A DNA stretch of 64,000 nucleotides from Halobellus captivus (GTDB taxonomy: Archaea > Halobacteriota > Halobacteria > Halobacteriales > Haloferacaceae): assembly GCF_003697845.1 (NCBI RefSeq), contig NZ_RDQE01000004.1, forward strand, positions 186,001 through 250,000, given 5' to 3'. Both the position numbers and the translations under genes were made by a program. This document shows, piece by piece, positions 1 through 64,000 of this stretch. The notes beneath the pieces were generated by a model. The model worked only from the letters and a program-made list of their open reading frames with translations, ran no database searches and was not told where the DNA came from. Positions within the stretch are counted from its first letter, which is position 1. Each line of letters starts with the position of its first letter.

Positions 1-771
1 GACCGCGACCGCGTGGAGCAGTCCGGAGACGGGCGTCGGGGCGACCATCGCCTCGGGGAGCCACTGGTGCAGCGGCATGATCCCGGCCTTCACGCCGAAG
101 CCGACCGCGAGCAGGAAGAAGGCGAGCATCGCCAACCCGGGGTCGGCGTTCGCCAGCTCCTCGATGCCGCCGGCGGTGAACGCGACGGTCCCCGTCAGCC
201 AGTACACCATGACGGTCCCGGCGAGCACTAACACGCCGCCGCCGAACATCGTGTACGCGAGGTACTTCCGGCCGGCGGAGCGCGCCTCGGGCGTCTCGTC
301 GTGAGCGACGAGCGGGTACGTCGCGATCGACAGCAGCTCGTAGAAGACGAAGATCGTCACGAGGTTGCCCGCGAACGCGATCCCCATCGTCGCCGACAGC
401 GACACGGCGAAGGCGGCGAAGTACCGGGTCTGGTTCGCCTCGTCGAGGCCGCGCATGTACCCGATGCTGTAAAACGAGGTGACGATCCAGAGGCCGGACG
501 CGAGGAACGCGAACAGCATCCCGAGCGCGTCCGCGCGGAGCACGAACGCGATGTCGGGAAGGAGCTCGACGACGGTCCACTCGAAGACGGCTCCCTCGAG
601 CACGCGCGGGAGCATCGAGGCGACGATCCCGAACTTCGCGACCGCCGCGAGGATCGTCCACCCCTCGCGGACGTTCGGCGAGCGGTACGACGCGACGACG
701 AGGACGGCCGCGACGAGCGAGACGAGGACGGCGAGCAGTGGACGTGGGTCCTGTACGATGGCTTCTGTCAT
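1..771 (-). CDS. mnhD: Mrp/Mnh antiporter subunit D-like protein (C-terminus beyond window)
   Basis: Last visible gene of the antiporter operon. The 257 codons in the window give a highly hydrophobic protein starting MTEAIVQDPRPLL, with many membrane helices and the proton-translocating core of the NuoL/M/N-MnhD family, including a stretch like EANQTRYFAAFA and a KAGIMPLHQWLPEA segment typical of these channels. The ATG at 771 overlaps the stop of the preceding mnhD-like gene by four bases (ATGA). It runs off the left edge, so length and C-terminus are unknown. It is the second D-type subunit in a row; haloarchaeal Mrp clusters often carry several instead of one large MnhA. It sits in the cytoplasmic membrane and takes part in Na+ or K+ for H+ exchange. 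Confidence 0.9.
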   Translation of the reverse strand, partial: MTEAIVQDPRPLLAVLVSLVAAVLVVASYRSPNVREGWTILAAVAKFGIVASMLPRVLEGAVFEWTVVELLPDIAFVLRADALGMLFAFLASGLWIVTSFYSIGYMRGLDEANQTRYFAAFAVSLSATMGIAFAGNLVTIFVFYELLSIATYPLVAHDETPEARSAGRKYLAYTMFGGGVLVLAGTVMVYWLTGTVAFTAGGIEELANADPGLAMLAFFLLAVGFGVKAGIMPLHQWLPEAMVAPTPVSGLLHAVAV

Positions 772-2375
772 GCGAACACCTCCGAGAGGTACGGGTCGAG
801 GAGCGTCTCGAACCCGGCCCCCGCGAAGCCGAGTCCGACCGTGACGAGCGCGGCGACGACGAGCACGACGAGCGGCGCGGTCGGAACCGTTCCGGGAACC
901 GCGGCGTCCACGCCGTCTCCGGCGTTTCCGCCGTCTCCCCCGTCGGCGACCGCGCTGCCGGCGTCACGGTCCGTTCCGTCGCCGGGACCGCCACGGTCGC
1001 CGGGGGCGGTCACACCGTGTGCCGCGGCCTCGCGGTCGACGCCCGCGAAGTACAGCTGTTCTATCACCCGGGCGACGTACGCCAGCGTGAACAGCGTGCT
1101 GGCGAGGATCACCGCCGCGAGCCCGATCCCGACGACCCCGCCGGTCGCGCCGGCGGAGCGGACCGCCCCGAGCGCGATGTACCACTTGCCGAGGAACCCG
1201 ACCGACGGGGGGATCCCGACCAACGAGAGGCCGAGGACGGCGAGCGCGCCGGCGGCGAACGGGGCGTCACGCGCGAGGCTCGCGAGGTCCTCGACGCGGC
1301 GCGCGCCGTAGCCCGCGGCGAGGAGGGCGAGCCCACAGAAGAGCCCGAACTTCATCAGGCCGTGGCCGACCAGGTGAACGACCCCCCCCAGTAACGCCGT
1401 CTCGTCGGCGATCCCGACGGCGGCGGCGATCATCCCGAACTGCGCGACCGAGGAGTACGCGAACATCCGTTTGAGGTCCGACTGCATGACCGCGAGCGCG
1501 GATCCCGCGAGTATCGAGACGCCGGAGACGACGAGGATCCCCGTCGTGATCGCGTCGTTGGCGGCGAGGAAGTCGACGGTGAACACGGAGTAGCTCACCC
1601 GTATCAGCGCGTAGGCGCTGACCGTCGACACGAGCGCGGCGACGAGCGTCGTCACCGCGTCTGGCGCGCGCTGGTAGGCGTCCGGCTGCCAGGAGTGGAC
1701 CGGGAACAGCGCGATCTTCAGCGCGAAGCCGACCACGATGAAGGCGTACCCCGCCCGGATCAGCGGGTCGGTATAGCTCGCCTGTTCGACGATCTGGGTG
1801 CTCACGTCGGCCATGTTCAGCGTCCCCGTCGCGAGGAAGACGTAGCCGACGCCGACGAGGTACAGCGACGCGCCGACGGTGCCCACGACGAGGTACTTCA
1901 GGGAGGCGTACGCGCTCGCGCCCGAGCGGTCGGCCGCGATGAGCGCGTACGTGGTGAGCCCGACGATCTCGAGGAAGACGAACAGGTTGAACAGGTCGCC
2001 CGTGAGCGCGACGCCGACCAGCCCGCCCGTCAGAAGCAGGTAGGCGCTGTGGAAGGCGTTCCCGCGCGGACCGATCGCCCGCGAGAGGACGAGCGTGGCC
2101 GCCGAGACGAGCGCGACGAGGAGGAACACCGCCGCCGACAGCTCGTCGGCGACGAGCTCGATCCCGATCGGCGGCGCGAACCCGCCCAACTCGTGGTCGA
2201 ACGGCCCGGCCGTGTACACCTCGAGCGCGACCGCGGCGGCCGACCCGACCACGCCGAGGGTCGTGACCGCCGCGACCGGCCAGCCGACGTCGTCGTACCG
2301 GAGCCCCAGCGCGAGCGGCAGCGTCGCCGCCACGATGGGAACCGCGATCGAGAGCGGCAACAACACGTCAGTCAT
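768..2375 (-). CDS. mnhD: Mrp/Mnh cation:proton antiporter subunit D
   Basis: A 535-residue polytopic membrane protein of the proton-conducting NuoM/MnhD family. It keeps the family core: helix TM-loop segments around LFNLFVFLEIVGLTTYAL, the Lys/His-containing KIALFPVHSWQPDAY segment and a GHGLMKFGLF segment. A Gly/Asp-rich loop of about 40 residues (near 455-495) precedes the last helix, a halophile-style insertion. I chose the ATG at 2375; an in-frame GTG at 2384 would add three residues. The start lies inside the end of mnhC (8-base overlap) and its stop overlaps the next mnhD-like gene, so translation is probably coupled. Confidence 0.93.
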   Translation of the reverse strand: MTDVLLPLSIAVPIVAATLPLALGLRYDDVGWPVAAVTTLGVVGSAAAVALEVYTAGPFDHELGGFAPPIGIELVADELSAAVFLLVALVSAATLVLSRAIGPRGNAFHSAYLLLTGGLVGVALTGDLFNLFVFLEIVGLTTYALIAADRSGASAYASLKYLVVGTVGASLYLVGVGYVFLATGTLNMADVSTQIVEQASYTDPLIRAGYAFIVVGFALKIALFPVHSWQPDAYQRAPDAVTTLVAALVSTVSAYALIRVSYSVFTVDFLAANDAITTGILVVSGVSILAGSALAVMQSDLKRMFAYSSVAQFGMIAAAVGIADETALLGGVVHLVGHGLMKFGLFCGLALLAAGYGARRVEDLASLARDAPFAAGALAVLGLSLVGIPPSVGFLGKWYIALGAVRSAGATGGVVGIGLAAVILASTLFTLAYVARVIEQLYFAGVDREAAAHGVTAPGDRGGPGDGTDRDAGSAVADGGDGGNAGDGVDAAVPGTVPTAPLVVLVVAALVTVGLGFAGAGFETLLDPYLSEVFA

Positions 2376-2904
2376 CGCGCTCACCTCGCTCGCGGCCCGT
2401 CGCGGACTCCGAGCCCGAGCGTCCCGACTCCGATCCCGGAAGCCCCGGGCCCGCGGGCAGCGATCCCTCCTCGCGCAGCAGCTCCCGAAGGGTGTCGACC
2501 CGGAGCGTGCCGTACTCGTCGTAGATCCGGATGCACAGCGCGAGCGCCACCGCGGTGAGGCTCACGCCGACGACGATGGCGGTGAGCACGATCACGTGCG
2601 GGAGCGGGCTGACGTACGGGCCTCCCCCGTCCGAGTGAACGATCGGGATCGACCCGCCCTCGACGTACGCCGAGGCGATGAAAAGCAGGAATATCGCGGT
2701 CTGGAACAGGTTGAGGCCGATGACCTTCTTCACCAGGTTGGGGTTGGCGATCATCATGTAGAGTCCGATACAGAGCAGCAGCGCGAACGTCACGTACGCG
2801 TGACGCGTTCCGAGCACGTCGAGTGTCGAACCGGCGGCGACCGACGACCCGGCGAGCAGTTCGACCGCGGACCGCGCGGCGGATCCGACCGAAGGCGCAG
2901 TCAT
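2368..2904 (-). CDS. mnhC: Mrp/Mnh antiporter subunit C
   Basis: NuoK-like small membrane subunit. Three hydrophobic helices occupy roughly residues 30-115, with the family-typical NLVKKVIGLNLFQTAIF stretch and a PLPHVIVLTAIVVG segment. At 178 residues it is longer than most MnhC proteins (about 115-125) because of a charged hydrophilic C-terminal tail of about 60 residues. It overlaps mnhB upstream by four bases (ATGA) and mnhD downstream by eight. MnhC is thought to pack against MnhD in the antiporter complex. Confidence 0.93.
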   Translation of the reverse strand: MTAPSVGSAARSAVELLAGSSVAAGSTLDVLGTRHAYVTFALLLCIGLYMMIANPNLVKKVIGLNLFQTAIFLLFIASAYVEGGSIPIVHSDGGGPYVSPLPHVIVLTAIVVGVSLTAVALALCIRIYDEYGTLRVDTLRELLREEGSLPAGPGLPGSESGRSGSESATGRERGERDD

Positions 2905-3572
2905 CGCTCACCCCCGTCGGTGGCGACGCCGTCGCCGTCCTCCGGAGGCTCCCCGTCGGCGAACGGGCCACCCTCGCCGACGGACGCCCCCGAGTCGTCG
3001 CCGTTGAAGCCGCGGGCGAGCACGAAGAACAGCCCCATGAGCACGCCGCTCACGATGGCGGCGATGCCGACGATCTCCACGGCCTCCATCCCGTACTTCA
3101 CGGGGTCGAGGATCGGCAGCGGCAGCAGGTCGTACTGGAGGAAGGCGCCGCCGAGCGCGACCGGGATCAGCCCGATCGCGGCGAACGCGAGGGTTCCGCC
3201 GACCGCGAGCGCGACGACGACCGTGTTGGCGAGCCACTGCCGGGTCGCCTCGATGCCGAACGCGAAGGCGATCATGAACACGACCGCCGCCATGATCGCG
3301 CCGCCCTGGAAGCCCCCGCCGGGCGAGCCGCCGCCGTGGAACGTGACGAACAATCCGTAGGTGAACGCGAACGGCGAGACGACCTTCACGGTCGACATGA
3401 TGACCTGGCTCTCCGTGTACGGCGTTCCCTGCCTCGTCTCCGAGTCGAGCCGTCCGGTCCGTCGGGGCGGCTCGGCCGATCCGGATCGGTCGTCGTCTCC
3501 GCCGTCCCCGTCGTCGCGTCCGCCGCCCTCGTCGTCGCGTCCGCCCGCGTCGACGTCGGGAGCGTCACTCAT
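2901..3572 (-). CDS. mnhB: Mrp/Mnh antiporter subunit B
   Basis: 223 residues. An acidic hydrophilic N-terminus (about 55 residues, rich in Asp and Gly) leads to four predicted helices with the MnhB signature: FVTFHGGGSPGGGFQGG followed by AFGIEATRQWL. The C-terminus is again acidic. I set the start at the ATG at 3572, whose first bases overlap the stop of the DUF4040 gene (ATGA); the open frame extends upstream only as out-of-frame shadow of that gene. It belongs to the antiporter operon and is a membrane subunit of the complex. Confidence 0.93.
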   Translation of the reverse strand: MSDAPDVDAGGRDDEGGGRDDGDGGDDDRSGSAEPPRRTGRLDSETRQGTPYTESQVIMSTVKVVSPFAFTYGLFVTFHGGGSPGGGFQGGAIMAAVVFMIAFAFGIEATRQWLANTVVVALAVGGTLAFAAIGLIPVALGGAFLQYDLLPLPILDPVKYGMEAVEIVGIAAIVSGVLMGLFFVLARGFNGDDSGASVGEGGPFADGEPPEDGDGVATDGGER

Positions 3573-4138
3573 GCGAACACCTCCCGTCGGAGGACGATGA
3601 GGGCGGCGATCCCGGCCGCGAAGACGACGACCGCCTCGCCGAAGGTGTCGAACCCGCGGAACGCGGCCAACACCGCCATCACGGTGTTCTCGACGCCGGT
3701 CTCGGCGTACGTCTCCGCGAGGTACCACTGGGTGACGTCGGGGTTGCTCCACACCGGCGCGTCCGGCGAGCCGACCGCCGGAACGTCGACCATGGTGATC
3801 GCGAGCCCGGCGAACAGCAGCCCGGCCGCGCCGGCCGCCGGGTAGTTCAGCGACTCGAAGACGGCCTCGTGGTCGATCCGGGTCGTCTTCGCGAGCGTGA
3901 GAAGCAGGAGAACGGTCGTTACACCGGCGGAGATCGCCGCCTCCGTCATCGCGACGTCGGGCGCGCGGTAGAAGGTGTACAGCGCGGCCATTCCGAGGCT
4001 GTACGCCCCGAAGACGATGACCGCGGCGAGCACGTCGCGCGCGAACGCGGTCGCGAGCGCCGTGAGCACCACGAAGACGAAGAGGCTCGCCTCGATCGCG
4101 GTGACCTGTGCGACGGCGGGCGAGAGGGCTCCCGTCAT
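3569..4138 (-). CDS. DUF4040/MbhE-like antiporter subunit (MnhA C-terminal part as separate protein)
   Basis: 189 residues with about five helices. The segment DVAMTEAAISAGVTTVLLLL is the DUF4040 motif found in the C-terminal part of MnhA and in the MbhD subunit of membrane-bound hydrogenases. The later FRGFDTFGEAVVVFAAG segment matches the MbhE/MnhB-N-like part. In bacteria these regions are joined to the big MnhA protein; here they form a stand-alone subunit, while the ion-channel part is supplied by the two MnhD proteins. The ATG at 4138 overlaps the mnhG stop by four bases. Confidence 0.88.
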   Translation of the reverse strand: MTGALSPAVAQVTAIEASLFVFVVLTALATAFARDVLAAVIVFGAYSLGMAALYTFYRAPDVAMTEAAISAGVTTVLLLLTLAKTTRIDHEAVFESLNYPAAGAAGLLFAGLAITMVDVPAVGSPDAPVWSNPDVTQWYLAETYAETGVENTVMAVLAAFRGFDTFGEAVVVFAAGIAALIVLRREVFA

Positions 4139-4464
4139 CGGCGCTCGTCCCCCTCCGTCCACGGCACGTTCCCCTGCTCGAAGGCCGCCCGCGCGATGGC
4201 GTGGGCCGCCGTCGGGTTCGTCACGAAGATGAAGAAGACCAGGAGTACGGACTTGAACCCCACGCCCTGCCAGCCGGCCGCGAGCGCGACCGCCGCGAGC
4301 GTGAAGCCGGCCCCCAGCGTGTCCGCCTGCGAGGCGGTGTGCGCTCGCGAGTAGACGTCCGGCAGCCGGATGACGCCGGTCATCGAGACGAAGGTGAAGA
4401 ACAGCCCGAGCAGGCTGAACGCGACGATCAGCGCGAGCCGCGCAGGACCGATCGCGTCGATCAC
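4135..4464 (-). CDS. mnhG: Mrp/Mnh antiporter subunit G
   Basis: 109 residues, three helices. The segment FVSMTGVIRLPDVYSRAHTAS is the MnhG/PhaG signature. GTG start overlapping the mnhF stop (GTGA). The small membrane subunits F and G are needed for the Mrp complex to work but have no known catalytic residues. It lies between mnhF and the DUF4040 gene in the operon. Confidence 0.93.
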   Translation of the reverse strand: MIDAIGPARLALIVAFSLLGLFFTFVSMTGVIRLPDVYSRAHTASQADTLGAGFTLAAVALAAGWQGVGFKSVLLVFFIFVTNPTAAHAIARAAFEQGNVPWTEGDERR

Positions 4465-4766
4465 AGCACACCACCCCGCTCGACGGTGAACTTCGAGATG
4501 GCGATCGCCATCAGGAAGTTCAACAGCGCGTACACCAACGCGATGTCGAGGAACGTCGGCTCCGAGAGCGCGGCCCCGAGGAGCGCGAGGATGACCACGG
4601 TGTTCGTCCCGAGCACGTTGACCGCGAGCACGCGGTCCTGCATCGTCGGCCCCTTCACCGCCCGGTAGAGCATCCCGATCGCGAGGACGACGAAGCCGGC
4701 GGCCACGACGAGCAGGAAGTCGCCCACGGCGTAGCCGCCCGCGAGCGTCGCGTCGACGACGCTCAT
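4461..4766 (-). CDS. mnhF: Mrp/Mnh antiporter subunit F
   Basis: 101 residues with three helices and the MnhF/PhaF signature: LYRAVKGPTMQDRVLAVNVLG in the first loop, then a FLDIALVYALLNFLMAIA helix. The ATG at 4766 overlaps the mnhE stop by four bases, and its own stop overlaps the GTG of mnhG. Membrane subunit of the cation:proton antiporter. Confidence 0.93.
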   Translation of the reverse strand: MSVVDATLAGGYAVGDFLLVVAAGFVVLAIGMLYRAVKGPTMQDRVLAVNVLGTNTVVILALLGAALSEPTFLDIALVYALLNFLMAIAISKFTVERGGVL

Positions 4767-5962
4767 TCCGGCGTCACCCCCTCGTCGGCGTCGGCTGCGT
4801 TCGGTTCGACCGCCTCAGCGGTCGAGCCGTCCGCACCGGCGTCACTCTCCCCGCGTGTTCCGCCGTCCGAGCGCGCGCCGGGGTACTCCTCGGTCGCGTC
4901 CGGTCCCTGGAAGATCCCGACGTCGTCGCGCTCGCGGGGAGTCGGCAGCCGGGCCGCCTCCCGTCCGTAGAAGACGAACCGGGTCCAGCGCTCCAGCGAG
5001 CCGTCGAAGAGGCCCTCGCGGGCCCACGGGATGAGCGAGTGGACGTAGAGGTTCCCGTCGCGGGCGCGGACCGTCAGCGTTCCCGGCGTGAGCGTGATCG
5101 AGTTCGCGAGCGTCGTGATCGGGAGCCCGCTGCCGACGATCACGCGGACCCGGTTCAGCGTCGGGTCGATGGGCAGCCGCGGGTCGAGTATCACCCGCGC
5201 CACGACGAGGTTCGACATGAGGATCTCGTACAACAACGCGGGGACGTACACCGCACCGCGGAGCAGCCGGATCGGCGTCCGCGAGATCGACGGGTTCGCG
5301 TCGAGGCTGATCCGCGAGAGCGTGATCGCGACGATCGCCGCGCTCGCGACGCCGCTCGCGAGGTCGAACGGGTAGAGCGGGTCGCCGAGCGCGAGGTAGA
5401 AGGCGAGCGACAGCCCGAACGTCGCGGCGAACCGGATCCCCGTCGCCTCCTTGCGGAGACGCTCGCGGCGGGTCGGGCGGGTGACCGGGGCCTCCCTGAC
5501 GGCCAGGTGGGTGTTCGAGAGCGCGAACTCGAGCGGCTGGAGCAGCGTCGTGTTGCCGACCGGCGTGTACTCCGGGTCCAACACCACGGTCTCCGCGCCG
5601 TGATCGTCGGCGTACGCCGCCAACTCGCGGACGTAGTCGTCCGCGCCGAAGAGGTACTCGTCGGCGCCGACGACCGCGGTGACGACCTCCACGTCGTCGA
5701 CGTCCGCGTCGTCGACGTCGGCGAGGTCGGCCTCAGCCCACGTCGAGACGCGCTCGAGCAGCCGGTCGACGGCCGCCTCCCGGCCGGCCGTGTCCGGGTC
5801 GTCGCGACGCCACGTGGCGAAGACGACGAAGTGGATCGACGAGAACTCGCCGTCGGCCGCCGATTCGATGAGATGTGTGACCGTCGCGCGCAACGTCGGG
5901 GTCGACTCGACGGGCACGACGACCGAACCGCGCTTCGGGGCGGAGTCTCCGGCGTCAGCCAC
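4763..5962 (-). CDS. mnhE: Mrp/Mnh antiporter subunit E with N-terminal Usp-like domain
   Basis: First gene of the antiporter operon, 399 residues. Residues 1 to about 150 are soluble and resemble a universal-stress-protein fold: a strand GSVVVPVESTPTLRATVTHL, a conserved-looking DDHGAETVVLDPEYTP segment and an acidic middle. Residues about 165-330 are the MnhE domain, with membrane helices and the typical RGAVYVPALLYEILMSNLVVA and LTPGTLTV stretches. The C-terminal 60 residues are acidic. I place the start at the GTG at 5962 because a strong Shine-Dalgarno GGAGGTGA ends five bases before it; the alternative GTG at 5971 would overlap that site. Bacterial MnhE is only about 160-170 residues, so this is a fusion. 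Confidence 0.9.
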   Translation of the reverse strand: MADAGDSAPKRGSVVVPVESTPTLRATVTHLIESAADGEFSSIHFVVFATWRRDDPDTAGREAAVDRLLERVSTWAEADLADVDDADVDDVEVVTAVVGADEYLFGADDYVRELAAYADDHGAETVVLDPEYTPVGNTTLLQPLEFALSNTHLAVREAPVTRPTRRERLRKEATGIRFAATFGLSLAFYLALGDPLYPFDLASGVASAAIVAITLSRISLDANPSISRTPIRLLRGAVYVPALLYEILMSNLVVARVILDPRLPIDPTLNRVRVIVGSGLPITTLANSITLTPGTLTVRARDGNLYVHSLIPWAREGLFDGSLERWTRFVFYGREAARLPTPRERDDVGIFQGPDATEEYPGARSDGGTRGESDAGADGSTAEAVEPNAADADEGVTPE

Positions 5963-6162
5963 CCGATTCACCTCCCACGGGGTCGGGGATGGCCGTCTGG
6001 CTACACATGGGTATGTCTACCCGAGGCGTGGCCCTACCGCCCCAAAACAGTTTGTATCCCGGTCGGCTCGGCGTCGGCCGCGTCGGCCGATCCGGGAGCG
6101 TCGGATCGCTTGCGACCGGTCCGGCGAGGGGTCGGAGGAAGGTCGGCGAGGGGTCGGCATCG

Positions 6163-7332
6163 TCAGTCGTCGCGTTCCAGGGCCGTCGCCAGCCGGTCCG
6201 CGATCCGACCGGCGACGACGTCCTTCGATCCCGAGACGGGCTCGGCCTCGGTGCCCGCCTCCCCGACGAGCAGGACGCGGGTCCGGTCGTCGCCCATCAC
6301 GCTCGCGTCGTTGGCGACGACGAACGCGAGCCCGACCCGGTCGCGGATGCGTTCCGCCTCCGCGACCATCGACGCGTCGTCGCCGGACGTCTCCGCCTTG
6401 AACCCGACGAGCGGAAGGTCCGGGTGCGCCTCTCGGACGGAGTCGAGCAGCTTCGGCGTCGGCCGAAGGTCGACCGACAGCGGCGATCCGGACCGGATCT
6501 TCTCGTCGACGGCGTCGGCGGTGAAATCGGAGATGGCCGCCGCCGAGACCAGCGCGTCCGCGGTCACGGCCGCCTCCCGACAGGCGTCGATCATCTCGTC
6601 CGCGGTCTCGACGGCGACGACGTCGGCGTAGGGGACCTCGGGACCGTCCTGGACGAGCGTCACGTGCGCCCCGCGGACGTAACACGCGCGGGCGACCGCC
6701 CGTCCCGTCTTGCCGGACGCCCGGTTCGTCAGGATCCGGATCGGGTCGATCCGCTCCTTGGTCGCACCGGCCGTGACGACGACGTGGTCACCGGCGAGCG
6801 TGTCCGGCGTCGTCGCGCGGGCGACCTCACTGAGGATCGTCGACTCCGCGGCGATCTTCGCCTTCCCCTCCTCGATCCGCGGGTCGGCGAACGTCACCCC
6901 CCACGCCGAGAGCGTGTCGAGCGCGGCGAGCACGCCCGGGTGGTCGTACATCGGCTCGTGCATCGCCGGCGCCATCACGACGGGCACGTCCGCGCCGAGC
7001 GCCGTGGTCGCACACGTGGTCACCGGCGTGTCGTCGACGGCGGCCGCGACCTTTCCGGCGGTGTTCGCGGTCGCGGGCGCGAGCAACAGCACGTCCGCCC
7101 AGCCGTCGCGACCGCAGAGTTCGACGTGCTCGACGTCGCCGGTTATCTCCGTGACGACGGGCTCGTCGGTGGCGAAATCGACCGCCCACGGGTGGACGAT
7201 GTCCGTCGCGGCCGGCGTCATCACCGCGCGGACGCTCGCGCCGTGGCGGCGCAGCTCGTGGGCGAGTTCGACAACCTTCACCGCCGCGATGCTGCCCGAG
7301 ACGCCCAACGCGACGTTGACCCCCGTTAACAT
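6163..7332 (-). CDS. coaBC: bifunctional phosphopantothenoylcysteine decarboxylase/phosphopantothenate-cysteine ligase
   Basis: Two consecutive steps of coenzyme A synthesis: joining cysteine to 4'-phosphopantothenate, then decarboxylation. The 389-residue protein has the two expected halves. The N-terminal CoaC flavoprotein (about 1-175) shows GVSGSIAAVK, the catalytic-His region VEHVELC, APATANTAGK and the substrate clamp PAMHEPMY. The C-terminal CoaB half (about 185-389) has VVVTAGATKERIDPIR, ITNRASGKTG-type ILTNRASGKTG and AAAISDF. Start at the ATG at 7332, 25 bases after the top6A stop, which suggests co-transcription with the topoisomerase genes. Confidence 0.96.
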   Translation of the reverse strand: MLTGVNVALGVSGSIAAVKVVELAHELRRHGASVRAVMTPAATDIVHPWAVDFATDEPVVTEITGDVEHVELCGRDGWADVLLLAPATANTAGKVAAAVDDTPVTTCATTALGADVPVVMAPAMHEPMYDHPGVLAALDTLSAWGVTFADPRIEEGKAKIAAESTILSEVARATTPDTLAGDHVVVTAGATKERIDPIRILTNRASGKTGRAVARACYVRGAHVTLVQDGPEVPYADVVAVETADEMIDACREAAVTADALVSAAAISDFTADAVDEKIRSGSPLSVDLRPTPKLLDSVREAHPDLPLVGFKAETSGDDASMVAEAERIRDRVGLAFVVANDASVMGDDRTRVLLVGEAGTEAEPVSGSKDVVAGRIADRLATALERDD

Positions 7333-7357
7333 TGTCGGCCGTTCCAGCCCCGGCGGC

Positions 7358-8443
7358 TTATATCACGCCCATCTCGTCGAGCCGCTCCGGGAGGTAGGTG
7401 TCGGTGACGAAGTCGAGCCCGCGGCTCGCGAGCGACTGCTGTTCCGACTTCTTGCCGATGTCGAGCTGGAGCTCGATCTGTTCCTCCCAGTAGTCGGTCT
7501 GGAACCGCGGATCCTCGAGCTCCGACTCGAGAGCGTTGACGTCGGAGTCCGCGAGCGGGTCCGACGGGAGGTCGTACTCCACGATGTCCGCCGGCTGGAT
7601 CCCGATGAACCGTGCCTCCGGCGTCGCGAGGTACTTCGAGAGGTGCGCGGACTTGATCGACCCGTACGCGACGGAGCCGTAGATCCGGTAGGACCAGGGG
7701 TCGCCGTCGGTGAACACCACCACGGGGAGGTCGAGCTCGTCGCGGAATCGCTTCGTCAGCCTGCGCGTGGCGCGCGCGGGCTGTCCCCCCAGGTGGACGA
7801 TCAGCGCGTCGTGTGCCTCGTCGAAGCCGTTCTCGACGAGCCGGTCGCGCATCCCGCCGGTCTCGACGCAGAGGACGAACTCCGCGTCGTTGTCGAGGAA
7901 CTCGATGGTGTCGGGGTTGTTGGGGATCTGATAGCCGCCCTGCCCGACATCGAGCTGGCAGTGGATCTCGCGGTCGCCGCGGTTGGTCTGCTCGCGGAGC
8001 CGTAGCGGCCCCATCACCTTCGCGCCCGACTCCTCCGGGCGCATGTGGAAGTCCTCGCGGGTGACGCCCGTGACGATCTCGAGGTCCTCCACGAGGTCGT
8101 TCGACTCGTCCTGGCTGTTGAACTGTGCCTCGTCGTTGTCCCACGACTCGGAGAGGTAGTACAGCTCACGCAGCGTCGAGGAGCGGTCCTCGTCGAGCTG
8201 GTCCGCGAGGAACTCGATGGTGAACGCCGCCTTCAACAGCTTCCGTGCGCCGTTGACTGAGTTGGCGCTCCGGACCGACGTGCGGTCGCCGTACGTCCAC
8301 ACCCCGCTCTCCTCGTCGTACTCGATGTTGCTCTTCGTCCGGGTGGGCAGCTCCATCTCCGGGATCCGCCCGGCGGCGAACTGGTCGTAGAAGTCCGCGG
8401 CCAGGTCGATCAGCTCGTCTCGTGCGTCGCTTTCGGTCGTCAT
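7358..8443 (-). CDS. top6A: DNA topoisomerase VI subunit A
   Basis: Catalytic subunit of the type IIB topoisomerase that cuts both DNA strands; 361 residues, the usual Spo11/Top6A length. The winged-helix (CAP-like) domain contains the catalytic-tyrosine region [13 protein letters not shown] near residue 95. The TOPRIM domain contains [21 protein letters not shown] near residue 235-255, with the acidic metal-binding Asp residues, and [16 protein letters not shown] start at the ATG at 8443: a CGGAG lies nine bases upstream, and everything further upstream is shadow of top6B. It follows top6B by 20 bases, the usual B-A pair. Confidence 0.97.
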
Positions 8444-8463
8444 TGGGCGTTCTCCGTCGTCAT

Positions 8464-10926
8464 TTACGCGTTCACCGTGAGTTTCTCCGTCTCGACGCCG
8501 CCGACGCTGACCTCGAAGTCGGCCTCGCCGTCGACGCTGTACGTCAGCTCTCGCTCGTCGCCCGAGGCGACCTCGGGCTTCCACTGGACGAACCACTCGC
8601 CGTCCATGTCCACGACGGTGCCGTCGGAGACGTCCGTCGGCTCGGTCGAGACGATGTCCGTGATCTCCAGCCGCTCGTTCACGTCCGAGTGGTTCTCGAC
8701 GACGAGCCGAACCGTGCCGTCGTCGACCTCGCGCTCGAGGCTGACGTTGTTCATGATCCGCGCCAGCGCGCCGTCGATGTCGGGTCGCGGCCGGCCGGTC
8801 ACCTCCGAGACCTTGTCGGCCATCTCCGGGAGGATCCGGCCGAGAACGTCCTGTTTCTCCCGGCGCTGTTGCATCGAGCGCCGCTTGTTGAGGTACGACT
8901 TCAGCTCGCGGGCCGCCTCGCGGACCGCGAGCTCTATCTCGTCCTCGATCGCGGGCACGTTCGCGATCGCGTCCTTCGACTCGCTCGTGAACGGCACGTT
9001 CGTCGACGCGACGTGGATGCTGATGACGGCCGGGCCGTTCGGCATTCCCGAGCCCCCGGGCTGGTCGAGTCCGTAGTTGCGCCAGCCGATGGTGCGGATC
9101 ACGTCGGTGGTCGCACACGCCCCGCGCTGGTAGACCAGCGGGACGCGGTTCGCGAACCGCAGCAGTTCGACGGAGCCCTCCGCGGGGATCTCCCCGCCGT
9201 AGGCGATCCCGGCCTCGACGATGAACGGGTCGCCGCCGTGGACCTCGGCGTCCCGGGTCGCGGCCGCGTAGAAGTCGGCGTCGTACTCCTTGCGGAGCCC
9301 GGCCTCCACCAGCTCGGCCGTGATCGGCGCGAGACAGTCCGTCGGCGGCGCGAGGATGTCCGTGCCGCGCATGGCCTCGAGCAGGTCGGCCGCGGAATCG
9401 CGGTCCCCCGCCACGTCCCGCACCTTCGGCGGGTCGTCGGGGACGGTTCGAGCCCGCGACCAGAGCGACTCGACGACGTTCTCGCGGGCGGTCTCGCCGA
9501 ACGTCGCGTCGTGCTGTTCGGCGACGAAGCTCGCCGCGTCGGCGACGAGCCGCTCGAGGTCGTCGCGAGTGATCCGGAACGCGTCCCCGTCGAGGCTCTC
9601 GAACCGGCGCGCGAGCGCCTCGGCCATCGCCCGCACCGCGGCGTCGTCCTTCCGCGTCGACGTGGCGTCGTCGACCAGGGCGTAGACGTCGGGGACGAGC
9701 GGCGATTCGGTCGCGTCGCCGTTCTCGGCGTCCTCGCCGTCGCCGGCGGCTCCGTCACCGTCCTCACCGATCCCGGTGATCGCCCGCCACGCGGCGTCGA
9801 CCGCGTTCTCGCGGACGGTCCCGCCGAAGGTCTTCCCCGTGTCGTCCGCGACGGTCTCGGCGACCCCGTCGACGATCTCCGCGAGTTCGGACCGGGAGAG
9901 TCGGTCGTTGTTCGCGACCGTCCCCGCGATACCCTCCGAGAAGGCGGTCGTCGCCGCCTCGCCCTTGTTGGCGACCGCGTCCGCGACCGCGGCCGCGACG
10001 TCGCGGTCGTCGTGGGCACGCGGCGGCGACCAGGCGAGCTCCCGGCCGTAGTGGCGGTCGCGGAACTCGTCGATGACGTTGTCGGCGGTCTTCTTGCCGA
10101 CCCGCGTGAACTCCTCCTGGAGGAACCCCGAGACCGAGTACGACTCCGTCGCCTCCAGCATCTTGATCAGCGCGCCGAGTTCGACGCCGTGCGGATGCGG
10201 CCGGATCTCTTCCGTCTCGGCCGGCAGCTCGTCGGTCGCGCGCTCGAACTTCCAGGGCTCCTCGAGCCCCGGCTCGCGCAGCTCGATCCTGGCGTGCGGG
10301 TTGACGACGGCGGTGTGTTTCACGTAGTCGTGGAGCTGCGAGCGCGCCCGCATGTTCGCCTCCATCTCCAACTCGATCCGCGTGCCGTGCGGCCGGTCCC
10401 AGGAGGTGGTCTCGTCGACGCTGATCTCCGGCTCGTTGGTGTCGGTGTCGATGATCAGCTCGAAGTACTGCGCGTCCGACTGGCCCTTCGGACGCGACGT
10501 GATCCTCGCCGGCTGCCCGGACGTGAGCTGTGAGTACAGGACGGCCGCCGAGATCCCTATCCCCTGTTGGCCGCGGTTCTGTTCACGTTTGTGGAACCTC
10601 GAACCGTACAACAACTTCCCGAACACTTTCGGGAGCTGCTCCTTGGTGATCCCCGGCCCGTTGTCCTCGATCACGACCCGGTAGTAGTCGCCGACCTCCG
10701 TGATCTCGACGTAGATATCGGGGAGGATCCCGGCCTCCTCGGTCGCGTCGAGGGCGTTGTCGACCGCCTCCTTGACGGCGGTGACGAGCCCGCGAGCGCC
10801 CGAGTCGAACCCGAGCATGTGTTTGTTCTTCTCGAAGAACTCGGCGATGGAGATCTCGCGCTGGCTCTCGGCCAGCTCCTCCGCGATCCCCTCGTCCTCG
10901 CCGAGACTCGACTGGAAGGACGTCAT
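8464..10926 (-). CDS. top6B: DNA topoisomerase VI subunit B, long haloarchaeal form
   Basis: ATPase subunit that gates DNA passage together with Top6A. The 820-residue protein starts [13 protein letters not shown] and carries the GHKL ATP site: N-box [15 protein letters not shown]1 [10 protein letters not shown] and G2 [12 protein letters not shown]. An H2TH-like stretch ([20 protein letters not shown]) follows near residue 265. About residues 300-510 are an insertion, absent from the roughly 530-residue Top6B of other archaea, holding two similar helical units. The transducer domain then resumes ([20 protein letters not shown]) and a beta-rich C-terminal domain ends the protein. Start at the ATG at 10926; the open frame extends upstream without family similarity. 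It is the first gene of a top6B-top6A-coaBC run. Confidence 0.96.
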
Positions 10927-11052
10927 TCGGTGCCCGTACCTTTCGCCGAGGGGAATAAAAACGAACCGGCAGCGAGGTGAAAGTGGAGACCAGTCCATCG
11001 ATCCATCTCTCCGCCGAGCGCGGCGGCGGGATTTATGCGTCCCTGCGGCGTT

Positions 11053-11496
11053 ATGGCGGCCGTGATCGAGTTCACGCGTCCGGCCTACGACGCCGTCGTC
11101 GACCACGCGCGCCGCGGCGACCCGGCCGAGGTGTGCGGCGTGTTGGCGGGGAAACCCGTGGACGGAGCCGCCGACGGGGACCACGACGTCGTCGTCGAGG
11201 CGCGCCCGACCGACAACGTCGCCGAGCGGCCGGAGACGCGCTACCGGATCGACCCGGAGGAGCTGTTCGCGGTCGTCGAGTCGGTCGAGGCCGACGGCCT
11301 CGAGGTCGTCGGCTTCTACCACTCACACCCCGCGGGACCGGCGGAGCCGAGCGGGACGGACGTCGCCCGCGCGACGTGGATCGATCACTCGTACGTCGTC
11401 TGCGCGCTGGACGGCCACCCGTTCGTCGGGTCGTGGCGCTGGCGGGGAGACGACGAGGGGTTCGAGCCGGAGAAACTCGCCCTCCGGGACGAGTGA
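11053..11496 (+). CDS. JAMM/MPN+ metalloprotease, probable SAMP-removing desampylase
   Basis: 147 residues making one compact MPN+ domain. All zinc-site residues are visible: Glu26 in AEVCGVLAG, His90 and His92 in FYHSHPAG, Ser100 and Asp103 in EPSGTD. Size and motif match the archaeal HvJAMM1 group, which cleaves small ubiquitin-like SAMP modifiers from target proteins; that role is inferred from family. Start: ATG 11053. A TATA-like ATTTATG around 11031-11037 sits only 19 bases before it but 27 before an in-frame GTG at 11062, so a leaderless start there is possible. It is divergent from top6B. Confidence 0.85.
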
Positions 11497-11581
11497 AGGG
11501 TTCGCGGGCGACAGGAGGATCCGGGGCGACTGAACCGGAACCCGTTGGTGAACCGGGGGTACCTCCGAACACCGGCGCGAA

Positions 11582-11590
11582 CGTTTATTG
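11582..11590 (+). promoter_or_regulatory. TATA-like element before the speB mini-ORF
   Basis: An AT-rich CGTTTATTG stands out of a GC-rich region, centred about 25 bases before the ATG at 11610. That is the haloarchaeal spacing for a leaderless transcript beginning at or next to that ATG rather than at the speB GTG. Confidence 0.5.
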
Positions 11591-11609
11591 GGGGACGACG
11601 TGACCGCCC

Positions 11610-11732
11610 ATGCGAGTCACCACCCGACCCATGCCCCTTCAGACACGCCACGCGATCGAGACCGACCGTAGCGACGCGACGACCGCCCGCAACGACGCGC
11701 CGACCGCCGCCGGCGAGGTGGTCCGCGCGTGA
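11610..11732 (+). CDS. putative 40-codon leader ORF coupled to speB
   Basis: Open frame of 40 codons starting MRVTTRPMPLQT and ending TGA. It begins about 25 bases after the TATA-like element, as a leaderless gene would. Its stop overlaps the speB GTG in a GTGA junction, and a GAGGTGG lies eight bases before that GTG. The peptide is basic and Thr/Ala-rich with no recognised domain. It could be a translated leader controlling speB, or a non-coding 5' leader that happens to be open. An in-frame ATG at 11631 is an alternative start. Confidence 0.35.
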   Translation: MRVTTRPMPLQTRHAIETDRSDATTARNDAPTAAGEVVRA

Positions 11733-12757
11733 GCGATCCGGAACCGGACGCGACGGGCGCGGCGAACCGGGCCGCGGCCTTCCGCGAGTCGACGCCGGGC
11801 GCGGACGTCGAGATGGCCTACGCCGGACTCGACACGTTCCTCAAGAGCGAACCGCGCGACCCGGGCGACCTCGACGACGTCGACGTCGCGGTCTTCGGCG
11901 TCCCCTACGACGGGGCGGTCTCCAACCGACCGGGCGCGCGGTACGGCCCGGGAGCGGTCCGCGAGGCGAGCGCGTGGTGGGCGTACCTCTCCGAGTACAA
12001 GGGCGCGCTGACGAACATGCGGACAGGCGAGGGCGTCGACTTCGACGCGTTCACCGTCGCGGACGTGGGCGACGCGCCCGTCTACCCCATGGACCACGAG
12101 GCCACCGCCGAGAGCGTCACCGCCCACGCCGCGACCCTCGCCGCGCGGGCGTTCCCGGCCATGATCGGCGGCGATCACTACTGTACGTTCCCCGCCTTCC
12201 GCGGCTTCCTCGAGGGGTCGGACCACGACCGCGTCGGCTTCGTCCAGATCGACGCCCACACCGACACGGTCTCCGAGAGCCCCGTCTTCGGCACCGACTT
12301 CCACGGGTCGAGCACCGCTCGGATCGCGGAGCTGCCCGGCGTCGAGTACGACTCGGTGAGCCAGGTCGGGATCCGCGGCTACGAGTCGCCCGACTTCTTC
12401 GAGTTCGCCGAGGAGACCGGGTTGAACCTGTACACCATGCGTGACGTCGAGTCACGCGGGATCGGCCCGGTCGTCGCCGACGCGGTCGAGGCCGCCGCGG
12501 CGGACACGGACGCGGTCTACGTCACCTTCGACGTCGACGCCGTCGACCCCGGGTTTGCGCCCGGAACCGGCACGCCGTGTCCGGGCGGGCTGACGCCGCA
12601 CCAGGCGCTGGAGACGATGGAGGTGCTCGGCGCGCACGACGCGGTCGGGGCCGTCGACGTGATGGAAGTCGCCCCGCGATACGACGCCACCGAGGGGACG
12701 GAACGGCTCGCCGCGTACCTCCTCGTCACGTTCTTGGAGCGGAAGTTCGCGACGTGA
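11729..12757 (+). CDS. speB: agmatinase / ureohydrolase family protein
   Basis: Arginase-family manganese enzyme, 342 residues; most likely hydrolyses agmatine to putrescine and urea. Metal-ligand motifs are all present: MIGGDHYCTF, QIDAHTDT (Asp-x-His-x-Asp) and VTFDVDAVDPGFAPGTGTP. In haloarchaea the close family is linked to modification of translation factor aIF5A, but no aIF5A gene is next to it here. The GTG start at 11729 is supported by a GAGGTGG eight bases upstream and by the overlap with the small upstream ORF. The first 40 residues are family-variable. Confidence 0.92.
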   Translation: MSDPEPDATGAANRAAAFRESTPGADVEMAYAGLDTFLKSEPRDPGDLDDVDVAVFGVPYDGAVSNRPGARYGPGAVREASAWWAYLSEYKGALTNMRTGEGVDFDAFTVADVGDAPVYPMDHEATAESVTAHAATLAARAFPAMIGGDHYCTFPAFRGFLEGSDHDRVGFVQIDAHTDTVSESPVFGTDFHGSSTARIAELPGVEYDSVSQVGIRGYESPDFFEFAEETGLNLYTMRDVESRGIGPVVADAVEAAAADTDAVYVTFDVDAVDPGFAPGTGTPCPGGLTPHQALETMEVLGAHDAVGAVDVMEVAPRYDATEGTERLAAYLLVTFLERKFAT

Positions 12758-12800
12758 TCTCAGGGCGGGCGTTCGCGGCGTGAGGGCGGCCGCGGCCAGA

Positions 12801-12810
12801 AGGTATTTTC
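12801..12810 (+). promoter_or_regulatory. TATA-like element of the DUF2071 gene
   Basis: GGTATTTTCC-type AT-rich element, centred 27 bases before the ATG at 12833, consistent with a leaderless transcript. Confidence 0.5.
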
Positions 12811-12832
12811 CTCCGCGCCGCCGAGTTCTACC

Positions 12833-13534
12833 ATGGTTCTCCCGTTGGAGATGGGTTGGCGACACCTGCTGTTCGAGAGCTGGCCGGTCGATCCGGAGCT
12901 CGTGGCGGCACACCTCCCCGCGGCCCTCGAGCCCGACGAGCACGACGGGTCGGCGTGGCTCTCGGTGATCCCCTTCACCAACGTCGCCGTGCGACCGGAG
13001 GGGCTCCCGCGGTCGCTCGGCGTGCGGCTCCCGGAGGTGAACGTCCGAACGTACGTCGTCCGCGACGGCGTGCCGAGCGTCTACTTCTTCAGCCTCGACG
13101 CACAGGGGCTGGCGAGCGTCCTCGGCGCGCGGGCGTTCCACCATCTCCCCTACTACTACGCCCGGATCTCGCTGGAGTGGGCGGACGGCCGGGTCGCGTT
13201 CGACAGCCGCCGGCGACACCCCGGCGACCGCCCCGCCCGATACGAGGCGACCTACTGGCCGACCGGCGAGCCCTTCGAGGCCCCCTCGGACCCGCTCGCG
13301 ACGTTCCTCGTGGAGCGCTACCGGTTCTACACCGAGGCCCCGGACGGGTCGGTCCGATACACCGACGTGGACCACGACCCGTGGACGCTCTACCCCGCGG
13401 CGGCGACCGTCGAGACCGACACGCTGCTCCGGGCGAACGGGTTCCGTCGGCCGGACGAGGAGCCCGTGCGCTACTACAGCCCCGGGGTGGACGTGACGGC
13501 CTCGCGGAGCCGGCGGGCCGCGGAGGTGAGCTGA
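12833..13534 (+). CDS. DUF2071 (YqjF-like) protein
   Basis: 233 residues matching the DUF2071/YqjF family over almost the whole length. Typical segments are MGWRHLLFESWPVDPELVAAHLP near the start, WLSVIPFTN and RTYVVRDGVPSVYFFSLDA in the middle, and ARISLEW. No membrane segment or signal peptide. The family has no established biochemical role; its fold relates to acetoacetate decarboxylase, which suggests a small-molecule-binding cavity. It is followed after a single base by the DCC-family gene, so the two probably share an mRNA. Confidence 0.85.
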   Translation: MVLPLEMGWRHLLFESWPVDPELVAAHLPAALEPDEHDGSAWLSVIPFTNVAVRPEGLPRSLGVRLPEVNVRTYVVRDGVPSVYFFSLDAQGLASVLGARAFHHLPYYYARISLEWADGRVAFDSRRRHPGDRPARYEATYWPTGEPFEAPSDPLATFLVERYRFYTEAPDGSVRYTDVDHDPWTLYPAAATVETDTLLRANGFRRPDEEPVRYYSPGVDVTASRSRRAAEVS

Positions 13535-13535
13535 G

Positions 13536-14003
13536 ATGGCATCGGAAGGCGCCACGGACCTCCCGGAAGACGCCACGGACCCGGCCGACGAAGCCGTGGA
13601 TCCCCCCGAGAGCCCGGTCGTCCTCTTCGACGGGGTCTGTAACCTCTGTAACGGGGTCATCCAGTTCCTGATCCCGCGCGACCCGGAGGGACGACTCAAG
13701 TACGCCGCGTTGCAGTCGGAGGCCGGCCAGGCGCTGCTGGAGCGACACGACTTCCCGACTCGAGATTTCGACTCGTTCGTTCTCGTCGAGGGCGAGCGGA
13801 CCTACACCAAGTCGGGGGCCGCGATCCGGATCGCGGAGCTGCTCGGCTGGCCCTACCGGATCGCCGGGATCGGGCGAGCGATTCCCCGACGGATCCGCGA
13901 CCGGCTGTACGAGTTCGTCGCGGACAACCGGTACGACTGGTTCGGGCGGAAGGACCAGTGTATGATCCCGGACGAGGACGTCAGCGACCGGTTCCTCTCG
14001 TGA
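13536..14003 (+). CDS. thiol-disulfide oxidoreductase of the DCC (DUF393) family
   Basis: 155 residues. After an acidic N-terminal 25 residues comes the family-defining VVLFDGVCNLCNGVIQFLI, containing the CxxC-like pair (CNLC) and the DxC signature, then KYAALQSEAGQALL and KSGAAIRIAELLGW. The end has a conserved-looking DRLYEFVADNRYDWFG. DCC proteins are thioredoxin-like with poorly defined substrates. A GGAGGTGAG six bases before the ATG gives a clear ribosome site inside the end of the DUF2071 gene, so the pair is translated as an operon. Convergent with the next gene. Confidence 0.88.
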   Translation: MASEGATDLPEDATDPADEAVDPPESPVVLFDGVCNLCNGVIQFLIPRDPEGRLKYAALQSEAGQALLERHDFPTRDFDSFVLVEGERTYTKSGAAIRIAELLGWPYRIAGIGRAIPRRIRDRLYEFVADNRYDWFGRKDQCMIPDEDVSDRFLS

Positions 14004-14043
14004 GCGGACACGGGAGAACCGAGTGCCGCCGATAAACGTCGAC

Positions 14044-14763
14044 CTACTCCGGCGTTCCGGCCGTCTCGACCGTCTCGTGCGTTTCCGACGCGTCGACGGT
14101 CGTCCGCTCCGCGGCGAGCCGCTCGAAGTTCTCGAAGACCCGCCCCGGCGTGACGTCCGCGAAGGAGAACTCCCGTTCGTCCCAGTCGCCCGCCTCGCGG
14201 ATCGCCTCGCGGTGTTCGGCCTCGATCTCCGGGTGGAACTGCACGGTCCACAGCGGCGCGGTCCGGTGGCGGGTGCCGAAGATCCGGGCGTGGTCGGCCG
14301 AGGCGATGGCCACCAAGCCGTCGCCGAGTTCGGTGACTGCGTCGCCGTGGAGGGCGACGACGACCGGGGCGACCCCGTCGAAGATCGGGTCGTCGCCCAG
14401 GTCGGCCTCGACGAGCGCGTGGGTCGTTTCGACCTTCTCGACGGTCCCGCCGAGCGCCGAGTTCACGACCTGATGGCCGAAACAGACGCCGAGCGTCGGG
14501 ATCCCTCGGTCGACGAGCTCGCGGACGAGCTCCTCCGCCTCGGCGATCCACGGGCGGTCGTCGACCTCGTAGACGCCCGCGGTGCTCCCGGTGAGGACGA
14601 CGCCGTCGGCCTCCTCGAGGAGGACCCGCTCTCCCGCGACGAAGTCCACCTCCGTGGCGTCGGGGAACCACGACGCCAGCGCGTCACAGTGGTACTCCCG
14701 GTCCGGATTCGGCTCGTTTCGAACGACGTACAGGTTCGGCTTTCCCGCGTCGGCGGTGCTCAT
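14044..14763 (-). CDS. class I glutamine amidotransferase-like protein
   Basis: 239 residues with a GMP-synthase-type GATase1 fold. The nucleophile is in LGVCFGHQVVNSALGG, and the His-Glu pair in VQFHPEIEAEH; LTGSTAGVYEVDD forms the usual oxyanion side. All three triad members are intact, so an active amidase is likely. No synthetase domain is attached or adjacent, so the ammonia acceptor is unknown; such stand-alone proteins often act as gamma-glutamyl hydrolases. A TATA-like ACTTAAGA (14788-14797) sits 30 bases before the ATG. Confidence 0.88.
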   Translation of the reverse strand: MSTADAGKPNLYVVRNEPNPDREYHCDALASWFPDATEVDFVAGERVLLEEADGVVLTGSTAGVYEVDDRPWIAEAEELVRELVDRGIPTLGVCFGHQVVNSALGGTVEKVETTHALVEADLGDDPIFDGVAPVVVALHGDAVTELGDGLVAIASADHARIFGTRHRTAPLWTVQFHPEIEAEHREAIREAGDWDEREFSFADVTPGRVFENFERLAAERTTVDASETHETVETAGTPE

Positions 14764-14886
14764 GAATGCCGAAACATCGGACCCGAAGCGTCTTAAGTTG
14801 TAACCCGATCGTCGTCTCGGACCGACGGTTTCGTGGCGACCACCGGAGACGACCGCGAAAAGACGACCGGTCGGGAACGACCGCGA

Positions 14887-15480
14887 TCAGTCGTCGGCCG
14901 CCGCCACCGGGTCGCCGTGCGTGATCTCGTCGCCGAGGAGGGTCATGAACTCGGCGAGCCATTCGGGATGGTCCGGCCACGCCTGCCCCGTGACGAGGTT
15001 GCCGTCGCGGACGACGCCGTCGACCCACGAACAGCCGGCGGCCTCGACTTCGGGGCGCACCGCGGGGTACGCGGTCATCTCGTAGCCGTCGAGGACGCCC
15101 GCGGCCGCGAGGATCTGTGGGCCGTGACACAGCGCCGCCACCGGCTTCTCCGCCTCGAAGAAGTGCTGGACCGTCTCGATCACCTCCTCGTGGGTTCGGA
15201 GGTACTCGGGCGCGCGACCGCCCGGGACGACGAGCGCGTCGTAGTCGGCGGGGTCGATCTCGTCCATCGTCGCCGTCAGCGCGAAGTCGTGTCCGCGCTC
15301 CTCGAGGTACGTCTGGTCGCCGCGGAAGTCGTGGATCGCGGTCTTGACCGTCTCGCCTTCCTCCTTATCCGGACACACCGCGTCGACGCGGTGGCCGACC
15401 GCCTGGAGGGTCTGGAACGGGACCATGATCTCGTAGTCCTCGCCGAAGTCGCCGACGATCATCAGGATGTCCTTCGTCAT
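14887..15480 (-). CDS. DJ-1/PfpI family protein
   Basis: 197 residues. The nucleophile elbow is [15 protein letters not shown] (Cys of the CHG motif), with [12 protein letters not shown] before it and the Glu of GDFGEDYE near the N-terminus. Members act as protein/nucleotide deglycases, proteases or stress chaperones; which one applies here cannot be told. Transcription likely starts downstream of a TATA-like CTTATGTC (15506-15516). A perfect hairpin palindrome (15483-15497) lies between this box and the ATG. Confidence 0.9.
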
Positions 15481-15482
15481 TG

Positions 15483-15497
15483 CGTCTCGATGAGACG
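15483..15497. promoter_or_regulatory. palindrome in the leader of the DJ-1/PfpI gene
   Basis: CGTCTC-GAT-GAGACG, a perfect six-base inverted repeat with a three-base centre. It lies within the predicted transcript start region of the DJ-1/PfpI gene, between its TATA-like box (15506-15516) and ATG (15480). It could bind a repressor or form a 5' hairpin. Confidence 0.35.
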
Positions 15498-15562
15498 TCG
15501 GGAGGCGACATAAGTCTTTAACGAACGTTGCTGATCAAGGAGGGGCCGGACAGGCCTCCGTT

Positions 15563-15608
15563 CGTGGATCGAAACCGATGGTTCGGGACCCGAAAACACC
15601 GATCCACG
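15563..15608. repeat. nested inverted repeats in the intergenic region
   Basis: Outer arms CGTGGATCG (15563-15571) and CGATCCACG (15600-15608) pair perfectly over nine bases. Inside them TTCGGG-A-CCCGAA (15582-15594) forms a second palindrome. The structure sits between the divergent DJ-1 gene and the Tat-exported protein gene, upstream of an AT-rich patch. It may be an operator or an RNA structure. Confidence 0.4.
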
Positions 15609-15743
15609 TTCGGGGTCGCTACCCGATTGTTTCGACTAAACTAACTCTCGTTTTATCCAATACTTTCATATCGTTTCCACATCCTGCTGTGTGGCGTGCG
15701 GTAACTGGGTGCATAATCACGTCCAGGCCGCAACGGAGGACCC

Positions 15744-16817
15744 ATGTTCGAGGAACACACCGACGGAGGGTCGGATCGGGGAAAAACCACCGGACGACGG
15801 GCGTTCGTCCGGTCCGCGGTCGCCGGAACCGTCCTCGCAGGCGGATCGGGTGCTGTCGCGGGCTCTCCGGGGAACGGTCCCGGAGGGAAGGGCGGCGGGA
15901 ACGGACCGAACGGGAACGGTCAGGGCGGGAAGGGGTTCCCGCCGAAGGGGATCACCGAGTACGGCGACAGCGTCGATCTCGGGGACGGCGGGATGCGAAC
16001 GTTCACGACCGAGACGCCGTCGGGGAACCCGAAGTACCACGGCGTCGAGTTTGACCGGGCGGCGCTGGAGGGGTTGCCGAGTGCCGACGACCTCTCGGCG
16101 GCCGACAACCGGGCCGAGACGGACAAGTACCGCGTCGGCGGACAGGCGACGAAGGTCCATTTCAAACAGTCACTGCAGTTCTTCGTCCCGTTCCCGGCAG
16201 CGGAGCGGACGCCGTTCACGTTCCTGGGACTCAACTGGAACCCGGAGGGTCACTTCGGCGGGGCGGGGGCGTGGGAGAAGCCGCATTTCGACATCCACTT
16301 CCACATGCTCGATCCGGCGACGGTCGACGCCGTCGAGGGGCCGGGACTCCCGCCGTACGACACCGGGAACGGCGAATACGCGCCCGATACCCCGGATCCG
16401 GACCCCGGCGGGAAGGTGACGGACACGAACTTCGATTACGACCAGCTCCCAGAGGGATACGCCCGGTCCCCGGAGCCGGTCGCCGACCAGCGCTACATCA
16501 CGGACATGGGTGAACACACCGCGCCTGCGGACGCGCCCGAACTCCCGGACGCGCCGGGCGAGCCGGGCGACCCGGAGGCCTTCGACAACACCCTCATCCA
16601 GGGGTTCGTCGGCGACGCCGGCGGGTCGCGGTTGGCGTTCGTCGAGCCGATGATCACGCGGGAATTCCTTCGGGAGTTCGAGGGAAACGAGACGTACGAG
16701 GTCCCCCAGCCGGATGCGTATCCCCACGAACGGCAGCACCCGACCGAGTACGGCGTCCGCGACGTCCCGTCCAAGGACGCGGTGACCGTGGTGCTGAGCG
16801 GGTTCGAGGAGACCTGA
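15744..16817 (+). CDS. Tat-exported protein resembling DUF5602/TTHB210-like proteins
   Basis: 357 residues. A twin-arginine signal (TTGRRAFVRSAVAGTVLAG, residues about 15-35) is followed by a Gly/Asn-rich linker (about 45-70). The folded part starts near residue 70. It contains QSLQFFVPFPA, LGLNWNPEGHFGGAGAWEKPHFDIHFHM with a cluster of histidines that could bind a metal, and a later WxY-free MITREFLREF segment. The HFDIHFHM region resembles proteins annotated DUF5602/TTHB210-like; I hold that assignment with moderate confidence. Substrate unknown. A GGAGG five bases before the ATG supports the start; TATA-like sequences occur at about 15651 and 15711. Confidence 0.75.
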   Translation: MFEEHTDGGSDRGKTTGRRAFVRSAVAGTVLAGGSGAVAGSPGNGPGGKGGGNGPNGNGQGGKGFPPKGITEYGDSVDLGDGGMRTFTTETPSGNPKYHGVEFDRAALEGLPSADDLSAADNRAETDKYRVGGQATKVHFKQSLQFFVPFPAAERTPFTFLGLNWNPEGHFGGAGAWEKPHFDIHFHMLDPATVDAVEGPGLPPYDTGNGEYAPDTPDPDPGGKVTDTNFDYDQLPEGYARSPEPVADQRYITDMGEHTAPADAPELPDAPGEPGDPEAFDNTLIQGFVGDAGGSRLAFVEPMITREFLREFEGNETYEVPQPDAYPHERQHPTEYGVRDVPSKDAVTVVLSGFEET

Positions 16818-16910
16818 TCGCGGGGGATACCTGCCCCGTCCGGAGCAGTCCCCACGGGCATCGGTTCGCCCGTCGACAGGTTTCTGCCCGTGAAACCCCT
16901 ACGGTCGATC

Positions 16911-17888
16911 ATGGCTGGATGGACGGCGAACGAGATGCCACGACTGGACGGGAAGACGGTGGTCGTCACCGGAGCCAACAGCGGGCTCGGATTCGAGGGG
17001 ACCCGGGCGTTCGCCGCGAATGGAGCCACGGTCGTGATGGCGTGTCGGAGCGTCGAGCGCGCCGAGGACGCCGCCGCCGAGATCCGGGCGGACGCCCGGG
17101 GTGGCTTCGACGGCGACCTCGACGTCCGCGAGTGTGACCTGGCGTCGCTCGACTCGATCCGGCGGTTCGCCGACGACCTCGCCGCCGACTACGACGCGGT
17201 CGACGTCCTCTGTAACAACGCCGGCGTCATGGCGATCCCGCGAAGCGAGACCGAGGACGGCTTCGAGACGCAGTTCGGCGTCAACCACCTCGGTCACTTC
17301 GCGCTGACCGGTCGGCTGTTCGACCTCCTGACGGCGTCCGACGGGGTCAGTGGGGTCTCCCGCGTCGTGACGCAGTCGTCGGGGGCCCACGAGACCGGCG
17401 AGATGGACTTCTCGGACCTCAACTGGGAGGACTCGTACGGGAAGTGGAGGGCGTACGGCCGGAGCAAGCTCGCGAACCTCCTCTTCGCCTACGAGCTCCA
17501 GCGTCGGATCGACGCGACCGAGTCGGGGGGCGAGGACGTCGGCGTCCGAAGCGTCGCGTGCCACCCGGGATACACGGACACGAACCTCCAGCTACGGACC
17601 GCCCGCGAGAGCCGGAATCCCCTGTTGAAGGTCGGCATGCGCGTCGCGAACGCGGTCCTCGGTCAGGACGCCGACGTCGGCGCCGAACCAATGCTGTACG
17701 CCGCGACCGCCGACGTCGACGGCGGCGCGTACGTCGAGCCGGGCGGCTTCATGAACATGCGCGGGCACCCGACCGTCGGCCGGTCGAACGACGCGTCCTA
17801 CGACCGCTCGGACGCGCGCCGGCTCTGGGAGTACTCCGTCGAGGCGACCGGCGTGACGTTCCCGTTCGACGGATCGGACGGTTCGTAG
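16911..17888 (+). CDS. short-chain dehydrogenase/reductase
   Basis: 325 residues of the retinol-dehydrogenase/WWOX-like SDR group. The cofactor site is TGANSGLGFEGTRAFA, with an Arg (ACRS) after beta-2 suggesting NADP preference. CNNAGVMAIP follows, then the catalytic Ser in VTQSSGAH and the YxxxK motif in AYGRSKLANL. I chose the ATG at 16911; an upstream in-frame GTG at 16890 would add seven residues. A weak TATA-like GGTTTCTG is centred 28 bases before 16911. The substrate is not predictable. Confidence 0.92.
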   Translation: MAGWTANEMPRLDGKTVVVTGANSGLGFEGTRAFAANGATVVMACRSVERAEDAAAEIRADARGGFDGDLDVRECDLASLDSIRRFADDLAADYDAVDVLCNNAGVMAIPRSETEDGFETQFGVNHLGHFALTGRLFDLLTASDGVSGVSRVVTQSSGAHETGEMDFSDLNWEDSYGKWRAYGRSKLANLLFAYELQRRIDATESGGEDVGVRSVACHPGYTDTNLQLRTARESRNPLLKVGMRVANAVLGQDADVGAEPMLYAATADVDGGAYVEPGGFMNMRGHPTVGRSNDASYDRSDARRLWEYSVEATGVTFPFDGSDGS

Positions 17889-17973
17889 GGGCTGCGACCG
17901 GCGCCGCCGCTGGCGGGCGTGATATACGCGGGACGCGTTTCGGGAACTGTCCGAGCGGTCGTCGAACCGCCGG

Positions 17974-18168
17974 TTACAGTCGAGTGAGGTTCTTCGCGCG
18001 CGGACCCTTGTCCGCCTCCTCGATATCGAACTCTACCTCCTGGCCTTCCTCGAGGTCCGGGCCGCCGACGTCCTCCATGTGGAAGAACACGTCCTCGTCA
18101 GCGTCGTCAGTCTCGATGAATCCGTAACCGCCGGTGTCGTTGAAGAAGTCGACCTTGCCTGTCGCCAT
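17974..18168 (-). CDS. cspA: cold-shock domain protein
   Basis: 64-residue single cold-shock domain. RNP1-like GGYGFIET and RNP2-like EDVFFHM motifs that bind single-stranded nucleic acid are intact. The surface is acidic, as expected in a halophile. Such proteins act as RNA chaperones at low temperature or during growth. It stands alone with its own strong promoter and is divergent from the enolase-superfamily gene. Confidence 0.95.
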   Translation of the reverse strand: MATGKVDFFNDTGGYGFIETDDADEDVFFHMEDVGGPDLEEGQEVEFDIEEADKGPRAKNLTRL

Positions 18169-18193
18169 CGCATCCGGAACCACTCGTAACGAG

Positions 18194-18201
18194 AATATAA
18201 G
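18194..18201 (-). promoter_or_regulatory. TATA box of cspA
   Basis: CTTATATT read on the minus strand, centred about 29 bases before the cspA ATG. It gives a transcript with almost no leader and is one of the clearest TATA matches in the window. Confidence 0.65.
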
Positions 18202-18238
18202 TGTTGGGTGTACCCATCTCGATCCCGACACGAGTACG

Positions 18239-18246
18239 GATTTATG
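18239..18246 (+). promoter_or_regulatory. TATA-like element of the enolase-superfamily gene
   Basis: GATTTATG centred about 28 bases before the ATG at 18271. It supports that start over the in-frame ATG at 18244, which lies inside the box. Confidence 0.5.
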
Positions 18247-18270
18247 ACCCGGTTCGGTGTCCCCCCCCGT

Positions 18271-19443
18271 ATGGGACCGATCATCACTGCGATCGAAACC
18301 GTCACGTTCGAGTACCCGGTCGACCACGTCGCGCCGAACCCGCTCGGGACCGGCCTCCAGTACCGACCCGGCGCGCGGACCGACCTGACGACGTACGCGG
18401 TCCGGATCGAGACCGACACGGGGGTCACCGGGGAGTACGTGGGCGGAACCGCACCCGGGATGGCGCAGGTCCGGAGCAGTGCGGGGGCGCTCCTCGGCCG
18501 GGACGCGCTGGAGCGCGAGCGGATCTGGGACGTACTGAAACGGACCCTCCGGAAGTTCGATGGGACGGGTATCGGGCCGATCGACATCGCGCTGTGGGAC
18601 CTCGCCGGCAAGCACCACGGGGCTCCGGTCCACGAGCTGCTCGGAACGTACCGCACTCGACTCCCGGCCTACGTCTCGACACATGCGGGCGGCGAGGATG
18701 GAGGGCTCGACACGCCGGCCGCCTACGCCGACTTCGCGGTCGACGTCAGGGACCGAGGGTTCCCGGCGTACAAGCTCCACACCTGGCGGGGGTTCGACGA
18801 GGTGGACATCAAACGCGAGATCGAGACGGTTCGAGCCGTCGCGGAGCGGGTCGGCGACGACATGGACCTCATGCACGACCCGGTGTGCGAGTACGAGACG
18901 TACGGCGACGCGCTCGCGGTCGGCCGCGAGCTCGACCGTGGCGGCTACTACTGGTACGAGGACCCGTACCGCGACGGGTCGAAGTCACAGCACGCCCACC
19001 GTCGGCTCGCCGACCGGCTCGATACCCCGTTGCTCCTGACCGAACAGACGAGGTGGCTCGAACCACACGCGGACGCCATCGCGAACGACGCAACCGACTT
19101 CGTCCGCGCGGACCCGGACTTGGACGGCGGGATCACGGGGGCGATGAAGATCGCCCACGTCGCGGAGGGGTTCGGCCTCGACGTCGAGTATCACCTCGCG
19201 TCCCCGGCGTCGCGACACTGTATGGCGGCCACGCGGAACACGAACTACTACGAACTGGGCCTCGTCGCCCCGGAGTGTCCGACGCCCCACTCCGAACCGC
19301 CGGTGTACGACACGTACACGGACTCGCTCGACGCCGCCGAGGACGGCCGGTATCCCGTCCCCGACGGCGACGGGCTGGGCGTCACCTACGATCGGGAGTA
19401 CATCCGGGACGCCGCGACCGCGTCCACGCGCGTGGAGAGGTGA
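18271..19443 (+). CDS. mandelate racemase/muconate lactonizing enzyme family protein
   Basis: 390-residue enolase-superfamily enzyme, which takes a proton from a carbon next to a carboxylate, usually as a sugar-acid dehydratase or racemase. The capping domain leads to GTGIGPIDIALWDLAGK. The barrel has a Lys in AYKLHTW as catalytic base, and metal ligands in LMHDPVCEY (Asp), YWYEDPYR (Glu) and TEQTRW (Glu). The exact substrate is not readable. The D-2-hydroxyacid dehydrogenase 143 bases downstream on the same strand hints at sugar-acid or hydroxyacid breakdown. Confidence 0.88.
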   Translation: MGPIITAIETVTFEYPVDHVAPNPLGTGLQYRPGARTDLTTYAVRIETDTGVTGEYVGGTAPGMAQVRSSAGALLGRDALERERIWDVLKRTLRKFDGTGIGPIDIALWDLAGKHHGAPVHELLGTYRTRLPAYVSTHAGGEDGGLDTPAAYADFAVDVRDRGFPAYKLHTWRGFDEVDIKREIETVRAVAERVGDDMDLMHDPVCEYETYGDALAVGRELDRGGYYWYEDPYRDGSKSQHAHRRLADRLDTPLLLTEQTRWLEPHADAIANDATDFVRADPDLDGGITGAMKIAHVAEGFGLDVEYHLASPASRHCMAATRNTNYYELGLVAPECPTPHSEPPVYDTYTDSLDAAEDGRYPVPDGDGLGVTYDREYIRDAATASTRVER

Positions 19444-19518
19444 TCGGACCGCGGCGGGACGGCGAGAACGGGTTGCGGGCGGCGGACCGACCCCACCGTA
19501 GACCACCGGCGACACAAC

Positions 19519-19526
19519 CGTTATCT
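19519..19526 (+). promoter_or_regulatory. TATA-like element before the mini-ORF of the hydroxyacid dehydrogenase
   Basis: CGTTATCT, centred about 26 bases before the ATG of a 13-codon ORF (19549), not before the dehydrogenase ATG (64 bases away). Confidence 0.4.
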
Positions 19527-19548
19527 TCGACGCCCCGCGTTCGTCCCC

Positions 19549-19590
19549 ATGACCGGATCCGTTCCTGAAATCCGTGGTGACGCCCGATGA
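19549..19590 (+). CDS. putative 13-codon leader ORF
   Basis: Reads MTGSVPEIRGDAR and stops at a TGA that overlaps the dehydrogenase start as ATGA. The ATG lies where a leaderless transcript from the TATA-like element at 19519-19526 would begin. This is the same geometry as the ORF before speB. It may be a coupled leader peptide or chance. Confidence 0.3.
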   Translation: MTGSVPEIRGDAR

Positions 19591-20552
19591 CCGACGCCCC
19601 CGACGTGGTCGTGCTCCGACGAAGCGCCCACGGGATGGACACCGAGGAGTACGCGCGCGAGCTACGGGAGCGCCTCCCGGACCGGACGGTGGCGCGGGCG
19701 GCGACGCCGGCCGAGGAGCGGGACCTCGTCGAGCGGGCTCCGGTAGTGACCGGCCACCGGCTCCCGCCGGCGGTCCTGGAGGCCGCGGAGGCGATGGAGT
19801 ACTTCGCTTGCGCCTCCGCCGGAACCGGCCACCTCCCGCTCGAGACGCTCGCCGAGCGCGGCGTCGCCGTCTCGAACGGGTCGGGCGTTCACGGCCCGAA
19901 CATCGCCGAGTACGTCCTCGGACAGCTCCTGGTCTTCACCCGCGATTTCCACCGATCGTGGCGGCAGAACGAGAAACGGGAGTGGCGTCACCACCAGTCA
20001 CGGGAGCTGAAGGGGGACACGGTGACGATCGTCGGGCTCGGCGCGATCGGCCGGGAGGTCGCCCGTCGGCTGCCGCCGTTCGGCGTGGAGACGGTCGGCG
20101 TTCGGTACACTCCCGACGAGGGCGGTCCGACCGACGAAGTGATCGGGTTCGACCACGACGCGTTCCACGAGGCGCTCTCGCGGACCGACTACCTCGTGAT
20201 CGCCTCCCCGCTCACGGCGGAGACGAGGGGGCTGGTCGGAACGGCGGAGTTCGAGACGCTCCCGTCGAGCGCGGTCCTGGTGAACGTCGGCCGCGGTCCG
20301 ATCGTCGACGCCGACGCGTTGCTTTCGGCCGTCCGAACGAACCGCCTCCGGGGTGCCGCACTCGACGTCACGGATCCCGAGCCGCTCCCGGCTGACCACG
20401 ACCTGTGGGGGTTCGACAACGTGTCGATCACGCCCCACAACGCCGGTCACTCGCCCGAGTACTACGCCCGACTCGCGGATATCGTCGCGACCAACCTCGA
20501 ACGGGCCGCGGAAGCCGGCGACTACGGGACGATCGAGAACCGCGTGGCGTAG
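19587..20552 (+). CDS. D-2-hydroxyacid dehydrogenase
   Basis: 321 residues. NAD-dependent oxidation of D-2-hydroxyacids or the reverse. The Rossmann motif is IVGLGAIGREVARRL. The catalytic trio is Arg in VNVGRGPIVD, Glu in DVTDPEPLP and His in ITPHNAGHS. The substrate-binding N-terminal domain carries SAGTGHLPLE. Several dehydrogenases of this family occur in haloarchaea, so the specific acid is uncertain. The start overlaps the stop of a 13-codon ORF. Convergent with the M20 peptidase (3-base gap). Confidence 0.92.
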   Translation: MTDAPDVVVLRRSAHGMDTEEYARELRERLPDRTVARAATPAEERDLVERAPVVTGHRLPPAVLEAAEAMEYFACASAGTGHLPLETLAERGVAVSNGSGVHGPNIAEYVLGQLLVFTRDFHRSWRQNEKREWRHHQSRELKGDTVTIVGLGAIGREVARRLPPFGVETVGVRYTPDEGGPTDEVIGFDHDAFHEALSRTDYLVIASPLTAETRGLVGTAEFETLPSSAVLVNVGRGPIVDADALLSAVRTNRLRGAALDVTDPEPLPADHDLWGFDNVSITPHNAGHSPEYYARLADIVATNLERAAEAGDYGTIENRVA

Positions 20553-20555
20553 GGG

Positions 20556-22040
20556 TCAGCGCGATCCGAGCGACCGGATCACCCGGGCGCTCGTCCGGAT
20601 CCCGTTCTCGAAGCAGTCGACGTCGAGGTGCTCGTTCGGCGAGTGGTTCCCCTGGTCGTGGTTGGCGTACGGGACGACGAGCACGGGGACGTCCGACAGC
20701 GCCTCCACCTCGCGGAAGTAGGCGGCCGGCAGGCTCCCGCCGAGCACGGGGAGTTCGACCACCTCCTCGTTCCACACCGTTTCGAGCGCGTCGCGGACCG
20801 GCGCGGCCATCGGCGTGTCGACCGGCGTCTTCATCGGCGGGAACGTGCCGTGTTTCGCCACCTCGACCCGCGGCTCGCGCTCGCGGAGGTGGCTCCGGAC
20901 CGCCTCGAAGACGGCGTCCGGGTCCTGGTTCGGGACGAGCCGGAAGTCGAGTTTCGCCGACGCCGTCGCCGGAAGGACGGTCTTCATCCCCTCGCCCTGA
21001 TATCCGCCCGAGAGCCCGTTGATCGTCATGGTCGGGCGGGCCAACAGCCGCTCGTAGTAGGGGTCGTCGGTGACGAACCGGTCGACGTCCAGTTCCTCGC
21101 GGATCGCCTCGCTGTCGTCGGGGATCGCCGCCACGAGCTCGCGGTCGGCGTCGGTGATCGCGGTCCCGTCGTGGAAGCCGTCGACGTCGACCCCGTCGCC
21201 GTCGTCCGCGCGCATGGACGCGAGCAGTTCGACGAGCCGGTTCGTCGCGCCGGGGACCGGCCCGCCGAAGTTGCCCGAGTGGAGGTCGGTGTTCGCGGTG
21301 CGAAGGTCGACCTGGACCGAGAGCACGCCGCGGTTGCCGTACATCAGCGTCGGCACGCCCGCGCGGACGCCGTCCTCGCCCGCGACCGCGTGGCGCGGCC
21401 CGTCGGCGACGTACACGAGGTCGACGTCCCCGAGCGCTGCCGGCTGGCTCCGGAGGTACTCGCGGAGCCCGGCGCTCCCGCTCTCCTCGCCGCCCTCGAT
21501 CAGCAGCTTCACCGTCACGTCCGGGAACGCGTCGGCCGCGAGGAGCGCGTCGACCGCGAACGCGTGGGCCGCGAACTGGCCCTTGTTGTCGCCCGAACCG
21601 CGAGCGTAGATGGAGCCGTCGCGGATCGTCGGCTCGAACGCCGGCGACTCCCAGGCGTCGACGTCCCCCGGCGGCTGGACGTCGTAGTGGCCGTAAAAGA
21701 GGACGGTCGGCGCGTCGTCCCCGGTCTCGGCGGCGTCGCCCGTGTCGTCGGCGCCGTCCTCGTCACCCGCGGGACCTCGCTCCGCGTACACGAGCGGGTA
21801 TCGCTCGGTTTCGATCCGTTCCGCGTCGAGCCCGGCGTCCTCGAGGACGTCGATCACCAGATCCGCGGCGACGTCCATTCCCTCCCCGGTCGTCGAGACG
21901 CTGGGTTGGGCGAGTAGCTCGAAGAGTCGGTCGCGATACGCGTCGACCCGTTCGTCCACCGCCGCCGCGAGCGCGTCGTTCCCGTCCGATGCTCCGCCGT
22001 CCGTGCGCGCCCCGTCGGTCGCGCGTTCCTCGTCGTCCAT
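20556..22040 (-). CDS. M20 family metallopeptidase (dipeptidase)
   Basis: 494 residues. Zinc-site motifs are complete: FYGHYDVQPPG (His, Asp), YARGSGDNKGQ (bridging Asp), EGGEESGS (Glu pair) and PYANHDQGNHSPNEH near the end. The lid/dimerisation domain lies at about 230-390. This is the CNDP dipeptidase-like branch. An Asp/Ala/Gly-rich loop (near 95-110) is a halophile-style insertion. I start at the ATG at 22040; the open frame continues upstream through a 70-bp tandem repeat that is not part of the protein. Cytosolic, no signal peptide. Confidence 0.92.
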   Translation of the reverse strand: MDDEERATDGARTDGGASDGNDALAAAVDERVDAYRDRLFELLAQPSVSTTGEGMDVAADLVIDVLEDAGLDAERIETERYPLVYAERGPAGDEDGADDTGDAAETGDDAPTVLFYGHYDVQPPGDVDAWESPAFEPTIRDGSIYARGSGDNKGQFAAHAFAVDALLAADAFPDVTVKLLIEGGEESGSAGLREYLRSQPAALGDVDLVYVADGPRHAVAGEDGVRAGVPTLMYGNRGVLSVQVDLRTANTDLHSGNFGGPVPGATNRLVELLASMRADDGDGVDVDGFHDGTAITDADRELVAAIPDDSEAIREELDVDRFVTDDPYYERLLARPTMTINGLSGGYQGEGMKTVLPATASAKLDFRLVPNQDPDAVFEAVRSHLREREPRVEVAKHGTFPPMKTPVDTPMAAPVRDALETVWNEEVVELPVLGGSLPAAYFREVEALSDVPVLVVPYANHDQGNHSPNEHLDVDCFENGIRTSARVIRSLGSR

Positions 22041-22341
22041 GTCGAGTCCGACGTCGGGGCGGGTCCTCGTCCTTGCGGTCGCGGCACCCGTGTCCGGGAG
22101 GTGAGCGAGGCTTCGGTCGCTTCGCTCCCTCGGGACCGCCCTGCTTCGCGGGTCGCGTTGCTCCCCGCTCCGCCACGAGGTCTCGGTCGCTTCGCTCCCT
22201 CGGGACCGCCCTGCTTCGCGGGTCGCGTTGCTCCCCGCTCCGCCACGAGGTCTCGGTCGCTTCGCTCCCTCGACCTCGCTTACCCCGCCGGCTCCCGAAG
22301 GATTAGGTCGGGGGCGCCCCACTGGCCGGACGGACCTCCCC
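22041..22341. other. intergenic region between divergent peptidase and MATE genes
   Basis: About 300 bases without a gene. Just over half is the 70-bp tandem repeat. A TATA-like GGATTAGG lies near 22299-22307, about 38 bases before the MATE GTG. I find no clear TATA box for the peptidase. Confidence 0.6.
22113..22272. repeat. perfect tandem repeat, 70-bp unit, 2.3 copies
   Basis: Copies begin at 22113, 22183 and 22253 and are identical over the shared length; the third stops after 20 bases at 22272. Each unit contains short self-complementary pieces such as GGTCGCTTCGCTCC. It lies wholly between two divergent genes. A related-looking string (CGCTTCGCTGCGCGG) occurs at about 42482. Confidence 0.92.
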
Positions 22342-23877
22342 GTGGGAAACGACGACGCCCGGGTCGACATGACGACGGGAGCCATCTCCCCGAAGCTGTT
22401 CGACCTCGCGTGGCCGCTGGTGCTCGGTAACCTCCTCCAGACGCTGTACAACCTCGCGGACATGTTCTGGGTGGGACGCGTGAGCACCGACGCCGTCGCC
22501 GCCGTCTCGCTCATGTTCCCGCTGTCGTGGCTGTTCGTCTCCACCGCGATGGGGCTCACCGCCGCGACGATCGCCTTAGTCTCCCAGCACGTCGGCGCGG
22601 GCGAGGACCGCCGGGCGGACGAGATCGTCGCCCAGACGGTGTTGCTCGCGATCGTCGTGAGCGTCGTCCTCGCGATCATCGGCTTCGCGGCGCGTCACTG
22701 GCTGCTCTACTGGATCGGCGCGCGCGACGCGGTGTTCACGGAGTCGCTCGCGTACATCGAGGTGATCTTCCTCACGCTGCCGCTCACCTTCCTCTTCTTC
22801 GCGTTCCGCGCGTCGCTCCAGGGAGCCGGCGACACGCGGACCGCGATGTGGCTCGTCGCGATCTCCGCGGCGCTCAACATCGTCATCGACCCCGTCTTCA
22901 TCCTCGGCTGGGGCCCGGTTCCGGCGCTGGGAACGCAGGGCGCCGCGATCGCGACGTTCATCGCCCGCCTGTTCGCGACGGCGGTCGGGATCTGGATCCT
23001 GCTCCGGGGCGACTGGGGCGTGAAGCTGTACGTCCGCGACCTCCGGCCCAACCCCGAGATCCTGCGGAAGCTGATCGACGTGGGTTACCCGGGCACGCTC
23101 GACGGGTGGGCTCGGTCGTTCGCGGCGGTCGCGATGGCGGCGCTCGTCGCGCGGTTCGGCCCGGCCGCGACGGCCGCGTACGGCATCGGCGTCCGGCTGA
23201 TGTCGATCTCGTGGGGCGTCGCCGGCGCGGTCGGCCAGGCGACCGCGACCGGCGTGGGACAGAACCTCGGCGCGGAAACGCCCGACCGCGCGGTCGCCGT
23301 CACGCGCGCGGCCACCGCGGGAACGATGGGACTGCTCGCGGTGGCCGGCGGGCTCGTCTGGGTGTTCCCGGGCGTCGCGATGGGCGTCTTCGTCGACGAC
23401 CCGGCGACGATCGCCGAGGGGATCGGGTTCCTGCGGATCGTCGCGCTCTCGTGGGCGTTCTTCGGCGGCCTCATGGTGATCCAGGGCGCGTTCCGCGGCG
23501 CGGGCCACACCAAGGCGGCGATGGCGCTTTCGCTGCTCTCGCGGTGGATCTTCAGGATCCCGGTCGCCGCACTCTTAGCGTTCGGAGCCGTGAGCGTCAC
23601 ACTCGGCGGGTTCTCCGTCGGCCCCGTTACGGTTCCTGCCCTCGAGGTCGGTTACACGGGACTCGACTGGGGTGTCGAGGGGCTCTGGTGGGCGTACACG
23701 ACGGCCGCGGTCGTCTCCTTTTTCCTCGGCACGGCGTGGTTCCTGCGCGGGACGTGGACGGAGGGAGTCATCGACGAGTCCGGAGGGGCGGCGGTCGACC
23801 CGGACGCGGACGCCTCCGTCGCGGTCGGAGAGGACGAAGGGAGCTCCGAAGCGTCCGCCGAGACGCTCGACGATTGA
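22342..23877 (+). CDS. MATE family efflux transporter
   Basis: 511 residues with about twelve helices in two homologous halves. The family opening ISPKLFDLAWPLVLGNLLQTLYNLADMFWVGRV leads, and a FRASLQGAGDTRT segment ends the first half; FRGAGHTKAAM is its counterpart in the second half. MATE proteins export drugs or metabolites in exchange for Na+ or H+. I use the GTG at 22342 because homologues carry residues before the ...TGAISPK segment. The ATG at 22369 is the alternative. The C-terminal 35 residues are acidic. Confidence 0.9.
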   Translation: MGNDDARVDMTTGAISPKLFDLAWPLVLGNLLQTLYNLADMFWVGRVSTDAVAAVSLMFPLSWLFVSTAMGLTAATIALVSQHVGAGEDRRADEIVAQTVLLAIVVSVVLAIIGFAARHWLLYWIGARDAVFTESLAYIEVIFLTLPLTFLFFAFRASLQGAGDTRTAMWLVAISAALNIVIDPVFILGWGPVPALGTQGAAIATFIARLFATAVGIWILLRGDWGVKLYVRDLRPNPEILRKLIDVGYPGTLDGWARSFAAVAMAALVARFGPAATAAYGIGVRLMSISWGVAGAVGQATATGVGQNLGAETPDRAVAVTRAATAGTMGLLAVAGGLVWVFPGVAMGVFVDDPATIAEGIGFLRIVALSWAFFGGLMVIQGAFRGAGHTKAAMALSLLSRWIFRIPVAALLAFGAVSVTLGGFSVGPVTVPALEVGYTGLDWGVEGLWWAYTTAAVVSFFLGTAWFLRGTWTEGVIDESGGAAVDPDADASVAVGEDEGSSEASAETLDD

Positions 23878-23890
23878 AACCGAGGCGTGA

Positions 23891-24148
23891 CTACCGCCGT
23901 TCCTTCGCCATCTCCAGCGAGACGAAGAAGCCGAAGTACGCCGGGATCCCGGCGATCAGGAACATGTACAGCACCCACTGCGGGGCGCTCGCGAACGCGA
24001 AGTCGTAGAGGAGGGAGGTGAGCGTCACCCACACGACCGCGAACACGAGGTCCTGTAGCATGCCGTTCCGATTCTCGCGGACGTGCGACCCGACGCGGTC
24101 GAGGAGGGTGTCCCCGTCCGGTTCGTCGCTCGGTTCGGTCCCGGTCAT
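23891..24148 (-). CDS. small two-helix membrane protein
   Basis: 85 residues. A hydrophilic acidic N-terminus of about 30 residues precedes two hydrophobic helices (about 33-52 and 56-77), ending EMAKERR. I do not recognise a family with certainty. Its stop lies 13 bases from the end of the convergent MATE gene. It is about 110 bases downstream of the usp gene, so it may be the last member of that transcription unit. Confidence 0.7.
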   Translation of the reverse strand: MTGTEPSDEPDGDTLLDRVGSHVRENRNGMLQDLVFAVVWVTLTSLLYDFAFASAPQWVLYMFLIAGIPAYFGFFVSLEMAKERR

Positions 24149-24257
24149 GCGTGAGCGTGTCGGTCGGGGTACGTCGGTGTTCCGGAAGCGAAACGCGTCG
24201 ACGGCGGGAGACGGATCGACGCCCGGTCGCGGGGCGAGACCCGTCCGGGGCCGCGAG

Positions 24258-24719
24258 TCAGTCCTCGTCGGCGTAGTCGACGACGAGGACGGGGACGTGC
24301 GTCGAGCGCAGCGTACGCTCCGTGACGCTCCCGAGGAGCGCGCGCCGGACGCCGGCCCGGCCGTGGCTCCCCATCACGATGAGATCGATCCCGTGGTCCT
24401 CGGCGTAGTCGGCGATCACCTTGTGCGGCCGGCCGCCCGAGACGTGTTCGACGACGTCGACGCCGCGGTCGGCTCCGCGCCCGGCGACCACGCCGGTCGC
24501 CTCGTCCGCCCGCTCCTTCAGCTCCTCCATCTCGTCGAACCGGCCCTGTCTGAGCCGGTCGACCTGTTCGGTTCCGAGACTGAAGTTCACGGAGTCGATG
24601 TCGACCACGTACAGCGCATGAACCTCGGCGTCGTACCGCTCCGCGAGGTCGAGCGCGTGGTCGACGGCGGCCTCCGCGACGTCGCTTCCGTCCGTGGGAA
24701 CGAGTATGCGTTCGTACAT
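24258..24719 (-). CDS. universal stress protein (UspA family)
   Basis: 153 residues, single Usp domain. The ATP-binding type motif is present: YERILVPTDGSDVAE at the N-terminus and VMGSHGRAGVRRALLGSVTERTLRSTHVPVLVV, matching G-2x-G-9x-G-[ST]. I start at the ATG at 24719, two bases after the symporter stop, with GGAG just upstream; the GTG at 24725 is less likely. It is the third gene of the DUF4212-SSS-usp set, suggesting a regulatory role linked to the transporter. Confidence 0.92.
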   Translation of the reverse strand: MYERILVPTDGSDVAEAAVDHALDLAERYDAEVHALYVVDIDSVNFSLGTEQVDRLRQGRFDEMEELKERADEATGVVAGRGADRGVDVVEHVSGGRPHKVIADYAEDHGIDLIVMGSHGRAGVRRALLGSVTERTLRSTHVPVLVVDYADED

Positions 24720-24721
24720 GA

Positions 24722-26500
24722 TCACTCCTCCGTGGTCGCGTCGTCAGTTTCGCGGCCCGCGTCGTCAGCTGCGTGGTCACCGTCGGTCCCCGCGTCGTCA
24801 ACTGCGCGGCCCCCGTCGGTCGCCACCTCCTCGCCGCCGTCGGCGACGACGTCCTCGGCGGTCTCCTGTTGTCCCATCGGCTCGGGGCTGTGACACTGTC
24901 GGACGATCCGCTTCGTCTCGAGCGACGGGTCGTCGGTCGCCATCGAGACGACGATGGTGACGACGAACACGACCGGGAGGGTGACCAGCGCCGAGCCGAT
25001 GGCGGGCATCCACTGGGCCAGCCCCGCCGACAGCGGCGCCTCGAGCGATCCGATGTACGTCGGGACGATCTCGTTGATCATCGGGATGGACCAGAGCGTC
25101 AGTCCGGTCGTCATGCCGGCGAGCGCCCCCTGTCGGTTGGCGTTCTCCCACCACATTCCGAGGAAGAACATCGGGAACAGGACGGATCCGGCGAGCGAGA
25201 ACGCGTATCCCACGAGCGCGGCGATCGACGACGCGGGGTTGAGCGCGGCCAGCGTTGTCAGCGCACCGAGCGCGACGATCGAGAGGCGGCCGACGAGGAT
25301 CTGCTGGCGCTGCGTCGCGTCCTCGTTGATGATGTTCATGTAGATGTCGTGGCTGATCGCCGACGATCCGGCGATGAACAGGCCGGCGACCGTCGCGATC
25401 GCCGCGGCGATACCGCCCGCCGCGACGATGCCGACGAACCAGTCCGGTAGTCCGGACAGCTGTGCCGCCAGCACGACGATGACCTCGCTGGCCGCGCTCG
25501 TCATGCCGGGATCGCCGTACGTCGGGTTGACGTTCTGACTGTAGAGGTCCGTACCGAACGCCGCGAACGCCGGCGCGCTCCAGTACAGGATACAGATGAA
25601 GAAGAGGCCCCAGACGGTCGACCATCGGGCCGTCCGTTCGGTTTCGACCGTGTAGAACCGGACGAGCACGTGCGGCAGACCGCAGGTACCGAAGATGAGC
25701 GAGAAGGTGGTGGCGACCCAGAGGTAGTAGCTCGAGGAGGCGAACGGCTCGGAGAACTCGCTGCCGAGCTGACTGATCAGCGCGCCGTACTCGAGCTGTG
25801 GCAACACCGTGGAGTAGCCGTTGGTGTAGCCGACGACGAACAGCCCGACGGTGAACGCCAGGATGAGGATGACGTACTGGACCGCCTGGTTCTTCGTGGC
25901 GCCCAGCATGCCGGACAGCGTCAGGTAGCCGACGGTGACGACCATCATCGCGACGACCATCACCTGGTACCCGTCCAGGCCGGGGACGAGCCCGCCGTAA
26001 TCGCCGAAGATGTACAGTCCGACGAGCGCCATCCCCTTCGCCTGCCCGATGGCGTAGACGAAGCCGATGAGGAACGTCGTCACGGCCGCGATGGCGCGTG
26101 CGGTGTCGGAGTTGAATCGGTCCCCGACGAAGTCCGGCGCCGTGTACTTCCCGAACCGGCGCAGCTGCGCGGCGAGGAAGATGAGGAGGATGAAGTACCC
26201 CGTCGTCCAGCCGACGACGTACACGAGCCCGTAGAACCCCGCTAACGCGATCGACGCCGCCATGCCGAGGTACGAGGCGGCCGACATCCAGTTCGCTCCG
26301 ATCGCCATCCCGTTCTCGACGTTCCCGATGGATCGGCCGGCGACCCACATGTCGTCGGTGTCGGCGACGCGAAAGACGAACCCGATCGTGAGGAACAGCC
26401 CCAACATCGCGAGCACGAGGATCGACGGCGCCAGCTTGAACGAGATGTCGAGCGCCTCCGGAAGGAGGTCGCTCTGTAGGAGGATCGAGCCTCCCGTCAT
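24722..26500 (-). CDS. sodium:solute symporter, acetate permease-like (VC_2705 subfamily)
   Basis: 592 residues, about 13 helices. Diagnostic segments are MWVAGRSIGNVENGMAIGANWMSAASYLG at the N-terminus, RRFGKYTAPDFVGDRF, and FGTCGLPHVLVRFYTV in the middle. These match the SSS group that pairs with a small DUF4212 subunit and is usually annotated as cation/acetate symporter. The C-terminal 70 residues are a hydrophilic, Asp/Ala/Thr-rich repetitive tail. It overlaps the DUF4212 gene by four bases (ATGA). Two acetyl-CoA synthetases downstream of the window's divergence point on the same strand support acetate as substrate. Confidence 0.93.
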   Translation of the reverse strand: MTGGSILLQSDLLPEALDISFKLAPSILVLAMLGLFLTIGFVFRVADTDDMWVAGRSIGNVENGMAIGANWMSAASYLGMAASIALAGFYGLVYVVGWTTGYFILLIFLAAQLRRFGKYTAPDFVGDRFNSDTARAIAAVTTFLIGFVYAIGQAKGMALVGLYIFGDYGGLVPGLDGYQVMVVAMMVVTVGYLTLSGMLGATKNQAVQYVILILAFTVGLFVVGYTNGYSTVLPQLEYGALISQLGSEFSEPFASSSYYLWVATTFSLIFGTCGLPHVLVRFYTVETERTARWSTVWGLFFICILYWSAPAFAAFGTDLYSQNVNPTYGDPGMTSAASEVIVVLAAQLSGLPDWFVGIVAAGGIAAAIATVAGLFIAGSSAISHDIYMNIINEDATQRQQILVGRLSIVALGALTTLAALNPASSIAALVGYAFSLAGSVLFPMFFLGMWWENANRQGALAGMTTGLTLWSIPMINEIVPTYIGSLEAPLSAGLAQWMPAIGSALVTLPVVFVVTIVVSMATDDPSLETKRIVRQCHSPEPMGQQETAEDVVADGGEEVATDGGRAVDDAGTDGDHAADDAGRETDDATTEE

Positions 26501-26946
26501 TCCTCGGCCCCTCCGTCGGTCGCGGTGACCTCGGAACCGCTCTTCGTCTCCGCCGCCTCCGTGTCGGCGGCGTGATCGATGCCGTACTTCTCGTCGAGCG
26601 CGTCACGCTTGCGCGAGTACCAGAACGAGAGGATCAGTGCGCTGGTCGGGGCACCGAACGCGACGAGGAAGTAATGGAGCGGGAACCCGAGGATCGGCAT
26701 CTCTCCCGTCATCGGACCGGGGGCGAGCCGAGTCAGGGTCACCGGTCCCCACACTGCGAGGACCCAGACGGCGAATCCCGTCCAGACGATCCGGAGGTGA
26801 TCGCGCATGTACGGGGTGCTCGGACTCAGGATGTTCACCTCCGATCCGAGGTAGTCGGTGTCGTTGTGCTTCTGTGCCGCGGTCGCCGCGACACCGCCGT
26901 CGGTCTCGACGGCGTTCGCTCGGTCGTGCGTGTCGTTATCTGTCAT
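26497..26946 (-). CDS. DUF4212 small subunit of the SSS symporter
   Basis: 149 residues. The conserved core YMRDHLRIVWTGFAVWVLAVWGPVTLTRLAP and FPLHYFLVAFGAPTSALILSFWYSRKRDALDEKYG contains two membrane helices. The N-terminal 45 and C-terminal 30 residues are hydrophilic and acidic. DUF4212 proteins are encoded directly before this type of SSS transporter and are thought to be its partner. First gene of the three-gene unit; a TATA-like ACTTACGA (about 26977-26988) lies 36 bases before the ATG. Confidence 0.92.
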   Translation of the reverse strand: MTDNDTHDRANAVETDGGVAATAAQKHNDTDYLGSEVNILSPSTPYMRDHLRIVWTGFAVWVLAVWGPVTLTRLAPGPMTGEMPILGFPLHYFLVAFGAPTSALILSFWYSRKRDALDEKYGIDHAADTEAAETKSGSEVTATDGGAEE

Positions 26947-27085
26947 GATATCGTCCGTGCGTTTTCTCGGATGGTCGTCGTAAGTCGGTGCGTCGTCGAG
27001 GGAAGGGTGGGATCGTCCGTGGACCGCCGACGTACGTCGTCGATCCCGGACCGGTCCGGGCCCGTCCGGCCCGGAGAAACGTGCC

Positions 27086-29077
27086 TCAGTCGTTCGCCTT
27101 GGCCTGGATCTCCTCGACGATCTCGGGGTTCCGAAGCGTGCTGGTGTTGCCGATCTCCTCGCCGTCGGCGATGTTCTCGAGCAGTCGGCGCATGATCTTG
27201 CCGGAGCGGGTCTTCGGGAGGTCCGGGCTGAAGACGATCCGCTCGGGGCGGGCGATCGGACCGATCGCGTCCTCGACGCCCGCGACGATCCGCTCGCGGA
27301 GTTCGACGTTCCCCTCGTAGCCGTCCTCCGTGATCACGTAGGCGTAGACGGCCTCGCCTTTGATCTCGTGGTTCCCGCCGACGACGGCCGCCTCGGCGAC
27401 CCCTTCGACGCCGACGATCGCCGACTCGATCTCCATCGTGCCGAGCCGGTGACCGGAGACGTTGATCACGTCGTCGACGCGGCCGAGAACGGTGATGTAG
27501 CCGTCCTCGTCGATCTTCGCCCCGTCCTCGGGGAAGTACACCCAGTCGTCGGGATCGTTCGAGTCCGTGTCGGAGTACTCCGCCCAGTACTCCTCGATGA
27601 ACCGCTCGTCGTTCTTGTACAGCGTCCGGAGCATCCCCGGCCAAGGCTTCTGAACCGTGAGGTAGCCGGCCTGTCCGGCCTCGATCTCCTCGCCCCTGGT
27701 GTCGAGGATATCGACGTCGAGCCCCGGCAGCGGCGGACCCGCGGAACCGGGCTTCATGTCCTTGACGCCCGGCAGGGTGGTGATCATCATTCCGCCCGTC
27801 TCGGTCTGCCACCACGTGTCGACGACGGGACACTCCTCGTCGCCGATGTGCTTGTAGTACCACTTCCAGGCGCGCGGATTGATCGGCTCGCCGACGGTCC
27901 CGAGCAGTCGGAGACTCGAGAGGTCGTGCGCGTCCGGGTACTCCGAACCCCACTTCATGAACGCGCGGATCGCGGTCGGCGCGGTGTACAGCTGGGTCGC
28001 CTCGTACTCCTCGACGATCTCCCAGAGGCGATCGCGGTCGGGGTGGTCGGGCGTCCCCTCGTACATCATCGTCGTCGTTCCGAGCGCGAGCGGTCCGTAG
28101 ACGATGTAGGAGTGACCCGTGATCCAGCCGATGTCGGCCGAACAGAAGTACGTGTCCTCGGGTTTGACGTCCAGTACCGCCTGCGAGGTCCACGAGACCC
28201 ACGAGAGGTAGCCGCCCGTGGTGTGTTTCACGCCCTTCGGTTTCCCGGTCGTCCCGGAAGTGTACATCAGGAAGAGCATGTCCTCGGCGTCCCGGGTGAC
28301 GGGGTCGACCTCGGCTCCGGCGTGCTCCTCGACGAGGTTCCCGTAGTCGAGCTGGTCGTCGCCGAGGTCGTGGCCGAAGTCGTCGCCGTTGGGGCCGAGC
28401 CGGTCGACGACGACGGTCGTCGTGTCCTGTTCGACGTCCCCGAGTCCCTCGTTGGCTTTCTCGAGGTGGTCGAGCGGGTCGCCGCGCCGGTAGTAGCCGT
28501 CACAGGTGATCAGGTACTCGGAGTCGGCCGAGTTCATCCGCGTCGCGAGCGCCTCCGCGGAGAAGCCCGCGAAGACGACGCTGTGGGGCGCGCCGATGCG
28601 CGCACACGCCAGCATCGCGATCGGCAGCTCCGGGATCATCGGCATGTACATCGTGACCACGTCGTCCTCCTCGACGCCCGTGTCCCGGAGCGCGGCCGCG
28701 AACTCGTTGACCTCGCGGTGGAGCTCCTCGTAGGTGTACGTGCGGTCCTCCTCGTCGACGGGCTCGCCGACCCACTCGATGGCGGCCTCGTCGCCGCGCT
28801 CCTCGAGGTGTCGGTCGAGACAGTTCGCCGAGGCGTTCAGCTCCCCGCCCGTGAACCACTCGTAGAACGGCGGGTTGCCGTCGTCGAGCACCTGGTCGTA
28901 GTCCGTCTCCCAGTCGAGCAGCGACGCGGCGGCCTCCCAACACTGCGGCCAGTTCTCGTCGAACGTCTCGTAGATGCCCGGGTCCGATACGTTCGCCTGC
29001 TCGACGAACGAGTCGGACGGTTCGAACACCTCCTGTTCCGCCAGTCTCGCTTCCAGTTGTCCGTCTTCCTCTGTCAT
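27086..29077 (-). CDS. acs: acetate-CoA ligase (acetyl-CoA synthetase), first paralog
   Basis: 663 residues. Activates acetate with ATP to acetyl-CoA and AMP plus pyrophosphate. Family motifs are intact: FLMYTSGTTGKPKGVKHT (P-loop-like), DIGWITGHSYIVYGPL, VVDTWWQTETGG, and the C-terminal domain with VLGRVDDVINVSGHRLGT, ending KTRSGKIMRRLL whose Lys is the residue acetylated and used in catalysis. Start at the ATG at 29077 behind a TATA-like GTTTATGT. It is followed by the symporter unit and preceded by the Bat regulator gene, both on the same strand. Confidence 0.96.
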   Translation of the reverse strand: MTEEDGQLEARLAEQEVFEPSDSFVEQANVSDPGIYETFDENWPQCWEAAASLLDWETDYDQVLDDGNPPFYEWFTGGELNASANCLDRHLEERGDEAAIEWVGEPVDEEDRTYTYEELHREVNEFAAALRDTGVEEDDVVTMYMPMIPELPIAMLACARIGAPHSVVFAGFSAEALATRMNSADSEYLITCDGYYRRGDPLDHLEKANEGLGDVEQDTTTVVVDRLGPNGDDFGHDLGDDQLDYGNLVEEHAGAEVDPVTRDAEDMLFLMYTSGTTGKPKGVKHTTGGYLSWVSWTSQAVLDVKPEDTYFCSADIGWITGHSYIVYGPLALGTTTMMYEGTPDHPDRDRLWEIVEEYEATQLYTAPTAIRAFMKWGSEYPDAHDLSSLRLLGTVGEPINPRAWKWYYKHIGDEECPVVDTWWQTETGGMMITTLPGVKDMKPGSAGPPLPGLDVDILDTRGEEIEAGQAGYLTVQKPWPGMLRTLYKNDERFIEEYWAEYSDTDSNDPDDWVYFPEDGAKIDEDGYITVLGRVDDVINVSGHRLGTMEIESAIVGVEGVAEAAVVGGNHEIKGEAVYAYVITEDGYEGNVELRERIVAGVEDAIGPIARPERIVFSPDLPKTRSGKIMRRLLENIADGEEIGNTSTLRNPEIVEEIQAKAND

Positions 29078-29106
29078 GGGTCCGATCGTATACTCCGAAA
29101 GGGCCT

Positions 29107-29114
29107 ACATAAAC
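29107..29114 (-). promoter_or_regulatory. TATA-like element of the first acs gene
   Basis: GTTTATGT on the minus strand, about 33 bases before the ATG. A second AT-rich patch (CGTATTTAGG, 29121-29130) lies just upstream, where a BRE or activator site would be. Confidence 0.5.
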
Positions 29115-29180
29115 AACCACCCTAAATACGAAAAATCGTGAAGGATACGGACGAGAACGCGGGCTCGAAACCGGAGCGGT

Positions 29181-31052
29181 TCACGCGCGGTCCCGTACGT
29201 CGCGCTCCTCGAACAGCGTCTCGAGCAGGGCCCGCTCCGCCTTCCGGAGGTGGTTGTGGAACGTCGGCGAGGAGACGTCCATGGCGTCCGCGACCTCCTC
29301 GGCCGTGCTCCTCCGGGGCCAGTCGAAGTAGCCGCTGTGATACGCGGCCGACAGCGTCGCCCACTGGCGATCGGTGAGCCGGTCGGCGACGCCCTCGCGT
29401 AACGCCGACTCGGTCCGGGGCGAACGCGCAACCGACTCCTTGCTTACCAGCCGCGCGTCCGGGAACGACTCCCGGAGCCCGTCCGCGATCCGGCGAACGT
29501 CGGTGCCGTCAGGGAGGTCCGCGACGACCCGGAGCTCCCCCTCGGTCGCGATCGCGTCGTCGACCGCCGCGCCGCGTTCGGTCAACGCCCGGACGAACGA
29601 CCCGCCGGTCACCCGGACCGACACGGAACACCCGTCCTCGCGGGTCTCGATCACCCGTATCTCCGACGCGCCCGTCGTTCCCTCGACCGCGTCGGCGACC
29701 GCCCGGGTACCGGCTCTCGTCACGTGGAGATACCACCGGGAGGCCGCCTCCGAGACCGCGACCGTCGACTCGAGCTCGATCCGGCAGTCGAGCGTGGCGC
29801 TCGTCGACGCGAGGAACGCTGCCGACGACGACGTGCGGAACTCGACTTCCGTGACCGCGTCCGAGTGGAGCAGTTCCCGCCACCGCCCGGCCGCGACCGC
29901 CCAGCCGAGACAGCGTCCGAGCGCCCCGACCGTCCGTCGTTCCGCCGGCGTCACCGGCGCGCCGGCTGCGAGGAGACACAGCGTTCCGTAGGCGGTCCCG
30001 CGATACGCGATCGGGGCCGCGATCCAGGCCGCTTCGTCTCCCTCCGTATCCCCCTCCTCGTCGACGACCGGCTCGACGGCATCGGCGGTCGTCCCCTCCC
30101 GATCCGCGATCGTCGCGTTCCACGGCGGATCCGAGCCGTCCGTCTCGGCCGGCACGGTCACCGCCGCCGGAACCGAGCTCGACTCCACGTCCCCGGCAGC
30201 CGCGAGGAAGTCGTCGCTCCGTCCTCCCGTCGATCGGCCGCGGACGACGCACGCCCCCCGCCAGCGTTCCCCGTCGGTCACCCGCTCGACGACCGCCTCG
30301 AACGACGCCTCTCCGCCGGGAGCGTCCACGATCGTCTCGAATGCGGCGAGGAGCGGGGATTCCCCGCTGAATCCGGATCGATCGGCGCGCGACCCTTCGT
30401 CGCCGTCGATCCGAGCGCTCCCATCGATCCGGTCGGCCCCGGAAACTCGATCGCCCCCGGCGACCGCCGCGGCGATCGCCTCCCCGTCGAGCGGGTCCAG
30501 GTGGGGATCCAACGCGTCCATCGTCCTCCACCCGCCCGCCTCGCGGACCACGTGCGGGTCGACCCCCCGGTCGACGAGCAGCCGTCGGGCGAAGACGCGC
30601 CGCAGATCCCGGGGCGTGACCGACGCCAGGGACGGGTCGTTCCGACGCTCGCCGGCCCGCTCGGCGGTCTCGCGTACCAGCATCTGGACGCGGCGCGCGG
30701 AGACGTCCACGAACGGCTCGCCGGGGTCGAGTCCCTCGCTTTCGGCGTACCGTCGAAGCGCCGCGGAAAGGGACGCCGGGATCACGGTCTCGCGGTCGAT
30801 CCGTCCGTCGTGCGGGTCGCTTCCGGGTTCGTCGTCTCCGGCCGTGCCGCCCGAACCCTCCGCCGCCGGGACCGCGAGCAGGAAGGTTCCCGGAACGGAC
30901 TCGGATTCTCGCCGGTCTCGAGGCCTAACACGCGTTACCTCGGCGGTCCGGAGGCCGGCCTCCCCCGCGAGCCGAACGACGATAGCCGCCCGATGCGTCT
31001 CCGCCGCCGTCACCAGCGCGTCGTACGCCTCGGAGGGGATCGGGTCGGCCAT
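29181..31052 (-). CDS. Bat-type transcriptional regulator with N-terminal tyrosine-recombinase-like domain
   Basis: 623 residues. Residues about 1-215 look like a tyrosine recombinase catalytic domain (LAGEAGLRTAEVTRVRP; VTPRDLRRVFARRLLVDRG; VREAGGWRTMDAL), but expected His and the nucleophilic Tyr are not in place. Residues about 225-395 resemble a GAF domain (WIAAPIAYRGTAYGTLCLLA). About 405-560 is the bacterio-opsin-activator (BAT) region, and residues about 562-618 a HTH_10 domain (LTDRQWATLSAAYHSGYFDWPRRSTAEEVADAM). Haloarchaeal Bat proteins bind DNA and sense redox or small molecules. It sits between two acs paralogs on the same strand, so control of acetate genes is a reasonable inference. 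Confidence 0.88.
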   Translation of the reverse strand: MADPIPSEAYDALVTAAETHRAAIVVRLAGEAGLRTAEVTRVRPRDRRESESVPGTFLLAVPAAEGSGGTAGDDEPGSDPHDGRIDRETVIPASLSAALRRYAESEGLDPGEPFVDVSARRVQMLVRETAERAGERRNDPSLASVTPRDLRRVFARRLLVDRGVDPHVVREAGGWRTMDALDPHLDPLDGEAIAAAVAGGDRVSGADRIDGSARIDGDEGSRADRSGFSGESPLLAAFETIVDAPGGEASFEAVVERVTDGERWRGACVVRGRSTGGRSDDFLAAAGDVESSSVPAAVTVPAETDGSDPPWNATIADREGTTADAVEPVVDEEGDTEGDEAAWIAAPIAYRGTAYGTLCLLAAGAPVTPAERRTVGALGRCLGWAVAAGRWRELLHSDAVTEVEFRTSSSAAFLASTSATLDCRIELESTVAVSEAASRWYLHVTRAGTRAVADAVEGTTGASEIRVIETREDGCSVSVRVTGGSFVRALTERGAAVDDAIATEGELRVVADLPDGTDVRRIADGLRESFPDARLVSKESVARSPRTESALREGVADRLTDRQWATLSAAYHSGYFDWPRRSTAEEVADAMDVSSPTFHNHLRKAERALLETLFEERDVRDRA

Positions 31053-31208
31053 CCGTTTCGTATATCCCTAAGTTCCCGAAACTAGGTTCTTGCGGTAACC
31101 GGTCGGTTCGTGGCCGATGAACGTGGATCCGACGCCGCTTCGATCGGTGTTCCCCAGGAAGGGGTGACGCTTCTGCGTCTCGTTTCGGCTTTCACGATAT
31201 GCGCGAAA

Positions 31209-33170
31209 TCACTCCTCGTCGCGGACGGTGGACTCGATCTCGCCGACGACCTCGGGGTTCCGCAGCGCGCTCACGTCCCCGAACTCCTCGCCGCGGGCGA
31301 TGTCCTCCAGCAGTCGACGCATGATCTTGCCGGACCGGGTCTTCGGGAGCTCGGGGGTGAAGACGATCCGGTCGGGCCGGGCGACCTCGGCGACGATGCC
31401 GGCGACCTCCGCCGTGATCGCCTCCCGGAGGGCGGCGTCGGGGTCCACGTCGCCTCGGGTCGTCACGTACGCCACGACGCCTCCGTCGTCGTCGCCGACG
31501 ACCGCCGCCTCGGTGACGCCGTCGACGGCGACGATAGCCGACTCCAGTTCGGCGGTGTTGAAGCGATGGGCCCGGACGTTGATCACGTCGTCGACGCGAC
31601 CCAGGATCGTCACGTAGCCGTCCTCGTCGACGGTCGCGCCGTCGCCGGTGCGGTAGCGCCACCCGTCCTCGCTTTCGACCCAGTACTCCCGCCGGTACCG
31701 CTCGTCGCCCTCGCGCAGTCCGCGGAGCATGCCGGGCCACGGCGACGCGAGCGTCAGATAGCCGGTCTCGCCCGGCTCGACGGGGTCGCCGTCGCGGTCG
31801 ACGACGCGGGCGTCGATCCCCGGCAGCGGCGGGCCGACCCTCCCGGGCTTCATCGGCGTGACGCCCGGCAGCGTCGCCAGCGTGATCGCGCCGGTCTCCG
31901 TCTGCCACCAGGTGTCGACGACGGGGACGTCGCCCCCGCCGACGTGCTCGCGGTACCACCGCCACGCCTTCGGCGTGATCGACTCGCCGACGGTTCCGAG
32001 CAGCCGGATCGATGAGAGGTCGTGTGCTTCCGGGTACTCCACCCCCCACTTCATGAACGAGCGGATCGCGGTGGGAGAGGTGTAGAAGACGCTGACCGCG
32101 TTGCGTTCGATCAGGTCCCACACGCGGTCGCGGTCGGGGTAGTCGGGCGATCCCTCGTAGAGCACCGTCGTCGTCCCGACCGAGAGCGGGCCGTACACCC
32201 CGTAGGAGTGGCCGGTGATCCAGCCGATGTCGGCGGCACACCAGTAGGTGTCGTCCGGTCGGACGTCCAGGACGTTCCGGGTCGTCCACGTCACGTGCGA
32301 GAGATAGCCGCCCGTGGCGTGCTCGACACCCTTCGGTCGCCCGGTGGTTCCCGAGGTGTACATCACGAAGAGCAGGTCGGTCGCGTCGCGGGCGACCGGC
32401 TCCACCGTCTCGCCCTCGTGTTCTCCGATCAGCGTCCCGTAGTCGTGTTCGTTCTCGCCGAGGGGAATCTCGAACTCGTCGCCGAGGCGGTCAACGACGA
32501 CCGTCGCCGCGAGGTCGGCGTCGGCCCGGAGTCGGGCGTTGTCCGCGCGGGACTTCTGGTTGAACGCGTCCTCCCGCCGGTAGTAGCCGTCACAGGTGAT
32601 CAGGTATCCGGAGTCGGCCGAGTTCATCCGCGTCGCGAGCGCCTCGGCCGAGAGTCCGGCGAAGACGACGTTGTGGGGCGCGCCGATTCGCGCGCACGCG
32701 AGCATGACGATCGACAGCTCCGGGATCATCGGAAGGTAGAGGGTGACCACGTCGTCCTCGCCGACGCCCAACTCCCGGAGCCCCGCGGCGGCGGCGTTCA
32801 CCTCGCGATGGAGGTCCGCGTAGGTGTACGACCGGCGCTCGCCGCGCTTGCCGAACCAGCGGATCGCCAGCTGGTTGCGCCGCTCCGCGAGGTGGCGGTC
32901 GAGACAGTTGACCGAGGCGTTGAGCCGGCCGTCGGGGAACCACTCGTAGAAGGGGGGATCGCCGTCGTCGAGCACCGTCTCGGGGTAGCGGTCCCACTCC
33001 AGCAGGTCGGCGGCCGCCCGCCACGCGTCGGGCCAGTCGGCCGCGAACGAGTCGTACACGTCGGCGTCGGCGACGGCGGCCGATTCACGGAACGCCTCCG
33101 GCGGATCGATCGTCTCCCCGCCGCCGGACGGCTCCCCCGCGTGCCGGCCGTCGGCCCCGGCGTCGTCCAT
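31209..33170 (-). CDS. acetyl-CoA synthetase, second paralog
   Basis: 653 residues, similar to the first acs along its whole length. It has FVMYTSGTTGRPKGVEHA, DIGWITGHSYGVYGPL, VVDTWWQTETGA, RVDDVINVRAHRFNT and a C-terminal KTRSGKIMRRLL with the catalytic Lys. The serine/histidine context after VINV differs from the first copy (RAHRFNT against SGHRLGT), so substrate preference may differ (acetate or propionate). The C-terminal domain is shorter. Start at the ATG at 33170, supported by a TATA-like box 29 bases upstream. Confidence 0.94.
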   Translation of the reverse strand: MDDAGADGRHAGEPSGGGETIDPPEAFRESAAVADADVYDSFAADWPDAWRAAADLLEWDRYPETVLDDGDPPFYEWFPDGRLNASVNCLDRHLAERRNQLAIRWFGKRGERRSYTYADLHREVNAAAAGLRELGVGEDDVVTLYLPMIPELSIVMLACARIGAPHNVVFAGLSAEALATRMNSADSGYLITCDGYYRREDAFNQKSRADNARLRADADLAATVVVDRLGDEFEIPLGENEHDYGTLIGEHEGETVEPVARDATDLLFVMYTSGTTGRPKGVEHATGGYLSHVTWTTRNVLDVRPDDTYWCAADIGWITGHSYGVYGPLSVGTTTVLYEGSPDYPDRDRVWDLIERNAVSVFYTSPTAIRSFMKWGVEYPEAHDLSSIRLLGTVGESITPKAWRWYREHVGGGDVPVVDTWWQTETGAITLATLPGVTPMKPGRVGPPLPGIDARVVDRDGDPVEPGETGYLTLASPWPGMLRGLREGDERYRREYWVESEDGWRYRTGDGATVDEDGYVTILGRVDDVINVRAHRFNTAELESAIVAVDGVTEAAVVGDDDGGVVAYVTTRGDVDPDAALREAITAEVAGIVAEVARPDRIVFTPELPKTRSGKIMRRLLEDIARGEEFGDVSALRNPEVVGEIESTVRDEE

Positions 33171-33193
33171 ACGGGTACTCCAGACCGGAGGAC

Positions 33194-33203
33194 CGTATAC
33201 TTT
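33194..33203 (-). promoter_or_regulatory. TATA-like element of the second acs gene
   Basis: AAAGTATACG on the minus strand, centred about 29 bases before the ATG at 33170. Confidence 0.55.
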
Positions 33204-33381
33204 GTCCGCCCTTCCCCGTCCGCCTCCTCCTCCGGGTCGAGACCTCCTTTCCCCACCTACCGCACTGGACCGGCCCCTCCTCTCCCCCGTCCACGCCCGT
33301 CGTCGAACCCGAGCCGATCGTGTGGCTCCGGTGCTTTCGTACCCAACATTTATTGCCGCTAGTTTCGCATGTTAACACATT

Positions 33382-33687
33382 ATGAAACGGAGCGGCAGGT
33401 ACGTCGTCGTCAGGGTACGGAACGACCACGACGCGATGACGGTCCGGGATCCCTCCCGGAACAGCACGTTTCACGTGGTCGAATGCGATGGCGAGGAGCT
33501 CGAGGACTTGCTCGACGAGGTCGACCTCGGGGACGTCGTCAGTCTCGACCTCCGCCGGGTCGGGCGTCGCGGGAACGCCTGGTGTGCAGTGGACGCGAGC
33601 CCCGCGAGCGACGCGACGCCGGTCGTCGGCGAGGAGGAGAAGCCGCTCTCCGAGGGCGAGGAGGCGGACCCGGTCGTCGGCTGTTGA
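33382..33687 (+). CDS. small haloarchaeal protein of unknown function
   Basis: 101 residues beginning MKRSGRYVVVRVRNDHDAMTVRDPSRNSTFHVVECDGEE. The first 75 residues look like a small all-beta unit (VVSLDLRRVGRRGNAWCAVDA), followed by an acidic tail (EEKPLSEGEEADPVVGC). No signal peptide or membrane helix. I do not assign a function. An AT-rich ACATTTATTG (33346-33355) about 32 bases before the ATG is a good promoter candidate. Convergent with the MGMT-like gene. Confidence 0.75.
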   Translation: MKRSGRYVVVRVRNDHDAMTVRDPSRNSTFHVVECDGEELEDLLDEVDLGDVVSLDLRRVGRRGNAWCAVDASPASDATPVVGEEEKPLSEGEEADPVVGC

Positions 33688-33803
33688 GGGGACGGCTGCC
33701 GCAGCGGGCGACGAGGTCGATACGGTCACGACCGCACCCCGCAATCGTCCGCCGTGACTACAGGCCGCTATCATCCGCTGCGACCGCACGTCCGTCCCGC
33801 CGA

Positions 33804-34268
33804 CTACAACCCCTCGACCCGCCGGAGCGTCGTCCGGACTTCCCCGGGGGTCGCGTACGGGCCCCCCTCCACGCGGTGGTCCGGGAGGACGATCGGGAGC
33901 GGGTTCTCGCGGAGCGCCCGCGTCACCAGCTCGAGGTCCTCGGCGTCGTTGTCGTCGAGTCCGGCCAGTCGCGTGAGCCGACTCACGGACGAGGACTCCC
34001 CGACGGGGAGCTCGCGGAGCGCCTCGAGCACCCGTCGCTCGTCGGTCGGGACGGTGAGCCCGATCTCGACGTCGTCGAACCGCTCGTCGCCCGCCGCGAG
34101 GTGGTCGCCGATCCGGTCGAGAACCGGGTGATCGTCCTCGGCGTCCTCGGGGACCCGATCGGGGAACGACACCGCGATCAGCTTCCCGCCGGCGAAGCCC
34201 GCCTCGACCGCTCGCCCGATCGCGTCGTACTCGCGCGCGAAAACCCCGGAGGTACCGGTCGTGGACAT
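33804..34268 (-). CDS. MGMT-like protein lacking the catalytic cysteine
   Basis: 154 residues. The C-terminal half has the alkylguanine-DNA alkyltransferase DNA-binding fold: VLEALRELPVGESSSVSRLTRLAG as the helix-turn-helix region, then the active-site loop ALRENPLPIVLPDHRV. In active enzymes that loop reads PCHR; here Asp130 (codon GAC) replaces the acceptor Cys. The protein therefore cannot accept alkyl groups the usual way and resembles alkyltransferase-like (ATL) proteins, which bind damaged bases and signal repair. The substitution may also be a lineage trait of haloarchaeal homologues. Divergent from trpC; a TATA-like GGTTTAACC (34288-34298) lies 25 bases upstream of the ATG. Confidence 0.8.
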   Translation of the reverse strand: MSTTGTSGVFAREYDAIGRAVEAGFAGGKLIAVSFPDRVPEDAEDDHPVLDRIGDHLAAGDERFDDVEIGLTVPTDERRVLEALRELPVGESSSVSRLTRLAGLDDNDAEDLELVTRALRENPLPIVLPDHRVEGGPYATPGEVRTTLRRVEGL

Positions 34269-34340
34269 ACGTCCCGGTGTGCGCCCGCGACGGTTAAACC
34301 GACCGAGGCGCTTCGTCGTCGGGAACCCGTCCCCGCAAGT

Positions 34341-34370
34341 CTTATGTACAGATACGTTCATTAGTGTACA
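34341..34370 (+). promoter_or_regulatory. trpC promoter with two TGTACA boxes
   Basis: CTTATGTACA combines a TATA-like element with TGTACA (34345-34350); a second TGTACA lies at 34365-34370. They are 20 bases apart centre to centre, two turns of the helix, and the second ends three bases before the trpC ATG. TGTACA is the TRP-box sequence bound by the TrpY repressor in Methanothermobacter. Placement over the TATA box and transcript start would suit repression. Confidence 0.5.
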
Positions 34371-34373
34371 GTA

Positions 34374-35252
34374 ATGAACGATACGGCGGAGTTGGATCCG
34401 GCGGTACGGTCGATCCTGGCTGCGGCCCGCGATCGAGCGGGTGCGGGCGGACGGGACGACGAAGCGAACGGGCGAGACGACGGGACGGATGGGCGAGACG
34501 ACGAGGTGGCCGGAGGGGCCGGGAGGGACCGCGTCGCCGCCGATCCGCGTGACCTCCGCGCGGCCTTCGAGCGCTCGGAGGCCGACGGTCGCGTTCCCGT
34601 GATCGCCGAGGTCAAGCCGACGAGTCCGACCACGGAGGGAACCCGGAAGGACGACCCGGTCGAGCTGGCCGAATCGATGGTCGCCGGCGGCGCGGCCGCG
34701 TTGAGCGTGCTCACCGAGCCGGAGCACTTCGGCGGGAGCACGGAGACGCTCGAGCGCATTCGCGAGGCGGTCGACGTGCCGGTCCTCCGGAAGGACTTCC
34801 TCGTGGCGGAGTCCCAGCTTGACGACGTCGAGAGCGACGTGGTGCTGCTCATCGCCCGGTTCGTCGGCGACGACCTCCCCGAACTGCTCGCGGCCGCCCG
34901 CGACCGCGGCTTCCAGGTCCTCGTGGAGGTCCACGACCGGGAGGAGCTCGCCGCCGCCGTCGACGCGGGCGCGACGACCATCGGCGTGAACAACCGCGAC
35001 CTCGCGAGGCTGGACGTCGACCTCGGGACCTTCGAGTCGGTCGCGCCGGAGGTCCCCGATGACGCCACGCTGATCGCCGAAAGCGGGATCGCGACGCCAG
35101 CGGACGCGCGCCGGATGCGGGCGGCGGGCGCGGACGCGCTGCTCGTCGGGAGCGCGATCATGGACGGCGACGTCGAGGCGAACACGCTGGCGCTGACCCG
35201 GGCGGAAACCGACACCCACTCCACTGACGACGCCCCGGGGACACGTACATGA
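34374..35252 (+). CDS. trpC: indole-3-glycerol-phosphate synthase
   Basis: Fourth step of tryptophan synthesis. 292 residues, a (beta/alpha)8 barrel with [11 protein letters not shown] (catalytic Lys), [51 protein letters not shown], and [16 protein letters not shown] plus ALLVGSAIM for phosphate binding. An Asp/Gly/Arg-rich low-complexity insertion (about residues 24-48) interrupts the N-terminal helix region. The ATG at 34374 follows the double TGTACA promoter directly, giving a leaderless mRNA. The stop overlaps the trpB ATG by four bases. Confidence 0.96.
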
Positions 35253-36553
35253 GCGAGACCGAACCCACGACGACCGACGCGGCCGAGCTCTCGCGTCGCC
35301 CCGGCCGACGGCGCGGCCGCGACGACGGGAAGTTCGGCCGCTACGGCGGCCAGTACGTCCCCGAGGCGCTGATGCCCGCCATCGAGGAGTTGACCGACGC
35401 CTACGAGCGCTACGTCCTGGAGAACGAGGACGGCTTCATGGACGAGTTCCGCGAGCGACTCGCCGACTTCGGCGGCCGGCCGACGCCGCTCCAGCGCGCC
35501 GAGCGGCTCTCCGAGCGTTACGACCGGGAGGTGTACCTCAAACGCGAGGACCTCCTTCACGGCGGCGCACACAAGCTGAACAACGCCCTCGGCCAGGTGC
35601 TGCTCGCGAAGTACATGGGCAAGGAGCGGATCGTCGCGGAGACGGGCGCGGGCCAGCACGGCACCGCGACCGCGATGGCCGCGGCCCACCTCGACGTGCC
35701 CTGTGAGATCTACATGGGCGAGCGCGACATCAACCGCCAGCGCCCCAACGTCTTCCGGATGAAGCTCAACGGCGCGGAGGTGAACCCGGTCACCGCGGGC
35801 CGCGGAACGCTCAAGGAGGCCATCTCCGAGACGATGCGCGACTGGGCGACCACCGTCGAGAACACCCACTACGTGATCGGGTCGGTCGTCGGCCCGCACC
35901 CCTTCCCGGTGATGGTCCGGGACTTCCAGGCGGTCATCTCCGAGGAGGCGCGCGCGCAGTCGATCGAGAAGACGGGCGACCTCCCGACCGACGTGGTCGC
36001 CTGCGCCGGCGGCGGCTCCAACACGATGGGGTCGTTCGCGGCGTTCGTCGACGACGAATCCGTCGCGCTCCACGCGATCGAGGCGGGCGGCTCCACGCTT
36101 GAGGTCGACGAGGAGGCGGGCGTCGCGCCCAACTCCGCGTCGCTCTTCGCCGGCGAGGAGGGCGTGCTCCACGGCGCGCGCACCAAGCTGCTCCAGGACT
36201 CCGACGGCCAGATCATGGAGAGCCACTCGGTCTCCTCCGGGCTCGACTACGCCGGCGTCGGCCCCGAACTCGCGTACCTCGTCGACGAGGGGCGGGTCAC
36301 GCCGGTCGCGGTCGACGACGACGACGCCCTCGAGGGCTTTCACCGCCTCTCGAACACCGAGGGGATCATCCCCGCGCTGGAGACTGCCCACGCGTTCGGC
36401 TACCTCGAGGAGCACGCCGCCGACCTCGGCGAGCGCGTGGTCGTGACCGTCTCCGGCCGCGGCGACAAGGACCTCGACGCCGCCATCGAGGAGACCGACA
36501 AGCGAGACGTCGCGGGTGCACCCGACATGTCGATGTTCACGGGGGGGATCTGA
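35249..36553 (+). CDS. trpB: tryptophan synthase beta subunit
   Basis: 434 residues; PLP enzyme joining indole and serine. The PLP Lys is in [15 protein letters not shown]. Other family marks are [35 protein letters not shown], the phosphate-binding [10 protein letters not shown], and [18 protein letters not shown]. An N-terminal extension of about 25 residues is charged. It overlaps trpC by four bases and precedes trpA by one base, so the synthase subunits are made together. Confidence 0.97.
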
Positions 36554-36554
36554 G

Positions 36555-37409
36555 ATGCCCGCGACCGGCAACAGCGAGGCGCTCGCGGCGGCGTTCGCGG
36601 ACGGTCCCGCCTACGTCCCGTACCTCGCGGTCGGCGACCCTGACTACGACGCCTCGCTCGAGTACGTCGAGGCGCTCGACCGCGGCGGGGCCGACGTCAT
36701 CGAACTGGGACTCCCCTTCTCCGAGCCGATCGCCGAGGGACCGACGATCCAGGGCGCGGTCGTGCGCTCGCTCGAGGGCGGAATGACGCCAGACCGCTTC
36801 TTCGCGTTCGTCGAGGACCTCGACGTCGAGGCGCCGCTCGTGTGTATGACGTACTACAACCTGATCTACCAGTATGGGGACGGCGACGGCCCCCGAGACT
36901 TCGTCGAGAAGGCCGCCGAGGTCGGCTTGGAGGGGTTCGTCGTCCCCGACCTCCCGGCCGAGGAGGCCGACCCGCTGCGGGAGGCCTGCGACGAGTTCGG
37001 GCTCGATCTCGTGTTCATCGTCGCACCGACGACCACGGGCGACCGGCTCGAGCGCATCATGAGCCGGGTCTCGGGGTACGTCTACGTCCAGGCGCGCCTC
37101 GGGACGACCGGCGCGAAGAGCGACGTGGCCGACAGCACGACCGAGAGCCTCGACCGCCTCCGCGAGTACGACGTGCCGAAGGCGGTCGGGTTCGGGATCT
37201 CCACGGGCGAGCACGCCGAACGGATCGTCGCGGGGGGTGCGGACGGGATCATCGTCGGCTCGGCGCTCGTCGACATCGTCGCCGAGGGCGTCGAAGCGGA
37301 CCTGTCGACGGAGGCGGTCGCCGACCGGCTCGAGTCGCTCTCGCGGGAGCTGAAGGCGGGTGCCGAGCGCGGCTACGCGGCGCGGACGGAGGCCGCGGAG
37401 TCGCGCTGA
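36555..37409 (+). CDS. trpA: tryptophan synthase alpha subunit
   Basis: 284 residues; cleaves indole-3-glycerol phosphate and passes indole to TrpB. Motifs: [15 protein letters not shown], the catalytic Glu in [19 protein letters not shown], the catalytic Asp in [13 protein letters not shown], and phosphate contacts in [14 protein letters not shown] and [10 protein letters not shown] start at the ATG at 36555, directly after the trpB TGA. The trpDFEG genes are not in the window. Confidence 0.96.
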
Positions 37410-37566
37410 TCCGCGGCGGCGGAGCCGCGTCGGACCGTGGTGGGGTGATCCCTTCGACCCGCACCGCATGACTGCGAGGGTCCGGGATGCGGATCCAAGC
37501 CAATACGTCCCGGAACGAAACCGACTTACCTCCCTTTGACACAGGGTCACATAAGAGCGATCCACA

Positions 37567-38358
37567 ATGACAGCAGGACTCTCGGCACGACTCGACCGGA
37601 TCTCCACGAACGATCGATACCTCATCGTCCCGATGGACCACGGGATCACCATGGGCGCGGTGAAGGGACTCGTCGACATCGAGTCGACGATAGACGGCGT
37701 CACTCGGGGTGGCGCGGACGCGGTGCTCACCCAGAAGGGGATCGCCCCGCGCGTCCACGACAACAAGAACGGCGCGGGATACATCGTTCACGCCAACGCC
37801 TCGACGACGATCGGTCCCGACGAGCAGGACAAACGCGTCACCGCGAGCGCGGAGGCCGCGGTCCGTGCCGGCGCTGACGCGGTCTCGTTCCACATCAACG
37901 TCGGGTCCGACTACGAACCCGACCAGATCGAGGAGCTGGCCGAGCTCTCCGAGGACGCCTCGCGGCTCGGGCTTCCCGTACTCGCGATGGCGTACGCGCG
38001 CGGCCCCGGCGTCGACAGCACGGATCCCGAGTCGCTCGGCCACGCCGTCCGGCTCGCCGAGGAGCTCGGCGCCGACGTGGTCAAGACCGGCTACTCCGGC
38101 GACGGCGACTCCTTCGGACGCGTCACCGAGTCGACCAGGCTCCCGGTCGTCATCGCCGGCGGCTCGAAGGGAACGGACCGGGAGACCGTCGAGATGGTCC
38201 GCGGCGCGATGGACGGCGACGCCGCCGGCGTCTCGATGGGGCGGTCGATCTTCCAGCACGACGACCCCGCGGGGATCGCGAGCGCGGTGTCCGCGGTCGT
38301 CCACGACGACGCCGACGTGGAGTCGGCGCTCGAAGCCGGCGGCTTCCTCGAGGCCTGA
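37567..38358 (+). CDS. 2-amino-3,7-dideoxy-D-threo-hept-6-ulosonate synthase (class I aldolase family)
   Basis: 263 residues, DhnA-type class I aldolase. YLIVPMDHGITMG and ADVVKTGYSGDG (Schiff-base Lys) are the key motifs, with IAGGSKGTDRETVEMV for phosphate binding. The family also contains fructose-bisphosphate aldolases, but in archaea lacking the usual DAHP synthase this protein starts the alternative shikimate route. Its place directly after trpCBA (157-base gap) supports an aromatic amino acid role. The usual partner, dehydroquinate synthase II, does not follow here. Confidence 0.88.
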   Translation: MTAGLSARLDRISTNDRYLIVPMDHGITMGAVKGLVDIESTIDGVTRGGADAVLTQKGIAPRVHDNKNGAGYIVHANASTTIGPDEQDKRVTASAEAAVRAGADAVSFHINVGSDYEPDQIEELAELSEDASRLGLPVLAMAYARGPGVDSTDPESLGHAVRLAEELGADVVKTGYSGDGDSFGRVTESTRLPVVIAGGSKGTDRETVEMVRGAMDGDAAGVSMGRSIFQHDDPAGIASAVSAVVHDDADVESALEAGGFLEA

Positions 38359-38420
38359 GCGTCCGGACGCGAGCGCCGTCGACGCCACGGGTCGCCCGTC
38401 GCTCGCGTTCCGCCGCGTCC

Positions 38421-38436
38421 TCCCTTTTTCCCCTTC
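38421..38436 (+). terminator. possible T-rich terminator after the aldolase gene
   Basis: A TCCCTTTTTCCCC tract lies about 65 bases after the aldolase stop, an unusual T run in this GC-rich sequence. Archaeal termination needs only T-rich tracts, so this is plausible but unproven. Confidence 0.3.
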
Positions 38437-38518
38437 GACCCGAACTGTTCGGTCGACCGGCCCATTCCACGGGAACTCTCACGGGGAATATCTCCCCTCG
38501 CGATCTACGTGGGTCCGT

Positions 38519-39094
38519 ATGAGTCACGACACGCTCGACCGACGGACGTTCATCGGAACCACCGCGACGATCGGCGTCTCGACGCTTCTCGCCGGCTGTT
38601 CCGGCGGCGGGGCCAGCGGTGAATCCGGCGGAGACGGCGGCGGGAGCGGCGGAGGCGACTCCGAAAGCGACGGAGGCGATTCCGGGAGCGATGGCGGAAG
38701 CGGCTCCGACGGGGGCGGCGACTCCGGCGGCGACGCGGAGTACCTCTCGGAGGAGCCGAACTACGACGGCTGGTTCGACGGCGTGGGCAACTACGAAGGC
38801 ACCGTGGACCGGACCGACGCCGACGAGGTGTCCGTCGAGGTCGGAGCGGCGGACGGCCTCTCGTTCGGCCCGGCGGCGGTGGCGGTCACCCCCGGCACGA
38901 CGGTCGTCTGGGAGTGGACCGGCGAGGGCGGCGACCACAACGTCTCACACTCCGACGACGCCTTCGAGAGCGAGACGGTCGGCGACTCGGGCCACACCTT
39001 CGAGTACACCTTCGAGGAGTCAGGCGTCCACACGTACGTCTGTACGCCCCACGAGGCGGTGGGGATGAAGGGTGCCGTCTACGTCCAGGAGTAG
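38519..39094 (+). CDS. halocyanin-like blue copper protein (first of three)
   Basis: 191 residues. A Tat signal with lipobox (LDRRTFIGTT ... STLLAGCSGG) predicts lipid anchoring to the outer face of the membrane. A Gly/Ser/Asp-rich linker (about 30-80) follows. The cupredoxin domain (about 90-191) has the copper ligands: His in GEGGDHNVSH and the Cys, His and Met of YVCTPHEAVGMKGA. Halocyanins carry single electrons between membrane complexes. It stands alone. Confidence 0.93.
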   Translation: MSHDTLDRRTFIGTTATIGVSTLLAGCSGGGASGESGGDGGGSGGGDSESDGGDSGSDGGSGSDGGGDSGGDAEYLSEEPNYDGWFDGVGNYEGTVDRTDADEVSVEVGAADGLSFGPAAVAVTPGTTVVWEWTGEGGDHNVSHSDDAFESETVGDSGHTFEYTFEESGVHTYVCTPHEAVGMKGAVYVQE

Positions 39095-39213
39095 CGGCGA
39101 GGCGGCTCCGATCCGTTCGACGCGACGCGACGACCCGCGTCCCGTCGCCGTCGCGATCTCCGGCACCACCGCCGCGCCTAAACAGTTAATCCGGTCGCCG
39201 CGAACGGTGAGCC

Positions 39214-40125
39214 ATGTCCCCCGATCCGGCGATCCCGACCGCGGAGGGTTCGCTGTCGATCGGGTCGTTCGCGGACCCGCTGCTCGTCGATCCGGAACCT
39301 CCCTTGCTGTCGGCGGTCGTCGGAGCGTACCGCGAGGCGGCCCCGGATCTCGTCGATCCCGACTTCCCGGCGCTTCGAGCGGCCGCCGTCGGGAGGCGAG
39401 ACGCGTCCGCGACGCCGGCGGAACTGCCCTCGCTCACGGTACTCGTGACCGTCGCTACGTTCGAGTCGGTCACTGACGGCTTTCACGACGCGAGTCGCCT
39501 CGCGGCGCTGGTGGACGCGGGCGCGATCCGGCTCCGGACCCTCACGCGACCACAGGCGAACGCCGTCCTCGCCGGCGACGTGGCGGGCTGTGTTCTCGTC
39601 GGCGGTCAGGGAGACCCCGAGAGGGACGGAGACGGCGAGGGAGACGGAGACGCGGCGCGATGGCACCGCCTCGGAGACGATCGGACGCTTCGGGACCGAT
39701 ACGAGCCGATCCTCGCGAACGCCGACGAACATCGGCTCCGGACCCCGAGTCGTCATCGCGTGTACGGCGCGTTCCGGGAACGGTGCGGCGAGGCGGTCGC
39801 GGAGGACGTCGTCCGGCTGCTCGATCCGGGTCCCGACCTCGCCGGAGACGACACCGTCGGCCCGCGAACCCGCGCGTACGCGGTCGGCGCGCGCCACGGA
39901 ACGCACGATCACACGCTCCGACGCGCCTGTGAGGACGCCGGACTCGGGAGCCCCTCCACGTTTACCCGGATCAAGCGTCGGCTGATCGACGCCGGACTCG
40001 TCGAGACCGAACGGGTCGACCGGCCGGTCGGCCGCCCGCGAGAGCGGGTCGTCGCCGCCGATCCGCTGAGCGCTCCTCCGCTCGAGCGCGTCGCGGACGC
40101 GCTACGGGAGTCGCTCGAGGCGTGA
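39214..40125 (+). CDS. winged-helix protein, possibly TbsP/DUF5821-like regulator
   Basis: 303 residues. The N-terminal 200 residues form a soluble alpha/beta region (DDRTLRDRYEPILANADEHRLRTPSRHRVYGAFRERCG). Residues about 225-303 look like a winged helix: GARHGTHDHTLRRACEDAGLGSPSTFTRIKRRLIDAGLVETERVDRPVGRPRERV. The overall layout resembles the haloarchaeal DUF5821 family that includes the regulator TbsP; I hold this loosely. A low-complexity Gly/Asp/Glu stretch lies near 133-147. Target genes unknown. Confidence 0.65.
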   Translation: MSPDPAIPTAEGSLSIGSFADPLLVDPEPPLLSAVVGAYREAAPDLVDPDFPALRAAAVGRRDASATPAELPSLTVLVTVATFESVTDGFHDASRLAALVDAGAIRLRTLTRPQANAVLAGDVAGCVLVGGQGDPERDGDGEGDGDAARWHRLGDDRTLRDRYEPILANADEHRLRTPSRHRVYGAFRERCGEAVAEDVVRLLDPGPDLAGDDTVGPRTRAYAVGARHGTHDHTLRRACEDAGLGSPSTFTRIKRRLIDAGLVETERVDRPVGRPRERVVAADPLSAPPLERVADALRESLEA

Positions 40126-40152
40126 CCTCCGTCGGTCGACGCGGTCGGATGA

Positions 40153-41031
40153 CTACGTCGAGCGGTCGGCCTCCGAAGGGGCCCCCGTCCCGGCGTCGGC
40201 TCCGCTTCCCGTGGCCCCCTCGGTCTCCCCGTCGGCGGTCGCGCGCTTCTCGATCTCCCCCTTGAGTTCGGCGGCGTCGAAGTCGTGGTCCGGGCGGATC
40301 GCGACGAAGTCCAGGAACCGGCGGGCCGCGAGCAGTTCGGCGGGGTCGTAGCTCGCGAGCGCCGCGTCGATCGCGGCCGGTGCGCCGATGAGGGGTTCCA
40401 GGGCGGCGAGCGCGCTGGCGAGGTCGTACGACCGGGCGTCCGTTCGACCGTTCTCGCTCACGTTCGTCGCGTCGATCACGTAGATCTCCCCGTCGAGGAC
40501 TAGGACGTTCTCCGCGCGCACGTCCCCGTGAGCGAGCCCGGCGTCGTGGATCCGCCGCAGGGTCTCGAACAGCTCCGGCGCGAGCTCACGCTCCCGTTCG
40601 TGGTCGATCTCGTCCAGCGTGCGGAACTCGGGCAGATACTCCAACACGAGAACCCCGAACCCGTCCACCTCGAACGCCTCGATCGGCTCGGGGGCGTTCA
40701 CGCCGATCTCCCGGACCTTCCGGGTGGCCTCCAGCTCGTGGCGGGCCATCTCGTAGGGCGTCTCGTGGCGCTCGAAGAAGCCCTCGGTGCCGGCCGAGAA
40801 GGCCCCCAGGTTCCGGCCGGTGGTGAAGAGCGTGTGGACGAGCGTGTTCTGGCGCGTGATCACCTTCACGAAGAGGTCGTCGTCGAGCACGAACGGGATC
40901 GAGAGCCAGTTGTCCGCGTCGAGGAACTCGACGCGCACGCGGTCGCGGTCGTACCGGTCCGCCAACTCGCGGACGACCCCCTCCAGCTCGGGCCAGCTCG
41001 CGGTCCCCCTGACGAGTCGGCGGAACTCCAT
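40153..41031 (-). CDS. RIO-type/lipopolysaccharide-kinase-like protein kinase
   Basis: 292 residues. Kinase-fold motifs: FVKVITRQNTLVHTLFTTGRNLG as the ATP-lysine region, a conserved hinge FGVLVLEYLPEFRTLDE, catalytic loop GLAHGDVRAENVLVLDGE, and metal-binding Asp in IYVIDATNVSEN. The C-terminal 35 residues are low-complexity acidic. It resembles the RIO1-related kinases common in haloarchaea rather than RIO1 or RIO2 themselves; targets unknown. Start at the ATG at 41031, with a TATA-like CCTTTATCC (41063-41071) upstream. Confidence 0.8.
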   Translation of the reverse strand: MEFRRLVRGTASWPELEGVVRELADRYDRDRVRVEFLDADNWLSIPFVLDDDLFVKVITRQNTLVHTLFTTGRNLGAFSAGTEGFFERHETPYEMARHELEATRKVREIGVNAPEPIEAFEVDGFGVLVLEYLPEFRTLDEIDHERERELAPELFETLRRIHDAGLAHGDVRAENVLVLDGEIYVIDATNVSENGRTDARSYDLASALAALEPLIGAPAAIDAALASYDPAELLAARRFLDFVAIRPDHDFDAAELKGEIEKRATADGETEGATGSGADAGTGAPSEADRST

Positions 41032-41202
41032 ACGTACCGGTCCACGCGCCGGCGACGGATAAAGGATCGCGAGCGACTCGCGCACGCGGCTCGTCATCGA
41101 GGACCTCCCGGCGCTCGCAGGAGTGCCGGTTCGTCGCCCCGATCCTCCCGATCGATCCAGATCGTCGTGTCGTTTATGCTCGCGGCGGGAAAACCTCCGG
41201 TC

Positions 41203-42351
41203 ATGGAGTTCGAGCCCCCCGCGGAACACCGGATGATCAGGGACACCGTCAGAGAGTTCTGTGAGTCCGAGATCCGGCCGATCGCCCAGGAGATCGAGGA
41301 CGACCACCGGTTCCCGGAGGAGACCTTCGCGGCGCTCGCCGACCTCGACGTGATGGGGATCCCGGTGAGCGAGGAGTACGGCGGGCTCGGCGGCGACCAG
41401 CTCATGTACGCCCTGGTGACCGAGGAGCTCGGCCGTGTCTCGGGCGGGATCGGCCTCTCGTACGCCGCCCACACCTCCCTCGGCGCGAAACCGATCGAGG
41501 CGTTCGGCACCGACGAACAGAAGGAGGCGTGGCTCCGGCCGCTCGCGGAGGGGGACGGGATCGGCGCGTGGGCGCTGACGGAGCCGGGGAGCGGTTCCGA
41601 CGCCTCCGGAATGGAGACGACCGCCGAGTACGACGCCGATGCCGACGAGTACGTCCTGAACGGGACGAAACAGTTCATCACGAACGCCAACGTCGCGAAC
41701 TCGGTGCTGGTGAAGGCGGTCACCGACCCCGACGCCGGCTACGACGGCATCTCGACGTTCATCGTCGACCCCCGGAACGACGACGGCTTCGAGGTCACCA
41801 CGGTCTGGGAGAAGATGGGCCTGAACTGCTCGCCGACCTGCGAGATCCGGTTCGACGACCTCCGGATCCCGGCCGACCGCCTGCTCGGCGAGGAGGGAGA
41901 GGGGTGGGAACAGACGATGAAGACGCTCGACGGCGGCCGGATCTCCATCGCCGCACTGTCGGTCGGGCTCGCACAGGGTGCCTACGAGGCCGCGAAGGAG
42001 TACGCGGGCGAACGCGAGCAGTTCGGCAGGCCGATCGCGGAGTTCGACGCGATCCGCGATAAGGTCGTCCACATGTACCGCCAGATCGAGCGGGCGCGGC
42101 TGTTGACCCACAAGGCGGCGACGACGTACGACGCGGGCGAGCCGGTCACCCGCGAGTCGGCGCTCGCGAAGCTCGACGCCAGCGAGGCGGCCCGCGAGGT
42201 CGCCGAGGAGGCGGTGCAGACGCTCGGCGGCTACGGCTACACCACCGACTTCGCGCCCCAGCGGTTCTACCGCGACGCGAAGCTCATGGAGATCGGCGAG
42301 GGCACGAGCGAGATCCAACACGTCGTGCTCGGCCGGGAGTTGGGGCTGTAG
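41203..42351 (+). CDS. acyl-CoA dehydrogenase
   Basis: 382 residues, standard length. FAD-dependent introduction of the alpha-beta double bond in acyl-CoA. Motifs: WALTEPGSGSDASGMETTA and FITNANVANSVLV for FAD binding, EYAGEREQFGRPIAEFDAI, QTLGGYGYTTDF, and the end segment KLMEIGEGTSEIQHVVLGREL with the catalytic-region Glu. Start at the ATG at 41203, 28 bases after a TATA-like GTTTATG (41172-41178); an in-frame ATG inside that box is rejected. No electron-transfer flavoprotein or thiolase gene is nearby. Confidence 0.95.
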   Translation: MEFEPPAEHRMIRDTVREFCESEIRPIAQEIEDDHRFPEETFAALADLDVMGIPVSEEYGGLGGDQLMYALVTEELGRVSGGIGLSYAAHTSLGAKPIEAFGTDEQKEAWLRPLAEGDGIGAWALTEPGSGSDASGMETTAEYDADADEYVLNGTKQFITNANVANSVLVKAVTDPDAGYDGISTFIVDPRNDDGFEVTTVWEKMGLNCSPTCEIRFDDLRIPADRLLGEEGEGWEQTMKTLDGGRISIAALSVGLAQGAYEAAKEYAGEREQFGRPIAEFDAIRDKVVHMYRQIERARLLTHKAATTYDAGEPVTRESALAKLDASEAAREVAEEAVQTLGGYGYTTDFAPQRFYRDAKLMEIGEGTSEIQHVVLGRELGL

Positions 42352-42741
42352 GGCGGGTTGGCTGCTCGGGGTTGGTGACTCGAGAAGGCTGGAGACGGTT
42401 CGGTGGGAACCACCGCCAAGGCCCCAGCCGGCTGCCCCTTTGAATCCCACCCGACCGCACTACCGGAAGACGTTCCTGCTCGCTTCGCTGCGCGGGCTGC
42501 GACTTCCGTACTCCCGCTCGTTTCACTCGCGGGACCGCCCCGCACCCCACGCCTCCCCAGCCCCGGCGGACGGACCGGCGCGGGAACCGCACCGCGGCCG
42601 CGCCGGTCCGCCGCCTCCCTCGCGGTCCGGTCGCGCCCTGGCGGGCGCTCCCGGGCGCGCCGGTGAACGGTGACCGGTCGTCGTCGCGGTCGTGTCGATC
42701 GTCGTGCTCGCCTCCCCGATCGGTTCCGGCATCGAACGCGG
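42352..42741. other. 390-base intergenic region with repeat-like character
   Basis: No supportable gene. The left half holds CCCCTTTGAATCCCACCCG and GCTCGCTTCGCTGCGCGGG, strings that look like dispersed haloarchaeal intergenic repeat, and a short CGCTCGTTTCACTCGCG inverted stretch. The right half is extremely GC-rich and partly palindromic (GCGGGAACCG... and GGCGCTCCCGGGCGCGCC). Open frames here exist in several phases with Arg/Pro/Ser composition and are not credible proteins. Confidence 0.55.
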
Positions 42742-43332
42742 TCAGGGCAACTCGACGAGGTCGTCGTCGACGGCCCGCAGGCTCTCGGCGAGCCGCGATC
42801 CCTCGGGGACGGATTCCAGGAACGCGGCCGAGCCGAACGGGGCGTCACCGTTGACCGAGAGGTAGCCCAGGTCGGCGGGCGCTCCGTCGACCCCGGTGAG
42901 GAGTCCGACGGTTCGGGCGATCGGCACGTCGCCGGCCGTTCCCGTGGGATCGACGGAGGCGTACAGCGTCCGGTGGGTCGCGACGTGGTGGACGCAGGTC
43001 GGCGTCGGCGCGAAAAACAGGAGGTAACGCGCGCCCGGGCCGGTCCGATCCAGTTTCGGTCGGAGCCGATGGGTCTCGTCGGCGTGGAAGTATCGCTCCA
43101 TCCGGCGGTACTGCCTGAGGACCTCGTTCGCGCCCGTGGCGCGGCGCACGGCGGCGTCGGACTTGAGCTCGACGACGTGGTCGACCCGTTCGGGCGTCCG
43201 GAGCCGGACGTAGACGTCGACGACCCCACGGCGGCCCTCCGCGTCGTACGGCTCCTCGAGCCGGATCTCGGGGTCGTCGTGGACGGCCTCGTAGTGGTCG
43301 ACGATCCGCGTCGCCAGGTCGTCCTCCCGCAT
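42742..43332 (-). CDS. PD-(D/E)XK-nuclease-like protein
   Basis: 196 residues. The N-terminal 80 residues match the core of the PD-(D/E)XK fold by eye: Glu26/Glu27 on a helix, Asp39 in GVVDVYVRL, Glu55 and Lys57 in VVELKSD, then a helix with QYRRMERYF (Gln74), like the QxxxY-type motif of restriction and repair nucleases. The rest has hydrophobic strands (ARYLLFFAPTPTCVHHVATH). No DNA-binding domain or methyltransferase neighbour. Start at the ATG at 43332; the frame extends 11 codons upstream. The function is a guess from motifs. Confidence 0.65.
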   Translation of the reverse strand: MREDDLATRIVDHYEAVHDDPEIRLEEPYDAEGRRGVVDVYVRLRTPERVDHVVELKSDAAVRRATGANEVLRQYRRMERYFHADETHRLRPKLDRTGPGARYLLFFAPTPTCVHHVATHRTLYASVDPTGTAGDVPIARTVGLLTGVDGAPADLGYLSVNGDAPFGSAAFLESVPEGSRLAESLRAVDDDLVELP

Positions 43333-43560
43333 GGGTCCACCGAGACGGCGGCAACGCTTAAACACGCCCTTCGGCGGCGGGTCGGACGGATCGAACCGAC
43401 GCGGATCCCGGGGCCTGACGTCCCCGAACGTGACCCCCTCCGACGGTTCCCGTGACCCCCTTCTGTAAACATATCTCTACTGATAGATACGAGCGGTCGT
43501 TTACCCAGAAGACGAGAGTGATCAAGGGGTTTGTATGCCTTCGCACCCTACGATCCGGTG

Positions 43561-44076
43561 ATGACACGAAGACTGTCTAGACGGCGGTACGTCGTCGGAA
43601 CCGGCGCGGCGCTGGCCACCGGTCTGCTCGCGGGCTGTTCGGGTGGCGGTGACGGCAGTGGCGACGGCGGCGGGGGCGACGGCTCCGCCGGCGAGCCCGC
43701 GGACGACGTGCCGAGCGAGATCGACGACTACCTCTCCGAGAACGAGGCGCGGCTCTACGAGGGAACGATCGCCGACTACACCGGCGAGGACGAGGTCGTC
43801 GTCGACGTTGGTGCCGGCGAGATCGGGTTCGCGTTCGACCCCGCCGCGATCCGGATCGACGCCGGAACGACGGTCGTCTGGGAGTGGACCGGCGAGGGCG
43901 GCGCACACAACGTCGTCTCCGCGGAGGGCTCCGCGTCCGACTTCGAGAGCGGCGATCAGGTCGCCGAGGAGGGAACGACCTTCGAGCAGTCCTTCGATGA
44001 CGCCGGGGTCCAGCTGTACTACTGCACGCCGCACCAGTCCAACGGGATGCACGGCGCGATAGAGGTCATCGAGTAG
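43561..44076 (+). CDS. halocyanin-like blue copper protein (second of three)
   Basis: 171 residues. A Tat-like signal with lipobox (LSRRRYVVGTGAALATGLLAGCSGGG) and a Gly/Asp linker lead to a cupredoxin domain (about 85-171). Ligands: His in GEGGAHNVVS, and the Cys, His and Met of YYCTPHQSNGMHGAIEV. I start at the ATG at 43561; the ATG at 43531 would put ten residues before the signal. Electron carrier at the outer membrane face. Confidence 0.92.
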   Translation: MTRRLSRRRYVVGTGAALATGLLAGCSGGGDGSGDGGGGDGSAGEPADDVPSEIDDYLSENEARLYEGTIADYTGEDEVVVDVGAGEIGFAFDPAAIRIDAGTTVVWEWTGEGGAHNVVSAEGSASDFESGDQVAEEGTTFEQSFDDAGVQLYYCTPHQSNGMHGAIEVIE

Positions 44077-44209
44077 TCGCAGTCGTCGGGTAGTCGAAAT
44101 CGGCGGGTAGTCGCGGTCGCGGGTGACCGCAACTGTCGGGTAACACCGACGTCAGCCGGTTTCTCTCGCGTCCACGCGTGTACAAGTGTCCCCGGCACGT
44201 AGCCCGGGT

Positions 44210-45163
44210 ATGACCCACACCCTCGAGACGCCCGGGATCCACCACGTGACCGCGATCGCCGGCGATCCGAACGCCAACCACGCCTTCTACACCGAGACGC
44301 TCGGCCTCCGACTCGTCAAGCGGAGCGTCAACCAGGACGACGTGGGCGTCTACCACCTGTTCTACGCCGACGACGCCGGCAATCCGGGTACCAGCATGAC
44401 CTTCTTCCCGTACGTCGGGGCGCGATCCGGCCGCGTCGGGGACGGACAGGCGTCGACGGTGTCGTTCACGATACCGGCCGCGTCGGTCGACTACTGGGTG
44501 GACCGGCTCGCGGACCGAGGCCTCGACGTCGAGACGACCGAGCGGTTCGGCGACGCGGTCGTCGGCTTCGAGGACCCCGACGGGCTCCCGCTCGAACTCG
44601 TCGCCCGCGAGGACGCCCCCGCGGGCGATCCTCCGACCGGCCCCGTCCCTGACGAACACGCGATCCGCGGGTTCTTCGCCGTCGAACTGTCGCTGTCCGA
44701 CCCCAACGCCACGGTCGAGTTGCTGGAGGCGATGGGATACGAGGAGACCGACGGCGACGAGGCGGGCCACCGCCGCCGGTTCGAGGCCGACGGCGACCGC
44801 GGGTTCGTCGTCGACGTCGTGACCGACCCCGCGACACCGCAGGGGGCCCCGGGTGCGGGGACCGTCCACCACGTCGCCTATCGCGTCACGGACGAGGAGC
44901 AGGAGGAGTGGCGGACGCTGCTGCAGGAACACGGCCTCCGCCCGAGCGAGGTGATCGACCGCAAGTGGTTCCGGTCGGTGTACGCCCGCACCCGCGGCGG
45001 CGTGCTCTTCGAGTTCGCGACGGCCGAGCCCGGCTACGACGTCGACGAGCCGCGCTCGTCGCTCGGCGAACGGCTCGTGTTGCCCGACTGGCTCGAGGAC
45101 CGCCGCGAGGAGATCGAGTCGGGTCTCCCCGAACTCGAGACGACACCGCCCGCGATGGAGTGA
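44210..45163 (+). CDS. VOC-family ring-cleaving dioxygenase
   Basis: 317 residues with two vicinal-oxygen-chelate (glyoxalase-fold) modules. Each shows a metal ligand: PGIHHVTAIAGDPNANHAFYTETLGLRLVKRSVNQDD in the first, TVHHVAYRV and VLFEFATAEPGYDVDE in the second. This layout matches the MhqO/PcpA-like hydroquinone dioxygenase family. The aromatic substrate is not predictable. A GTGTACAAG (44177-44185) is a possible TATA element 29 bases before the ATG. Confidence 0.9.
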   Translation: MTHTLETPGIHHVTAIAGDPNANHAFYTETLGLRLVKRSVNQDDVGVYHLFYADDAGNPGTSMTFFPYVGARSGRVGDGQASTVSFTIPAASVDYWVDRLADRGLDVETTERFGDAVVGFEDPDGLPLELVAREDAPAGDPPTGPVPDEHAIRGFFAVELSLSDPNATVELLEAMGYEETDGDEAGHRRRFEADGDRGFVVDVVTDPATPQGAPGAGTVHHVAYRVTDEEQEEWRTLLQEHGLRPSEVIDRKWFRSVYARTRGGVLFEFATAEPGYDVDEPRSSLGERLVLPDWLEDRREEIESGLPELETTPPAME

Positions 45164-45176
45164 CGACGGCGCCCCG

Positions 45177-45695
45177 CTACCGCAGACACGTCCACCGTAC
45201 GTCGACGAGCTGGTCCCGCTCCCCGCTTATCGTCGGACGCGCGAGGTGGTCGTTGGCGTCGACTCCGTGCGATGCGAGCCCCAGAAGGGCGTCCTCGAGC
45301 GAGCGGTCCGATCGCTCCACGCTGGCGTCCCGGACGTACGGCACGTCCCGCGGCTCGTCGATCGAGTTGGTCGTCTCGATCCGGTCGGTGAGGTCGCTTC
45401 CGAACGCGTGGGGGGGCTGGTGGAACTCCCAGCCGTCGACGGTGACGAGTAGCCAGACGTCGCCGTGGACCGCGTGGTACTCGCCGGTGACCGCGCCGGG
45501 GTCGGCGGCGACGATCCGGTTCAACACCTCCGTCTTCGTCCGATACAGCGCGTCCTTCCGGGCGGAGGAGACGTTGCTGTCGGTGACGTCGCCGCGGTCG
45601 TAGGCGGCGGTCGCCTCGTCGGCGAGCCGCTTCGCGACCTTGTTCACGACGTAGAGCGATTCGAGCAGGTCGTCGTCGGGTTCGAGCGGTTCCAC
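45177..45695 (-). CDS. conserved haloarchaeal protein of unknown function
   Basis: 172 residues from the GTG at 45695, which has GAGAGG seven bases upstream; an ATG at 45794 would add 33 residues rich in Arg and Pro that look non-native. The core begins DDDLLESLYVVNKVAKRLADEATAAYDRGD, then KDALYRTKTEVLNRIV, a beta-like GDVWLLVTVDGWEFHQPP and an end ASHGVDANDHL. It has no signal or membrane helix. I do not recognise a characterised family. Convergent with the VOC dioxygenase. Confidence 0.65.
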   Translation of the reverse strand: MEPLEPDDDLLESLYVVNKVAKRLADEATAAYDRGDVTDSNVSSARKDALYRTKTEVLNRIVAADPGAVTGEYHAVHGDVWLLVTVDGWEFHQPPHAFGSDLTDRIETTNSIDEPRDVPYVRDASVERSDRSLEDALLGLASHGVDANDHLARPTISGERDQLVDVRWTCLR

Positions 45696-45879
45696 GGTGT
45701 GCCTCTCGGTCCGGACGGTGCCGGTCTCCGGACGTCGGTGGCCGGTGACCGGTAGCGGTCCGCGATCGATAGCAGGTCCGCGCGTCGCGGGCAAAGACGT
45801 TTCGGGGCGTCGAGACCGCGGACTCTCGGTCGGCGGCCCGCCGTCGAGATCGCGACCGCCGGCCCCCGGATGGTTAATT

Positions 45880-45887
45880 CTTTAAGC
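45880..45887 (+). promoter_or_regulatory. TATA-like element of the Cox4-like gene
   Basis: CTTTAAG-type element within GGTTAATTCTTTAAGC, centred about 29 bases before the ATG at 45913. Confidence 0.5.
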
Positions 45888-45912
45888 ACGCGGACGAAGG
45901 TCATCTCAAGAA

Positions 45913-46188
45913 ATGTCGTCCGACTCCGTCAAACTGTACTCGGCGATATATCTCGCGCTCCTGATCGCGGCGATTCTGAACTTCGTTCTCTTCGAGGTCG
46001 AGTTCTTCGGCTTCTCGTACTGGGAGGCGTTCGCCGGGACGATGATCATCTCCGTGGTCAAGACCGTCCTGATCGTCGCGTACTTCCAGCACCTGCGCTG
46101 GGAGAACCCCTCGTTGACGTACCTGATGGGGCTCGCGCTCGCGTTGACCATGCTTCTCATGGCCGCGGCCGCGTACTCGATCTCGTGA
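45913..46188 (+). CDS. cytochrome c oxidase subunit IV-like (Cox4/CtaF) membrane protein
   Basis: 91 residues with three helices: about 8-27, 38-60 and 65-90. The centre WEAFAGTMIISVVKTVLIVAYFQHLRWENP is the prokaryotic COX4 family signature with its His-Leu-Arg-Trp end. Such subunits stabilise haem-copper oxidases. No other oxidase gene is in the window, so its partner complex must be encoded elsewhere. Confidence 0.85.
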   Translation: MSSDSVKLYSAIYLALLIAAILNFVLFEVEFFGFSYWEAFAGTMIISVVKTVLIVAYFQHLRWENPSLTYLMGLALALTMLLMAAAAYSIS

Positions 46189-46231
46189 ACGCGTCGCGGA
46201 TCTTTTTGTAGTCGCGGAGACACTCCTCGGT

Positions 46232-46981
46232 ATGGACTTACGAGAGGCTACCGCCGACGACGTCGGATCGATCCGCGAGGTAGCGTTAGCGTCGCTCGCC
46301 GCGTCCTACGGCCACGCCGTGGACGAGACCCTGCTGTCGGAGGCCGTCGAGAACTGGTACGGTGCCGACGACGTGGACGAGGACATCGCCGACCCGGACA
46401 CCGTCTTCCCGGTCGCGGTCGTCGCCGGCGAGGTCGTCGCGTTCGCGGAGAGCTACGTCGTCGACCGCCGCGAGCGGGTCGGCGAGATCGACTGGCTCCA
46501 CGTTCACCCGGACCACCGCGAGTCGGGGATCGGGTCGGCGCTGCTCGAACGCGTCGAGGACGAGCTCCGCGACCGCGACGTCGACAGCATCGAGGGGAAG
46601 GTCCTCGTCGACAACGAGGCCGGAACCGCCTTCTACGAGCGTGAGGGATACGACCTCTCGGGCGAGCGGGTCGTCGACATCGGCGGAGAGGAGTTCCAGG
46701 AGCGGCTCTACCGCAAGCGGATCGGTCGCGACGGAACCCTCCGAGAGGGGATCTACGAGACCGCCGACGGCGAGACGGTGTACGTCGCCTTCGACGAGGG
46801 TGAACGCGGCTCGAAGGCACCGTTCTACGTCGCGTACGCCGACGCCGATCACGAGAGCCGGTACGGCTACTTCTGCGGGAACTGCGAGGGGACGAACGTC
46901 GCGATCGACACGATGGACGCCGTGGAGTGTCTCGACTGCGAGAACCGACGGAAGGCGGCGCGGTGGGACGCGGCGTACTGA
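46232..46981 (+). CDS. GNAT acetyltransferase fused to a DUF5816-like zinc ribbon
   Basis: 249 residues. The N-terminal 155 form a GNAT domain: VGEIDWLHVHPDHRESGIGSALLERVEDE is the acetyl-CoA-binding motif A, and NEAGTAFYEREGYD follows. Residues about 165-249 form a separate domain with two CxxC knuckles (YFCGNCEG and ECLDCENRRK), a zinc ribbon resembling DUF5816. The zinc part may bind the acetylation target or nucleic acid. T-rich TCTTTTTGTAG (46200-46210) precedes the gene and could serve as promoter or terminator of the Cox4-like gene. Confidence 0.85.
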   Translation: MDLREATADDVGSIREVALASLAASYGHAVDETLLSEAVENWYGADDVDEDIADPDTVFPVAVVAGEVVAFAESYVVDRRERVGEIDWLHVHPDHRESGIGSALLERVEDELRDRDVDSIEGKVLVDNEAGTAFYEREGYDLSGERVVDIGGEEFQERLYRKRIGRDGTLREGIYETADGETVYVAFDEGERGSKAPFYVAYADADHESRYGYFCGNCEGTNVAIDTMDAVECLDCENRRKAARWDAAY

Positions 46982-47032
46982 GGGGTACGGACGAGCGGGC
47001 CTTTCCGACTCGTCGCAGCCGACGTCGACCGC

Positions 47033-48025
47033 CTACAACGTCTCCTTCACGCCCAACACCCGCTCTTCCGCCTCGCGTCCGGGGTCCCACTCGCTGCCGT
47101 CGCGGTCCGACTCGCGGTGGTCGGCGACGCTCCGCGCCATCGCCTCCTCGACGGGCGTCGACTCCCAGCCGAGGTCGGCGAGCGCGCAGGTGTCGAGCAG
47201 GTGGGGATACTCCCGGTAGAGCGTGAAGTCGGTCGGCTCGAGCCCGCCGGCGGCGAGCGCGTCCGCGCTCGCGGGAACGACCGTACACGTCGTGTCGGCG
47301 GCTTCGGCGATGGTCTCCAGCGTCTCCTCGAGGGTGAGCGCCCGTCGATCCCCGACGTTGTAAGCTCTCCCCGGCTCGCCGCGCTCGGCAACGATACGGA
47401 GCGCCCGCGCCACGTCCTCGACGTACGCCCGGTGCCAGAGGTTGTCCCCGTCGCCGGGGACGACCACGCGGTCGTGCGTGAGAACGCGGTCGATCCAGTA
47501 GTCGAGCCGCTCGGTGTGGTCGTGCGGGCCGTACACGATACACGGCCTGACGGCCATGGCGTTCACCCCCTCCTCGGCGGCGGCGAAGACCGCCCGGTCG
47601 CCCGCGGCCTTCCGGTTGCCGTAGGTCGCGGCGTGCTCGTCGCGGGCCTGCTCGGGGGTACACTCCTCGAGGGGCGTCTCGTCCTCGCGTTTCGGGACGT
47701 GCTCGGCCGCGTAGGCGGCCCCGGAGGAGACGTACACGTAGCCGTCGACGTCCGCGAACGTCTCGGTCGCCGTCTCGACGTCGGCGGGGTGGTACGCGAC
47801 GCAGTCGATCACGACGTCGGGATCGACGGACAGTTTCGCGGCCTCCAGGTCGCGGTCGTTCGTTCGGTCGCCCTCGACGTGTGAGACCCGGTCCTCGTCC
47901 GCGAACGGGTCCTCGCGGTTCCCGCGGGTCAGCGTCGTGACCCGGTAACCGTTCTCTATCAGGTCCTCGACCGTGTGTCGGCCGATGAACCGCGTGCCGC
48001 CGATGACGAGCGCCGTGTCGGTCAT
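47033..48025 (-). CDS. NAD-dependent epimerase/dehydratase (extended SDR)
   Basis: 330 residues. The nucleotide motif VIGGTRFIGRHTVEDL opens the protein, and YGNRKAAGD supplies the YxxxK pair. VAVRPCIVYGPHDHTERLDYW and GRAYNVGDRRALTLEETL are usual extended-SDR segments. Members work on nucleotide sugars, or as mRNA-binding CSP41-like proteins; GGTRFIG with ...GNRKAAGD is close to the latter. Start at the ATG at 48025. Confidence 0.9.
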   Translation of the reverse strand: MTDTALVIGGTRFIGRHTVEDLIENGYRVTTLTRGNREDPFADEDRVSHVEGDRTNDRDLEAAKLSVDPDVVIDCVAYHPADVETATETFADVDGYVYVSSGAAYAAEHVPKREDETPLEECTPEQARDEHAATYGNRKAAGDRAVFAAAEEGVNAMAVRPCIVYGPHDHTERLDYWIDRVLTHDRVVVPGDGDNLWHRAYVEDVARALRIVAERGEPGRAYNVGDRRALTLEETLETIAEAADTTCTVVPASADALAAGGLEPTDFTLYREYPHLLDTCALADLGWESTPVEEAMARSVADHRESDRDGSEWDPGREAEERVLGVKETL

Positions 48026-48101
48026 ACCGGTCCTCCGGCGGGCGGCGGCAAAAGCGTAGTCGAAGCGGAAGCCCGAGGAGGACGTTGCCGCCGAGCGACG
48101 G

Positions 48102-48260
48102 TCAGTCGTCCGTCTCGTCGCCGTCGGTGTCGCGCGGGCCGTCGCCGCGCCACCGCCTGTACAGGAGGTACGCCACCACGAATCCGCCGCCCCAGTAGGC
48201 GACGGCGAGGAGGGCGATCCGGAGCCCCGTGAGGAGCTCCGTCGTCGGGATCCCGACCAT
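48102..48260 (-). CDS. small single-helix membrane protein
   Basis: 52 residues: a short N-terminus MVGIPTTELL, one hydrophobic helix (about 11-32, IALLAVAYWGGGFVVAYLLYRRW) and an acidic tail. I do not recognise it. An ATG at 48308 would give 16 unlikely extra residues. It is 76 bases downstream of nothing related and divergent from the zinc-ribbon membrane protein. Confidence 0.55.
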   Translation of the reverse strand: MVGIPTTELLTGLRIALLAVAYWGGGFVVAYLLYRRWRGDGPRDTDGDETDD

Positions 48261-48339
48261 GCCTCGACTCGGCGTCTCGGAGGGATAAACGCTCCGAGGG
48301 AGGGACAACTACACGGCCCCGGAGTCCGTACGCCGAGCC

Positions 48340-48945
48340 ATGAGCGAGATCCGTCGACGGCGACCGTGGCTCGCCGTCCTGCTAGCGCTGTTGATATCCG
48401 GGCTCGGGCACGCGTATCTCCGTCGATGGGCCCGCGCGTTCGGCTGGTACGTGGCCATAACGGCGACGCTCGTCTTCCTCGTGCCCGACGCGGCCGTCGA
48501 CCAACTGTTGGCCCGTGAAGCACCGCCGATCGCCGACATCGCGCCCGGCCTGCTCGCGGTGCTCGCCAGCGTCGTCGACGCGTACGTCCTCGCGATCCGG
48601 AACAACCGACGCTACGACCGCAAGCAACGCGCGGCCGCCGGGCGCACGGACGCGGCGGGGAGGGGGTCCGTCGGGACGGACGCGGTCGAGACGGCCGACC
48701 CGAGCGAGGGTCCGTCAGGCGGCCCGGCCGCGGGTCCGTCGGGCGACTCGGACGTCACGGCCGCCGGCGGGGACGACGAGCGGCGGGCCAAGCGGACCGC
48801 GTCCGATGCCGTCGAGGGAAAACCGTCCGGAACGACCCCGGACACCGTGGAGTGTCCCCACTGCGGGAAACGGACCGACGCGGAACTCGACTTCTGCCAC
48901 TGGTGTACCGAACCGCTCGAGACCTCGGACGGTTCGATCGAGTGA
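48340..48945 (+). CDS. membrane protein with C-terminal zinc ribbon
   Basis: 201 residues. Helices at about 10-27, 33-50 and 64-88 form a small membrane unit. A low-complexity linker of Ala/Gly/Ser/Asp (about 100-160) leads to a C-terminal zinc ribbon with CPHCGKRTDAELDFCHWC (two CxxC knuckles). Such proteins are common in haloarchaea with unknown role; the ribbon faces the cytoplasm if the N-terminus does. Confidence 0.78.
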   Translation: MSEIRRRRPWLAVLLALLISGLGHAYLRRWARAFGWYVAITATLVFLVPDAAVDQLLAREAPPIADIAPGLLAVLASVVDAYVLAIRNNRRYDRKQRAAAGRTDAAGRGSVGTDAVETADPSEGPSGGPAAGPSGDSDVTAAGGDDERRAKRTASDAVEGKPSGTTPDTVECPHCGKRTDAELDFCHWCTEPLETSDGSIE

Positions 48946-49012
48946 GCCGAGCCTCGTCGTCTCCCGCCACGTTCGGTCGGTCGTTCCGCGTTCTCGGTGA
49001 CCGCGACCGCGC

Positions 49013-49666
49013 TCACTCGAGTCGAGCCTCGACGAAGTCGACCACGTCGGCGAGTTCCTCCCGACCGATCCCGTGGCCGGTGGCGTACGTCCCGTAGGTC
49101 ACGTCCGCGCCGAGTTCGGCGAGCCGGTCGGCGGCCGCCTCGGCCCTCGATTCGGGGATCACTCGGTCGCCCGTGCCGGCACCGACGAAGACGGGCTTTC
49201 CCTCGATCCCGTCGGACGCCAGGTCGGCGTGTGAGTCGGGCAGGTAGCCGTGGAGTCCGACGACCCAGTCGTAGGATCCGGGGTCCTCCACGAGCAGCGA
49301 GAAACTCGTGATCGCACCCTGGCTGAACCCGAGCAGTCCGATCCGGTCGGCGTCGAGGCCGTAGGCGTCGGTCGCGGCTGTGACGCTCTCCTCGATCAAC
49401 TCGAGGCTCCGCCGGAAGTCCGCGGCGTGTGGCTGGCTCTCGTGAAGCCCGCCGCCGGAGAGGTCGAGCTCGTACCACGTGTAGCCGCCCTGAAGCCGGT
49501 CCGGGGCGCGGAGGCTGATCACGTGGAGGTCGTCGGGGAGCGATTCGGCGACGGGGAGGAGGTCCTCCTCGTCCGCGCCGCGGCCGTGAAGCACGAAGAC
49601 GGCCGGCGCGCGATCGGGGTCGCCGTCGGGAGCGACGTGAACGTGTTCGAGCGGGATCTCGGTCAT
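49013..49666 (-). CDS. alpha/beta hydrolase (carboxylesterase/phospholipase type)
   Basis: 217 residues. The nucleophile elbow is LLGFSQGAITS, the acid is in GAGTGDRVIPESRAE and the His in YATGHGIGREE; FVLHGRGADEEDLLPVA gives the oxyanion hole. This is the YpfH/Est group. No signal peptide. Start at the ATG at 49666; the frame extends upstream only as shadow of the DUF5799 gene. Confidence 0.9.
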   Translation of the reverse strand: MTEIPLEHVHVAPDGDPDRAPAVFVLHGRGADEEDLLPVAESLPDDLHVISLRAPDRLQGGYTWYELDLSGGGLHESQPHAADFRRSLELIEESVTAATDAYGLDADRIGLLGFSQGAITSFSLLVEDPGSYDWVVGLHGYLPDSHADLASDGIEGKPVFVGAGTGDRVIPESRAEAAADRLAELGADVTYGTYATGHGIGREELADVVDFVEARLE

Positions 49667-49760
49667 GGGGGGCCGTTCGCCGGCTCGGCGGTTGTATCCG
49701 TCGACCGCGGCAGTGGGAGGGCGGGGGAGCCGGCCCGTGTCGTCGACGGCCCTCGGCCGC

Positions 49761-50213
49761 TCACTCCTGGTAGGCGACCCGCACCTGCTCCCACTTGCCG
49801 ACCTCCTCGAGATGTGCCTGGAGCTCGTCGGCGTACTCCTGGACGAGCCGTTCCGCCGCCTCGAGCTCCTCGTCGCTCGGACCGCCTCCTCCGCCGCCGA
49901 GCCCGAGCGCGCCCTTGATCGAGTCGACGATGCCGCCCCCCGAACCGCCGGAGCGGCCGCCATCTGACCCGCCGCCCATCGCGGCGACCTGCGACCGGAC
50001 GTTCTCCAACTCGGGCATGATCGCCGGCAGACTCGAGGTGTCGGCGACGATCCGCGCCGCGTCGGGGTCCTCGGAGTTCTCGATCTCGAACTCCGTCGCG
50101 GTCATGATGAGTCCCCATTCCTGGCTGGAGAACCGGGAGGCCATCACGCGGTCATTGAACTCGTTGTCGACGGTCATCCGCTCGCCGACGATCGCGTCGG
50201 TCCACTCGCTCAT
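49761..50213 (-). CDS. DUF5799 family protein
   Basis: 150 residues starting MSEWTDAIVGERMTVDNEFNDRV. The conserved core ASRFSSQEWGLIMTATEFEIEN and ARIVADTSSLPAIMPELENV match the haloarchaeal DUF5799 family as I know it. A Gly/Ser-rich flexible segment (about 78-108) separates it from a C-terminal helical EEL EAAERLVQEYADELQAHLEEV region likely to form a coiled coil. Function unknown. Followed by the hydrolase gene on the same strand. Confidence 0.75.
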   Translation of the reverse strand: MSEWTDAIVGERMTVDNEFNDRVMASRFSSQEWGLIMTATEFEIENSEDPDAARIVADTSSLPAIMPELENVRSQVAAMGGGSDGGRSGGSGGGIVDSIKGALGLGGGGGGPSDEELEAAERLVQEYADELQAHLEEVGKWEQVRVAYQE

Positions 50214-50274
50214 GCACGCCCCTTCGACGCAGTCGGTGAAAAACCCGTTCCCATCGGTGGAGAGTCTCCGAGAC

Positions 50275-50281
50275 GTTTTAC
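50275..50281 (+). promoter_or_regulatory. TATA-like element of the third halocyanin gene
   Basis: GTTTTAC centred about 27 bases before the ATG at 50305, consistent with a leaderless transcript. Confidence 0.5.
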
Positions 50282-50304
50282 CGGATCGCGCCCCACCGCA
50301 TCGC

Positions 50305-50715
50305 ATGGTCGAACGCAGCCGTCGCGCGCTCGTCGGGTCCTGTGGCGCCGTCTCGCTCTCCCTCCTCGCCGGCTGTGCCGGGCTGACCGGCGGATCGGGC
50401 GGGGGCGGAAGCGACGCGGAGCAGGTCGACCGGACCGGCCGGGAGACGGTCGAGGTCGCCGTCGGGGCCGGCAACGGGCTCTCGTTCGGTCCGGCGAACG
50501 TCCGGGTCGATCCCGAAACGACCGTCGTCTGGACGTGGACCGGCGAGGGCGGCGGCCACAACGTCGTCGACGTCGACGGCGCGTTCGAGTCCGAACTGAC
50601 GGACGAGGCTGGTCACACCTTCGAATACACCTTCGAGGAGGCCGGGATCGTCGAGTACGTCTGTACCCCACACCAGACGCAGGGGATGCGCGGGGTCGTC
50701 GAAGTCGTGGTGTGA
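50305..50715 (+). CDS. halocyanin-like blue copper protein (third of three)
   Basis: 136 residues, the shortest of the three. A lipoprotein signal (ERSRRALVGSCGAVSLSLLAGCAG) carries a twin-Arg-like start and lipobox. After a short Gly linker, the cupredoxin domain (about 45-136) has GEGGGHNVVD, GHTFEYTFEEAG and YVCTPHQTQGMRG, supplying His, Cys, His and Met. It shares the block TTVVW-WTGEGG-HNV with the two upstream copies. Confidence 0.93.
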   Translation: MVERSRRALVGSCGAVSLSLLAGCAGLTGGSGGGGSDAEQVDRTGRETVEVAVGAGNGLSFGPANVRVDPETTVVWTWTGEGGGHNVVDVDGAFESELTDEAGHTFEYTFEEAGIVEYVCTPHQTQGMRGVVEVVV

Positions 50716-50750
50716 CGATAGCGGTCGACGTGGAGTTATGCACGTGAACG

Positions 50751-50760
50751 CTTAACATAC
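50751..50760 (+). promoter_or_regulatory. TATA-like element of the small zinc-ribbon gene
   Basis: CTTAACATAC centred about 27 bases before the ATG at 50782, favouring that start over the GTG at 50773. Confidence 0.5.
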
Positions 50761-50781
50761 TACATCCCGTAGGTGGCGAGT

Positions 50782-51081
50782 ATGAGTCACGACTCGGGTA
50801 AACTGTACGCGGGCGTCGAGATCGGAGAAACCGTTTACGACGAGGACGGCAGGGCCCTCGGAACCGTTCGCGGGGTCGACGACGACGGGTTCTACGTGCT
50901 CGCCCCCGAGGACGCTCCCGAGACGTCCCTCACCGAGGCACGAGAACTCACCGGACGCGACTACATCATGTGGCGATGCTGGGAGTGTGGCGAGATGGGC
51001 AAGATCGAGGGAGCACTGCCGGCGAACTGCCCGGAATGTGACGCACCGCGTGAGGAACTCTATTACTGGGCCGAAGACTAA
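50782..51081 (+). CDS. small protein with PRC-like N-terminus and C-terminal zinc ribbon
   Basis: 99 residues. The N-terminal half reads VEIGETVYDEDGRALGTVRGVDDDGFYVLAPE, like a PRC-barrel-type beta unit. The C-terminal half holds two CxxC knuckles (MWRCWECGEMGKIEG and NCPECDAPREELYYWAED), a rubrerythrin-rubredoxin-like zinc ribbon end. Likely a metal-binding regulatory or adaptor protein; function unknown. Confidence 0.78.
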   Translation: MSHDSGKLYAGVEIGETVYDEDGRALGTVRGVDDDGFYVLAPEDAPETSLTEARELTGRDYIMWRCWECGEMGKIEGALPANCPECDAPREELYYWAED

Positions 51082-51123
51082 CTCCTCCACCTCGTTGATC
51101 GAGCGGAACGGCTCGACGACGCC

Positions 51124-52314
51124 CTACCAGTCGTACTCCTCGCGCGGGTCGACCCCGTCGCGCTCGCGGTCGAAGACGTGCTCGCCGTCGACGAAGACGT
51201 GTCGCGTTCGACTGTCGTTCTCGTAGAAGACGCCGTCCCAGACCGCCACGTCGGCGTCGGTGCCGACCTCCAGGGTGCCGACGCGGTCGTCGATCCCGAG
51301 GATCTCGGCCGGGTATCGCGTGACCGCCTCCAGCGCCTCCGTCTCGGGGAAACCCTCGCGGACCGCGAGCCCGACGCAGACGTCGAGGTGCCGTTGGGGT
51401 AACACGGGCGCGTCGGTCTGGATCGCGACCTTCACCCCGGCCTCGTGGAGTATCCCCGGCGTCTCGAAGGTGATGTTGCGGAGCTCGTACTTCGCGCCGG
51501 AGTACAGCGACGGGCCGACTATCGCGGGCACGTCCCGCTTCGCGAACTCCTCGGCTATCAGGTGGCCCTCGGTGGCGTGTTCGATAGAGAGAGACTCGAT
51601 CCCGAACTCCTCGGCGATCCGGAAGACGGTCATGATGTCGTCCGTGCGGTGTGCGTGCACGCGAAGGGGAAACCCCTCGGTGAGCACGCGCGCGAGGTTC
51701 TCCATGCCGAGGTCGCGCTCGAACGGCTCGCCCTCGTTGCGGGCGTGCTCGCGCCGGTCGACGTAGTCCTCGGCCTCCATCAGCGCGGAGCGGAGGGTGG
51801 CCGCGACCCCGGGGCGCGTCGAGGGCTGGCGACCCTGCTCCTCGCCGTGGAAGCGTTTCGGGTTCTCGCCCATCGCGGCCTTCATCCCGTCCTCGCGGAT
51901 CAGCATCTCGTCGGCGGTCAGCCCGTGCGTCTTCATCGAGCAGATGATCCCGCCGATCACGTTCCCGGAACCCATCCGTGCCGACACGGAGGTCACGCCG
52001 TTCTGGAACGCGTGTTTCAGCTCCTCGTCGCGGGGATGGAACCCGTCGAGCGCGTTGACGTGCGGGGTGACCGCCGAGGTTCCCTCGTTGTAATCGCCGT
52101 CCTCGGGCTCGCCCCACTCGGCCATCCCGGCGTGGCTGTGGGCGTCGACGAGTCCCGGCGTCACGTGATGTCCTTCGACGTCGATGGGAGTCGCCTCCTC
52201 GGGCGGTTCGACGTCGCCGACGGCGACGATCTCGCCGCGGTCCATGACGACGGTCCCTTCGATCGTTCCCTGCTCCGTTGCCGTGTGGACGGTCCCGCCG
52301 ACGAGGGCGTACAT
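51124..52314 (-). CDS. amidohydrolase family protein
   Basis: 396 residues. Metal-dependent hydrolase: GLVDAHSHAGMAEWG (HxH), VHAHRTDDI, IEHATEGHL and TDAPVLPQRHLD supply the barrel ligands; the N- and C-terminal beta parts (VGGTVHTATEQG and VGTDADVAVWDGVFYEND) form the composite domain. It is in the imidazolonepropionase-related branch; the substrate is not clear. Start at the ATG at 52314. Confidence 0.9.
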   Translation of the reverse strand: MYALVGGTVHTATEQGTIEGTVVMDRGEIVAVGDVEPPEEATPIDVEGHHVTPGLVDAHSHAGMAEWGEPEDGDYNEGTSAVTPHVNALDGFHPRDEELKHAFQNGVTSVSARMGSGNVIGGIICSMKTHGLTADEMLIREDGMKAAMGENPKRFHGEEQGRQPSTRPGVAATLRSALMEAEDYVDRREHARNEGEPFERDLGMENLARVLTEGFPLRVHAHRTDDIMTVFRIAEEFGIESLSIEHATEGHLIAEEFAKRDVPAIVGPSLYSGAKYELRNITFETPGILHEAGVKVAIQTDAPVLPQRHLDVCVGLAVREGFPETEALEAVTRYPAEILGIDDRVGTLEVGTDADVAVWDGVFYENDSRTRHVFVDGEHVFDRERDGVDPREEYDW

Positions 52315-52430
52315 GAAACGGCGTTCGACGGCACGGTACTAAACCGTTCAGGACGCGGCTCGGACGGCTCGAACGCGTCGGCCGTCTCGTATGCGATCAG
52401 TACACTCGCATGCGTCCGGTCCTCTCGCAT

Positions 52431-52438
52431 CGCTTTTC
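52431..52438 (+). promoter_or_regulatory. TATA-like element of ychF
   Basis: CGCTTTTCAC centred about 28 bases before the ATG at 52463, favouring a leaderless ychF mRNA. Confidence 0.45.
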
Positions 52439-52462
52439 ACGTCGGACGGCCCACTCCGGGTA

Positions 52463-53665
52463 ATGAGTTACCGGATCGGTCTCGTCGGTAAGCCCTCGGT
52501 GGGCAAATCGACGTTCTTCAACGCGGCGACGATGAACGACGTGCCCGAGGGAGCCTATCCCTTCACGACGATCGACCCGAGCGTGGGCGAGGCGTACGTC
52601 CGCGTCGAGTGTGCGGCACCGGAGTTCGACGAGACGTGTACGCCGAACGTCGGCGTCTGCCGCGACGGCACGCGGTTCGTCCCGATCGAACTCGTCGACG
52701 TGGCCGGGCTGGTTCCGGGCGCTCACGAGGGGCGCGGGCTCGGCAACCAGTTCCTCACCGACCTCAACGAGACGGACGCGCTGGTCCACGTCGTCGACTT
52801 CTCGGGGACGACCGACGTCGAGGGCGAGCGGACCGAGGGCCACGACCCCCGCGAGGACATCGACTTCCTCGAGGAGGAGCTCGACGCCTGGTACCTCGAC
52901 GTGCTCGGCAAGGGCCTCGAGAAGTACGAGACGCGCTATCAGGGGTCGGAGGCCGCCATCGAGGAGGAGCTGGCCGAACAGATGTCCGCGTTCGGGATCA
53001 CGAAGGACGGGATGAAGCAGGTGATCCTCGCCGAGGGTCTGGAACTCGAGCCCGAGACGTGGGACGAGGGGGACCGCGAGGAGCTCGCCCGCGAGATCAG
53101 AAAACGCACGAAGCCGATGGTGGTCGCGGCCAACAAGACCGACACGCCGGAAGCCAGGGAGAACTGGGCCGAGATCACCGCCGACCCCGACTACGACCAC
53201 CTCTCGTTCGTCCCCGCCAGCGCCCACGCCGAGAAGGCGCTCAAGAACGCCGACGAGGCGGGCATCGTCGACTACACCGCCGGGGACGACGACTTCGAGG
53301 TCGTCGGGGACGTCTCGGGCGAGCAGGCCGCGGGCCTCGACGCGATCCGCGAGCACGTGACCGAGTACGGCGGGACCGGCGTACAGACGGCACTGGAGGC
53401 GGCCGTCTTCGACGTGCTCGGCTGTATCGCGGTGTTCCCGGGGTCGGCGAACGGTTCGAAGGACGAGAAGGGGGTCTTCCGCGACTGCTTCCTCCTTCCC
53501 GAGGGCGCGACGACGGAGGACTTCGCGTATCACATCCACTCGGACATCGGCGAGGGGCTGCTCCACGGCACCGACTGCCGGAGCGGCCGACAGGTCGGGA
53601 CCGACCGCGAGCTCTCCCACCGCGACGTGATCGAACTGATCTCGACGAAGCAGGCGGCGCCGTAG
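52463..53665 (+). CDS. ychF: redox-regulated ATPase YchF
   Basis: 400 residues. OBG-family P-loop protein with G1 GLVGKPSVGKSTFFNA, G3 DVAGLVPGAHEGRGLGN and G4-like NKTDTPEARENW; the modified G4 (NxxD with Thr) fits ATP preference. The long helical domain (about 130-230) and a C-terminal TGS domain (about 315-400, with LPEGATTEDFAYHIHSDIGEG) complete the family layout. Start at the ATG at 52463 after an AT-rich box; the ATG at 52391 would add 24 residues. A ribosome-associated cytosolic protein. Confidence 0.95.
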   Translation: MSYRIGLVGKPSVGKSTFFNAATMNDVPEGAYPFTTIDPSVGEAYVRVECAAPEFDETCTPNVGVCRDGTRFVPIELVDVAGLVPGAHEGRGLGNQFLTDLNETDALVHVVDFSGTTDVEGERTEGHDPREDIDFLEEELDAWYLDVLGKGLEKYETRYQGSEAAIEEELAEQMSAFGITKDGMKQVILAEGLELEPETWDEGDREELAREIRKRTKPMVVAANKTDTPEARENWAEITADPDYDHLSFVPASAHAEKALKNADEAGIVDYTAGDDDFEVVGDVSGEQAAGLDAIREHVTEYGGTGVQTALEAAVFDVLGCIAVFPGSANGSKDEKGVFRDCFLLPEGATTEDFAYHIHSDIGEGLLHGTDCRSGRQVGTDRELSHRDVIELISTKQAAP

Positions 53666-53699
53666 CCGGCTCGATCCGCCCTCGCCGGGCGCCGTCGAG

Positions 53700-55604
53700 T
53701 CAGCGGCCGCCGGCTTCGTCCGCGACGACGGTCCCGTCCCCTGCCGTCAGGTCCAGGAGGTCGAGCCGATCGAGGAGTTCGGCCGTCGGACGTCCAGTAC
53801 CGTCCCACTCCCGAACGGCGTAGTAGCCGTCGAGGAGGGCCTCGAACGCGTCGGGATCGAGCCCGTCGAGCGGGTCCGCGTCGTCACCGGCCGCTCGCGC
53901 GTCGTCGTCCCGTACCCCCGCGATCGCCGCCGGCAACGCGTCGTCGTCGCGGTCGAACCCCTCACGAACGTTGTACAGTCGGGTGAGCGTCCATACCCGC
54001 TCGCCGAGGGAGGCGAGGTCCGCCGGATCGTGGTCGTACCCGCGGGCGGCGAGCCACTCGGCGGCGACTGCGGCGTCGAACACGTCCTCGAGGAAGTCGT
54101 CGGCGACGAGACACCACAGCGCGGCTCGCCGGTCCTGCTCGGCCGCGACCGCGCGAGCGACGTCGTCGGGGTCGCGCGAGCGAGGGGCCATCGCGTCCAC
54201 CTCGACCGGCCGGGCCCGACGGTGGCACGCGCCGCGGTCGCTGGTGGCGTACGCCAGCGCCATCGAGGTCGCCCCGCGCGGGTCGTACGAGGAGAGTTCC
54301 ATCCCCTTCACCGTCGGGATCAGGTCGTCGCCGCCGAGACACGTCGCGGCGGCCGCGACGCCGTCGGCGAGGTCGTCTCCGAGCCGCGTCTCCCGAGCCG
54401 CGATCTGCTCGATCAGCGAGCGTGCGGCCGCCTCGTCTCCGAAGTCGACCTCGCGCTCGATCAGTCCCTCCTCGCCCGCGCGAACCGCCCAGGCGACCGC
54501 GTTGCCCGCGGATATCACGTCCATCCCGAGCCGGTCACAGACGCCGCCCAGCGCCGCGACCGCGTCGAAGTCGTCGATCCCGAGCCCCGCCCCGAGGACG
54601 ATCGGGGTCGCCCCGCGAGGGACGCTGTCGGCGGCGGACGCGTCGTCCACGTCGGCCCCGACGTCCCCGTCGTCCTCTCCGTCCGTCGCTTCGTCCGTCT
54701 CGTCGACCCGCTCCTCCGTCTCCCCCGTCCCCTCGTCGTCGGGTATTCGGAACCCGCCGGGAACCGGGTCGTCCGCACGCTCGCGCCCCGTCGCGCGCTC
54801 CGTGGCGCGTTCGATCCCGATCGCCTCCGCGCCCTCGAAGCGTCGCTCCTGCCAGCCGCGGGTCGGGAGCACGCCCGCCTCGTTCGCGAAGTCGACCGTC
54901 TCGAGGGTGTCTCCCGCGGCCAGCCAGCGTCCCGAGTCGCTGTCGGCGAACGCCGCCCCGTCGCGCTCCCTGAGAGCCGCGAGCCGTCCGGAGGGCTCCG
55001 GCGGCGGGTCGCGTGCGACGACCGCCTTCAGCCGTTTCGATCCCATCACCGCGCCCGCACCGCCACGGCCGGCGTGGTGGTCTCCGCCGTCGGAGGCGAT
55101 CGTCGCGTATCGCACCGCGTTCTCGCCCGCCGGGCCGACGCAAGCGACGGCCGCCTCCGGGAACCGGTCGTCCGCCGCCGCCGTGTCGAGCCCCCACAGG
55201 TCGCCCGCGGGCTCGATCGTCGCTTCGCCGTCCGAAACCGAGAGGACGACCGGCTCGTCGGCCGCGCCGGTGACGAGCACGCCGAGGTGTGGCCCGAGCG
55301 AGGCGGCGAGTCGCCCCGGAAAGGTGCCGCCGCCGTAGGAGTCGAGGAACGCACCGGTGAGCGGCGACTTCGTGATCGCCGCGTACCGCTGCTCGCCGGG
55401 GGTGTACCCGGTCAGGGGTCCGGTCATGAACGCGAGCGGGTTCGCGGGCGACTCCGGGTCGATCCCGCCGCCGGCCGCGTGGAGGTACCGAGCACCGAGA
55501 CCCTTTCCGCCGACGTACCGCTCGAGCCACTCCTCGGGGACCGGATCGCTGTCGATCCGGCGGGTCGAGAGGTCGACGCGGAGGATCCGGTCCGGTGGGT
55601 CCAT
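53700..55604 (-). CDS. aldehyde:ferredoxin oxidoreductase family protein lacking Fe-S ligand cysteines
   Basis: 634 residues. The N-terminal AOR domain is intact: RYVGGKGLGARYL, MTGPLTGYTPGEQRYAAITKSPLTG, and HHAGRGGAGAVMGSKRLKAVVA that binds tungstopterin. Domain 2/3 keep SSYDPRGATSMALAYATSDRGACHRRA. The region that should carry CxxCxxxC for the [4Fe-4S] cluster (after GWQERRF, residues about 251-330) instead holds an acidic insert with no cysteine; the first Cys after it is near residue 356, and the expected fourth ligand region reads ALWCLVADDF. So the protein probably holds the pterin but not the usual cluster. TATA-like GTTTAATC (55629-55636) is 28 bases before the ATG. Divergent from yqeC. 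Confidence 0.88.
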   Translation of the reverse strand: MDPPDRILRVDLSTRRIDSDPVPEEWLERYVGGKGLGARYLHAAGGGIDPESPANPLAFMTGPLTGYTPGEQRYAAITKSPLTGAFLDSYGGGTFPGRLAASLGPHLGVLVTGAADEPVVLSVSDGEATIEPAGDLWGLDTAAADDRFPEAAVACVGPAGENAVRYATIASDGGDHHAGRGGAGAVMGSKRLKAVVARDPPPEPSGRLAALRERDGAAFADSDSGRWLAAGDTLETVDFANEAGVLPTRGWQERRFEGAEAIGIERATERATGRERADDPVPGGFRIPDDEGTGETEERVDETDEATDGEDDGDVGADVDDASAADSVPRGATPIVLGAGLGIDDFDAVAALGGVCDRLGMDVISAGNAVAWAVRAGEEGLIEREVDFGDEAAARSLIEQIAARETRLGDDLADGVAAAATCLGGDDLIPTVKGMELSSYDPRGATSMALAYATSDRGACHRRARPVEVDAMAPRSRDPDDVARAVAAEQDRRAALWCLVADDFLEDVFDAAVAAEWLAARGYDHDPADLASLGERVWTLTRLYNVREGFDRDDDALPAAIAGVRDDDARAAGDDADPLDGLDPDAFEALLDGYYAVREWDGTGRPTAELLDRLDLLDLTAGDGTVVADEAGGR

Positions 55605-55628
55605 CGTCGTCGTTAGCCGCCGAAACGG

Positions 55629-55636
55629 GATTAAAC
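55629..55636 (-). promoter_or_regulatory. TATA-like element of the AOR-family gene
   Basis: GTTTAATC on the minus strand, centred about 28 bases before the ATG at 55604. Confidence 0.5.
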
Positions 55637-55747
55637 CCCACGGTGTCGGCGACGAGTCGAGGACGCCCCCGCGTGAACCGTTCGACGGACCCCTCCTGCC
55701 GGGATCGACGCGCTTTCGACGCGGGGACCCCAGGAACGGACGCCATC

Positions 55748-56500
55748 ATGAACGTCGTCGACGCGCTCGATGCGGGCGAGGGAACGACCTGTCTCGTCGG
55801 GGCCGGCGGGAAGAAGACGACGCTGTACGCGCTCGCCCCGCGTCTCGATCGGGCGATACTCACCGCGACGGTCCGGATCCCGATCTTCGACCGGCAGGTC
55901 TCGACGGTGCGGACGGCGGCGGATCCGGTCGACGAGCTCGCCGCGGTCCGCGAGGAGTACGCCGAGCGCGAGGAACCGCTTCCGTTTCCGCTCGGACTCG
56001 TCCCGGAACGCGAGCGAGAGGATCGATATCGAGGATACGATCCGGAGACGATCGATCGCCTCTCGGCCGCTCACGACGGCCCGGTCCTGGTGAAAGCCGA
56101 CGGCGCGCGGACTCGACTGTTCAAGGCCCCGAACGACCGCGAGCCGCGGATTCCCGACGGGACCGACACCGTCGTTCCGGTGGCGAGCGCCCACGCCGTC
56201 GGCGAGCCGCTCTCGGAGGCGGCCGTTCACCGACCCGAGCGCGTGGCCGCGCTCGCCGACCTCGCGATCGACGACGAGATCACGCCGGAGGCGGTCGGGC
56301 GCGTCGTCGCCGACGAGGCGGGGGGACTGAAGGGAGTCCCGTCGTCCGCGACCGCGATCCCCCTGATAAACATGGTCGACGACGACGACGACGAGGCGGT
56401 CGCTCGAGAGATCGCCGCGGCGATCCACGAGCACGCCGACGTGCCGCGCGTCGTCCTCGCGCGGATGCGCGAGCCGGGAGTCGTCGCGGTCGTGACGTGA
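55748..56500 (+). CDS. yqeC: selenium cofactor biosynthesis protein YqeC-like
   Basis: 250 residues. The P-loop-like CLVGAGGKKTTLYALA near the N-terminus, VLVKADGARTRLFKAPNDREPRIP in the middle and VLARMREPGVVAVVT at the end match the YqeC family (putative selenium-dependent molybdenum hydroxylase maturation). Start at the ATG at 55748; the longer open frame upstream is not family-like. Its placement divergent from an AOR-family oxidoreductase fits a role in Mo/W cofactor handling; no selD or yqeB homologue is in the window. Confidence 0.8.
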   Translation: MNVVDALDAGEGTTCLVGAGGKKTTLYALAPRLDRAILTATVRIPIFDRQVSTVRTAADPVDELAAVREEYAEREEPLPFPLGLVPEREREDRYRGYDPETIDRLSAAHDGPVLVKADGARTRLFKAPNDREPRIPDGTDTVVPVASAHAVGEPLSEAAVHRPERVAALADLAIDDEITPEAVGRVVADEAGGLKGVPSSATAIPLINMVDDDDDEAVAREIAAAIHEHADVPRVVLARMREPGVVAVVT

Positions 56501-56518
56501 CCCGGGTAGCCGGCGGCG

Positions 56519-58108
56519 TCAGGTGCCCGGCGGCCCGTGGACCGGTGGATCCTCCGTGGTTTCGTTCGCGTCGACGGTTTCGTTCGAGTCGCCGGTCCCG
56601 TTCGAATCGCCGGTCCCGTTCGAGTCGCCCGTCGACACCACGCTGACCGCGTCGGTCATCCAGCAGCCGTCGTACTCGCTGCCACCCTCGGTGAGCGAGG
56701 CGTCGGTGGCGTTCACCTTCCGCATCCGGAACTCGTAACTGCCGGTCGCGGAGCCGTTCTCGTACGTGACGACCCGCACCGTGGCGCGGTCGTCGTCGAC
56801 CCCGAGCGGGGCGTACCACACGGCGTCGTGGGTGAGCATCGGTGCGTAGTTCGATCCCTCGAAGAGGTCGACGAACCGTCCGAAGGTGCTCACGGCCTGG
56901 CGGTTCCGCGGCGACGCGAACCGTCTCGTCGTCCGGATCCCGTCGTTGGTCGCCGGGTCGTTGTATCGAAGGGCGTTCATCTGGATCTGGACGACGTGAA
57001 GCGGTCCGCGCTCGCAGGTCGGCTCGAGGGCGGTCGCCCGTTCGGCCGTCGACCCGTTCCGGTCCGTCGCCCCGGCTTCGTCGAACGATCCGAACGAGTC
57101 CGCCACGCCGGTGTAGGTCCCGGAGTCGCCCAGGTCGACCGATTCGGTCGGATCGGTCGAGGACGACTCGCTCGAACCACCCGGTCCTTGACCGCCGTCA
57201 ACCGCGTCCTCCCCGCTCGCCGACGGCATGTCGTCGCCCGGATCGAGACGATCGCCGATCCCCTCGGTGAGAGACGGACCGGTCAGCGACGCGGCACCCG
57301 CGACCGCCGCGAGCAGGACCACGACGACCACCGCGGTCGCGAGCCGACCACGGCGGACGTCGGCGTCGTGCCGCCGGGACCCTGTGCCCTCGTCGTCGGA
57401 CGCGGCGGTGGCGATCGCGCCGTCATCGTTACCGATCGTCTCCCCGCCGCCGGGGGCCGTCCGGTCCACTGCGACGCCGGGGCTTGGACGGGAGGACGAC
57501 GCCATCGGCTCCGGTTCGGTCGAGGCGGCTCCAGTCGATCGATCCGCCGCCATCGGGCTCTCGGCGGTTCGATCCTCGATGAGTCGATCCCCGGCCGTCC
57601 GGCCCCCGACCGCTCCCGCGGTCGCGTCGTTACCTCCCGCCGATTCCCGGCCTTCCGATCCCCGGTCTACCGACTCTCGGCCTACCGACGTCCGGTCGTA
57701 CGACTCCGAACGGGCCGGCATCCCGAGGAACCGCTCACACGCCGACTCGGCGTCGGCCATCGGAAGGGCGTACAGGAGACGGCCTCTGAGGTCATCCGGA
57801 GAGACCGTCTCGAGACCGGCATCGGGAGACACCGAGCCCTCGTCGGGGAGCACGACCGCATCCGGATGGGCGGTAGCGTCGCCGTCGCCGGCGCGTATCG
57901 CCTCGAGCACCGCGTCCGACGCCGCGGGCGCGACGACGAGATCGGTTCGACTGCCGCCGTTCCGCACCGTGACGACTGGAGGATCGACATCGACCTCCTC
58001 GCCGGTCGCCGCCCACAACTCGGCGACGAACGCCACGAGGTCGTCCGGGTCGAGGGAGTCGAGCGCGTCCGCGAACTCGTCGGGCGGGATCGGTGCGGGA
58101 TCGGTCAC
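56519..58108 (-). CDS. single-pass membrane protein with large outside domain
   Basis: 529 residues, GTG start at 58108. Residues about 1-115 are cytosolic alpha/beta (PPDEFADALDSLDPDDLVAFVAELW). A long Ser/Asp/Gly-rich linker (about 130-255) precedes one hydrophobic helix (about 256-277, LATAVVVVVLLAAVAGAASL). The outer domain contains conserved-looking LHVVQIQMNALRYND and APMLTHDAVWYAPLGVDDDRATVRVVTYE. It ends with a short tandem GDSNGT repeat and Asn-x-Thr sequons, likely N-glycosylation sites. I do not recognise the family. Confidence 0.75.
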   Translation of the reverse strand: MTDPAPIPPDEFADALDSLDPDDLVAFVAELWAATGEEVDVDPPVVTVRNGGSRTDLVVAPAASDAVLEAIRAGDGDATAHPDAVVLPDEGSVSPDAGLETVSPDDLRGRLLYALPMADAESACERFLGMPARSESYDRTSVGRESVDRGSEGRESAGGNDATAGAVGGRTAGDRLIEDRTAESPMAADRSTGAASTEPEPMASSSRPSPGVAVDRTAPGGGETIGNDDGAIATAASDDEGTGSRRHDADVRRGRLATAVVVVVLLAAVAGAASLTGPSLTEGIGDRLDPGDDMPSASGEDAVDGGQGPGGSSESSSTDPTESVDLGDSGTYTGVADSFGSFDEAGATDRNGSTAERATALEPTCERGPLHVVQIQMNALRYNDPATNDGIRTTRRFASPRNRQAVSTFGRFVDLFEGSNYAPMLTHDAVWYAPLGVDDDRATVRVVTYENGSATGSYEFRMRKVNATDASLTEGGSEYDGCWMTDAVSVVSTGDSNGTGDSNGTGDSNETVDANETTEDPPVHGPPGT

Positions 58109-58247
58109 TGGTGGGCCCCCATGTGCTGTTCGTTGTATGCGTCGTGTTCACTTCCCGCTTGCGCTGCTCGTCAGCGACTCTGGAAGGGTCTCGGAGGGCC
58201 CGCGACGATCGACGGCGTCGATCGCGCGACGGTCGCGACGGTCCCCG

Positions 58248-59393
58248 TCAGAGCCGGTCGATCGAGTGCGCCGAGACGTCGAGGTCGGTCCCGCCCTCGG
58301 TCGCGAAGTCGGCCAAGACCTCGCCGGTGGCGCTCGCGAACTTGAACCCGTGACCGGTGAACCCGGTACCGACGGTGACCGAGTCGTACCCCGGCACCCG
58401 CCCGAGCACGAAGTCCTCGTCCGAGGAGTACGACTGGATACAGGTCCGCAACGCCAGCGTGGGGCCGGCCCCCTTCGGGAAGAACTCCTCCGCGAAGCGA
58501 CGGTGGAGCTCCTCCTCGGCCGCGGTCGGCTCACGATCCATCCGGTCGGGATCGACGACCTCCCGCTGGTCGCCGGAGTAGCCGAACTTGAACCCCGGCA
58601 CGTCGTGGACCGGGAAGCCGTAGCCGCCGCCGTCCTGGCCCCGGAGCACGAAGACGGGGAACCGATCGGGGGAGAACAGCTCCGGCTCCGTCGGCTGAAG
58701 CCAGGCCATGAGCGCGCGGACCGGGACCGCGTCGTCGGCGACCTCGGGCAACAGCTCGGCGGTCCACGGCCCCGCCGTCACGACGAGCTCGTCCGCCTCG
58801 TAGCGTCCCTCGTCCGTGCGGACCCGGACGCCGTCTCCCGTCTCCGACCAGTCGATGGCACGCTCTCGGGCGCGGACCGTCGCCCCCTCGGCGTGGGCGG
58901 CCTCGACGTGGGAGCTCACGCAGCGCTCGCAGTCGAGGTACCCGCCCTCGGGCTGGAAGACCGCCTCGAAGTCGCTCGGCAGGTCGTAGCCGGGGAACCG
59001 CTCGTTGACCTCGTCCCCGGAGAGGTCCTCGTAGTCGACGTCGTGGGCCGCACACGCCTCGCGGGCGTTCGCGACCACGTCCGTGCCCGGCGCGCCCGCG
59101 TGGACGGACCCGGTGACGGTCAGGAGGTCGCGGCCGGTCCGCTCCTCCAGGTCGCGCCAGCGCTCGTAGGCGCGCTCGACGAGCGGCACGTACTCCGGTC
59201 CCTCCTGTTGGGCCTTCCGGATGATCCGGGTGCTGCCGTGGGAGGAGCCCATCGCGTGTGGAACGTCGTACCGCTCGATCCCGAGCACGTCGAGGCCGCG
59301 CCGTGCCAGCTCGTAGACCGTCGCGCTGCCGACGCCACCGACGCCGACGACGATCGCGTCGTACCGGTCGTTTCCGCTCCGTGTATCGCTCAT
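58248..59393 (-). CDS. solA: FAD-dependent oxidoreductase, sarcosine oxidase/N-methyltryptophan oxidase type
   Basis: 381 residues, monomeric sarcosine-oxidase (MSOX) length. FAD-binding motif VVGVGGVGSATVYELARRGL (GxGxxG), then GSSHGSTRIIRKA typical of this group. The covalent-flavin Cys region is TLALRTCIQSYSSDEDFVLGRVPG, and GTGFTGHGFKFASATGEVLADF closes the flavin site. It oxidises N-methylated amino acids such as sarcosine to formaldehyde, amino acid and peroxide. Start at the ATG at 59393. Confidence 0.9.
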   Translation of the reverse strand: MSDTRSGNDRYDAIVVGVGGVGSATVYELARRGLDVLGIERYDVPHAMGSSHGSTRIIRKAQQEGPEYVPLVERAYERWRDLEERTGRDLLTVTGSVHAGAPGTDVVANAREACAAHDVDYEDLSGDEVNERFPGYDLPSDFEAVFQPEGGYLDCERCVSSHVEAAHAEGATVRARERAIDWSETGDGVRVRTDEGRYEADELVVTAGPWTAELLPEVADDAVPVRALMAWLQPTEPELFSPDRFPVFVLRGQDGGGYGFPVHDVPGFKFGYSGDQREVVDPDRMDREPTAAEEELHRRFAEEFFPKGAGPTLALRTCIQSYSSDEDFVLGRVPGYDSVTVGTGFTGHGFKFASATGEVLADFATEGGTDLDVSAHSIDRL

Positions 59394-59490
59394 GGTTCCG
59401 ACAGACGGCCGGAGTGCAAAATCCCCCGAGATCCGGCGGTTCCGTCCGGGAACCGCGAGCGAGCTCGATCGGGATCGCGGGCGAACGCGA

Positions 59491-59546
59491 CGGGCACCGA
59501 CGGACGACGCCGGACGACGCCGGGCACCGACGGACGACGCCGGACG
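59491..59546. repeat. direct repeat, 30-bp period, upstream of ptsH
   Basis: A 26-base block starting CGGGCACCGACGGACGACGC occurs at 59491-59516 and again at 59521-59546. Within it the shorter CGGACGACGC also repeats. The repeats end 15 bases before the ptsH TATA box. Confidence 0.85.
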
Positions 59547-59560
59547 CGCTCGGACGAGAG

Positions 59561-59567
59561 TATAATA
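59561..59567 (+). promoter_or_regulatory. TATA box of ptsH
   Basis: TATAATA, an unusually strong match for this genome, centred about 27 bases before the ptsH ATG at 59591. Short or absent leader. Confidence 0.65.
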
Positions 59568-59590
59568 CCCGTCGCGTCGGAACGGAGGGT

Positions 59591-59944
59591 ATGGAACGGA
59601 TCGTCGAGGTGGTGCCGGAGGCGGGGTTACACGCGAGACCGGCCTCGAAGCTCGTCAAGACGGTCAACCGATTCGACGCGGACGTCTCGGTCGGCCGCGC
59701 CGCCGACGGCGACGACGGATCGGTCCGCGCCGACAGCATGCTCGCGGTGACCGGGCTCAACGTCGGACACGGGGAATCGGTCAGGATCGTCGCCGACGGG
59801 CCGGACGCCGAGGCGGCGCTCGACGCGATCGAGGACCTGCTGACGAGCCCGGTCGAGGACGGGAACGGAGGCGAGGAGAACGGAGGCGGGGAGAACGGCA
59901 ACGGAAGCGAGCACGCCGAGGACGACGCGGAGGGCGACCCGTAG
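59591..59944 (+). CDS. ptsH: HPr phosphocarrier protein
   Basis: 117 residues. The phospho-accepting His14 lies in EAGLHARPASKLVK. The regulatory-serine helix reads DSMLAVTGLNVGHG. The HPr domain ends near residue 87; the rest is a Gly/Asn/Glu-rich tail (about 88-117). Carries phosphate from enzyme I to DhaM. Overlaps ptsI by one base (TAGTG), so the pair is co-transcribed. Confidence 0.95.
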   Translation: MERIVEVVPEAGLHARPASKLVKTVNRFDADVSVGRAADGDDGSVRADSMLAVTGLNVGHGESVRIVADGPDAEAALDAIEDLLTSPVEDGNGGEENGGGENGNGSEHAEDDAEGDP

Positions 59945-61713
59945 TGACGGGACCGACGACGCTGACGGGGATCGGAAGCACCCCCCGAACCGGAGTCGGG
60001 ACCGCGCGGTGGTACCGCGGGGGAGCGGACCTGACGCTGCCGGACCGCCCCGACCCCTCGACGGTCGACCCCGCGATCGAGCGCGAGCGGTTCGAGGCCG
60101 CCCGGGAGGAGGCCCGCGAGGCGATCCGACTGGCACGCGACCGAGCTGAAGCGCGCGTCGGCGGGGAGGAAGCGGCCGTCTTCGACGCCCACGAGGCGTT
60201 CCTCGACGACCCGGGGATCGTCGACGACGTCGAGGACGCCATCGCGGACGGGACCCCCGCCGAGCACGCGGTTCGCGACCGGTTCGAGGCGGCGATCGGG
60301 CAGTTCGAGGGGATGGACGGGCGGATGGCCGAGCGCGCCGACGACCTCAGGGACGTACGGGACCGGCTGTTGCGCGCGCTGCTCGACGCCCCGACGCCGA
60401 CCGACCTCTCGACGCTCCCGGCGGGCACGGTCCTGCTGGCCGAGCGGCTGACCCCGAGCGACACGGCCGAGTTGGACCCGGCGGCGGTGGCGGGGATCGC
60501 GACCGTCGCCGGCGGACGGACCTCTCACGCGGCGATCATCGCGCGATCGTTGTCGATCCCGGCGGTCGTCGGCGTCGTCGACGCGCTCGCCGAGGTCGCG
60601 GACGGAACCGAGGTCCTCGTCGACGGCGAGGCCGGCGAGGTCGTCGTCGAGCCCGGCGAGAAGCGACGGGCTGCGGCGCTCCGCAAGGACGACGCGCCGG
60701 TGGTCCCCGAACCGGTCTCGACCGCCGACGGTCGGGCGATCGAGGTCGCCGCGAACGTCGGGAGCGGGGCGGAGGTGCCGCCCGCGAGCGACCGCGGCGC
60801 GGACGGGATCGGCCTGTTCCGGAGCGAGTTCCTCTTTCTCGACCGCGAGTCGCCGCCGGACGAGGAGGAGCAGTACGAGGCGGTCGTCGCGGCGCTCGAG
60901 GCGTTTCCCGACGACCGGATCGTCGTGCGGACCCTCGACGTCGGCGGGGATAAGCAGGTTCCCTACCTCGACCTCCCGGAGGAGCCCAACCCGTTCCTGG
61001 GACGACGGGGGATCCGACTCTCCCTCGAGGAGCACGCCGACCTCTTCGAGACGCAGCTGCGCGCGCTGTTGCGGGCCGCCGCACACGGGAGGGACGGAAA
61101 CGGAGGCGGCGGTAGCGAGGGCGACGGTGCTAGCGACGACGATCGCGACGACCGCGGCGGTCTCGCGGTCATGTTCCCGATGGTCTCGCGGGTCGAGGAG
61201 GTCGAGGCCGCGCTCGACCGCGTGGAGTCGGTTGCCGCCGACCTCGCGGCCGAGGGGGTAGACCACGCCGTCCCGGAGCTCGGTGCGATGGTCGAGACGC
61301 CGGCCGCGTCGTACCTCGCGGACGCGCTCGCCGCCCGGCTCGACTTCCTGAGCGTCGGGACGAACGACCTCGCCGGATACGTGATGGCCGCCGACCGCGA
61401 GAGCGACGCGGTGGCCGACTACCACGATCCGCTCCACCCGGCGGTGTTGCGGGCGATCGACCGGACGACGGCGGGCGCGGAGGGGACCGACGCCTGGGTC
61501 GGCATGTGCGGCGAGATGGCGGGCGACCCCGAGTTGACCGAGCTGTCGGTCGGATTCGGACTCGACGAACTCAGCATGAGCGCGGTCACGATCCCGGCGG
61601 TCAAAGAGCGCGTTCGGGAGGTCGACTCGGCGGAGGCACGCGAGCTGGCCGAGGCGGTACTCCGCTGCGAGACGCGTGCCGAAGTCCGCGACGTGCTCGG
61701 TCTGGACGAGTGA
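59944..61713 (+). CDS. ptsI: phosphoenolpyruvate-protein phosphotransferase (enzyme I)
   Basis: 589 residues. Takes phosphate from PEP and gives it to HPr. The active-site His195 is in ATVAGGRTSHAAIIARSL. The PEP barrel has GIGLFRSEFLFLDR, TLDVGGDKQVPYL, SVGTNDLAGYVMAADRESDAV and the catalytic Cys in WVGMCGEMAGD. A Gly/Ser/Asp-rich insertion (about residues 378-402) interrupts the barrel compared with the 570-residue bacterial form. GTG start at 59944 overlapping the ptsH stop. Convergent with dhaM. Confidence 0.95.
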   Translation: MTGPTTLTGIGSTPRTGVGTARWYRGGADLTLPDRPDPSTVDPAIERERFEAAREEAREAIRLARDRAEARVGGEEAAVFDAHEAFLDDPGIVDDVEDAIADGTPAEHAVRDRFEAAIGQFEGMDGRMAERADDLRDVRDRLLRALLDAPTPTDLSTLPAGTVLLAERLTPSDTAELDPAAVAGIATVAGGRTSHAAIIARSLSIPAVVGVVDALAEVADGTEVLVDGEAGEVVVEPGEKRRAAALRKDDAPVVPEPVSTADGRAIEVAANVGSGAEVPPASDRGADGIGLFRSEFLFLDRESPPDEEEQYEAVVAALEAFPDDRIVVRTLDVGGDKQVPYLDLPEEPNPFLGRRGIRLSLEEHADLFETQLRALLRAAAHGRDGNGGGGSEGDGASDDDRDDRGGLAVMFPMVSRVEEVEAALDRVESVAADLAAEGVDHAVPELGAMVETPAASYLADALAARLDFLSVGTNDLAGYVMAADRESDAVADYHDPLHPAVLRAIDRTTAGAEGTDAWVGMCGEMAGDPELTELSVGFGLDELSMSAVTIPAVKERVREVDSAEARELAEAVLRCETRAEVRDVLGLDE

Positions 61714-61782
61714 CGTGCCCGGTCCGTCTCGGCGGCTGACGCGGCCGGTCCGGTCACCGTCCAGTCCGATCCTCGGGAGGTC

Positions 61783-62214
61783 TCAGACCTTCGAGATCTC
61801 GCTCGCCGCCTCGGCCTGCTCGCGGACCGACTCGAGCGTGGCGCTCGGGTCGGTGGCGGCGACCGCGGCGTTGACCGCGCCCTCGAGCACGGGCGCGTCG
61901 GCGATGACCGCGTCGACGTCCGAGAGCTCGATGGCGACCTCGGCGTTCATCACCGCACTCCCGAGGTCGACGAGGACGACGACGCCGTCGCTCGGGTCGT
62001 CGTCCGCACCCGAGTCGCCTCCGTTCCCGCTTCTCCCCACGTCGCCGGCGGCCACGAGGGCGTCCTCGATGTCGTCCGGAACGGTCCCGATCCCGCCCCG
62101 TCCGTCGCCGCCGACCGCCTCGATCCGGGTCTCGCCCGCCATCTCGGCCGCGATCTCGACTATCCCCTCGGCGGCCCGCGCGCTGTGTGAGACCACGACG
62201 AGTCCGACCGTCAC
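61783..62214 (-). CDS. dhaM: PTS-dependent dihydroxyacetone kinase, phosphotransferase subunit DhaM
   Basis: 143 residues, the EIIA-like (mannose-family) domain only. The phospho-His is in VGLVVVSHSARAAEGI. Later motifs are GGIGTVP and DGVVVLVDLGSAVMNAEVAIEL. A Gly/Asp insertion (about 66-82) is unusual. GTG start at 62214 overlapping dhaL (GTGA). Bacterial DhaM often carries HPr and EI domains; here those are separate genes on the opposite strand. Confidence 0.93.
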   Translation of the reverse strand: MTVGLVVVSHSARAAEGIVEIAAEMAGETRIEAVGGDGRGGIGTVPDDIEDALVAAGDVGRSGNGGDSGADDDPSDGVVVLVDLGSAVMNAEVAIELSDVDAVIADAPVLEGAVNAAVAATDPSATLESVREQAEAASEISKV

Positions 62215-63008
62215 TCCGCTCCCTCCGGGGTCGCGTCGTCCGATCCCGCTTCGTCCGCCTCCGCGTCTTCCGCCTCCGTGTCGTCCGGGATCGTCGGCGA
62301 ACTCGCGTCCGTCTCGGGCACCTCGGCGTCGAGCCGGTCGGCCGCGACCTCGAGAACCTCCTCCAGGAGGAACAGCGTGCTCGTCGCGCCGGGGTCCTGG
62401 TGGCCGACCGACCGCCACCCGAGGTACGAGGCGCGGCCCTTCCGCGCCCGGATCGGGACCGTGAACGCGACGCCGCGCTCGGCCGCGTCGACCGCCTTCG
62501 CCAGCGCCTCCAGCGGATCGAGGTCGTCGACCTCGACGGACTTCTTGAACGTGTGGACCGCCGGCGTCAGCGCGTCGACCATCGTCCCGTCGCCGATCCG
62601 GGCGTCGCCACGGTCCTCGACCTTCTCGAGGTACGTCTCCGCGAACGCGACCGCGGTCTCGGCGGTGACCCCGTCCGCGAGTTCCGCGCCCGCGAACACG
62701 AGCGAGCCGCCGAAGAGCGGTCCCGACGCGCCGCCGACCTCGGACATGAGCGTCTTGCCGACCGTCTTCGCGACCGTCTCCGGGTTCGGATCCTCGAGGT
62801 CGCGGGCGGCGTCCGCGGCCTTCGCCCACCCGCGGGCCATGTTGCCGCCGTGGTCCGCGTCGCCGATGGCCGAGTCGAGGTCGGTCAGGTGATCGCGTTC
62901 CGCCTCGATCCGTTCGGCGACGGCCTCGACGGCCGCGACCACTGCCTCGCCGTCCTCACGCTCGTCGTCCGCGTGCTCGTCGCTCGCGCGCTCGTTCTCC
63001 TCGCTCAT
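62211..63008 (-). CDS. dhaL: dihydroxyacetone kinase ADP-binding subunit DhaL
   Basis: 265 residues. Nucleotide and Mg sites: LDSAIGDADHGGNMARG, GGASGPLFGGSLVFAG, GTMVDALTPAV and VGHQDPGATSTLFLL. DhaL holds ADP permanently and passes phosphate from DhaM to substrate on DhaK. N- and C-terminal ends carry long acidic tails (about 20 and 45 residues). Start at the ATG at 63008 overlapping the dhaK stop. Confidence 0.95.
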   Translation of the reverse strand: MSEENERASDEHADDEREDGEAVVAAVEAVAERIEAERDHLTDLDSAIGDADHGGNMARGWAKAADAARDLEDPNPETVAKTVGKTLMSEVGGASGPLFGGSLVFAGAELADGVTAETAVAFAETYLEKVEDRGDARIGDGTMVDALTPAVHTFKKSVEVDDLDPLEALAKAVDAAERGVAFTVPIRARKGRASYLGWRSVGHQDPGATSTLFLLEEVLEVAADRLDAEVPETDASSPTIPDDTEAEDAEADEAGSDDATPEGAE

Positions 63009-64000
63009 GAGACGGTGAGCGCGGGGGTGTCGGTCGTCGCGTCGAACAGCTCCTTCAGCTCGTCGTCAACGGCACACACGGTGATCGAGACGCCGGCCAT
63101 GTCCAGCGAGGTCATGTAGTCGCCGACCCACGCGTCGTGGACCGAGAGGTCGCGTTCGCCGAGCAGCTCCCGGAGCCGTCGGTTGACGACGAACAGCTCC
63201 ATCTGTGGCGTCCCGCCCATGCCGTTGACTATCGTCACGACCTCCCGGCCCGGTTCGAGTTCGAGATCCTCGAGGACTGCCTCGGTCAGCTCCTCGGTCA
63301 CCTCGTCGGCCGACATCACGTCGGTCCGCTCGGTTCCCGGCTCGCCGTGGATCCCGATCCCGAGCTCGATCTCGTCGTCGCCGAGGTCGAAGGTCGGCTC
63401 GCCCTTCTCGGGGGTGACACACGAGGTGAGCGCCATCCCCATCGTGGCGACGTTGTCGACGGTCTTCTCGGCGACCCGCTTGACCTCCGGGAGGTCGGCT
63501 CCCGCCGCCGCCTTCGCGCCGGCGGCCTTGTGGACGAGGATCGTCCCGCAGACGCCGCGCCGGCCGGAGGTGTAAAGGGAGTCCTCGACGGCCACGTCGT
63601 CGTCGACGACGACGCTCTCGACCGTCGCGCCCTCCATCTCGGCGAGTTCGATGGCCGTCTCGAAGTTCATCACGTCTCCCTCGTAGTTCTTGATGACACA
63701 GAGGACGCCGGCGTCGCCGTCGCAGGCGGCGATCAGTTCCTCGAACTCGTCGGCGGTCGGCGAGGAGAAGACGCCGCCCGCGGCCGCCCCGTCGAGCATG
63801 CCGTCGCCGACGTAGCCCGCGTGGGTGGGCTCGTGGCCGCTCCCGCCGCCGGTGACGATCCCGACCTTCCCGTCAAGCGGCGCGTCCTCGCGGACGAGCA
63901 CCTGCGTGTCCGGGAGCCTGCGGAGCCTGTCGGGGTGTGCCGCGGTCATTCCGTCGAGCATCTCGTCGACCACGTCGTCGGGATCGTTGATGAGCTTCTT
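63005..64000 (-). CDS. dhaK: dihydroxyacetone kinase substrate-binding subunit DhaK (start just outside window)
   Basis: 331 residues visible. The reading frame is open to the edge and begins KKLINDPDDVVDEML, so only the initiator codon (probably ATG at 64001-64003) is missing. Motifs: VTGGGSGHEPTHAGYVG for substrate binding, VLCVIKNYEGDVMNFE, and the His in LGIGIHGEPG that holds dihydroxyacetone covalently. Overlaps dhaL by four bases. First of the dhaKLM operon. Confidence 0.95.
   Translation of the reverse strand, partial: KKLINDPDDVVDEMLDGMTAAHPDRLRRLPDTQVLVREDAPLDGKVGIVTGGGSGHEPTHAGYVGDGMLDGAAAGGVFSSPTADEFEELIAACDGDAGVLCVIKNYEGDVMNFETAIELAEMEGATVESVVVDDDVAVEDSLYTSGRRGVCGTILVHKAAGAKAAAGADLPEVKRVAEKTVDNVATMGMALTSCVTPEKGEPTFDLGDDEIELGIGIHGEPGTERTDVMSADEVTEELTEAVLEDLELEPGREVVTIVNGMGGTPQMELFVVNRRLRELLGERDLSVHDAWVGDYMTSLDMAGVSITVCAVDDELKELFDATTDTPALTVS

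Follow-up and report, generated by a model that had tools for sequence, protein, structure and literature searches.

TrpY-family proteins combine an N-terminal helix-turn-helix (HTH) domain with a C-terminal ACT-like domain, and in Methanothermobacter the box that TrpY recognizes is TGTACA, with trpB2 as a further target. The bacterial regulators TrpR and TyrR follow a similar tryptophan-sensing operator logic, although both the protein family and the operator are unrelated. The M. thermautotrophicus protein is a repressor of the trp genes that acts at TRP boxes (PMC6737238). The Thermococcus homologue, which is 42% identical to that of Methanothermobacter, is reported to have no part in trp control (PMC6737238). 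In Thermococcus kodakarensis, control of an archaeal trp operon is likewise known, but it is exerted by a different regulator, Tar (TK0271), an activator of aromatic amino acid operons (PMC6737238). The haloarchaeal branch of TrpY homologues is described in the same source as not examined (PMC6737238). The tryptophan-responsive promoter of the tryptophanase gene, p.tnaA of Hfx. volcanii, is a main inducible promoter of haloarchaeal genetics. Several haloarchaeal p.tnaA sequences have been aligned for regulatory regions (PMC11165654), and the available text of four sources that deal with this promoter names no regulator for it (PMC10448506, PMC5052560, PMC3235422, PMC11165654).

The window, by which we mean the whole stretch of 64,000 nucleotides that was analysed, contains trpC, trpB and trpA followed by a gene of the early aromatic pathway (Table 1; the group is referred to below as trpCBA-aro). 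The function and gene order of the latter point to a counterpart of H. salinarum OE1472F, which is described in one operon with trpCBA (PMC4162585). An earlier note on this DNA had reported two TGTACA hexamers upstream of trpC, at 34345-34350 and 34365-34370, and had proposed that they belong to a TrpY-like circuit. Both are present at these positions, with a start-to-start distance of 20 bp, and the first does overlap the TATA-like element; the second, which had been said to touch the trpC start, in fact ends 3 nt upstream of the ATG (34374-34376). Two further elements, absent from that note, are box 2 (CGTTCA) and candidate box 4 (TGAACG), and the starts of the TGTACA-like boxes proceed in 10-bp steps (34345, 34355, 34365 and, for the candidate, 34375). 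In a matrix scan of the window, the three 10-bp-spaced pairs formed by boxes 1-4 were the top such pairs; the window itself is one of the 81 trpC training rows, whose boxes 3 and 4 were not used as a pair for training.

Table 1. Coordinates of the trpC promoter elements and of the genes downstream, numbered from the first letter of the window.
Feature	Position	Strand	Description and evidence
Conserved trpC promoter block	34334..34376	+	CGCAAGTCTTATG; core promoter, boxes 1-3 and start codon
TRP-like box 1, TGTACA	34345..34350	.	Overlaps TATA-like element
TRP-like box 2, CGTTCA	34355..34360	.	Consensus NGTNCA; between boxes 1 and 3
TRP-like box 3, TGTACA	34365..34370	.	Just upstream of ATG
Candidate box 4, TGAACG	34375..34380	.	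Overlaps start codon
trpC, indole-3-glycerol phosphate synthase	34374..35252	+	NF041303, 412 bits (cut-off 380)
trpB	35249..36553	+	TIGR00263, 574 bits
trpA	36555..37409	+	TIGR00262, 244 bits
2-amino-3,7-dideoxy-D-threo-hept-6-ulosonate synthase	37567..38358	+	Early aromatic pathway, downstream of trpCBA; TIGR01949, 356 bits

The argument that such a pair is unlikely to arise by chance stands for the arrangement, which is unique in the genome, and fails for the single hexamer: TGTACA occurs 16 times in the window versus 1.42 expected from dinucleotide shuffles, and its rarity was discarded as an argument. What carries the case is the pair together with its spacing and conservation.

The conservation was assessed with the best 80 of 421 trpC loci from Halorubrum and other Halobacteria, which together with the window gave 81 promoters. 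A block ending in the trpC start codon was found in all 80 relatives and in the window, with 28-42 of the 42 consensus letters. Each promoter column from -80 to -41 holds 0.01-0.35 bit, and between -40 and +2 a content of at least 1 bit is reached in 35 of 43 columns. As the reading in the earlier note implied, related trpC promoters keep the boxes: an exact TGTACA stands at box 1 in 40 of the 81 promoters, at box 3 in 53 and at both in 28, and if one mismatch is allowed the counts rise to 79 for box 1 and 80 for box 3. Box 2 follows box 1 at exactly +10 and has the consensus NGTNCA, its GTNC core being retained in 79/81 promoters. The mean number of matches to TGTACA (of 6) is 5.46, 4.05, 5.64 and 3.73 at offsets 0, 10, 20 and 30, and at most 2.88 at the remaining offsets scanned from -21 to +35, with the limitation that the rows were aligned via the best match to a consensus, which favours peaks at the boxes. 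The +30 peak, which corresponds to candidate box 4, is the least secure and remains ambiguous because the ATG sets two of its bases.

Similar boxes precede the second tryptophan operon, trpDFEG, which the earlier note had named as another place to look for them. In the host, trpF is the next gene downstream of trpD, and trpD is present in all 33 genomes searched; these yielded 34 rows, one genome having a second copy that gave the worst fit. The first two boxes are within one mismatch of TGTACA in 31/34 rows each, the third in 16/34 and the fourth in 10/34. Mean matches at offsets 0, 10, 30 and 40 are 5.35, 5.50, 4.41 and 3.59 of 6, and no other offset from -9 to +60 exceeds 2.56; these rows were also placed by consensus, which favours the peaks, and the unplaced sequences display the same boxes.

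Both arrangements are specific on the genome scale. TGTACA-N14-TGTACA occurs once in the 3.59-Mb host genome, in the trpC promoter, and TGTACA-N4-TGTACA with up to one mismatch also occurs once, in the trpD promoter. When up to three mismatches were allowed, the triple pattern was found in the host genome at the trpC site, at the trpD start and at two weak sites, compared with two hits for the reversed control. Among the 32 haloarchaeal genomes behind the named loci, there are 44 exact TGTACA pairs with spacers of 4-14 nt, as opposed to 16 for the reversed-pattern control over all spacers. Fourteen of these pairs have a 4-nt spacer (13 of them before trpD), 13 have a 14-nt spacer (all in the trpC block), and the nine other spacers share the remaining 17.

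These observations bear on one alternative, namely that the block is merely a conserved core promoter (BRE, TATA and initiator) with no operator in it. The block does include a TATA-like element and the start codon, which core-promoter constraint alone would conserve. Nevertheless, we find this explanation barely credible, as it would have to accommodate one hexamer repeated at a 10-bp period that extends to offsets 30 and 40 at trpD and recurs upstream of tnaA (see below), and exact pairs of these spacings that are found nowhere else in the host genome.

A TrpY homologue, which the earlier note had suggested searching for, was located in the host by an ACT-domain search. It is a protein of 166 aa (L093:1213-1710) that matches the NCBIfam family TrpY_fam with 230.4 bits (cut-off 180), residues 2-164 covering positions 1-163 of the 163-position profile. 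Its C-terminal part is ACT-like (PF01842, E=1.4e-4), at 22 bits and thus under the 27-bit cut-off, and there was no Pfam HTH match to this protein. The family was found in 292/292 Halobacteria genomes that are at least 90% complete, in 291 of them above the cut-off, with one gene in the host, and above the cut-off in 117 of 119 genomes sampled from the phylum, 22 being haloarchaeal; among the control genomes, one of three matches was below the family cut-off and was ignored. TrpC is equally universal (292/292 haloarchaeal genomes). Since both proteins are universal in the sample, presence and absence cannot tie the factor to the site, and no genome without one of the two proteins could be found in which such a loss might be correlated with loss of the site.

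In the draft host assembly, trpY, trpC and trpD lie on contigs C35, C32 and C11, respectively, so that trpY is not beside the trp operon. TGTACA is absent from the 70-nt region preceding trpY at 31/31 haloarchaeal loci (the 30 best-scoring and the host) and from the 120 nt upstream at five non-haloarchaeal loci, and autoregulation of trpY through such boxes was not seen. In this respect the haloarchaea are unlike Methanothermobacter, where trpY is adjacent to the trp operon and autoregulated. Shared with the trpEGCFBAD system of Methanothermobacter are the TGTACA boxes at trp promoters, a protein of the TrpY family and trp targets.

The box conservation, the trpD boxes and the presence of TrpY support, at the level of sequence, the TrpY-like circuit in haloarchaea that the earlier note had suggested. 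We consider it likely that the boxes constitute a multi-copy operator for the host TrpY-family regulator, which would repress trpCBA-aro and trpDFEG. This reading draws on the observed boxes, their phasing, conservation and genome-wide specificity, the shared arrays and the presence of TrpY; TrpY as the binder, tryptophan as the ligand and repression by occupancy are what we infer. An Lrp/AsnC-family regulator such as LrpA2 could occupy the boxes in place of TrpY, an alternative that appears improbable given that TGTACA is the TrpY site in Methanothermobacter and that similar arrays stand at trp genes of TrpY-bearing non-haloarchaea (see below). In its favour, lrpA2 (OE2776F) of H. salinarum is upregulated 14.9-fold without aromatic amino acids, and the authors put it forward as a regulator of the pathway (PMC4162585).

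With TrpY as the regulator, its units on TGTACA-like boxes one helical turn (10 bp) apart would be arrayed on a single face of the helix, in a row stretching between the TATA element and the start of trpC. Tryptophan-bound TrpY would then exclude TBP/TFB and RNA polymerase and thereby reduce transcription of trpCBA-aro, and the matching array of trpD (0, 10, 30, 40) would reduce transcription of trpDFEG likewise. Published expression data point in two directions. Without aromatic amino acids, early exponential cultures of H. salinarum induced the complete tryptophan branch of seven ORFs (trpCBA, trpD1FE1G1) (PMC4162585), and the induced operons, trpCBA-OE1472F and trpD1FE1G1, are those whose relatives carry the arrays. 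According to a review, tryptophan raised Hfx. volcanii tnaA nearly hundredfold and left all other transcripts unchanged (PMC3235422), a statement that bears on the response of trpC to tryptophan and counts against the operator reading; the explanation would be either a prior repression of the trp genes in the medium used or a weak control. The native trpCBA promoter has also been termed not tightly regulated, with reference to Large 2007 (PMC13147458). The Thermococcus homologue, with no part in trp control (PMC6737238), likewise speaks against the operator reading.

Besides the haloarchaea, 33 other genomes of the phylum were searched for exact pairs, which were present in 15, with 58 pairs in total versus 20 in the control, and absent from 18, the latter weighing against the operator reading. 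A single genome, G341, accounts for 22 of the 58; these mostly have a 9-nt spacer and a common inner sequence and represent a different repeat, whether a dispersed element or an operator. We examined 14 stretches comprising 17 of the 58 pairs, which were picked by spacer or by neighbouring phased boxes and are not a random sample. Five of the 14 lie at the starts of trp genes: trpE (L213 and L214), trpC (L216) and a trpB2-type gene (L208 and L212). The latter two, found in two non-haloarchaeal genomes, parallel the trpB2 target of Methanothermobacter. The TrpE proteins of L213 and L214 score slightly under the NCBIfam TrpE cut-offs and above both Pfam cut-offs. For four of the five genes the longest reading frame extends into the array, which suggests that the true start is likely downstream. 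The TrpY proteins of these five genomes are 40-52% identical to the host TrpY, with the IEIPxT and DRRVVD segments in common. Together with Methanothermobacter, known from the literature, the five arrays place similar boxes and the same regulator family on both sides of the haloarchaea.

Two further stretches may concern transport. At positions 3030-3055 of L209, a non-haloarchaeal locus, a phased triple (TGTACA, AGTACA, TGTACA) stands before the second of two tandem LctP-family permease genes, and this permease may be a transport gene under the control of the same regulator. In L215 (3023-3048), TGTACA-N14-TGTACA precedes a gene for a hydrophobic-looking protein of 256 aa that has no NCBIfam or Pfam match and is possibly a transporter component.

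The tryptophanase gene tnaA is present in 142 of the 292 haloarchaeal genomes and in 42 of 76 genera, and in 0/36 genomes of the genus treated as that of the host, which was taken as Halorubrum from the nearest trpC relatives. Its promoters were scanned with a pair matrix trained exclusively on the trpC and trpD boxes (139 unique pairs, both orientations). From the 142 genomes with a match we drew 30 loci, comprising 14 of genus g6 and 16 others, and 40 further stretches chosen to cover other genera; genus g6 was taken as Haloferax because named Haloferax tnaA loci look alike, and the non-Haloferax set has n=56, L318 being without a recognised start codon. In-frame stops had been suspected in some of the tnaA genes; none were seen in two genes that were re-read, and the suspicion was dropped.

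In all 14 g6 promoters, the best conserved part of the region preceding tnaA contains TGYACA-N4-CGTYCR, 92-93 nt before the ATG, and in 13 of them this is the best-scoring pair. For the 56 non-Haloferax promoters, the best pair score averages 7.46, 7.38 and 5.94 when the centres are 10, 20 and 30 bp apart, whereas the other 22 spacings between 7 and 31 bp give means of 0.37-3.72 (paired tests versus the mean of other spacings, p=8.0e-11, 1.4e-10 and 6.3e-7, with kinship ignored). The promoters of TrpY, used as a control, score 0.05 at 10 bp (n=31). The distance of the best pair to the start codon, taken modulo 10, equals 1, 2 or 3 in 51/56 promoters despite the wide range of distances, and in 25/25 of those scoring at least 8; the Rayleigh statistic (nR2) of the distances is 34.9 at period 10, 17 at 10.5 and 1 at 11. 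Because the distances fall at 1, 2 or 3 modulo 10, the tnaA boxes hold phase with the core promoter across several turns. Single sites are degenerate: only 19 of the first 49 promoters reached p<0.05 versus dinucleotide shuffles, so that the signal lies in the phasing and not in the individual tnaA sites, which are weak. Among the 25 promoters with a score of at least 8, the pair starts 52-111 nt upstream, at 52-63 nt in 14 and at 71-111 nt in 11.

These data suggest an extension of the circuit in which tryptophan-bound TrpY, while repressing the biosynthetic operons, would activate tnaA through phased boxes that precede or abut the core promoter, and would be the regulator of p.tnaA. An activator would be expected at boxes that precede the core promoter and keep phase with it, which is the arrangement in Haloferax. 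Further support comes from Halorubrum lacusprofundi, in which Hfx. p.tnaA works and is inducible by tryptophan (PMC5052560). A response in a genus with no tnaA in the 36 genomes searched would be explained by a trans-acting tryptophan sensor kept for another purpose, and a TrpY kept for trp control fits this description. On the other hand, the spacing statistics ignore phylogeny, the single sites are degenerate as described above, and the 14 best non-Haloferax pairs at 52-63 nt could touch the core promoter. On balance, we give this extension an even chance. It is somewhat unlikely that the factor at tnaA is instead a repressor that tryptophan releases. Without tryptophan, trpY of M. thermautotrophicus is inhibited by its own product (PMC6737238), hence a tryptophan-free bound state exists, and the proximity of the same 14 pairs to the core promoter would suit a repressor; however, the Haloferax sites and the 11 other best sites at 71-111 nt are probably above the TATA element and keep one helical phase, which favours an activator.

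The best reading is that of an old TrpY/TRP-box regulon: with tryptophan bound, TrpY would close the biosynthetic promoters and might in addition activate tnaA, and one tryptophan-sensing switch probably governs trpCBA, trpDFEG and tnaA. In its fullest form, TrpY would be a two-way switch, its phased row shutting off trpCBA-aro and trpDFEG and turning on tnaA as the regulator of p.tnaA, as part of a circuit that goes back to the ancestor shared by the haloarchaea and their relatives in the phylum; we hold this combined view tentatively, at slightly less than an even chance. A circuit of this kind is known from Methanothermobacter; what is new is that the architecture is phased, that the operons are split and that tnaA is probably included. 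Unlike in Methanothermobacter, the haloarchaeal targets are split into trpCBA and trpDFEG and apparently include tnaA, and the 10-bp phasing, quantified here over many genomes, goes beyond the description of that system. Although it carries the same phased boxes, Hfx. volcanii p.tnaA differs from the trp promoters, which would be repressed, in being induced by tryptophan. The haloarchaeal TrpY branch and the regulator of p.tnaA would have the same candidate answer, with the exact bases to mutate. If true, it would provide a ligand-dependent archaeal regulator that represses or activates by the position of phased boxes, a route to an improved p.tnaA and evidence for ancestral tryptophan control in the phylum.

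Finally, two minor features of the window should be noted. The N-terminal part of trpC (approximately 34446-34523) contains a low-complexity stretch of repeated GRDD units. The next-best 10-bp-spaced pair after those of the trpC promoter, CGTCCACGCGTGTACA at 44169-44184 (15.3 bits), may be a chance occurrence; it lies approximately 25-40 nt upstream of a likely ATG (44210) of an ORF that by eye resembles a VOC/dioxygenase protein.
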